A stretch of 29,790 bases of DNA, taken from a virus. Positions 1 to 29,790 of this stretch are shown here, piece after piece. Position 1 is the stretch's first letter. Each line of letters opens with the position of its first letter. The DNA lies in the IMG/VR virus record IMGVR_UViG_3300029319_006801, positions 1 to 29,790 of that record; one strand, written 5' to 3'. The position numbers and the translations under genes were made by a program. The notes under the pieces were generated by a model, which saw only the letters and a list, made by a program, of their open reading frames with translations, searched no databases and had not been told where the DNA came from.

Positions 1-678
1 CTCTTGTAAGAAAGCCTTAACTTTAAGTTCAGTATATCTTTTAGATCCTAAGAACTCAGCATAAGTTTTAAACTCTTGCAATCTTTCTTTAGCAACAAAG
101 ACAGCTTGTTTAGCTACTTCAGGATCAAAAGCAGTTCTATGAGTAAACTTAACATCTACATTAGAAGCTGCATCTAAAGAAGCAGTTAAAGTATTATTAC
201 ATACTACTCTGATGTTAGTAGTCTTAACTTGAACACTAGCACCATGTAAGTGTGGGTTACAGAATAAAAGATAGTTCTCAATATCATCTTTACCAAATAA
301 CTTGATACCATCTTGGATCTTAGCAAGAGCCCAAACTCTTTTACCGTCTTGTAAAGAACCAGCAGTATGCATATGCATATCACCAGCATTAACAAACTCA
401 TCAAAGAATTCAAACGCTTGTTTGTTTTGTACAGGGTTCCATTTAGAAGATACATGAGTAAGAATCTTATCATCTGTATCTCTAACTAAAGCATTCATTC
501 CTGTACTAATAGGTTTACTTTCTTTATTCATAAAGAATAAAGGTTTCTTAGAAACAGTCCAATCAAGTCCTGCTTGTTTAATAAACTCATCAGTAGATAA
601 GTCTTGTGGAACTTTCTTGCCTAATCCATGCCAAGGAAGTTCACCAGCATAAGCCATAGTTTCAACAGCAGCAACCAT
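1..678 (-). CDS. DUF932 / TIGR03299-type phage protein, C-terminus cut by window edge
   Basis: The reading frame stays open from the ATG at 678 to base 1, giving 226 codons with no stop, so the gene continues off the left edge. The N-terminus (METMAYAGELPWHGLGKKV) is the signature start of the DUF932 family, also known as the TIGR03299 phage/plasmid-like protein, which is common in phages and plasmids. Its biochemical role is unknown. The protein has no signal peptide or membrane segment. The start codon overlaps the stop of the upstream lipoprotein gene (TAATG), so the two are probably translationally coupled. It is the last visible gene of a leftward operon started by the promoter near 1,110-1,136. 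The family call is from recalled motif similarity. Confidence 0.8.
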   Translation of the reverse strand, partial: MVAAVETMAYAGELPWHGLGKKVPQDLSTDEFIKQAGLDWTVSKKPLFFMNKESKPISTGMNALVRDTDDKILTHVSSKWNPVQNKQAFEFFDEFVNAGDMHMHTAGSLQDGKRVWALAKIQDGIKLFGKDDIENYLLFCNPHLHGASVQVKTTNIRVVCNNTLTASLDAASNVDVKFTHRTAFDPEVAKQAVFVAKERLQEFKTYAEFLGSKRYTELKVKAFLQE

Positions 679-875
679 TACTTCACCTCTTTACTTTCTA
701 CAGGAATAGTTTCAACTCCAGACCAACCTGAGTCCTGTTCTACAGGTTTATCTTCTTCGGTCATTTTCTTTTCTGACCATTTAGCTACTGTCTTGATATC
801 ATCACCAAGACCAGCAACAGTACCACAGCTGGATAATCCAACTACAGCAAATAAAACAATAAGCATCTTAAACAT
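678..875 (-). CDS. Entericidin-like small lipoprotein
   Basis: This 65-residue protein has a short hydrophobic signal sequence (residues 2-13) followed by a lipobox LSSC ending at Cys17 and then GTVAGLGDDIK. That arrangement closely resembles the entericidin A/B family (LSGCNTVAGxGxDI), small bacterial lipoproteins linked to toxin-antidote or envelope-stress functions. Mature protein is hydrophilic and acidic. The ATG at 875 is preferred over a GTG at 881 because AAGGAG lies six bases before it, while the GTG overlaps that ribosome site. It sits between a 57-residue gene and the DUF932 gene. A role in envelope modification or lysis is only a guess. Confidence 0.7.
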   Translation of the reverse strand: MFKMLIVLFAVVGLSSCGTVAGLGDDIKTVAKWSEKKMTEEDKPVEQDSGWSGVETIPVESKEVK

Positions 876-888
876 ATTCACTCCTTTC

Positions 889-1062
889 TTATTGTTTGAT
901 TAATTTTAAAGTAGTATTTTCATGTTGATCTAAATCAACAACTAGCGCTTGAAGATCATCAAGAGCACCTTGTACTCCATGACCTTTATCATCACCAGCA
1001 TTATCAATAGCAGTCTGAATCATATCAGATATTTCATTTACAGTATAAGGTTTTAACATCAT
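889..1062 (-). CDS. Small acidic protein of unknown function (57 aa)
   Basis: A 57-codon frame starts at ATGATG (1062) a few bases after a good Shine-Dalgarno sequence (GGAGTGAGAAT) and ends with TAA at 889, just ahead of the lipoprotein gene's ribosome site. It is the first gene after the promoter block at 1,105-1,136. The protein (MMLKPYTVNEISDMIQTAID...) is acidic, has no membrane segment, and looks mostly helical. No family recognised. The leader and ribosome site are shared almost base for base with the gene at 3,441-3,683. Confidence 0.65.
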   Translation of the reverse strand: MMLKPYTVNEISDMIQTAIDNAGDDKGHGVQGALDDLQALVVDLDQHENTTLKLIKQ

Positions 1063-1136
1063 ATTCTCACTCCTTAGTTAATTATTAATATTTAATGTTA
1101 TATTATTATAGTCCCACAATATCGAAATAAAGTCAA
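1063..1136 (-). promoter_or_regulatory. Promoter and leader block, copy A
   Basis: Read on the minus strand, TTGACT (1136-1131) is followed 20 bases later by TATAAT (1110-1105), then an AT-rich leader and the GGAG ribosome site of the 57-aa gene. The block from TTGAC through GGGACTATAATAATATA is nearly identical to the one at 3,711-3,748. The 20-base spacer is longer than the usual 17, so the shared interior (TTTCGATATT.TGGGAC) may also be a recognition element. Together with the next-door small genes this looks like an early promoter; timing is inferred. Confidence 0.6.
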
Positions 1137-1144
1137 CAGCTAAA

Positions 1145-1345
1145 TTAAAATAATTTAGGCTGTTCACCAGTTACAACACATTCGTCAGGATAAGCCATAT
1201 CCTGGTTACAGAAAGCGTCATAGCTTGTTAAGAAATCATTGATTTCTTCGATTGATAGATTGTTAAATTGACCGCCAGAAGCGTTGTCAACAAAGTCTCT
1301 AATGTCCCTTGGGACATCTTTATGTTCGTTAAAGCACCATTGCAT
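1145..1345 (-). CDS. Hypothetical protein, 66 aa
   Basis: The ATG at 1345 is preceded by a strong ribosome site (AGAAGGAG). The product is acidic, with three cysteines (residues 4, 46 and 56) and aromatic-rich ends, and no membrane segment. It lies downstream of sdhB on the same strand but has its own sigma70-like promoter at 1,371-1,399, so it can be expressed independently. No family is recognised. Confidence 0.65.
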   Translation of the reverse strand: MQWCFNEHKDVPRDIRDFVDNASGGQFNNLSIEEINDFLTSYDAFCNQDMAYPDECVVTGEQPKLF

Positions 1346-1370
1346 AATAAACTCCTTCTCTTATTATACT

Positions 1371-1399
1371 ATTGTACTAAAAAAACGTTCTGAGGTCAA
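1371..1399 (-). promoter_or_regulatory. Sigma70-like promoter for the 66-aa gene
   Basis: On the minus strand TTGACC (1399-1394) and TACAAT (1376-1371) are separated by exactly 17 bases, with the ribosome site about 20 bases downstream. It lies in the short gap between the end of sdhB and the next gene. Confidence 0.6.
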
Positions 1400-1402
1400 C
1401 AG

Positions 1403-2155
1403 TTATTTAAAAATAATTTCTTTTTTTATATTAGATATTGCTTTTGCAGGATTGAGACCTTTAGGACAGGTCTTTGTACAGTTCATAATAGTATGACATC
1501 TATATAACTTAAATGCATCATTAAGCATTTCTAATCTTTCTTTTTTATTTTTATCTCTACTATCTACTATAAATCTATACGCTTGTAATAATATAGCAGG
1601 ACCTAAAAACTTTTCACTATTCCACCAATAACTTGGACATGCTGTACTACAACATGCACATAATATACATTCATACAATCCGTCTAACTTCTTTCTATCT
1701 TCTTGTGATTGTATTCTCTCTTTCTTAGGTTTATCATCATTTACAAGATAAGGTTTAATACTTTTATATTGATCAAAGAAAGGTTTAAGATCTACTATAA
1801 GATCCTTCATTACTTGCATATGTGGTAAAGGATATACTTTGAATTCTTTTTTATCTATAGGAGTCAAACATGCTAATGTATTAGTTCCATTTATATTCAT
1901 AGAACAACTACCACATATTCCCTCTCTACAACTCCTTCTAAACGCTATAGAAGGATCCACATTGTTCTTTATATACATTATAGCATCCAATAGCATTGGA
2001 CCTATCTTTTTTTTGTCTAAATTAAATGTATCTATTCTAGGATTGGATCCATCTTCTCGATTCCAACGATAGATTTGTAATGAAAGATTGTTAGGTTTAC
2101 CATAAGTCTTGCCTTTGACAATCTTTGAATTTTTAGGTAAGTTAAATTGAACCAC
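1403..2155 (-). CDS. sdhB: Succinate dehydrogenase iron-sulfur subunit
   Basis: The 250-residue product is full length for SdhB. This subunit passes electrons from the flavin of SdhA through three Fe-S clusters to ubiquinone, at the inner face of the cytoplasmic membrane. All ligands are visible: [2Fe-2S] Cys76, 81, 84 and 96; [4Fe-4S] Cys163, 166, 169 and 230; [3Fe-4S] Cys173, 220 and 226. Quinone-site residues Pro174, Trp177, Trp178 and His221 are also present. The C-terminal stretch ([20 protein letters not shown]) resembles alphaproteobacterial/mitochondrial SdhB. No sdhA, C or D is visible here, so it must join host subunits. The GTG start at 2155 follows four bases after the DUF2061-like gene's stop without a clear ribosome site, so it is probably coupled. 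An active enzyme part is likely; fumarate reductase FrdB is less likely. Confidence 0.95.
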
Positions 2156-2158
2156 AAG

Positions 2159-2380
2159 TTATTTATTAATACTTGTACATATTCTATCTAACAAATAATA
2201 CCAACAACCATTTATACATGGTTCAACTAATGCTACTAACCCAGCTTCAAATAATGAAGCTCCAGTTAACCAATATACAACATTCATTGCTATGACTACA
2301 TGACCTGCTGTGTAAACTAAAGCTCTACCTAATGAAGTAGATGCAATAACTTTAAACATTCCTTGCGTTAGTTCAGTCAT
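2159..2380 (-). CDS. DUF2061-like small membrane protein
   Basis: This 73-residue protein has two probable membrane helices (about residues 16-40 and 43-63) and ends in LLDRICTSI, resembling the small DUF2061 membrane family (compare the usual ..YYLHERVW.. ending). Function of the family is unknown. Its start overlaps the stop of the formyltransferase gene as ATGA, and its stop lies three bases before the sdhB start, so it is translationally linked to both. The tight link to sdhB raises the possibility that it acts with the membrane-bound succinate dehydrogenase, but nothing in the sequence proves this. Confidence 0.6.
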   Translation of the reverse strand: MTELTQGMFKVIASTSLGRALVYTAGHVVIAMNVVYWLTGASLFEAGLVALVEPCINGCWYYLLDRICTSINK

Positions 2381-2952
2381 AATCTTTTCCTTCTTTTTGT
2401 TGCTCTCTCTAATTTTAATCTATCCTGCATATTTTCTAAAGGTGTGCTTGCAATCAACGCATCAAGATCTTTTCCTCTTCGTGGCTTACCTTTCCAAGTT
2501 GTAGTCATATCTCTAACTATTTCTTGAAATAACATAAGCACTTCTACATTAGCTTTTTCTAACAAACTATCAAGATCATCATCAGGTAATATTGGAAATC
2601 TTCTAACTCTAAAAATTAATCCATTATCAACCAAAGAATTCATAAAATGAGCAGTAACACCAAAGTCACTATCTTGATTAAACAATGCCCAGTTAGCAGA
2701 ACAACTACCTGGATGCTCAGGTGGTCCAGGATGAAAGTTTATACAAAGAGTACTATCAGTTATTTTCTTAGGAAGGATCATATAGTTCTTAAAACTAAAA
2801 ACTATATCAGGCTTCCAACCAATATCCTTTGGAAACTTATCAAACCGTTTCTCACATTGTAGTACTCCAATAGTATGATTTGTCTTTCTTAAAAAGTCTA
2901 ATGCATTGTCACAATAAGGACAATTGCTTTTTCTAAGTAATAATATTTTCAA
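2377..2952 (-). CDS. Formyltransferase-family protein (formyl_trans_N fold)
   Basis: The 191-residue product carries the catalytic signature of folate-dependent formyltransferases (GART, methionyl-tRNA formyltransferase, sugar N-formyltransferases): Asn72 and His74 in INFHPGPPEHPG, and Asp109 in FMNSLVDNGLI. These enzymes move a formyl group from N10-formyl-tetrahydrofolate to an amine. It lacks the C-terminal OB domain of methionyl-tRNA formyltransferase, so a sugar or small-molecule amine acceptor is more likely. A CPYC pair near the N-terminus (Cys11, Cys14) is unusual and looks thioredoxin-like or metal-binding. It starts with TTG just after the previous stop codon (TAGTTTG). Substrate unknown. 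Confidence 0.75.
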   Translation of the reverse strand: MKILLLRKSNCPYCDNALDFLRKTNHTIGVLQCEKRFDKFPKDIGWKPDIVFSFKNYMILPKKITDSTLCINFHPGPPEHPGSCSANWALFNQDSDFGVTAHFMNSLVDNGLIFRVRRFPILPDDDLDSLLEKANVEVLMLFQEIVRDMTTTWKGKPRRGKDLDALIASTPLENMQDRLKLERATKRRKRL

Positions 2953-2953
2953 A

Positions 2954-3196
2954 CTAAAGTCCTAAGTCGCTAGCTTTGAACTTAAACTCAGGTTTAGAAA
3001 TCTTTTCACATAAGTTCTCTTGAAGTCTTTCAATATAATATGAACCTTCTTCTAATTCTTTCTTCCTTATAGGATCTTGCTCAGCTCTAAACTCTTCAGC
3101 AATACAATTTTTAGCATCTCTCAAGTACTGTTTTACTTGAGCTATAAAATGTATATTAGTATGTTTAGCTAACTTTTTGTGATCAAACTTAATCAT
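2954..3196 (-). CDS. Hypothetical protein, 80 aa
   Basis: A lysine/glutamate-rich, probably all-helical 80-residue soluble protein. Its ATG overlaps the stop codon of the upstream gene (ATGA at 3,196-3,193), placing it in the middle of the leftward operon that runs from 3,683 to sdhB. No family recognised. Confidence 0.65.
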   Translation of the reverse strand: MIKFDHKKLAKHTNIHFIAQVKQYLRDAKNCIAEEFRAEQDPIRKKELEEGSYYIERLQENLCEKISKPEFKFKASDLGL

Positions 3197-3438
3197 AATG
3201 TAACTCCTTCTTCTGATTTTTCGTCTATTATATCACCTTCAAACGATTCAGTCAACGGTTGACAGGTTGCAACTACATTGATAACATTACCAACAAAGTT
3301 TAACTTTATAGGATTAAAGTTTTTAATCTCTTGTTGACAATGCTCTTCTGTAGTTATCATCTCTATTTGAATTGGGAAGGTATTCCCTCCCAACATTGAT
3401 ATGGTTAAATCAATAACCATTAATACTTCTTTAATCAT
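3193..3438 (-). CDS. Hypothetical protein, 81 aa
   Basis: The product begins MIKEVLMVIDLTISMLGGN and then has a hydrophilic, acidic C-terminal half with two cysteines (34 and 59). The first 18 residues are moderately hydrophobic and could be a weak signal or a buried strand. It lies two bases after the gene at 3,441-3,683 and overlaps the next gene by four bases, so it belongs to that operon. No family recognised. Confidence 0.6.
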   Translation of the reverse strand: MIKEVLMVIDLTISMLGGNTFPIQIEMITTEEHCQQEIKNFNPIKLNFVGNVINVVATCQPLTESFEGDIIDEKSEEGVTL

Positions 3439-3440
3439 TT

Positions 3441-3683
3441 TTAACTTCCGTTTATGTACTGATCATTAAGTACATCTCCATGACTATTTACAAGATTAAC
3501 ATAATCACCAAAATAAAACAAAAAAGTTTGTACTAGCATATCGTATTCACCAGTATCCATCATTTCTTTTACTATCTTGGATCCATTCTCACCATTATCT
3601 CTAGCCATACGTTTAGCTGTAGCACAAAGGTTTATTGCATTACCTGCAGGTCCGTCTATATTGATTGTTCTAGTATAGTTCAT
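3441..3683 (-). CDS. Conserved small protein of T4-like marine phages, 80 aa
   Basis: First gene of the leftward operon, with ribosome site AAGGAGTGAGAAT before ATG 3683. Its start (MNYTRTINIDGPAGNAINL) resembles a small protein I recall as common in T4-like cyanophages, of unknown role. It is soluble, with a helical middle (residues 20-60) and an aromatic stretch FLFYFGDYV. The leader is a near copy of the one before the 57-aa gene at 889-1,062. Confidence 0.65.
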   Translation of the reverse strand: MNYTRTINIDGPAGNAINLCATAKRMARDNGENGSKIVKEMMDTGEYDMLVQTFLFYFGDYVNLVNSHGDVLNDQYINGS

Positions 3684-3748
3684 ATTCTCACTCCTTGTTA
3701 AATGTTATACTATATTATTATAGTCCCATAATATCGAAATAAGGTCAA
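3684..3748 (-). promoter_or_regulatory. Promoter and leader block, copy B
   Basis: On the minus strand TTGACC (3748-3743), a 20-base spacer and TATAAT (3722-3717) match copy A at 1,105-1,136 almost perfectly, including the interior TTTCGATATTATGGGAC and the ribosome site further down. It drives the operon from the 80-aa gene through formyltransferase, DUF2061-like protein and sdhB. Confidence 0.6.
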
Positions 3749-3774
3749 CAGGTAAAATAAAAAAAAATATTAAA

Positions 3775-3782
3775 CATAAATA
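3775..3782 (+). promoter_or_regulatory. Late-promoter-like box CATAAATA
   Basis: CATAAATA sits 18 bases before the ATG of the 147-aa gene, with GGAGA ribosome site between. T4 late promoters are TATAAATA, and marine T4-like phages often use variants with a different first base. This phage encodes a gp33 homologue, the late-transcription co-activator, which supports late promoters being used. Confidence 0.5.
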
Positions 3783-3800
3783 TGGGTAGAGGAGAAACAA

Positions 3801-4244
3801 ATGGATCCAATTACAGCAATAACTGCAGCCACAGCTGCCTTCAATACTATCAAAAAAGGCTTTGAAGTTGGTAGAGAAGTAGAGAGTATGTATGGTGATA
3901 TAGGTAGATGGATGACGTCTGTCGAAGCTGTTGAACAAGAAGCTAAAAAACAAAAAAGACCAGGTATGTCTGTTGAAGAAGAGGCACTTGAAATCTTTGC
4001 TCATCAAAAAAAAGTGAAAGCTATGGAAGAAGAACTTAGAACTTTTATAAATTTAAGTCATGGTCCTAATGCATGGAATGAAGTTTTAAGAATACAAGCA
4101 GATATAAGAAAGAAAAGAAAAGAAGCTATACTAAGAAAAAAAAGAGAACGAGAACAATTAATTATGTGGATATTGGTTAGTGTTGGAGCTTTATGTAGTT
4201 TGTGGGTTGTATTCTATATTATTTGGAAAGCTATGGGGAAATAA
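3801..4244 (+). CDS. Tail-anchored helical protein of unknown function, 147 aa
   Basis: The protein has a small alanine/threonine-rich N-terminus (MDPITAITAATAAFNTIKKG), a long charged helical region with coiled-coil character (residues 30-118), a strongly basic stretch (KKRKEAILRKKREREQ, about residues 103-118) and one C-terminal membrane helix (about 120-143). A tail-anchored topology with the bulk in the cytoplasm is likely. Similar proteins occur in marine T4-like phages without known role; a lysis or membrane-remodelling role is only a guess. ATG 3801 has ribosome site GGAGAAAC and the late-type box upstream. Confidence 0.7.
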   Translation: MDPITAITAATAAFNTIKKGFEVGREVESMYGDIGRWMTSVEAVEQEAKKQKRPGMSVEEEALEIFAHQKKVKAMEEELRTFINLSHGPNAWNEVLRIQADIRKKRKEAILRKKREREQLIMWILVSVGALCSLWVVFYIIWKAMGK

Positions 4245-4245
4245 A

Positions 4246-4356
4246 GTGGATAAATTTTTAAGAAAATGTATGTCAAGTCATTGGTTTTGGATTTATTTAT
4301 TTGTAATAGTTGCATTTGGAGTAATATCATTCATAGATTTCATTACATCTTTTTAA
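4246..4356 (+). CDS. Possible 36-aa single-span membrane peptide
   Basis: A GTG at 4246, two bases after the previous stop and eight bases after a GGGGAA, opens a 36-codon frame: a charged start (VDKFLRKC) followed by one clean membrane helix (WFWIYLFVIVAFGVISFI) and a TAA at 4354. The topology is convincing for a small phage membrane peptide, but it overlaps in another frame the N-terminal part of the next listed gene, so only one of the two N-terminal readings may be used. Confidence 0.35.
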   Translation: MDKFLRKCMSSHWFWIYLFVIVAFGVISFIDFITSF

Positions 4357-4553
4357 TAGTTGTCTTTTTTAGTACATTAGCGTATAGTATAGAGAATTAT
4401 GCTACTTATAGATTAGTTGGACAAGAATGGACAATTGAAAGTGGAAATAGAGTTTTAAAATGTTTATATCATTATGATATGATAAACAAAACCATTATAA
4501 TCAAATATAAATATCCTTGCCCTAATAAAATTATAGATAAAATTAAGAAATGA
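4266..4553 (+). CDS. Small secreted or membrane-anchored protein, up to 95 aa
   Basis: The C-terminal 65 residues look genuine: a hydrophobic signal-like segment (HYIFLIVVFFSTLAYSIEN) followed by a short polar domain with two cysteines (C66 in RVLKCLYHY and C85 in YKYPCPN). The true start is uncertain. The ATG at 4266 lacks a clear ribosome site and its first 25 residues are antisense to sense for another membrane frame at 4,246-4,356, so translation may begin later through coupling. It overlaps the next gene by four bases (ATGA). The two-cysteine exported layout is shared with the next gene. Confidence 0.5.
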   Translation: MYVKSLVLDLFICNSCIWSNIIHRFHYIFLIVVFFSTLAYSIENYATYRLVGQEWTIESGNRVLKCLYHYDMINKTIIIKYKYPCPNKIIDKIKK

Positions 4554-4723
4554 AATACATATTAATATTAGCAATTTTACTTTATCCGACATTTACTATA
4601 AGTCATGTACATACACCTTATTGTGTACATCCTACATTAATTAAAAACTACAAGTGGAGTGGTAAGGGTAGATTATATGATGAAAGAAATCAATACCTTG
4701 TCGCTTGTAGATTAGTAAAATAA
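4550..4723 (+). CDS. Small exported two-cysteine protein, 57 aa
   Basis: Start ATG 4550 overlaps the previous stop (ATGA). The product has a signal peptide (MKYILILAILLYPTFTISHV), then a mature part of about 38 residues with two cysteines (25 and 53) in HTPYCVHPTL and YLVACRLVK. Such small disulfide-type exported proteins are frequent in marine phage accessory regions and have no known role. It lies upstream of the periplasmic SoxYZ-like protein, and with the preceding gene forms a run of exported products. Confidence 0.55.
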   Translation: MKYILILAILLYPTFTISHVHTPYCVHPTLIKNYKWSGKGRLYDERNQYLVACRLVK

Positions 4724-4822
4724 AGAAGTAAGAGATGAATTTGTTATAACTACACATAGTGATCATACGTGTATGAAACAAGTAACTCAGCCGAGAGGCG
4801 ATAAAAGAGATTGGAGAACAAA

Positions 4823-5584
4823 ATGAGAGAACCAGATTGGTTTTTAAGATGGTTTATGTATTGTGTTATGGCAGCAGCTGCAATAGGATGTTTATTAGCA
4901 GCACAAGCATATGCAAAGTCAACTTGGGATGAATATTTAAAAGATGAAGTAGTTGGAGATAAAACTGTATGGTATGATAATAGTATATTAATAACAGCAC
5001 CATATAGAGCTTTGGATCCAGCTGGAGTAGAGATATCATTATATGATAGAGCACCTGGTGTTGCAGACTATACCAAACTAACTTTAGTTATAGACGAGAA
5101 CCCAACACCATGTTGTGCTACATTTGAATTCTTTGAAATGGTACCACATATTATGACTAATGTAAGAGTAAATGCATATACAGATCTAAGAGTTATATCA
5201 GAAAATAATTATGATGCATTAAGATATAACAAACAATATATAAAAGCAGCAGGAGGTTGTTCAGCACCACCAGTGTTGACTTCTGATCAACCATTCGGTA
5301 CAATTAACTTATTACAATCTAATGGTTGGACAAAGATTAAAATATGGCATCCTAATTTTTCAGGAATGCAGTTTAATCAACTAACAAGAACAGAGATACC
5401 TGCTGAATATATTGATAATGTTAAAATGTGGGTTGACGATAATTTAGTTTGGGAGTATAATGGTACTATAGGTATCGCACAAGATGTTTTCTTTATGATG
5501 CCTATACATACAATAGGTAAACATGTTAAAATATATGCAAAAGATAATTTAGGAAATGAGTTCGAATATGATAACACTTACTGA
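4823..5584 (+). CDS. Fused SoxYZ-like carrier protein, quinoprotein-dehydrogenase-associated type
   Basis: The 253-residue product has a signal peptide ending AQAYA (about residue 31) and is therefore periplasmic. The mature N-terminal half resembles SoxY: TAPYRALDPAGVEISLYDRA, LVIDENPTPCC, and the carrier motif KAAGGCSAPP with Cys146. The C-terminal part (about residues 165-253) resembles SoxZ: KIWHPNFSGMQ, then EIPAEYIDNVKMW. This SoxY-SoxZ fusion matches the family known as quinoprotein dehydrogenase-associated SoxYZ-like carrier (TIGR04557), which sits next to PQQ-dependent alcohol dehydrogenases in bacteria. SoxYZ normally carries intermediates on a cysteine; the role of the fused form is unproven. 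ATG 4823 is chosen over TTG 4811 because GGAG lies eight bases before it. The next gene, an Fe-S carrier, overlaps its end, and pqqA lies 0.9 kb downstream. Confidence 0.85.
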   Translation: MREPDWFLRWFMYCVMAAAAIGCLLAAQAYAKSTWDEYLKDEVVGDKTVWYDNSILITAPYRALDPAGVEISLYDRAPGVADYTKLTLVIDENPTPCCATFEFFEMVPHIMTNVRVNAYTDLRVISENNYDALRYNKQYIKAAGGCSAPPVLTSDQPFGTINLLQSNGWTKIKIWHPNFSGMQFNQLTRTEIPAEYIDNVKMWVDDNLVWEYNGTIGIAQDVFFMMPIHTIGKHVKIYAKDNLGNEFEYDNTY

Positions 5585-5888
5585 TTCTGCTAAAGATTAT
5601 ATCTACAGTATAGCTGTAAAGAATAATAAGAAGATAGTTACATTTGGAGTACTTGGTGGTGGTTGTGCTGGCTTTAGTTACAAATGGGACTATGCAGAAG
5701 AACCTATTGATGGTTACAGTTTATTTCCTATCAGAGATGATATAAAATTAGCTGTTGACAAAACTTCTGAAATGTATATTATGGGTAGCACTATAGATTA
5801 TGTACAAGAACTTATGGGTAGTTTTTTAAAGATAGATAATCCATTGACTAAATCTTCATGTGGATGTGGAGAAAGTTTTAGTGTCTGA
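5568..5888 (+). CDS. A-type Fe-S cluster carrier (IscA/ErpA/SufA family)
   Basis: This 106-residue protein begins MITLTDSAKDYI and has the three conserved cysteines of A-type carriers: Cys33 in GGGCAGFSYKW, and Cys98 and Cys100 in SSCGCGESF. These proteins hold Fe-S clusters and hand them to apo-proteins in the cytoplasm. Length is normal for the family. ATG 5568 matches family N-termini; an in-frame ATG at 5556 would add four residues. The start lies inside the 3' end of the SoxYZ-like gene, so translation is coupled. An IscU scaffold is encoded 0.7 kb downstream and an Fe-S client (SdhB) is in the same window. Whether it is closest to IscA, ErpA or SufA cannot be settled by eye. Confidence 0.92.
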   Translation: MITLTDSAKDYIYSIAVKNNKKIVTFGVLGGGCAGFSYKWDYAEEPIDGYSLFPIRDDIKLAVDKTSEMYIMGSTIDYVQELMGSFLKIDNPLTKSSCGCGESFSV

Positions 5889-6042
5889 TTACCCACCAAA
5901 GCAAATTATGGATAAGATTGATAAAATAGAAAAGAAAATAGATAGGATAGAGAAGAAGCTAGATGATCATATAGCTCTTATAATGAGTGCATATAGACCA
6001 CTCATGAAACCTCTTGATAAACTTAAAGAGTGGATGAAATGA
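5881..6042 (+). CDS. Small coiled-coil protein
   Basis: A GTG at 5881, ten bases after GGAG and overlapping the carrier's stop, opens a frame encoding about 53 residues; an upstream ATG at 5860 would give 60. The core is a strong charged coiled coil (repeats of IxKIEKKIDRIEKK), followed by a less charged tail ending LDKLKEWMK. No family recognised; phage proteins of this type are often structural or regulatory oligomers. It overlaps the next gene by four bases. Confidence 0.55.
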   Translation: MSDYPPKQIMDKIDKIEKKIDRIEKKLDDHIALIMSAYRPLMKPLDKLKEWMK

Positions 6043-6248
6043 GGATTGAAGTACTTACAAATAAAGATCATGTAGTGTTTATAAAATACTATCCTGGACT
6101 TGCTATAGTATTTGAACCAGATGTAACTGGAAAGAATGCTATATGTCCTTCTGATATATTTGTAAGAGACTTAGAAACTATCAAAGACTTTAAATTTAAC
6201 ATGATACATGAATATGGTTTTGTACAAAGACTCAATCTAATGAGCTAA
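6039..6248 (+). CDS. Hypothetical protein, 69 aa
   Basis: The ATG at 6039 overlaps the previous stop (ATGA), and the product begins MRIEVLTNKDHVVFIKYYPG. Alternation of hydrophobic and charged residues suggests a small beta-rich domain, with one Cys in NAICPSD. An ATG at 6030 is possible but less well placed. It is the last gene before the pqqA control region. No family recognised. Confidence 0.55.
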   Translation: MRIEVLTNKDHVVFIKYYPGLAIVFEPDVTGKNAICPSDIFVRDLETIKDFKFNMIHEYGFVQRLNLMS

Positions 6249-6300
6249 TATTCATGAAATAAATAATAATAATTCTGTATGATAATAAAAAAAAATATGT

Positions 6301-6358
6301 TTCTTAACGATTTTAGCAGTTTTCTTAACGGTTTATTAATCGTAGATTAAGGTACAAT
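6301..6358 (+). promoter_or_regulatory. Candidate pqqA promoter with repeats resembling operators
   Basis: Two copies of TTCTTAACG (6301-6309 and 6322-6330) are spaced 21 bases apart, about two helix turns. A perfect inverted repeat TTAATC-GTA-GATTAA (6336-6350) then lies directly upstream of TACAAT (6353-6358), a plausible -10 box. GTTTAT at 6331-6336 sits 16 bases upstream of it and resembles the T4 early -35 (GTTTAC). The arrangement suggests a regulated promoter for the short pqqA transcript; no regulator is identified. Confidence 0.45.
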
Positions 6359-6383
6359 GATGTATAGTTATATACATAATGGT

Positions 6384-6446
6384 ATGAGGTCCGCGGTCGT
6401 TTAGGCAACCGGCTCAAATCAAATATTAATATTTAATATAAGGAGC
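6384..6446 (+). ncRNA. Possible structured 5' leader of pqqA
   Basis: A GC-rich island (6,386-6,415) stands out in an otherwise very AT-rich leader. CGGT (6394-6397) can pair with ACCG (6408-6411). CTC at 6413-6415 can pair either with GAG at 6386-6388, closing the structure, or, as GCTC, with GAGC of the ribosome site at 6443-6446. That mutually exclusive pairing would be a way to control translation. I do not match it to a known riboswitch class. It could instead be an incidental hairpin. Confidence 0.35.
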
Positions 6447-6450
6447 AATC

Positions 6451-6528
6451 ATGGCTTGGACAAAACCTCAAATTACTGAGATTTCAGTAGGACTAGAGAT
6501 CAACTCTTACGCCTGCGCAGAGCAGTAA
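6451..6528 (+). CDS. pqqA: PqqA, precursor peptide of the PQQ cofactor
   Basis: The 25-codon frame starts at ATG 6451, five bases after AGGAG, and ends TAA at 6526. The peptide MAWTKPQITEISVGLEINSY followed by ACAEQ has all features of PqqA: the W-x-K/T-P start, the G-L-E core and the invariant Glu16-xxx-Tyr20 pair, whose side chains PqqE cross-links to begin pyrroloquinoline quinone synthesis. Length fits (PqqA is usually 22-40 residues). No pqqB-E genes are visible, so the host must supply the enzymes. The gene stands alone between its own leader and a terminator hairpin. It lies downstream of a SoxYZ-like carrier associated with PQQ dehydrogenases, which strengthens the call. It is too short for most gene finders. 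Confidence 0.88.
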   Translation: MAWTKPQITEISVGLEINSYACAEQ

Positions 6529-6539
6529 TACCAAAGTTT

Positions 6540-6585
6540 GGGCAGAGTATAATTCCTTCAAGGATTGAATCTGCCCACATCTTTT
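6540..6585 (+). terminator. Rho-independent terminator after pqqA
   Basis: GGGCAGA (6540-6546) pairs perfectly with TCTGCCC (6570-6576), with a smaller TCC/GGA stem inside the loop, followed by ACATCTTTT. It lies 11 bases after the pqqA stop and would make a short monocistronic transcript. Confidence 0.7.
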
Positions 6586-6586
6586 A

Positions 6587-6594
6587 AATAAATA
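6587..6594 (+). promoter_or_regulatory. Weak late-promoter-like box AATAAATA before iscU
   Basis: AATAAATA lies six bases before the iscU ATG at 6600, and no ribosome site is present. If used as a T4-type late promoter, transcription would begin at or within a base or two of the ATG, giving a leaderless message. The box could be chance in AT-rich DNA. Confidence 0.3.
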
Positions 6595-6599
6595 CTTAC

Positions 6600-6998
6600 A
6601 TGGCATATAGTAAACAACTTATAGATCATTATGAGAATCCTCGCAATGTCGGTTCTATGGACAAAGAGGATCCAAACGTCGGTACTGGATTAGTAGGAGC
6701 ACCTGCTTGTGGTGATGTAATGAAACTACAAATTAAAGTAGATCCTGAAACTAATAAAATTACTGACGCTAAATTTAAAACATTTGGATGTGGTTCAGCT
6801 ATTGCATCCAGTTCATTAATAACGGAGATGGTTAAAGGAAAAGCTACAGATGAAGCAACAAAAATTAGGAATACTGACATTGCAACAACTTTGGCGCTAC
6901 CACCAGTTAAGATCCATTGTTCTGTTCTTGCAGAAGATGCTATCAAAGCTGCTGTCAAAGATTATGAAGTGAAGTGTGGATGCAGTTCAGAAAAATAG
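6600..6998 (+). CDS. iscU: IscU-type Fe-S cluster assembly scaffold
   Basis: The 132-residue product is full length for IscU, the cytoplasmic scaffold on which Fe-S clusters form before transfer. Ligand residues Cys37 and Asp39 (PACGD), Cys64 (FGCGSAIASSS), His106 and Cys107 (KIHCS) are all present. The LPPVK motif (100-104), recognised by the HscA chaperone, is intact, so it could use host HscA/HscB. The last residues add an extra CGC (Cys126, 128) also common in IscU tails. It has no clear ribosome site. The companion A-type carrier is at 5,568-5,888. No cysteine desulfurase is visible, so the sulfur source would be host IscS. Confidence 0.95.
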   Translation: MAYSKQLIDHYENPRNVGSMDKEDPNVGTGLVGAPACGDVMKLQIKVDPETNKITDAKFKTFGCGSAIASSSLITEMVKGKATDEATKIRNTDIATTLALPPVKIHCSVLAEDAIKAAVKDYEVKCGCSSEK

Positions 6999-6999
6999 C

Positions 7000-7028
7000 T
7001 TGACTTATAACACAAAATCAATTAAAAT
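7000..7028 (+). promoter_or_regulatory. Sigma70-like promoter for the lysis/late-control operon
   Basis: TTGACT (7000-7005) and TAAAAT (7023-7028) are separated by 17 bases, 39 bases before the endolysin ATG. It begins just after the iscU stop. Confidence 0.5.
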
Positions 7029-7066
7029 ATAATTCTAAATAATATTGCGACTTAAAAGGAGGCATT

Positions 7067-7699
7067 ATGAGAAATCTAATACCAAATTGGTTAATGGCAT
7101 TTGCATTATTTTATGTTATATTGCAAATCATTACAATTGAATATCCCGAAGATCAGAGAGGGGACGAAAAACCACCTAGACTATTGAGCGAACATCTTAA
7201 TACTATTAACAATATGTATGCTGCTGATACGACACACAATGTGTCTTATGAAGAAAACACTAAACAAGAAAGTGTTGTATGTCTTGCTAAGAATGCTTAT
7301 TTTGAAGCAAGAAACCAATCTGTACTTTCACAGATTGCTGTTAGTCAGGTAGTTATGAATAGAGTACAAAGTCCAGATTATCCTAATACTGTTTGTGGTG
7401 TTGTATATGAAGCACAACTTAGCACATGGTATAAAGAAAAAATGGATAAAGAAGTACCTTTAAAACATAAATGTCAATTTAGTTGGTACTGTGATGGCAA
7501 AGCGGATATCATAACAGACATTGAATCTTATAATATTGCATTAGCTGTTGCCCATCAAGTATTATCAAAGTATACTATGAGAGATGTTACTGATGGAGCT
7601 CTTTTCTATCATGCTTATTATGTTAAACCAAGATGGGCAAAGGAAAAGATTAAAACAGTAGTTCACGAAGATCATATTTTTTACAAAGAAAGGGAATAA
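7067..7699 (+). CDS. SleB-type cell wall hydrolase (signal-anchored endolysin)
   Basis: The C-terminal part (about residues 68-205) belongs to the Hydrolase_2/SleB family of peptidoglycan hydrolases: CLAKNAYFEARNQSVLSQIA with the likely catalytic Glu80, then VVMNRVQSPDYPNTVCGVVY, FSWYCDG and FYHAYYVKPRWA. SleB-like enzymes cut peptidoglycan glycan strands as lytic transglycosylases. One N-terminal hydrophobic helix (about residues 8-24) lacks a clear cleavage site, so it is probably a signal-anchor or SAR-type endolysin exported by host Sec. ATG 7067 has a strong AAAAGGAGG ribosome site. It leads an operon ending with gp59. Confidence 0.9.
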   Translation: MRNLIPNWLMAFALFYVILQIITIEYPEDQRGDEKPPRLLSEHLNTINNMYAADTTHNVSYEENTKQESVVCLAKNAYFEARNQSVLSQIAVSQVVMNRVQSPDYPNTVCGVVYEAQLSTWYKEKMDKEVPLKHKCQFSWYCDGKADIITDIESYNIALAVAHQVLSKYTMRDVTDGALFYHAYYVKPRWAKEKIKTVVHEDHIFYKERE

Positions 7700-7700
7700 A

Positions 7701-8048
7701 TTGAAAGCTGGTAAAGTATGGGGTGAGACAAGAGCTCTACTTCAAAATCCTGTTGTAGAGTTTCACCGAATTGAAGTTAATGCTGGAGGTGAATGTAGTA
7801 CACATAAACACTCGCATAAGTGGAATGGATTTTTCATAGAAGAAGGTGAAATGGAAATCCATGTTTATAAAAATGATTATGAGTTAGTTGATAAAACTAT
7901 TTTGTATGCTGGAGACTTCATGGCAGTCAAACCAGGTGAGTATCATTTATTCAAAGCAAATAAAGATACAATAGCTTTTGAGATATACTGGCCAGAACTT
8001 TTATCTGAAGATATTCAGAGAAGGAGTGTTGGAAAAATGAATGCATAA
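7701..8048 (+). CDS. Small cupin-fold protein
   Basis: The 115-residue protein is a single cupin barrel: motif 1 G-x-CSTHKHSHKWNGFFIEEGEMEI with histidines 35, 37 and 39 and a glutamate, and motif 2 AGDFMAVKPGEYHLFKA with His82. These are likely metal ligands. Substrate cannot be told; many such proteins are mannose-6-phosphate isomerase-like sugar binders. Small cupins are recurrent in marine T4-like phages. It starts with TTG two bases after the endolysin stop, with AAAGGGAA upstream, and overlaps the gp33-like gene. Confidence 0.75.
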   Translation: MKAGKVWGETRALLQNPVVEFHRIEVNAGGECSTHKHSHKWNGFFIEEGEMEIHVYKNDYELVDKTILYAGDFMAVKPGEYHLFKANKDTIAFEIYWPELLSEDIQRRSVGKMNA

Positions 8049-8256
8049 TATAATGTCAACTTCTAAGTTCAGTAAAATTATTACTGATATGGTAGAAGAA
8101 AAAGATATAACTTATATGGATGCAATCATGGACTATTGTTATAAGAATCAGTTAGAAGTAGAAAGTGCTGCTAAACTTGTTAACCAAAAAATAAAGAAAC
8201 AACTAAAAGAAGAAGCTACAAAATTAAATTTTATTAAAGATGAAGAACATATATGA
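8041..8256 (+). CDS. 33: gp33-like late promoter transcription accessory protein
   Basis: The 71-residue protein aligns by eye with T4 gp33 along its length: KFSKIITDMVEEKDITYMDA, then LEVESAAKLVNQKIKKQLKEEA and TKLNFIKDE. gp33 binds the RNA polymerase beta flap and links it to the gp45 sliding clamp to activate late promoters. An in-frame ATG at 8053 would remove four residues. It overlaps the cupin gene before it and gene 59 after it. gp33-gp59-gp32 adjacency is the T4 arrangement in reversed relative order, which supports the call. Confidence 0.88.
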   Translation: MHNIMSTSKFSKIITDMVEEKDITYMDAIMDYCYKNQLEVESAAKLVNQKIKKQLKEEATKLNFIKDEEHI

Positions 8257-8845
8257 AGGTTTCAATGCTTATAAACTTTACTTAGCAGTTAAGAATCATT
8301 TTACAACAAGTTATGATTTTTTTAAATATAATGGTAAGGTGAATGCTAAGGAAGATAGCTTTCTTAAAAGAAAAGATAAGTTCTTCTTTGCTAAACTTCA
8401 ACGAAAATATAAAGATAATGATCTAAGAGATTTATTTGTTAGTAACTTTGCTGATGGTGAAGACTTTTGGATCGGTAATGTTTTAACTCAGAAAGCAGAA
8501 TCTGTTTATAATGAATGGAAAGCTAGACAGATAAAGCTCTCTTATATCTTTGAACAAGACTTAAAGTTTTTGAAAGAATATTATAGCGATAGAGATCTAG
8601 ATTTCAATAGTTTATTTGTTATGGAAAATGGACATCCAATATTACTTCAATGTGTTTTGAGAAATGATATCTTTGTTGAAACTATGATCATTATAGATAA
8701 GACATTAAACTATTCAAGAAGATGGAATAAAGTTTTAGATGATCCAGTTTGGACAGAGTTTAAAAAACGTATGGATAAGTACAGTCCATTTATTGAATAT
8801 GATACTAACAAAGCAAAACAAATAATGAGGAAGGTGTTTGCATGA
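8240..8845 (+). CDS. 59: gp59-like loader of the replicative DNA helicase
   Basis: At 201 residues it matches T4 gp59 (217) in length and pattern: NAYKLYLAVKNHF, KRKDKFFFAKLQRKYKD, DLRDLFVSNF, IGNV, and a C-terminal NKAKQIMRKVF. gp59 is an all-helical protein that binds fork DNA and gp32 and loads gp41 helicase in replication restart. It overlaps the gp33-like gene by 17 bases and the next small gene by four bases. ATG 8240 lies within the preceding gene and is probably coupled. Confidence 0.9.
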   Translation: MKNIYEGFNAYKLYLAVKNHFTTSYDFFKYNGKVNAKEDSFLKRKDKFFFAKLQRKYKDNDLRDLFVSNFADGEDFWIGNVLTQKAESVYNEWKARQIKLSYIFEQDLKFLKEYYSDRDLDFNSLFVMENGHPILLQCVLRNDIFVETMIIIDKTLNYSRRWNKVLDDPVWTEFKKRMDKYSPFIEYDTNKAKQIMRKVFA

Positions 8846-8976
8846 ACAATGAAGTAGAGGCATATGTTGGTGAACTACAAATGTTAAGAAGTAAAGTTAA
8901 GAAACAAAAAAGAATTATAGAAGAACTTAAAACTGCACTCAATGAACAAAAACAACTGTTGACCGAACATAGATAA
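8842..8976 (+). CDS. 44-aa coiled-coil peptide between genes 59 and 32
   Basis: ATG 8842 overlaps the gene 59 stop (ATGA), with GAGGAAGG seven bases upstream. The peptide is entirely charged coiled coil (LQMLRSKVKKQKRIIEELKT) and ends in TAA at 8974. Its stop region overlaps the gene 32 promoter. The ribosome site and coupling make it a probable gene; no family recognised. Confidence 0.65.
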   Translation: MNNEVEAYVGELQMLRSKVKKQKRIIEELKTALNEQKQLLTEHR

Positions 8977-8994
8977 TACATTATACTATAAATA
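8959..8994 (+). promoter_or_regulatory. Overlapping early-type and late-type promoters for gene 32
   Basis: TTGACC (8959-8964), a 17-base spacer and TATACT (8982-8987) form a near-consensus sigma70 promoter. Its last base begins a perfect T4 late box TATAAATA (8987-8994). Gene 32 starts 57 bases downstream behind AAGGAGAT. The double arrangement would allow expression both early and late, as gp32 is needed throughout infection. Confidence 0.7.
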
Positions 8995-9051
8995 GTTTTA
9001 TATTATGAATAACGTGGACAATTTTAATACAATGCAATATAAGGAGATAAG

Positions 9052-9933
9052 ATGTCACAATCATTTGCAGAGCTTAAACGCTCATCACAGTCCAGTCTGG
9101 ACGCATTACTTAAAGAAACAAATAAGCTAACATCTAACGAACAAAGAGGTAAAGATGAACGCTTTTGGCAGCCAAGTGTAGATGCATCTGGTAACGGTTA
9201 TGCTGTTATTAGATTTTTACCTGCTGCTAAAGGAGAAGATATTCCTTGGGTTAGAATATTCAACCATGGCTTTCAAGGTCCTGGTGGATGGTATATTGAA
9301 AACTCTTTAACTACATTAGGTAAAGATGATCCTGTAACTAAACATAATAATATGTTATGGAATAGAGGAGATGATGCTGGTAAAGATCAAGCTCGTAAAC
9401 AGAAAAGAAGATTACTATACATTAGTAATGTCTACATTGTTAACGATCCATCTAATCCAGAGAACAATGGTCAAGTTAAACTATTCAGATATGGTAAGAA
9501 GATATTTGATAAACTTAATGAAGCTATGAACCCACAGTTCGAAGATGAGAAACCTTTGAATCCATTTGACTTTTGGGAAGGTGCAAACTTTAAGATCAAG
9601 ATTCGTAACTTAGAAGGTTATAGAAACTATGATAAGTCTGAGTTTGAGAAGCCTGGAAAGTTAGATGAAGATGATTCTAAGGTTGAGCAAGTTTGGGCTA
9701 GTCAATATTCTTTGAATGAGTTTATTGATCCAAGTAACTTCAAAACTTATCAAGAGTTAGAAGCTAAATTAAACAAAGTTCTTATGACAAGTTCATCTGA
9801 TGTAACAGCAGAAGATGTTGAGCTTGCACCAGAACCTGCTCCATCAGTAACACCACCTAAAGAAAGTGTTGCTCCAGCTCCTGAAGAAGATGATGCTGAT
9901 ATGGATATGTTTAAGAAAATGTTGAACGATTAA
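9052..9933 (+). CDS. 32: gp32-like single-stranded DNA-binding protein
   Basis: The 293-residue protein has the gp32 plan: basic N-terminal cooperativity segment (ELKRSSQSSLDALLKET), OB-fold core (about residues 33-210, with YAVIRFLPA, RLLYISNVYIVND, LFRYGKKIFDKL, FWEGANFKIKI) and a proline-rich linker ending in an acidic tail (EEDDADMDMFKKMLND) used to contact gp59, polymerase and others. It coats ssDNA in replication and recombination. It has no cysteine at all, so the structural zinc site of T4 gp32 (one His, three Cys) is absent. Its stop codon overlaps the stop of the convergent gene. Confidence 0.95.
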   Translation: MSQSFAELKRSSQSSLDALLKETNKLTSNEQRGKDERFWQPSVDASGNGYAVIRFLPAAKGEDIPWVRIFNHGFQGPGGWYIENSLTTLGKDDPVTKHNNMLWNRGDDAGKDQARKQKRRLLYISNVYIVNDPSNPENNGQVKLFRYGKKIFDKLNEAMNPQFEDEKPLNPFDFWEGANFKIKIRNLEGYRNYDKSEFEKPGKLDEDDSKVEQVWASQYSLNEFIDPSNFKTYQELEAKLNKVLMTSSSDVTAEDVELAPEPAPSVTPPKESVAPAPEEDDADMDMFKKMLND

Positions 9934-11522
9934 ATAGAGTAAGTACTCGCTACTGCACCAAATAGAGATGAATCATTATTATGTGTATCAATATTTGGTG
10001 TGGATCGAGTTACAGAAGTATTATTATTAGTATTGTTTACTACTGTTCTATTATCTACATTTTGAGGTGCTGATGTTTGCTGATTCACTAACGCAATTGT
10101 TTTTGGTTCTTGACCTCTTTCTTTAAGATCAGATCCTGTTGTAGTCATAGGTCCTTTTTCAATAGCTTCTGCTTGTTCTATAGCTTTTTGTGTAGCACCT
10201 TTCTCAATTTCTTCTTCTATAATCTTTGTAGGTTGACCTAATATTTTTTCAGATTCTTGTTTGGTTATTTCAGCCATTTTTTGAGCAACAGCTTCATTTT
10301 GTTCTGGAGTTAATTCTTCTCTAGATTTGTTTATTTTTAAAATACCACCTTTTTCAAAGTCTCCTCCTAACTCATCAATAGCTCTTTCTCTTATTTTTTC
10401 TTGAGCTTCTGGAGACATTACTTCTTCTTGAACCTGAGCTTGTTTTTCAGCTTCAGTCATTTCAAAACCATCAAATCCAGGAATAAACTTAGCTGCCTTG
10501 TTAATTATTTTTTTTATAGAACCAAAAATACTTTTGACAAAGTCAACAAGACCTTCTACTATATTACCTATCAAATCTTGAAAACTAAAATTATCTAATG
10601 CTTCTGAAACATTTTCAAAACCTAACTTCTCAAATATAAATGATATCCCTTTCTTCAGAAGATCTAACGGCATTCCAATAAAACCTTTAAGTAGTTGTTC
10701 AACGGATCCAACTAAACCTCCAAGTATACCTCCAAACTTTTCTTCTCCCATTTGAAAGCCTTTGAAGATATCTATTATACCAAATATTAAATTAAGTCCA
10801 GGTAGCTTACTTGCAAACGGCACTAACTTACCAAGAGTACCTAAAAATTTACCTATAGCTTGAAATGCTTTAGTTATTGGTCCAACTGTTTTACCAACAT
10901 CCATTGTTTTTTCAACTATACCTAACATCTGACCTAATGATCTAATTTTATTTCCTATACCTCCAAATATTTTAGCTATACCTCCTACAAAAGCAGGTAA
11001 AGCAAAAGTTCTAATACCTGCAACTAAATCTTCAAAAAATGTGTCAATCTTATTGGAAAGCTCAGGAAAATTTTTTGATAAAAAATCTTTAATTACTTTT
11101 CCAGCTATCAACGTACCTATTGCTCCAAATATCAAATCTAAAATACCTCTTGCTTTATCAGCAACATTTACTACAACTTTATCTTCTTCCTCTTTAGGAA
11201 CATCAGGTGTTCTTGCTCCTTCCACAGCAGCTTCTGCAGCAGCTGCTTCCCTAGCTTCTTTATCAGCACCCATGGCATCAAGTAACTGTCCACTTAAAAA
11301 TGCTATACTACCATTAATATTATCTAATACATTTCTAATCCTTGCTAGCATATCAGTAGCTGGTTTTAATGCATCACCAAACTCACCTGATAAATCAGTT
11401 AATGAACTGCCTTCAGAAGGACCTGTATCAGCAGTTTCTTTTTCTAAAACTACATCTCTAATTTTTTTGATGTTTTCTGTATTAGGTACAATTGGTAATG
11501 ATGGTGATGCAGCTTCAACCAT
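9930..11522 (-). CDS. Putative tail tape measure / hub protein (gp29 equivalent)
   Basis: The 530-residue protein has an alanine/glutamate-rich helical N-terminus (to about 120), a long central region of glycine-rich hydrophobic helices (about 125-345: ILDLIFGAIGTLIAGKVI, ALPAFVGGIAKIFGGIGNKI, LNLIFGIIDIFKGF), a charged helical part, and a polar tail rich in asparagine and threonine (NNTNNNTSVTRS). Central membrane-like helices in a soluble virion protein are typical of tape measures, which set tail length and pass into the host membrane at DNA entry. Its place after gp26 and a chaperone-like small gene supports this; T4 gp29 is 590 residues. It could be another hub-associated protein instead. 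Confidence 0.5.
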   Translation of the reverse strand: MVEAASPSLPIVPNTENIKKIRDVVLEKETADTGPSEGSSLTDLSGEFGDALKPATDMLARIRNVLDNINGSIAFLSGQLLDAMGADKEAREAAAAEAAVEGARTPDVPKEEEDKVVVNVADKARGILDLIFGAIGTLIAGKVIKDFLSKNFPELSNKIDTFFEDLVAGIRTFALPAFVGGIAKIFGGIGNKIRSLGQMLGIVEKTMDVGKTVGPITKAFQAIGKFLGTLGKLVPFASKLPGLNLIFGIIDIFKGFQMGEEKFGGILGGLVGSVEQLLKGFIGMPLDLLKKGISFIFEKLGFENVSEALDNFSFQDLIGNIVEGLVDFVKSIFGSIKKIINKAAKFIPGFDGFEMTEAEKQAQVQEEVMSPEAQEKIRERAIDELGGDFEKGGILKINKSREELTPEQNEAVAQKMAEITKQESEKILGQPTKIIEEEIEKGATQKAIEQAEAIEKGPMTTTGSDLKERGQEPKTIALVNQQTSAPQNVDNRTVVNNTNNNTSVTRSTPNIDTHNNDSSLFGAVASTYSI

Positions 11523-11713
11523 TAGTGTTTACTCCTACTTGCATTTTGTTGTCTAATTCTTTCATTTTCTTTTTCTATATAATCAATTAGCATGGCCACA
11601 TAAAATTTTCTTTCAAACGGTATCATATTATCTAACTCTGTCAATGAATATTTATGGTGTTGCATCATAGCAAAGTTGGTTTGAAAGTGATTTCCTAGCG
11701 ATTCATGACTCAA
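11522..11713 (-). CDS. Small tail-assembly protein (chaperone-like), 63 aa
   Basis: A 63-residue helical protein with the motif HHKYSLTELDNMIPFERKFYVAML, which I recall from small genes placed between gp26 and the tape-measure-like gene in marine T4-like phages, sometimes labelled gp51-like. The position, between the gp26-type protein and the long helical protein, is that of tail assembly chaperones. Its ATG overlaps nothing upstream, but its stop overlaps the start of the next gene by one base. Exact role not established. Confidence 0.6.
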   Translation of the reverse strand: MSHESLGNHFQTNFAMMQHHKYSLTELDNMIPFERKFYVAMLIDYIEKENERIRQQNASRSKH

Positions 11714-11715
11714 AC

Positions 11716-12423
11716 TTATAAAAAAAAATCCAACAAACCTTGAAGTTCATGTTCAACTTCAGCACCACACTTTTCACACTTATATTTGATAGTATGTTTA
11801 AGTTTTGGCATAGTTTTAAAAAAGTCCATAAACTTAATTAATGTTTTTTGATCCAAATCACCAATAAATTTATCAATTTCTGTAGGTGAAAAGTCATTGT
11901 ATACTTGATCTTTGTCAAACACATTTATAACACAATCACAAATAATATTAAAAACATCACTCATTTTAGTTTTAGATGGATCTTTATCACCAATCAATTT
12001 AAGTGAAGGATATCCCATAGTAACTCCAATGTTATCGTCTATCATAATAATATTAGAATGATTTGGATCCTGATGCATTTTTAAATTTTCCAAATTTATT
12101 TCAACTGGATTAGAATGATTGCATTCTTTATCTTCTATGTGTCTCACTTTAAGTTCAATAACCTCACCAACACTTTTAGATCTTAACTGAATAAACAACC
12201 ATTCAATATCGAATAAAGGAAGACTGTTTACATCAATAGGTGTCTTAACACATTCTTCAAGAATATTTAAAACTGCTTTTTGTATCTCGTCTTTATCTCT
12301 ACCTTCTTGAGCCATTAACAAGATTTTTTCTTCCTTAACCAAAAAAGGTCTATAAGAAATCTTTTCTCCTGTTGATGGTAATATAGTTGTAAACTCAGGC
12401 GTTGTTATCTGGGGTAATGGCAT
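11716..12423 (-). CDS. 26: gp26-like baseplate hub / tail assembly protein
   Basis: The 235-residue protein matches the T4_baseplate family (PF12322, gp26): opening PLPQITTPEFTTILPSTGEK, then YRPFLVKEEKILLMAQEGRD and a C-terminal YKCEKCGAEVEHELQGLLDF. gp26 helps build the baseplate hub and may act as a chaperone. The C-terminal CxxC pair suggests metal binding, perhaps shared with a partner. It has an AAGGAGATATA ribosome site and lies nine bases after the gp54-like gene. Confidence 0.85.
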   Translation of the reverse strand: MPLPQITTPEFTTILPSTGEKISYRPFLVKEEKILLMAQEGRDKDEIQKAVLNILEECVKTPIDVNSLPLFDIEWLFIQLRSKSVGEVIELKVRHIEDKECNHSNPVEINLENLKMHQDPNHSNIIMIDDNIGVTMGYPSLKLIGDKDPSKTKMSDVFNIICDCVINVFDKDQVYNDFSPTEIDKFIGDLDQKTLIKFMDFFKTMPKLKHTIKYKCEKCGAEVEHELQGLLDFFL

Positions 12424-12432
12424 TATATCTCC

Positions 12433-13278
12433 TTAAAAAAATAATTTACTTGCAACTCTCGTTGCCAATCCTCCTGACACCACTCCTCCTATTGCCTGTT
12501 GAGTTCTTGGTGATAAACCTGAAATGGCTCTACCACCTAATGAAGCCGTTGCAGCACCTAAACCTGTTCTTGCAAAGAAACCACCTAATCTAGGTTTAGC
12601 AGACGACTCAATCTCGTTAAATGATTGATCTTGAAAATATTTGTAATCAAATACTACATTTAATCTTACTACATCATTAGAAGACCAATCTAGTTGTAAA
12701 TCTTGAATAGTTCTTGGATATGCTTCTTGCAATGAACAATTATATACTTCTTTTAATCCTTCTCTTCCTCCTACTTCAGAGAAACAATGTATCGTCATTT
12801 GACAAGTAAATTCATCCATATAATTTAAATCTTTTGTTCCATGTTCAGTTGATAAATCACCTCTTGCTCTATGTGGACCTATAATTAAATCTTGCCACAA
12901 CTCAAAGAAAATTTTCTCACTATAATCTTCCGACATAATAAATGTAGCATCTACAGGTTGATAAACTGCATTTGTTGGATATTCTCTTACTAATCCATAG
13001 TTACCTTCTTTGTAAGGTGAAGTAACTATAATTCTTCCGGGTAAAGAAACTCTCTCACATCTAAAAGCTAAATTTGTAATACCTTCACTTTCCCAAGCTA
13101 CAAATCTATTTTTTTTATCTTCTTGAAATGCTTTACCAATGTTATTGTTTAACCTTTTACCCATTGCAGTACTAGGTGCAGTAAAGGTTAACATAAAATG
13201 AGATAGTTTTGCGATACCAGTTCTATTAATAGTACCTGCAAAATTAGATCTACCGTTTGGTGTAATTTTTCCTGCCAT
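12433..13278 (-). CDS. 54: gp54-like baseplate-tail tube junction protein
   Basis: The 281-residue protein carries the tail-tube fold signature shared by gp19 and gp54: CERVSLPGRIIVTSPYKEG, YGLVREYPTNAVYQPVDATF, SEDYSEKIFFELWQDLI, with LNVVFDYKYFQDQS as the final strand. The glycine/alanine-rich C-terminal helical tail (residues 240-281) is found in gp54 and not in the shorter gp19 tube protein. gp54 polymerises on the baseplate with gp48 to start tube growth. The stop and start overlap the adjacent gene by one base. A diverged second tube protein is the alternative. Confidence 0.75.
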   Translation of the reverse strand: MAGKITPNGRSNFAGTINRTGIAKLSHFMLTFTAPSTAMGKRLNNNIGKAFQEDKKNRFVAWESEGITNLAFRCERVSLPGRIIVTSPYKEGNYGLVREYPTNAVYQPVDATFIMSEDYSEKIFFELWQDLIIGPHRARGDLSTEHGTKDLNYMDEFTCQMTIHCFSEVGGREGLKEVYNCSLQEAYPRTIQDLQLDWSSNDVVRLNVVFDYKYFQDQSFNEIESSAKPRLGGFFARTGLGAATASLGGRAISGLSPRTQQAIGGVVSGGLATRVASKLFF

Positions 13279-13898
13279 TATGCTATCATTTCTCTACTTT
13301 GTCTAAATACAAATGATTTACTTTTCTTTCTAAATCTTTCGGTTGGTAAAAATAAAGCCGTGTCCCATTGATCTGCATTTATTTTAACAAACCTACTTCT
13401 AACTCTATTAACAAGATATCTTTTAACACAAGGTTTAAAAAATCTGAACTTGCTAGCCTTATTTAGTATGTTATAACTAATTCTAATACGTGTGTCTTCA
13501 TCAAATTTTTTATCAGTAGAAACAGTATATAATGCATCCATCAATCTAGCTCTTAGTTGAGGTGGTAAGTAATGTAAATTAATTCCAAGAAAGGATCCAC
13601 CTTCTATTGCACGTGCTCTAGCAAAACCTCTTTTAAATGGAAAAATTAATGGAAACATATCATAATATGGTAAAGTATCTTTTAATTTTGGATCATAAAA
13701 AAAGTTATACATAAAACCTATTTGAGGCTGTCTAGTTAATTGAACTTTAGGTGCTGTATTTACTATTTGGTTGGGAGTTGATCCTCTTGTTTGTTCAGCT
13801 AAATTTCTAAACCAATTTCTTGCACTTCTAGTTCTAGCGGGAACTTGACCAGCTCTTACTCCTTCTTCAACTAACTTTTGATAAATGTATGCTACCAA
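13278..13898 (-). CDS. Conserved T4-like virion protein (possible gp2-equivalent)
   Basis: A basic 206-residue protein with FMYNFFYDPKLKDTLPYYD, FLGINLHYLPPQLRARLMDAL, FRFFKPCVKRYLVNRVRSRF and WDTALFLPTERF. I recall this pattern from a protein conserved in marine T4-like phages next to gp4; it has often been labelled DNA end protector (gp2) by position. In T4, gene 2 is adjacent to gene 4, which fits. The high arginine/lysine content fits DNA contact. I cannot confirm homology to T4 gp2 by eye. Confidence 0.55.
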   Translation of the reverse strand: MVAYIYQKLVEEGVRAGQVPARTRSARNWFRNLAEQTRGSTPNQIVNTAPKVQLTRQPQIGFMYNFFYDPKLKDTLPYYDMFPLIFPFKRGFARARAIEGGSFLGINLHYLPPQLRARLMDALYTVSTDKKFDEDTRIRISYNILNKASKFRFFKPCVKRYLVNRVRSRFVKINADQWDTALFLPTERFRKKSKSFVFRQSREMIA

Positions 13899-14344
13899 CT
13901 TTGTAAACCTAATTCCTTTTCTGTTATTATAACAAACTCCCAGTCTCTGTCTTCACAGAATTCTCTGGCAGCTTTCCACTTATAAGTATTTATTGCAAAT
14001 GTCTTAACTTCATTGATATATCGTTTAGTCTTTCTATTTTGTACTTTAGGTTCTTGAACTTGTTTAAATGGTTTAACTTCAACCATTCTTGTTTTTATTA
14101 AATTATTCTTATTTCTGACTTTAACAAGAAAATCTGGATAGTATCTGTGATACTTACCATCTATTGGATGTTTATATGGTATAAAAAACTCTTCACTTTG
14201 CCATTCAATAACATGATCATTATTATCAAAATAAATCATCATCTGTTTTTCCCAAGAACTACGATAAATAATATTAGTAGGATCGCCTTTGTATTTTTTA
14301 GGGTTCTTAGGTTTAAATAAACCTTTATACTTTGAAAAGATCAT
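13892..14344 (-). CDS. 4: gp4-like head completion protein with nuclease-like fold
   Basis: The 150-residue protein closely follows T4 gp4: KYKGLFKPKNPKKYKGDPTN, IIYRSSWEKQMMIYFDNN, EWQSEEFFIPYKHPIDGKYH and RYYPDFLVKV. gp4 completes the head before tail joining. Asp71 (YYPDF), Glu89 and Lys91 (MVEVKPF) form a PD-(D/E)xK arrangement like the TnsA-type endonuclease fold. It starts only 41 bases from the divergent gp48 gene and overlaps the next gene by seven bases. Confidence 0.9.
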   Translation of the reverse strand: MIFSKYKGLFKPKNPKKYKGDPTNIIYRSSWEKQMMIYFDNNDHVIEWQSEEFFIPYKHPIDGKYHRYYPDFLVKVRNKNNLIKTRMVEVKPFKQVQEPKVQNRKTKRYINEVKTFAINTYKWKAAREFCEDRDWEFVIITEKELGLQSW

Positions 14345-14384
14345 ACTGTATTTTATAATTTTATACTAAGAAAGTCAAGGAAAA
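14345..14384. promoter_or_regulatory. Divergent intergenic region between genes 4 and 48
   Basis: The 40-base AT-rich gap must hold both starts of leftward and rightward tail operons. TATAAAAT on the minus strand and TATAAT or TATACT on the plus strand are candidates, but none is a clean late box. AAGGAAAA precedes the gp48 start. Confidence 0.35.
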
Positions 14385-15389
14385 ATGGCAACTTCAACCT
14401 TCATGGAAGGAAGACAAGAAAGATCAACACAAGCAGGTACTGGTAATCCTGAAGATGATGGTCCATTAAGAAATATATTCAAAGGATTAAGTCCTGGTAG
14501 ATCATTAAACTTTCCAGTAAACATGGAAACAGTTGATCACTATGTACAGTTTGGAGCATATGCAGAACAACATTTTCCTGCAGCTGGAGTTCCAAGAGCA
14601 AATAAAAGTTTATTAGGTTCAGTTAGACTCCCAATGCCAAATCAACTTCCAGTTGCTTATGCACAAACCTATAAGAATACCGATCTAGGACCTTTAGGAG
14701 CTGCTATAACAGGTGCATTTCAAGAAAATAAAGGAGACTTTGCTGGTGCTGATATTAATACAGCAGAAGGTAGAGACAGAATAGCTGAAGCTGCATCAAA
14801 TACATATGAAGATGCATTAGAAAAATTAGGTGTATCTGGTGCTGGAGCTATGTTGCTTCAAGCTGCAACAGAAGGTGGTGCTATAGCTGGTGCAGCTGGA
14901 GGTGGAGTGGCAGGTGCTGCTATTGGAGCAGGACTAGCAAAAGGAGTTGAAGGTATAGCAGCTGCAGCTGGTAAAGCAGTTAATCCACATATGGCAGTAA
15001 TTTATGAAAGACCTCAGTTTAGAAAGTTTCAATTTACATATAATTTAAGACCAAAAAATCAAGAAGAGAGCGTTGTTTTAAATAAAATGATATTTTTCTT
15101 TAAATTTTATGGTGCACCTTCTATAGAAAAAGGATCACATTTTATTAATTATCCAAATCAATTTAAGATTCATTTTAAACATAATGATTTTTTATTTAAA
15201 CTTGGAGATTGTGTTTTAGATAATGTTTCAGTTGATTATCATGGTGAAGGAACACCATTATATTATGATGCAACAGCAACTTCTCAATCAGGTAGAAAGT
15301 TTAAAGCACCAGCCAATATTCAACTTAACTTAGACTTTACTGAAACAGTTATTGTTACTAAAGATGATATTGAAAAGAAAGGTAGATAA
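14385..15389 (+). CDS. 48: gp48-like baseplate tail tube cap
   Basis: The 334-residue protein has a low-complexity polar start (residues 1-50), a glycine/alanine-rich hydrophobic middle (about 165-205) and a C-terminal tail-tube-like domain: FRKFQFTYNLRPKNQEESVV, LNKMIFFFKFYGAPS, then FKLGDCVLDNVSVDYHGEGT. T4 gp48 has the same two-part plan and caps the baseplate for tube assembly. It opens a run of baseplate genes whose starts and stops abut or overlap by one base. Confidence 0.8.
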   Translation: MATSTFMEGRQERSTQAGTGNPEDDGPLRNIFKGLSPGRSLNFPVNMETVDHYVQFGAYAEQHFPAAGVPRANKSLLGSVRLPMPNQLPVAYAQTYKNTDLGPLGAAITGAFQENKGDFAGADINTAEGRDRIAEAASNTYEDALEKLGVSGAGAMLLQAATEGGAIAGAAGGGVAGAAIGAGLAKGVEGIAAAAGKAVNPHMAVIYERPQFRKFQFTYNLRPKNQEESVVLNKMIFFFKFYGAPSIEKGSHFINYPNQFKIHFKHNDFLFKLGDCVLDNVSVDYHGEGTPLYYDATATSQSGRKFKAPANIQLNLDFTETVIVTKDDIEKKGR

Positions 15390-15967
15390 TGAGTTTTTAT
15401 TTTAGACCATTTCCAAAAATAAATTATGATATAAAGAAAAACAATTCACCTTTATTGTTGACCGATATTACTAAAAGATATAAGATAAGAGATATACTTC
15501 AACAAAAGGCAGCAATATATTACAATTATACTGTTAGAGATGGAGATAGACCAGACTTGATTGCATTTAAATATTATGGAGATGAAACATTAGATTGGTT
15601 AATATTTCTTTGTAATAATATGATGGATCCTTATTATGATTGGCCACTTGATTATAGAAAATTTACTGCTTATATGAAATCATTATATGGAAGTGTTGAT
15701 GTAGCAAAATCAACAGTGTTTGAATATAGAAAAATTTTAAATGAACAATCAACACTTATTGATGGAACAGTTGTACCAAAAAGAACTGTTGTAATAGATT
15801 TAAATACTTATAATAGTTTATCAACTAGTGTTCGTGAAGAAATAGATGCATATCAATATTATGAAGAATTGAATGATGCTAAACGTGAAATAAAATTACT
15901 TGATGAAAGGTTTGTTCCAGATATCATAACAGAAGTAGAAGCAATATTCAGTGAAAATTATAACTAA
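15389..15967 (+). CDS. 53: gp53-like baseplate wedge protein
   Basis: A 192-residue protein matching the gp53 family: MSFYFRPFPKINYDI, KRYKIRDILQQKAAIYYNYT, then the LysM-like section VRDGDRPDLIAFKYYGDETL-DWLIFLCNNMMDPYYDWPL. gp53 clips neighbouring baseplate wedges together around the hub. T4 also has gene 53 beside 4, 48 and 5. Starts at the last base of the gp48 stop. Confidence 0.92.
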   Translation: MSFYFRPFPKINYDIKKNNSPLLLTDITKRYKIRDILQQKAAIYYNYTVRDGDRPDLIAFKYYGDETLDWLIFLCNNMMDPYYDWPLDYRKFTAYMKSLYGSVDVAKSTVFEYRKILNEQSTLIDGTVVPKRTVVIDLNTYNSLSTSVREEIDAYQYYEELNDAKREIKLLDERFVPDIITEVEAIFSENYN

Positions 15968-17607
15968 TGTCTCAAGAAATAGTAACAAGAGCACATGAGT
16001 TTGCTCCAAATTATCAGTTTGTTATAACAAACTTTGAAGAAAAGGTTATTGATATAACTACCTTAGTTCAAAGTTTTAACATTTATGAAGATTTATTTAA
16101 AAACGTTACTAGCTGTGATATCATTATTGCAGATGCAATGGGTCTTATAGATGGTCTTCCTATTGTAGGAGATGAATACATTACACTTTCTTATAGGTCA
16201 GCAGGTTTTAAAACAGCTAAAGAAAATACAGACTCAACAGAACCACTTAAAGATCTTGATCCTGAATCTCCAGGAACTCAAATAGAATTTACAAACAGAA
16301 TTAGATCATTTCGTGTTTATAAAATAGGAAAAAGAGTTGAGTCATCTGAAAGACAACAAAACTATGTTCTACATTGTGTTGATGATCATATGTTATTAAA
16401 CGAAATGATGGATATTAATCAAAGTTTTGTTGGTCAAAATTGTATAGAAGCTGCAAGAGATTTGTGGAAAAGTAATTTTGTTGATACAGATGAAGACTTT
16501 AGACCATACAATAAACTTCCAAAACTATATGGGATCGGAACCAATGATGTCATAAAATCTAAAAATAGTTCTTCTTATATTGCTCCTGGATTAACACCAT
16601 TTGAAGTTATAACATATCTCAAAGAAGAAGCACAACATGAAGTATCAACTAATGTAAGTGATTATGTTTTTTATCAAGATTTATTTGGATTTCATTTAAC
16701 AACTATTACTGAATTAAAAAATAGAGAACCTGTAGCAAGTTTTTATGTCCAAGATCCAGGAATAGAACCTAAATCTGCACCTACATTTACTGATGATGGA
16801 GAATCTTATCCAGTCATATTAAGAACTATAGTTTCATATGATGTAAAAAAAACATTTGACACTGTAAATAATTTAGGTATAGGATTATATGGTAATAGAG
16901 TTGCAGCTATAGATTTACTAACAAAAAGATTTGACGAGAAGACATTTTCATATATTGAATCAGCTGATCAACTATCACCTATGGATGTTGGTAGAATAAA
17001 TTCAGCTGATACTTTTTTTAAAAATTCAGGATCAACACATACAAGATATATAACTTCTGAATTGTCTACTTCTTCAGTTCCAACAGGTGAAGCAACACAA
17101 TTTAATTTATCTAAACAATATGAAAAAGCAAATGAATATTTGTATCCAGTTGGTGGTGGAGATAAAGAATCTGGAACTATAAAAAACTCTGAAGCTAATG
17201 AAAGACTAAGTGATATTAAAAGTGGTGATCCAAAAGTAGCCAACCCAAGAATAAAACATGAATTATTAAATAGAAGAATTTCAGGCAAAGCTATTTTAGA
17301 TAATATAATGATATCATTTGTTGTTCCAGGTAATAGTGATCTAACAGTTGGACAAACCATATATGTTTACCTACCACAAAACTTAGGTGATCCTAAAAAC
17401 ACTAGGTATCAATTATTATTTGGCACAGATAAACCAGGTAAACAAATACACGTTCCAAAATTTTTAATAACCAGTTTAAGACAAACATTTCAACAAGGAC
17501 AGAGTAGTTACAATACAGTAATTTCAGCTATCAAAGATAGTTATGGAGATCCAGTTGAAGTCATTAGAGAAAAGTCATTAAAGACAAAGGAAGAAAGTAG
17601 AACATAA
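15967..17607 (+). CDS. gp27-like baseplate hub protein
   Basis: The 546-residue protein begins with a beta-rich domain (YQFVITNFEEKVIDITTLVQSFNIYEDLF; DIIIADAMGLIDGLPIVGDEYITL) typical of phage hub proteins of the gp27/gpD type. It has mixed domains through the middle and a C-terminal domain with VVPGNSDLTVGQTIYVYLPQ and FLITSLRQTFQQGQSSYNTV. gp27 forms the trimeric ring onto which gp5 docks; this gene lies directly before gp5, which supports the call. T4 gp27 is shorter (391 residues), so extra domains are present. Confidence 0.65.
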   Translation: MSQEIVTRAHEFAPNYQFVITNFEEKVIDITTLVQSFNIYEDLFKNVTSCDIIIADAMGLIDGLPIVGDEYITLSYRSAGFKTAKENTDSTEPLKDLDPESPGTQIEFTNRIRSFRVYKIGKRVESSERQQNYVLHCVDDHMLLNEMMDINQSFVGQNCIEAARDLWKSNFVDTDEDFRPYNKLPKLYGIGTNDVIKSKNSSSYIAPGLTPFEVITYLKEEAQHEVSTNVSDYVFYQDLFGFHLTTITELKNREPVASFYVQDPGIEPKSAPTFTDDGESYPVILRTIVSYDVKKTFDTVNNLGIGLYGNRVAAIDLLTKRFDEKTFSYIESADQLSPMDVGRINSADTFFKNSGSTHTRYITSELSTSSVPTGEATQFNLSKQYEKANEYLYPVGGGDKESGTIKNSEANERLSDIKSGDPKVANPRIKHELLNRRISGKAILDNIMISFVVPGNSDLTVGQTIYVYLPQNLGDPKNTRYQLLFGTDKPGKQIHVPKFLITSLRQTFQQGQSSYNTVISAIKDSYGDPVEVIREKSLKTKEESRT

Positions 17608-18707
17608 TGAGTAATAAAACATTTGATAGAGATTACTTAGGATTAAATGGATTTGTCTGGTTTATTGGTGTTGTTGAAGATATTATGGATCCATTAAAGA
17701 CTGGAAGAGTTAAAGTTAGATGTTATGATTGGCACGTTCCAAATAAAGGAACTATTCCAACAAAAGATTTACCTTGGGCTCAAGTTATGATGCCAGCTAA
17801 TAATCCATCTACATCAGGTATAGGAACTTCACCTAATGGTTTAAAACAAGGAAGTTGGGTATTAGGTTTTTTCTTAGATGGCGAGTTTGCTCAACGTCCT
17901 ATGATATTAGGATCCATTCCTGGTATTCCAAGTTATAAAGCTGATGAAAATACAAAGAATGTTGGGTTTAATGATCCAGAAGGAAGGTATCCAACAGTTG
18001 CACATGAACCAGATACAAATAGATTAGCACGAAATGATGCTAACAATGCTCACAGTGTAATATCTTCAAAAAATGATGGAAGATCATTATCTGTGCCAAC
18101 AGCATTAATGGATCCAGCTGGTAAACATTGGGAAACAGATTATTCATGGAATGAACCTGCTAGTGCATATGCAGCAGTCTATCCTAATAATCATGTATTT
18201 GCAACACAGTCAGGCCATATAAAAGAATATGATGATACAACTCATAATGAAAGAATACATGAGTATCATAAAACAGGAACTTTTTATGAAATAGATAAAG
18301 CTGGAGTTAAAACTACTAGAATAGTTGCAAATAATTATACTATTGTAGCAGGTGATGATAATGTTCATATTAAAGGTATTTGTAATCTAACTATTGATAG
18401 TCATTGTCACACTTACATAAAAGGAAACTGGAAAGTACAAGTTAATGGAAACAAATATGAAACTATTCATGGTAACAATGTTATAACTGTACATAAAAAT
18501 CAAACAGAAACTTGTAATGTAAACTTTATACAAAGTGTCGGTGGAACAAAAGGAACAACTGTAACTGGATCAGTTTCTGAAACTTATAATTCAAGTAAAT
18601 CTGAGTCAGTTTCAAGTAGTGTATCTGAAACTTATGGTAGTCAAACAACTAGAGCAAGTGGTGATGTTGAAATATATGGTGATGAAATACATTTAAATAA
18701 GGAATAG
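17607..18707 (+). CDS. 5: gp5-like spike protein without lysozyme domain
   Basis: The N-terminal OB-fold (FVWFIGVVEDIMDPLKTGRV; LPWAQVMMPANNPSTSGIGT; GSWVLGFFLDGEFAQRPMIL) is shared by T4 gp5 and VgrG. The last 150 residues are a repeat-rich beta-helix (DNVHIKGICNLTIDSHCHTY, KWKVQVNGN-type repeats, then serine-rich SESVSSSVSETYGS repeats) forming the trimeric membrane-piercing needle. T4 gp5 has 575 residues with a lysozyme domain between these parts. Here the protein has 366 and no lysozyme sequence, so peptidoglycan is breached by other means. The PAAR tip gene follows. Confidence 0.9.
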   Translation: MSNKTFDRDYLGLNGFVWFIGVVEDIMDPLKTGRVKVRCYDWHVPNKGTIPTKDLPWAQVMMPANNPSTSGIGTSPNGLKQGSWVLGFFLDGEFAQRPMILGSIPGIPSYKADENTKNVGFNDPEGRYPTVAHEPDTNRLARNDANNAHSVISSKNDGRSLSVPTALMDPAGKHWETDYSWNEPASAYAAVYPNNHVFATQSGHIKEYDDTTHNERIHEYHKTGTFYEIDKAGVKTTRIVANNYTIVAGDDNVHIKGICNLTIDSHCHTYIKGNWKVQVNGNKYETIHGNNVITVHKNQTETCNVNFIQSVGGTKGTTVTGSVSETYNSSKSESVSSSVSETYGSQTTRASGDVEIYGDEIHLNKE

Positions 18708-18708
18708 T

Positions 18709-18915
18709 ATGAAAGGATCATATAGAGTAAAAATGTTCGATAGAAGTATTATTGAATATGATAACTATAATGATATACCAGATAAGTTTTATAGATTATT
18801 AAAATATAATCCAGAATATCCACCTACACCACATAGTGAAGAAGATCATAAAATGATAGAAGAATTTGATAAAAAATTACATGAACTATTAAGGAGAGAG
18901 TCAAATGGCGAGTAA
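18709..18915 (+). CDS. Hypothetical protein, 68 aa
   Basis: A charged small protein (begins MKGSYRVKMFDRSIIEYDNY) between the spike gene and the tip gene. Basic and aromatic N-terminal half and an acidic helical C-terminal half (KMIEEFDKKLHELLRRE). Its end overlaps the PAAR gene by 11 bases. Position suggests a baseplate or spike assembly factor; no family recognised. Confidence 0.6.
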   Translation: MKGSYRVKMFDRSIIEYDNYNDIPDKFYRLLKYNPEYPPTPHSEEDHKMIEEFDKKLHELLRRESNGE

Positions 18916-19198
18916 GGCAGTAACAAGAGAAGGTGATAAGGACGTTACTCATTGTTCAACACCAGCAAGAGATCAACATTCACCTGATGTATTTGTTAAT
19001 AATATAGGTGTATCAAGACAAGGAGATAACAATACTGTACATTTATTACCAGGATTACCTTGTCCATCACATGCAGCACCAATAGCTACTGGATCCACCA
19101 CTGTTTTTATTAATGGAAAAGGATGTGGTCGTATAGGAGATGCAATATCATCTTGTACTTCAGTTGCTGAAGGTTCTGATAACGTATTCGCTGGTTAA
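18905..19198 (+). CDS. PAAR-repeat spike tip protein (gp5.4-like)
   Basis: The 97-residue protein has PAAR-type features: KAVTREGDKDVTHCSTPARD, VFVNNIGVSRQGDN, HLLPGLPCPSHAAPIATGST, VFINGKGCGRIGDAI and SEGSDNVFAG-type ending. PAAR proteins cap the beta-helical spike of T4 phage and type VI secretion with a metal-bound sharp point; the histidines and cysteines here are likely metal ligands. It follows the gp5 gene, as expected. Confidence 0.92.
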   Translation: MASKAVTREGDKDVTHCSTPARDQHSPDVFVNNIGVSRQGDNNTVHLLPGLPCPSHAAPIATGSTTVFINGKGCGRIGDAISSCTSVAEGSDNVFAG

Positions 19199-19201
19199 AC
19201 A

Positions 19202-19209
19202 CATAAATA
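19202..19209 (+). promoter_or_regulatory. Late-promoter-like box CATAAATA
   Basis: The box lies 18 bases before the start of the H1-like gene and just after the PAAR gene stop, with AAGGAG between. It probably drives the H1-like gene and the gp25-gp6 operon late. Confidence 0.5.
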
Positions 19210-19227
19210 ATGTAAAAGGAGATAATT

Positions 19228-19398
19228 ATGGATATACATGAAACTTTAGTAAGTCTTTTCAATACTTATACTAATGAAAATGAAAAGGCTGTATCAGGAA
19301 ATAAAAGCGCCGGTACTAGAGCTCGAAAAGCATTGAGTGAGATTTCGAAACTATGTAAAGATAGACGCAAAGAAATCCAAGATATGAAAAATAATTAG
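19228..19398 (+). CDS. Histone H1-like (Hc1-type) small protein
   Basis: ATG 19228 lies behind AAGGAGATA. The 56-residue product (ending TAG at 19396) has the pattern K-SAGTRARKALSEISKLCKDR followed by RKEIQ. This is typical of the Hc1/histone-H1-like family (PF07432) and of small conserved genes next to gp25 in marine T4-like phages. It is basic in the C-terminal half. Nucleoid or phage DNA binding is the family inference, but a virion-assembly role is equally possible from its position in the baseplate operon. Confidence 0.7.
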   Translation: MDIHETLVSLFNTYTNENEKAVSGNKSAGTRARKALSEISKLCKDRRKEIQDMKNN

Positions 19399-19406
19399 GA
19401 GATAAA

Positions 19407-19808
19407 GTGTCAGTAATCAAAAATGTTGTTTATAGAGATGTTGATTTACTATTCGATAAACATCCTGTTACAAGAAAAATTAATACTCTTACAAATAATG
19501 CTGCTATTTCAAGAGCACTTAAAACATTAGTATTAACTGACAAAGGTGAAAGACCATATCAACCTTTTCTAGGTGGAAATATTAGATCTAGATTATTTGA
19601 TCTAGCTAGCAATGGTCTTCAAATAGAATCTGATATTCAAGCTGATATAGAGGATGTTATAAGAGAATATGAACCAAGAGCTGAACTAATAGATGTTTTT
19701 GTTAACTCAAATATAGATGCAAATTCAATAGATGTTACAATTAAATTTAGAGCAGTTAATCAAACTGATCCAGAAGTAGTCAGTTTCTTTTTAACAAGGG
19801 TTAGATAA
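19407..19808 (+). CDS. 25: gp25-like baseplate wedge protein
   Basis: The 133-residue protein carries the gp25 (GPW_gp25) pattern: LKTLVLTDKGERPYQPFLGG, NIRSRLFDLAS, then VIREYEPRAELIDVFVN. gp25 forms the wedge core with gp6 and gp7 and seeds sheath assembly. It starts with GTG 19407 behind AGGAGATAAA, and its stop abuts the gp6 start by one base. Confidence 0.93.
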   Translation: MSVIKNVVYRDVDLLFDKHPVTRKINTLTNNAAISRALKTLVLTDKGERPYQPFLGGNIRSRLFDLASNGLQIESDIQADIEDVIREYEPRAELIDVFVNSNIDANSIDVTIKFRAVNQTDPEVVSFFLTRVR

Positions 19809-21691
19809 TGGCTAAAGCAAATAGTGCAATAAGAGTTACTGATCTTAACTTTAATAGTATAAAGACTAATCTTAAAAATTTTTTAAGAAGTAAACCAGAG
19901 TTTACTGATTATGACTTTGAAGGAAGCGCTTTATCTAATATTATAGACCTGTTATCATACAACACATATTATAATGCAATATATGTTAACATGGTTGGTA
20001 ATGAAATGTTTCTTGATAGTGCTCAAGTTAGAAACAATGTAGTTGCAAGAGCTAAAATGTTAGGATATACTCCTACATCAGCTAGAGGATCTTCTGCAAC
20101 ACTTAATCTAACTGTAACACCATCTACTAATTTAACTAGTGTTACTGTTGCTTCAAATACATTGTTTACTTCAACCATAGATGGAATACAATATAAGTTT
20201 ACAACTAGACAGCCATATGTTTTACTTCAATCTACTGGATATACAAGTAATACTATTTCAATTAAAGAAGGTGAACCAATAACACAAAGATTTACTGTTA
20301 ATACAAATAATGATGGTCAAAGATTTGTATTAGGTAATCCAAATATAGATACAACGACTATTAAAATAAGAATTCAAACAAGTTCTTCTAATACTTCATT
20401 AAGAACTTTTACTGAAGCAAGTAATTTAGTTGATGTATCAGCTAATAGTAATGTTTATTTCATACAAGAAAATGAAAATGGAAAATATGAATTATTATTT
20501 GGTGATGGAGTACTTGGTACTGCATTAGATAATGGTAATATAGTAATCGCAGACTATAATGTTGTAAATGGTTCAATAACTAATGGAGCAAATAATTTTG
20601 TTTCACCTTCTTCTATTGGTGGACAAGCATCATTTACAGTATCAGTAGCCAACTCAGCTTTTGGAGGTGCAAATGCAGAATCTATTCCAAGTATTAAGTT
20701 TAATGCACCTAAAAGTTTTCAAAGACAAAACAGAGCAGTTATTAAAAATGATTATGCAAGAACTATTTTAGCTGAAGCTCCAGATATTCAAGCAGTTAGT
20801 GTATGGGGTGGTGAAGATAATGATCCTCCAATATATGGAAAAGTTTATATAGCTGCTAAACCTAATGGTGGTAATTTATTATCTGATCAAAGAAAGTCAG
20901 AGTTAGTTACTTTACTTCAGTCTAAAAATGTTGTAACTATATCACCAACGTTTGTTGATGCTACATTTCTATATGTTGTTCCAAGAATTACAGTAAGATA
21001 TGATGTAGGACAAACTACTTTAACAGCAGGATCAATATCAGATAAAGTTTCAACAGCAGTTGTAAACTTTGAAACATCTAATTTAAGTTTATTTGATAGA
21101 AAATTTAGAGAAAGTGATTTTATCAATGATGTTGTTTCAAGTGATACAAGTATATTGGGTGCTAATATAACATATTCAATGATGAAAAGATTTACTCCTA
21201 ATCAAAACATTACAACTTCATATAGTATTGCATTTAATAATAGTATTTCAAATCCACATGCAGGACATTATGGAGCTGTATCAAGTACTTCATTTACTTT
21301 TCAAAATCAAACATGTTTCTTAGATGATGATGGTAATGGAATATTAAGAATTTATTATTTAGATTCTCAAAATAACAAAACTTACTTGAACACTTCTGCT
21401 GGAACAGTTAACTATAGTTCAGGATTAGTTGTAATCAAAAGTGTTATTATAACAAGCTCCAGTACTATTGAAGTTAATGCTAAACCAGCTATCAATGATA
21501 TTAGTCCTGCTAGAAATATGATTTTATTAATCTCAAAAGCCTCTATTGATATAGTAAACGATTCAACTGGTGTTACAGAATCTAGTGTTTCAAATGTTAC
21601 TACAGCAGGAACAACAGAAACTATAACAAGTGAAACAGCAAGAATCTTATCTACAGGATCAACAGGTGGTGTAACTAATCTGGTGTACTAA
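19808..21691 (+). CDS. 6: gp6-like baseplate wedge protein
   Basis: The 627-residue protein has the baseplate J/gp6 N-terminus: FEGSALSNIIDLLSYNTYYN, AIYVNMVGNEMFLDSAQVRN, NVVARAKMLGYTPTSARGSS. Mid-protein RAVIKNDYARTILAEAPDIQAVSVWGGED and KVYIAAKP are also family features. gp6 dimers join wedges into the inner baseplate ring. T4 gp6 has 660 residues. Gene order gp25-gp6 is conserved. Confidence 0.93.
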   Translation: MAKANSAIRVTDLNFNSIKTNLKNFLRSKPEFTDYDFEGSALSNIIDLLSYNTYYNAIYVNMVGNEMFLDSAQVRNNVVARAKMLGYTPTSARGSSATLNLTVTPSTNLTSVTVASNTLFTSTIDGIQYKFTTRQPYVLLQSTGYTSNTISIKEGEPITQRFTVNTNNDGQRFVLGNPNIDTTTIKIRIQTSSSNTSLRTFTEASNLVDVSANSNVYFIQENENGKYELLFGDGVLGTALDNGNIVIADYNVVNGSITNGANNFVSPSSIGGQASFTVSVANSAFGGANAESIPSIKFNAPKSFQRQNRAVIKNDYARTILAEAPDIQAVSVWGGEDNDPPIYGKVYIAAKPNGGNLLSDQRKSELVTLLQSKNVVTISPTFVDATFLYVVPRITVRYDVGQTTLTAGSISDKVSTAVVNFETSNLSLFDRKFRESDFINDVVSSDTSILGANITYSMMKRFTPNQNITTSYSIAFNNSISNPHAGHYGAVSSTSFTFQNQTCFLDDDGNGILRIYYLDSQNNKTYLNTSAGTVNYSSGLVVIKSVIITSSSTIEVNAKPAINDISPARNMILLISKASIDIVNDSTGVTESSVSNVTTAGTTETITSETARILSTGSTGGVTNLVY

Positions 21692-23400
21692 TGGCTGTAT
21701 CAGATAAAATATCTTCTCAGATAGGTCAACAGCTTCCAGATTTTATAAGATCAGATGCACCTTTATTTCAAGCCTTCATGGAAGGTTATTATGAGTTTTT
21801 GGAATCTGGAAACTCAACAGCTAACAATGTTTTAGATGCAAGTAGGAATTTATTAAACAATCAAGATATTGATACATCTATAGACAAGTATACTGAATAT
21901 CTAAGAAGAGAGATCATTCCAGATATACCAAGATCAACACAAGCTAATACTCATTTTTTACTTAAAAGAGCAAAGGATTTATACACTTCAAGAGGATCTG
22001 AAAAAAGTTACAAATTATTATTTAGAGCATTGTATGGTCAAGAGATTGAAATATATGATCCAGGTGAAAGTATACTAAGGGCATCAGATGGTAGATTTGT
22101 AAAAGAAAATAGTATCAGAGTTGGAGATCCTGCTTTAGGAAATACTGAAACTCTTTTAGGTACAAACATTACAGGTTTAAGTAGTGGTGCTACTGCAAAA
22201 GTAGAAAGAATTACAAGAACAACTGAATCTGGATTTATTGTGCAAGAATTATTCTTGTCAGGTATTAGTGGTGACTTTCAAGATTTAGAATTAGTCAGAA
22301 ATAGTGGTAATACTGTTAATGCAACCATCTATAATATTACTGGTGCTATAACAGGTATTAATTTAGCTGATAAAGGTGCTGGTTATGTTATTGGAGATAG
22401 TTTAACATTATCTACACCAACTTCAACAAGAGACGGTACAGCAACAGTTGCAGAAACAGATAATTTTAGTGCTATACAGTTTGCAGTATCTCATGGTGGT
22501 AAAGGTTATACATTAGGAAATAATATTATTGCTGTAACAGCTGATGATAACGGTACAGGTGCATCATTCTATGTTTCTTCTTTAAGTAATACTGAACTTT
22601 TATTAATTGATAGTGATGATATATCTGCAGTTGCTGATGTTCCGTTAAATGTAACAGGTGGTACAACTAATTCAAACACTAACACTGCATTTGCAAGATT
22701 AGGAGCTAATGCTAGAACTTTGAGTGCTAACTTAGCTACAGCAAATGTAAATAGTAAACTTGGAAATGCATTGGCTTTTACTAATACAACAGTTGGAACA
22801 ATCAATAGTGTTTATACAACAAGTTATGGATACAATTATGTTAACATTCCAACTATATCAGTCAGGAATCCAGCAGTAGCAGAATTAAGATTAGTTGATC
22901 CAGATAGACCAACTACTTTCAAAGGTAATAATGCAATTATAACAGCTACTCATGTTGATGGTGCATTGAAGTCAACTACAGTAACTGATGGTGGATTAAG
23001 TTTTAACAAATATGAAAATTTAACAATTGTTAATAATACAAGAACACCAGTTGCTAATGCAAGTGGACTACCTTCTATTACAGGTTTAAGATCATATGAA
23101 GGTAAGTATACAGATACAAAAGGTTTCTTATCATGGAATAACAGATTACAAGATAATTTCTTTTATCAAGTTTACAGTTATGTTATTAGATCAAAAACTG
23201 CTTTGCAAAAATATAGACAGTTTGTAGATAATTTATTGCATCCAGCTGGTACTAAAATGTTTGGTGAGTTCACTCAGTCCAGTAATGTATCGGTAGGTAC
23301 TTCAGTTGCAAGTAACGTATCAACCAAGACAAGTGCATTTACATTTGACTCAGTTGCACTTACATTTGATTCTAGTAATACTACATTTGACGCTTTTTAA
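21691..23400 (+). CDS. Baseplate wedge protein (gp7-like by position)
   Basis: The 569-residue protein starts with a helical region (residues 1-110: LPDFIRSDAPLFQAFMEGYY, EFLESGN, LLKRAKDLYTSRGSEKSYKL, LFRALYGQEIEIYDPGESIL) resembling wedge proteins of marine T4-like phages. It continues with glycine-rich beta repeats (GINLADKGAGYVIGDSLTLS; VSHGGKGYTLGNN) and ends with TKTSAFTFDSVALTFDSSNT-type repeats. It follows gp6, where T4 has gp7 (1,032 residues). Homology to gp7 is not demonstrated by eye. Confidence 0.6.
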   Translation: MAVSDKISSQIGQQLPDFIRSDAPLFQAFMEGYYEFLESGNSTANNVLDASRNLLNNQDIDTSIDKYTEYLRREIIPDIPRSTQANTHFLLKRAKDLYTSRGSEKSYKLLFRALYGQEIEIYDPGESILRASDGRFVKENSIRVGDPALGNTETLLGTNITGLSSGATAKVERITRTTESGFIVQELFLSGISGDFQDLELVRNSGNTVNATIYNITGAITGINLADKGAGYVIGDSLTLSTPTSTRDGTATVAETDNFSAIQFAVSHGGKGYTLGNNIIAVTADDNGTGASFYVSSLSNTELLLIDSDDISAVADVPLNVTGGTTNSNTNTAFARLGANARTLSANLATANVNSKLGNALAFTNTTVGTINSVYTTSYGYNYVNIPTISVRNPAVAELRLVDPDRPTTFKGNNAIITATHVDGALKSTTVTDGGLSFNKYENLTIVNNTRTPVANASGLPSITGLRSYEGKYTDTKGFLSWNNRLQDNFFYQVYSYVIRSKTALQKYRQFVDNLLHPAGTKMFGEFTQSSNVSVGTSVASNVSTKTSAFTFDSVALTFDSSNTTFDAF

Positions 23401-23408
23401 TATAAATA
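23401..23408 (+). promoter_or_regulatory. Late promoter TATAAATA
   Basis: A perfect T4-type late box begins right after the preceding stop codon and 24 bases before the small membrane protein gene. It is followed by AACAAGGAAT as ribosome site. Confidence 0.65.
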
Positions 23409-23424
23409 GAAACAAGGAATAGAA

Positions 23425-23631
23425 ATGGATAAAATTACACAGACACTAGATAAATTGAGATTATTTCCTAGATTGTTCATTGGTGTATATATTTGGATGT
23501 TTTATGATGTGGTTCAATGGTTTATGGCTTTAGAAGCACCAACAAATCAACAAGCAGGTTTAGTTTCCATAATTGTAGGAGCAGGTGCTGCTTGGTTTGG
23601 TTTATATGTTAGAACAGGGAGTAGTAAGTAA
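23425..23631 (+). CDS. Small two-helix membrane protein, putative holin
   Basis: The 68-residue protein has a basic N-terminus (MDKITQTLDKLRLFPR) and two membrane helices (about 17-35 and 44-62, the second VSIIVGAGAAWFGLYV) joined by a short loop, with a charged end. This is the layout of class II holins, and similar proteins occur in marine T4-like phages. It has its own late promoter, as a lysis timer would. It is embedded among baseplate genes rather than beside the endolysin, so holin function remains a guess. Confidence 0.55.
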   Translation: MDKITQTLDKLRLFPRLFIGVYIWMFYDVVQWFMALEAPTNQQAGLVSIIVGAGAAWFGLYVRTGSSK

Positions 23632-24716
23632 TGGCTAAACAAACGGTTGATTTAGGATCATCTGCTAATGACGGAACTGGTGACAGTATACGATCTGGTG
23701 GTGATAAGATAAATGACAACTTTACAGAAGTTTATAATGCATTAGGTAATGGAACAACTATAGCTGCTAACACAGGTACGTTAGCTTCAAATGCTTATCT
23801 TATTTCTTCATATCAATCTAATACACAAATAACAGCAAGAATAAACAAATATGCTTTAGTTGCAAACGTAGCATCTCTTGCTGCATTAGGAAATACTAAC
23901 TCAGCTATAGCTCAAAGAGCACAAGTTGCGAATGTTGTAACACTAGCAGCATTAGCTAATACAAACAGTGCTATTGCAAAAAGAGCTGAAGTTGCAAACG
24001 TTGCAAGTTTAGCAGCACTAGGTAATACAAATTCAAGAATAGCATTACTTAATACTAACTTAACAACTACTAATACAGCAGTAAGATTATTAATTAGTGA
24101 TAGAGCTCAAGTAGCAAATGTAGCTGCAATAGCACAATTGGGAAATACTAATTCATCTATTGCAACACAAACAGCAAGAATAACATTAGTTAATACTAAT
24201 CTAACAGGTACAAATACAGCTATCAGAACATTGGTATCAGATAGAGCACAGGTTTCAAATGTTTATTCAATATTCAGTAGTGGTAAAAGTTATTCAACTG
24301 TACCAAATTATGGTGCAGCAGTAACATATGATATATCAGCTAATTCATCTTCAGCATATATTGTTACTAATATGGGTTTTGGTAAAGGTGGTGCTGCATT
24401 TAATAATCCAGAATTAACAGTAAGAAATGAATCTACTATAGCATTTGACTTAAATGGTTTAGCTGGAGCCCATCCTTTTCATATAAGAAGTGGCAACTCT
24501 GGTACAAATAATTATTCAAACACGTTGATTCATGTTGCAACTGATGGTACAATAAGTACAGGAGCTAGTGCTCAAGGTAAGAATACTGGAGTTTTATATT
24601 GGCAAATACCTCACGACGTAGTCTCTTCTGGAAGAGATTCTTATCAATATTATTGTTCTTCACATGCAGGAGCAATGTATGGCAACGTTAATATCAAAGA
24701 TACTGGAGCAATCTAA
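23631..24716 (+). CDS. Repeat-containing virion protein with C-terminal cupredoxin-like domain
   Basis: The start (VDLGSSANDGTGDSIRSGGD, KINDNFTEVYNALG) is the standard N-terminus of marine phage tail or baseplate proteins. Residues 77-142 and 161-182 hold four copies of a 22-residue repeat (VANVASLAALGNTNSAIAQR), probably a trimeric coil. The C-terminal 90 residues resemble a cupredoxin: HPFHIRSG (His281, His284), LYWQIPHDV, and YYCSSHAGAMYG with Cys342, His345 and Met349, the classic copper-ligand order. Such domains occur in marine phage structural proteins. Whether copper is bound is unknown. It lies between the putative holin and gp8, so it is likely a fibre or baseplate appendage. Confidence 0.7.
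   Translation: MAKQTVDLGSSANDGTGDSIRSGGDKINDNFTEVYNALGNGTTIAANTGTLASNAYLISSYQSNTQITARINKYALVANVASLAALGNTNSAIAQRAQVANVVTLAALANTNSAIAKRAEVANVASLAALGNTNSRIALLNTNLTTTNTAVRLLISDRAQVANVAAIAQLGNTNSSIATQTARITLVNTNLTGTNTAIRTLVSDRAQVSNVYSIFSSGKSYSTVPNYGAAVTYDISANSSSAYIVTNMGFGKGGAAFNNPELTVRNESTIAFDLNGLAGAHPFHIRSGNSGTNNYSNTLIHVATDGTISTGASAQGKNTGVLYWQIPHDVVSSGRDSYQYYCSSHAGAMYGNVNIKDTGAI
23859..24176 (+). repeat. 66-bp in-frame repeat units within the virion protein gene
   Basis: Three adjacent units start at 23859, 23925 and 23991, and a fourth at 24111. Each encodes VANV(A/V)(S/T)LAALxNTNSxIA. Synonymous differences between units show that selection is on protein sequence rather than recent DNA duplication. 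Confidence 0.8.
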
Positions 24717-26266
24717 TGCCAGCTACTTCAACTAAGAGGCTATCTTATCATATAGCTGATCAGTTTAAGGAATCGTTTAGTGAAGCTAGTCCTTCAAGAT
24801 TATATTTGTTTGTAGGAAGAACAAGTCCTTTTGCAAATGACTCAGTAGCTTCAACTCCAACCGATACAGTTCAAAAACAAGATTATAACATTTACAAACA
24901 AATGTTAGCAGCTAAAAAAATTCAAGAAACAGATGTTACTTATGCATTAGTTAGAAGAAACTGGTCAAACAATAATTTATATGCAGAGTATACAAATACA
25001 ACTTTAAACTCAAGTTTTTATAATAGTGCATTTTATGTTTATACATCTGATAGAAATGTATACAAATGTTTGTTTAATAATAAAGGTGCAAACTCAACTG
25101 TAGAACCAACAGGAACAAGTACAGGTGTAACTTCAACTTCAGATGGATATCAGTGGAAGTATATGTTTACAGTAAGTACTGCTGATGTTGGTAAGTTTGT
25201 AACAGCAGAGTATATTCCAGTCAAAGTAATCACAGCAGATGATAGTTCAGGACAGTTTGCAGTACAATCAGCAGCAGTGGATGGTGCTATAGATGTTATA
25301 GATGTATCAGCAGGTGGATCCGGATACTTAACTAATAATGGATCCTTTCAAGCAGTTACTAATTCAACTTCTATGAGAATAGCAACTACTGCAAGTGCAA
25401 ACGATAGTGTTTATATTGGAAGTACATTATATATTGATGGAGGTCTAGGTGCTGGTTTAATCAGAGAAATAACGTCGTATACAGGTGCTACTAGAACAGT
25501 TACAGTGAATACAGCTTTTTCTACATCTCCTAATACTTCTTCAACTTATATTGTTAGTCCAAAAGTATCAATATCAGGAGATGGTACAGGAGCTGCAGCT
25601 TATTCAAATGTTACTACTGGAGGTAGTGCAGTAAATTATATAAACATGATTAGTACAGGAACAAACTATACTAATGCTACTGTAACTATATCAGCAAATA
25701 CAAGTTTTGGATCAGGAGCAACTGCAGTTCCATATATTGGTCCTAGAGGTGGCCACGGTACTAATGCAAGAGAAGAATTAGGTGGTAGTTTTGTAATGGT
25801 AGCTTCTGAACTAAGTGGTAGTGAAGCAAATACAATACCTCAAGAAAATGATATAAGAACTTTTGGTATAATTGCAGATCCAATAGAAAGAAGTACTGGT
25901 GTTGCAGCAAACACTGGTAACTTTGATATGACAACAAGATTAACTTTAAGTGGTGCAACAGGAGACTTTTCATCAGATGAATTAATTACTGGTGGAACAA
26001 GTGGAGCTACAGGTAATGTAGTTAGTTTCTCAAATACTAATGCTGCAAATTCAGCAGGCACGCTCAGAGTGATAAATATAACAGGAAGATTTCAGAATAA
26101 TGAAACTATAACAGGTTCTGTTTCTGGTAAGACTGCAACAATACAACCTGCAGCAAATTCAGACTTGACTTTTTATAAAGGTAATGTATTATATACAGAG
26201 AATATTTTGAAGTTAACTAGATCGGTAGATCAAATTGAGAATTTTAAGGTAATATTTAGTTTTTAG
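24716..26266 (+). CDS. 8: gp8-like baseplate wedge protein
   Basis: The 516-residue protein opens with the gp8 pattern: RLSYHIADQFKESFSEASPS, RLYLFVGRTSPFAND, YNIYKQMLAAKKIQETDVTY, ALVRRNWSNNNLYAEY, with FYVYTSDRNVYKCLFNNKGA and TSDGYQWKYMFTVST following. T4 gp8 has 334 residues and forms a wedge dimer. This one carries added glycine/threonine-rich beta domains in its middle and a long C-terminal section ending in YTENILKLTRSVDQIENFKV. Starts at the last base of the upstream stop. Confidence 0.85.
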   Translation: MPATSTKRLSYHIADQFKESFSEASPSRLYLFVGRTSPFANDSVASTPTDTVQKQDYNIYKQMLAAKKIQETDVTYALVRRNWSNNNLYAEYTNTTLNSSFYNSAFYVYTSDRNVYKCLFNNKGANSTVEPTGTSTGVTSTSDGYQWKYMFTVSTADVGKFVTAEYIPVKVITADDSSGQFAVQSAAVDGAIDVIDVSAGGSGYLTNNGSFQAVTNSTSMRIATTASANDSVYIGSTLYIDGGLGAGLIREITSYTGATRTVTVNTAFSTSPNTSSTYIVSPKVSISGDGTGAAAYSNVTTGGSAVNYINMISTGTNYTNATVTISANTSFGSGATAVPYIGPRGGHGTNAREELGGSFVMVASELSGSEANTIPQENDIRTFGIIADPIERSTGVAANTGNFDMTTRLTLSGATGDFSSDELITGGTSGATGNVVSFSNTNAANSAGTLRVINITGRFQNNETITGSVSGKTATIQPAANSDLTFYKGNVLYTENILKLTRSVDQIENFKVIFSF

Positions 26267-26274
26267 GATAATTT

Positions 26275-29200
26275 ATGGCATATTCATCAGATGTTTCAAA
26301 CACAGTAGCGATTTCAACAGATCTTAATGTTGATCCATATTATGACGATTATAATGAAGAGAATAATTTTCATCAAATATTATTTCGTCCAGGTTTAGCA
26401 GTACAAGCAAGAGAATTAACTCAACTACAAACTTTGTTACAAAAACAAACAAGTAGATTTGGTAATCATGTATTCACTGAAGGTACAATTATTCATGGTG
26501 GTGCTAAAACATTTAATAACAATATTCCTTTTGTAAAAATTACAGATAAAGATAATGGTAATAATACTATTGTAATGTCAACATTAGTTGGTAAAACTAT
26601 AACTGGTGGAACAACTGGAGTTACTGGTGAGATTATAGATGTATTAACTGGAGCACAAACAGCTGCAAATACAAATACGTTATATATTAAGTATACTGGA
26701 TCAGGTACAGCTAAAACAACTAAAACATTTAGTGCTGGTGAAGTTTTAACTTTTGCAGGCGGATCCAATTCAACATATACAAATGCAACAGTTTTAAGTT
26801 CTGCAAATACTCCAACAGGTAATGGTGTTTATTTTACACTAGGTGATGCTATAGTTTATGCTAAAGGTCAATTTATTAGACATGCAAATGCTGGTATCGT
26901 TGTTGGAAGATATACTCAAGAACCAAGTAAGATAGTTGGTTTCAAAGTTAATGAAAGTATAGTAACAAGTAATACAGATACAACATTATTAGATCCAGCT
27001 CAAGGTGCATATAACTATACAGCCCCAGGTGCTAACAGATTAAAATTAGAAACAGAATTACATACATTAGATCTAAGCAATGGTGGATCTGCACCAGAAT
27101 CAAATAATTTCTTTTCACTGTTTAGTGTAGATTTAGGACAAAGATTTGAAGAAGCTAAACAACCATTATATGCTGACTTGGCTGAAGAACTAGCAAGAAG
27201 AACATTTACTGAAAGTGGTCACTATACAACCAGACCATTCAAGTTTAACGTAAGAGAAAACTTAATTGATGGAACAAACTTAGGTTTAAAAACTTCTTCA
27301 GATGGTGGACAAGCTAATGTTTTAAGTGTAGGTATTGAAGGTGGTCATGCTTTTGTAAAAGGTTTTGAATATGATTATGAAAACTTAGATACAATTTATT
27401 TAGATGTTAATAAAGGAACTAATACACAAATATTTGAGTCAGTTTTAACTACTCCAAACTATGGTCAATTTTTTAAAGTAAAAGAAGTATCTGGTGTTTT
27501 TGATCCAACTAAACTACCTACATTAAGTTTAAGAAATGCAGCAGCAACTTCACATACAAGTAGAACATTTGATGTAACAGGAGCTCCAGGATCAGAAATA
27601 GGTACTGCAACACTTAGATCAATTAAACACGATTCAGGAAACACAGATGTAGCAGGTGGAGTGTTCAGATTATTTGTTGATAACATTCAAATGAAATCAG
27701 GTCAGTTTGCAAATGTTAAATCAGTATTCATTGCAAATGCAGTAACAGGAACAAGTAAAAATTTCTTGGGTGATACTGTTTTATCTAGTGCTAACTCAAC
27801 TTATCTAGGAAATGCAACATTAGAAGAACCAACATTTAATACACTAGTTTATAATATACCATTCAAAGGTATCAAAACTATTAGAGATGGATCCAATAGT
27901 GTTGAAACATCTTTTCAATTTAAAAAAGGTTTTGATATAACGATAGCTACAGATGGTACAGCTTCCTTAGCAACAGGTGACTCAAGTCATACATTTACAA
28001 CAAGTGGTACTTTAAGTGGTTCACAAAAAGATGAACTCTTTACTATTGTAGCTAAAAACAGAGTAGTAAGTACTCAACTTGGAACAGTTTTAGCTAATAG
28101 TACTACAACAGCTGTAACAGGAACAGGAACAAAATTTAATTTATTAAAACCAGGTGATAGAGTTAGATTAGGTCCAACTAATGTGTTTACAGTTAATGCT
28201 GTAACAAGTAATGTTGCAATGTCATTAACTACAACACCTTCTGCAGCACAAAATGTTGCAAGTGGTAATGCTATAGCAAAAGTTATAGAAAGTGGTCAAG
28301 TTGTTGATATGTCAATGACAGGTACAACTGGAAATGGAGCTGATAGATCTATAGTAATTAATACAACTACAACTGCAACATTAGATCTTAAAGAAACGTT
28401 TGATACATCACTAGCTGCAAGAGCTATAGTTACTTTAAATAAAGTTAATGCAAAAGAAGCTGCTAAAACATTATCAGCTAATGTATTTGTAAGAATTAAT
28501 CCTAATACACACTTCAATAAATCTACAGGTGGTCCATATCCACTTGGTGTAACTGATGGATTTAGAATAAGAAACATTTATATGTCAACTTCAAATAGTG
28601 TTGTTGCTAATACTACTGGAACAACAGATGTAACTAATGATTACTTCTTTGAAAGTGGACAAAAAGCTGGTTCTTATGATATAGCTCAGATTAGATTAAA
28701 GTCAACAGGTACTGCTCCAACAGGACAACTACTTGTAAACTTTGATCACTTTAAACATAGTACTTCATTAGGTCAAGGATACTTTAGTGTAGATAGTTAT
28801 CCTGTTGATGATGACAAAGGTACTAATTCATTAACAAGTATTAAAACATTCCAGATTCCAACCTATGTAAATCCACAAACAGGTGATGAATATAATTTAA
28901 GAAATAGTATTGATCTAAGACCAAATAAAGCTAACACAGCTAATCCAACAACTACTATATCATCATCACCAATCAATCCAGCTAATTCAAGTACATTTAC
29001 AACTACTGGTGATGGTCAATTCTTACCATTGACTGGAAAGGTTATAACTAAAGATTTACAAGTTTATCTTGGAAGAACTGATAGAATAATTTTAGATGAA
29101 GCTGGAAGATTATCAATCAAAACAGGTATATCCAATAATCAAAAAGTACCACCTATGGCAGCTTCAGATGTTATGACATTAGCATTCCTTAATATACCTC

Positions 29201-29790
29201 CATATCCTTCTGTATCTCCTTTTGTTGGAAAAACAAATAGTAGAGAAGACTTAGCAGTTACATTAAATCCAGTTGATAATAGAAGATTTACTATGAGAGA
29301 TATTGGACAGATTGCTCAAAGGGTTAGTAGATTAGAATACTATACATCATTATCATTACTTGAGAAAGATGCACAACAACTACAAATATTAGATTCAGCA
29401 GGATTAGATAGATTTAAAAATGGTATCTTAGTTGATAACTTTACTGGTCATGGTGTTGGGGATGTTACAAACCCTGACTATAAATCTGCAGTAGATCCTG
29501 ATAAACAAATATTAAGACCTTCGTTCTTAATTGAATCTATCGACATGATTGCTAATACATCAGGAACATCTAATGTAATAAGAAGACCAAGAGATGTTTT
29601 CTTAAAAGTTAACTTTACTGGCGCTAATACAACAAATATAACATTTAATGAAACAGTATCTGGTTCAACAAGTGGTACTACAGGAAGATTAAAATACAAT
29701 ACTTCAGCAAATGGAGACTTATTATTACTTGAAAATGAAACTGGTTCAGGGTTTACTGTAGGTGAAACAGTAACTGTTTCATTAAATGTT
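26275..29790 (+). CDS. Large DUF4815-type virion protein, C-terminus cut by window edge
   Basis: Starting at ATG 26275, eight bases after the gp8 stop, the frame stays open for 1,172 codons to the end of the window. The N-terminus (DPYYDDYNEENNFHQILFRP followed by GLAVQARELTQLQTLLQKQT) is the signature of DUF4815 proteins, large baseplate-peripheral or fibre-network proteins of marine T4-like phages. It continues with many threonine/asparagine-rich beta repeats, and a conserved section with RRFTMRDIGQIAQRVSRLEY near codons 1,003-1,022. It occupies the position of T4 gp9-gp10 genes. The end is outside the window. Confidence 0.85.
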   Translation, partial: MAYSSDVSNTVAISTDLNVDPYYDDYNEENNFHQILFRPGLAVQARELTQLQTLLQKQTSRFGNHVFTEGTIIHGGAKTFNNNIPFVKITDKDNGNNTIVMSTLVGKTITGGTTGVTGEIIDVLTGAQTAANTNTLYIKYTGSGTAKTTKTFSAGEVLTFAGGSNSTYTNATVLSSANTPTGNGVYFTLGDAIVYAKGQFIRHANAGIVVGRYTQEPSKIVGFKVNESIVTSNTDTTLLDPAQGAYNYTAPGANRLKLETELHTLDLSNGGSAPESNNFFSLFSVDLGQRFEEAKQPLYADLAEELARRTFTESGHYTTRPFKFNVRENLIDGTNLGLKTSSDGGQANVLSVGIEGGHAFVKGFEYDYENLDTIYLDVNKGTNTQIFESVLTTPNYGQFFKVKEVSGVFDPTKLPTLSLRNAAATSHTSRTFDVTGAPGSEIGTATLRSIKHDSGNTDVAGGVFRLFVDNIQMKSGQFANVKSVFIANAVTGTSKNFLGDTVLSSANSTYLGNATLEEPTFNTLVYNIPFKGIKTIRDGSNSVETSFQFKKGFDITIATDGTASLATGDSSHTFTTSGTLSGSQKDELFTIVAKNRVVSTQLGTVLANSTTTAVTGTGTKFNLLKPGDRVRLGPTNVFTVNAVTSNVAMSLTTTPSAAQNVASGNAIAKVIESGQVVDMSMTGTTGNGADRSIVINTTTTATLDLKETFDTSLAARAIVTLNKVNAKEAAKTLSANVFVRINPNTHFNKSTGGPYPLGVTDGFRIRNIYMSTSNSVVANTTGTTDVTNDYFFESGQKAGSYDIAQIRLKSTGTAPTGQLLVNFDHFKHSTSLGQGYFSVDSYPVDDDKGTNSLTSIKTFQIPTYVNPQTGDEYNLRNSIDLRPNKANTANPTTTISSSPINPANSSTFTTTGDGQFLPLTGKVITKDLQVYLGRTDRIILDEAGRLSIKTGISNNQKVPPMAASDVMTLAFLNIPPYPSVSPFVGKTNSREDLAVTLNPVDNRRFTMRDIGQIAQRVSRLEYYTSLSLLEKDAQQLQILDSAGLDRFKNGILVDNFTGHGVGDVTNPDYKSAVDPDKQILRPSFLIESIDMIANTSGTSNVIRRPRDVFLKVNFTGANTTNITFNETVSGSTSGTTGRLKYNTSANGDLLLLENETGSGFTVGETVTVSLNV

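What the first reader, a model, noticed from the sequence alone, without database searches (positions are those of the whole stretch)
6451..6528. A stand-alone PQQ precursor peptide gene (pqqA) on a T4-like phage
The 25-codon frame encodes a textbook PqqA with the cross-linked Glu16 and Tyr20, a good ribosome site, its own leader and a terminator. PqqA is consumed one peptide per cofactor, so supplying extra peptide could raise PQQ output using host PqqB-E. A virus supplying only the ribosomally made substrate of a cofactor pathway is an economical strategy that annotation pipelines would miss because the gene is so short.
Basis: partly seen in the sequence, partly recalled or inferred. Interest (0 to 1): 0.9.

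Follow-up and report, generated by a model that had tools for sequence, protein, structure and literature searches.

The report
Phage PQQ-precursor gene with leader RNA
A marine T4-like phage carries a real, selectively conserved gene for the short peptide that bacteria turn into the cofactor PQQ; hundreds of other phage contigs and all six cultured methylotroph phages checked carry one too, unannotated, and in this phage and many others the gene is preceded by a conserved folded RNA that is in no RNA family library.

Summary
ORF 6451-6528 is a genuine PqqA (TIGR02107 39.6 bits, cut-off 20; PF08042 36.3, cut-off 21.1) with Glu16 and Tyr20, a ribosome site, a leader and a 3' hairpin, on a T4-like phage fragment. 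Phage pqqA is not new in kind: Coutinho et al. 2020 reported one from Lake Baikal. It is far commoner than reported: about 315 held viral contigs, plus all five OM43 phage isolates listed in a 2023 paper and P19250A, never annotated as pqqA. No viral locus held has pqqB-E. The phage does not supply only PqqA: ORF 4811-5584 is the quinoprotein-dehydrogenase-associated SoxYZ-like carrier (TIGR04557), which recurs with pqqA in related phages. SdhB and PqqA point to one small-genome marine alphaproteobacterial family as host; most of its genomes hold PqqE and several pqqA copies. New: a 34-nt structured leader RNA (6384-6417), absent from Rfam 15, precedes pqqA in 137 viral loci from at least two unlike phage lineages, with covariation in all three helices; the only bacterial copy found precedes rpoH. 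I infer that it controls pqqA translation; its signal is unknown. Whether PqqE accepts the peptide and PQQ rises is untested.

The parts
6451..6528 (+). pqqA, 25 codons, PQQ precursor peptide MAWTKPQITEISVGLEINSYACAEQ (Glu16, Tyr20)
   Evidence: TIGR02107 39.6 bits and PF08042 36.3 bits, both over cut-off; purifying selection
6384..6417 (+). structured leader RNA: outer helix (GAG/CUC core), 2-nt bulge, 3-bp helix (CCG/CGG), CG/AAC internal loop, hairpin (GUC/GGC)
   Evidence: covariance model R1, 42.3 bits, E 1.8e-7 (the window is one of the 41 sequences the model was built from); covariation on 41 sequences; no Rfam family
6440..6445 (+). ribosome-binding site AAGGAG, 5 nt before ATG; GAGC here can pair with GCUC of the 3' strand of the leader's outer helix
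   Evidence: sequence; folding
6539..6585 (+). 3' hairpin TGGGCAGA...TCTGCCCA followed by TCTTTT: terminator-like, between pqqA and iscU
   Evidence: -17.9 kcal/mol, z -3.7; not called by the simple terminator scan
4811..5584 (+). fused SoxYZ-like carrier associated with quinoprotein (PQQ) dehydrogenases, with a signal-peptide-like N-terminus
   Evidence: TIGR04557 140.9 bits, cut-off 140; homologues in ten other viral loci that also carry pqqA and the leader
5556..5888 (+). A-type Fe-S carrier (HesB/IscA/ErpA-like)
   Evidence: TIGR00049 87 bits, cut-off 58.8; PF01521 50.2 bits
6600..6998 (+). IscU Fe-S scaffold, directly after the pqqA cassette; common in phages, so not specific to pqqA
   Evidence: TIGR01999 216 bits, cut-off 192.4; at least 600 viral contigs
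1403..2155 (-). SdhB (succinate dehydrogenase Fe-S subunit); used as host marker
   Evidence: PRK05950 355 bits; best matches 72-75% in the family of G010

Best explanation
The gene is a functional phage copy of pqqA. Shown: it encodes a conserved PqqA under purifying selection, stands alone in the phage, and sits behind a conserved structured leader RNA; the same phage carries a quinoprotein-dehydrogenase-associated SoxYZ-like carrier; the probable host family has its own PQQ pathway. Inferred: during infection the peptide is cross-linked by host PqqE/PqqD and processed by host enzymes, so that more PQQ is made for a periplasmic quinoprotein (methanol/alcohol-type) dehydrogenase that feeds electrons to respiration, with the SoxYZ-like carrier supporting the same enzyme. 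Since each PQQ consumes one PqqA, the peptide is the part a phage can most cheaply add; the hosts do likewise with extra pqqA copies. Inferred: the leader RNA sets pqqA translation by switching between a fold that frees the ribosome site and one that pairs it.
For: PqqA models over cut-off. Same gene in about 315 viral loci and in six cultured methylophages, in different genomic neighbourhoods. Glu-lost versions absent, Tyr-lost matches not PqqA. Synonymous excess in close relatives. No PqqB-E in viral loci. TIGR04557 carrier in the window and in ten other viral loci with pqqA and leader, always same strand, in none of the 78 IscU-selected phage loci lacking pqqA. Host family: SdhB 72-75% against at most 65% elsewhere, PqqA 20/23 identical, PqqE in 21/32 and pqqA in 31/32 genomes, up to five copies. 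Overexpressing pqqAB raised PQQ 29% in Acetobacter, and pqqA alone is reported to raise it in Gluconobacter (PMC7936290). Leader: 9 of 11 pairs with two-sided changes, covariation 0.308 against 0.136 shuffled and at most 0.05 slid; ribosome site more paired than with shuffled linkers in 48 of 60 leaders.
Against: No biochemistry. Precursor supply may not limit PQQ in these hosts. No dehydrogenase gene was found in the window, which is only a fragment. The TIGR04557 score is barely over cut-off. The host is named by homology only. The leader is absent from half of the alpha-type and from the beta-type phage pqqA genes, so it is not needed for the gene's role; forcing its fold frees the ribosome site only modestly on average (0.31 to 0.44; window 0.21 to 0.28), and the leaders compared are related.
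Confidence: 0.68

Rival explanations
1. Decoy: the phage peptide binds host PqqD/PqqE and blocks or diverts PQQ synthesis, shutting down host alcohol oxidation.
For: Only the substrate of the pathway is encoded, as an inhibitor would need.
Against: The cross-linked residues and the whole core are kept; a decoy would be expected to lose Glu or Tyr. The co-carried SoxYZ-like carrier belongs with working quinoprotein enzymes.
Confidence: 0.07
2. The modified peptide serves something other than PQQ, for example as a small RiPP signal or defence-related peptide.
For: PMC11118758 reports co-expression of a PqqA-like family with defence systems; some phage variants differ, e.g. L404 with a long acidic tail.
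Against: The window peptide is 20/23 identical to host PqqA and no other peptide-modification genes lie nearby.
Confidence: 0.08
3. Passenger: a host pqqA picked up by chance, without benefit.
For: Short, stand-alone, near other host-derived genes.
Against: Synonymous excess, presence in unlike phage lineages and in six cultured methylophages, conserved leader.
Confidence: 0.05
4. About the leader only: it is not a switch but a 5' stabilising or protein-binding element that travels with pqqA as a cassette.
For: Found before pqqA in unlike phages and before rpoH in one bacterium, two genes without an obvious shared ligand; expression-platform evidence is weak for the window itself.
Against: The loop positions are almost invariant while helices covary, as in aptamers; ribosome sites are more paired than with shuffled linkers.
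Confidence: 0.4
5. The viral contigs are misclassified host DNA.
For: IMG/VR can contain cellular contigs (general knowledge).
Against: T4 replication and baseplate genes in the window; terminase, portal and primase/helicase on contigs of relatives; complete genomes of isolated phages.
Confidence: 0.01

Closest known systems
PqqA of Lake Baikal phage population VP_266 (Coutinho et al. 2020, PMC7678222)
   Same: T4-like phage of a methylotroph carrying pqqA, proposed to boost PQQ for methanol oxidation
   Different: Predicted Methylophilaceae host, methanol dehydrogenase on the phage; no leader RNA and no SoxYZ-like carrier reported. The authors state that P19250A lacks these genes, but it has an unannotated pqqA
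Orphan pqqA of cultured methylophages (Venkman, P19250A, MEP301, MEP401, MEP402, Melnitz)
   Same: Stand-alone pqqA; the five tested exceed the TIGR02107 cut-off
   Different: Beta-type peptide (FGFEVTMY); not annotated as pqqA; the three isolate papers read do not mention a phage pqqA
Bacterial pqqABCDE operon and orphan pqqA copies
   Same: Peptide 20/23 identical to pqqA of the probable host family; that family also keeps extra pqqA copies
   Different: Phage has only pqqA, under its own leader; host pqqA leaders lack the RNA element
Quinoprotein dehydrogenase-associated SoxYZ-like carrier (PP_2677 in the Pseudomonas ped cluster, PMC12997753)
   Same: Window ORF 4811-5584 matches TIGR04557; in bacteria it accompanies PQQ-dependent alcohol dehydrogenases
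   Different: On a phage, near pqqA; no homologue in the phage record collection
Translational riboswitches in general
   Same: Small leader with conserved loops, covarying helices and a ribosome site prone to pairing
   Different: No Rfam family matches, no ligand known, switching not shown

Membership tests
PqqA (TIGR02107 / PF08042) | score over curated cut-offs, full-length match | tested here: met
   39.6 against 20 bits; 36.3 against 21.1 bits
PqqA (TIGR02107 / PF08042) | E-x3-Y pair cross-linked by PqqE | tested here: met
   Glu16, Tyr20; kept across viral relatives
PqqA (TIGR02107 / PF08042) | substrate of PqqE/PqqD, converted to PQQ | not testable with these tools
   needs an enzyme assay
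PqqA (TIGR02107 / PF08042) | rest of the pathway available in the infected cell | tested here: inconclusive
   PqqE in 21 of 32 genomes of the probable host family, pqqA followed by a pqqB-E-like run in two; host inferred, not known
Quinoprotein dehydrogenase-associated SoxYZ-like carrier (TIGR04557) | score over curated cut-off | tested here: met
   140.9 against 140 bits, full length: marginal
T4-like phage | T4-type replication and baseplate genes | tested here: met
   gp59, gp32, late-transcription regulator, baseplate wedge and hub
Riboswitch | conserved structured leader with covariation | tested here: met
   in the peptide-selected set 31 of 33 core matches show the helices
Riboswitch | fold linked to ribosome-site or terminator control | tested here: inconclusive
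   ribosome site more paired than with shuffled linkers in 48/60 leaders; forced fold frees it partly
Riboswitch | binds a metabolite | not testable with these tools
   none
Any Rfam 15 family (for the leader) | covariance-model match at the leader | tested here: not met

The most novel reading that the evidence does not exclude
The leader is a previously undescribed natural riboswitch class that senses PQQ, a PQQ intermediate or another signal of quinoprotein metabolism or stress, used by phages to meter PqqA and by at least one marine bacterium to control rpoH.
Probability: 0.2. Interest if true: 0.9.

Novelty: new variant of a known kind. Interest (0 to 1): 0.72.

Why it matters
PqqA is the ribosomally made, consumed precursor of a cofactor central to methanol and alcohol oxidation in the sea. 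If phages of methylotrophs and of marine alphaproteobacteria routinely add it, PQQ supply during infection becomes directly testable in isolates that already exist (Venkman, Melnitz, MEP401 and others). The leader RNA is a compact, unclassified regulatory element tied to this one gene in unlike phages.

Tried and rejected
Host contamination: rejected (phage genes around pqqA, isolates). The first viral pattern scan was one base short and found nothing; corrected. The peptide is too short for the search for related loci. IscU as a partner specific to pqqA: rejected, IscU is in at least 600 viral contigs, and of the 80 fetched only two have pqqA. Leader as a general host pqqA leader: rejected. 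Leader as a common alphaproteobacterial element: no match in 385 genomes by pattern or model, though the model search scored only 18 candidates per genome. Leader as a conserved rpoH leader: only 1 of 28 rpoH genes in the family has it. sigma-70 promoter before the leader: not supported by the scan. Minimum free energy alone does not single out the leader (z -0.3 to -0.6); the case rests on covariation. The 41-sequence alignment was picked with pairing required, so the peptide-selected set is the fair control.

Full report
What is there. The 25-codon frame at 6451-6528 is PqqA. Both curated models match over their full length and well above cut-off, and a six-frame search of the whole record finds this one place only. 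Glu16 and Tyr20, the residues that PqqE cross-links in known PqqA peptides (established knowledge of the pathway; also PMC12997753), are present. AAGGAG lies 5 nt before ATG. A strong hairpin follows the stop codon, although the simple terminator scan does not call it. The window is a 29.8-kb IMG/VR fragment of a T4-like phage.

Conservation. In all, 315 held viral loci carry a pqqA by pattern. Those patterns require Glu and Tyr, so I asked for their loss separately: no viral contig matches with Glu replaced by a codon not beginning with G, and the five Tyr-lost matches do not ring a PqqA HMM. Against its closest relatives the window gene differs by 3 synonymous and 0 nonsynonymous changes (L407), 8 and 3 (L010), 14 and 4 (L399). 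L010, L242, L407, L399 and L426 keep pqqA close to iscU.

Already known, and missed. Coutinho et al. (PMC7678222) reported PqqA and methanol dehydrogenase in Baikal T4-like phages of Methylophilaceae and wrote that isolate P19250A had none of these genes. tblastn shows an orphan pqqA in P19250A, Venkman, MEP301, MEP401, MEP402 and four Melnitz records; the five phages tested score over the TIGR02107 cut-off. I found these records through pqqA, so the fraction cannot be read from the search itself; but a 2023 paper lists Venkman, MEP301 and Melnitz as the OM43 isolates then known and adds MEP401 and MEP402 (PMC10580990), and all five carry it. Four regions inspected have no gene annotated there and Melnitz has an antisense 'hypothetical' ORF across it. 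The Venkman and MEP401 papers do not mention PQQ; the Melnitz paper names it only as a medium component.

Not only PqqA. ORF 4811-5584 is the quinoprotein dehydrogenase-associated SoxYZ-like carrier, TIGR04557, just over cut-off. In Pseudomonas this gene sits in the ped cluster beside PQQ-dependent alcohol dehydrogenases (PMC12997753). Homologues lie in ten other viral loci (two near relatives at 81-93% and eight at 45-51%), each with pqqA and the leader on the same strand within about 5 kb; none lies in the 78 IscU-selected loci without pqqA, and none in the phage record collection. No viral locus held encodes PqqB-E; the only five hits in that search were bacterial loci that my filter had let in.

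Host. SdhB of the window has its four best matches, 72-75%, in genomes G020, G026, G022 and G010, all of one alphaproteobacterial family; the next are at most 65%. PqqA is 20/23 identical to marine SAG/MAG copies L190, L206, L226 of the same family. That family has small genomes (0.9-2.0 Mb), PqqE in 21 of 32 and pqqA in 31 of 32, up to five copies; two genomes inspected have pqqA followed by what reads as pqqB-C-D-E. The family is not named by the tools; I suspect the HIMB59/AEGEAN-169 group, unverified.

The leader RNA. Upstream sequences of alpha-type phage pqqA share an element: an outer helix, a 1-2-nt bulge, a 3-bp helix, an internal loop CG/AAC and a small hairpin. Pattern scans found it almost only before pqqA: 97 of 121 matches in one scan, plus one cut by a contig end, the rest being GC-rich chance matches; and 31 of 32 in a second, variant scan, one of them cut by the contig end. 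In loci selected by the peptide alone, 31 of 33 core matches show the helices, 17-38 nt before ATG (two of these have a 1-nt bulge, read by eye). On 41 distinct sequences 9 of 11 pairs have two-sided changes, the covariation score is 0.308 against 0.136 for shuffles and at most 0.05 for slid controls; RNAalifold finds the same fold. No Rfam family matches. It occurs in T4-like phages (the window, L097, L413) and in a different lineage with primase/helicase, large terminase and portal genes (L008, L433). In bacteria I found one copy, in G010, just before rpoH; other rpoH genes of the family lack it. Ribosome sites in these leaders are predicted to be more paired than with shuffled linkers (0.31 against 0.50; 48 of 60), and forcing the conserved fold frees them in part (0.31 to 0.44). 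In the window the 3' strand GCUC of the outer helix can pair with GAGC of the ribosome site, a plausible but unproven switch. The leaders are related, so the p-value is not a probability of function.

Mechanism. Shown: a conserved, stand-alone, selected pqqA behind a structured leader, near a quinoprotein-associated gene, in a phage whose likely hosts make PQQ. Inferred: host PqqE and its partners use the phage peptide; PQQ rises; a quinoprotein dehydrogenase works longer during infection; the leader tunes translation. Overexpression of pqqAB in Acetobacter raised PQQ by 29%, against eightfold for the whole cluster (PMC7936290), so precursor helps but is not the only limit. The neighbouring Fe-S genes could support PqqE, a radical-SAM Fe-S enzyme, but IscU is widespread in phages without pqqA, so I give this little weight.

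Verdict. Observation confirmed; interpretation partly supported; the kind of gene is known in phages, while its breadth and the leader RNA appear not to be, as far as the open-access library shows.

Noticed in passing
L024, L044, L046, L047, L058, L082, L096 (upstream of beta-type pqqA): A second conserved leader, TCAAG-N-GGGACYTG...CTCTCCC-TGATCTG, 32-40 nt before ATG in seven phage loci; looks like a pseudoknot; no Rfam family.
   Followed up: partly
L531 (G010:C2:10945-10980): The phage pqqA leader element occurs in a bacterial genome directly before rpoH (sigma-32), E 5e-8; absent from 27 other rpoH genes of the family.
   Followed up: yes
MZ577097.1 76100-76195 (L534): Melnitz hypothetical ORF 152 is annotated antisense across an unannotated pqqA that lies just before a tRNA-Leu gene.
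   Followed up: partly
window 1403-2155: The T4-like phage encodes a full-length SdhB, the Fe-S subunit of succinate dehydrogenase; homologues also lie near iscU in phage loci L244 and L245.
   Followed up: partly
L097:1065-1356, L108:5906-6194: Permuted alphaproteobacterial tmRNA lies directly before the pqqA leader in these T4-like phages.
   Followed up: no
L047:4506-4572, L058:1445-1510: ROSE_3 RNA thermometer matches on phage contigs that carry beta-type pqqA.
   Followed up: no
L404: A phage PqqA-like peptide with a long Asp-rich C-terminal extension.
   Followed up: no
Upstream of beta-type phage pqqA: An AATGATTTTC-like word is found before 24 of 98 beta-type and 0 of 142 alpha-type phage pqqA genes; perhaps a promoter element.
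   Followed up: no
L187 (NZMJ01000006.1): A contig binned as Maricaulis sp. IN14 looks like a phage contig with pqqA and the leader, so probably mis-binned.
   Followed up: no
window 2377-2952: Formyltransferase-like protein (PF00551) on the minus strand near sdhB.
   Followed up: no
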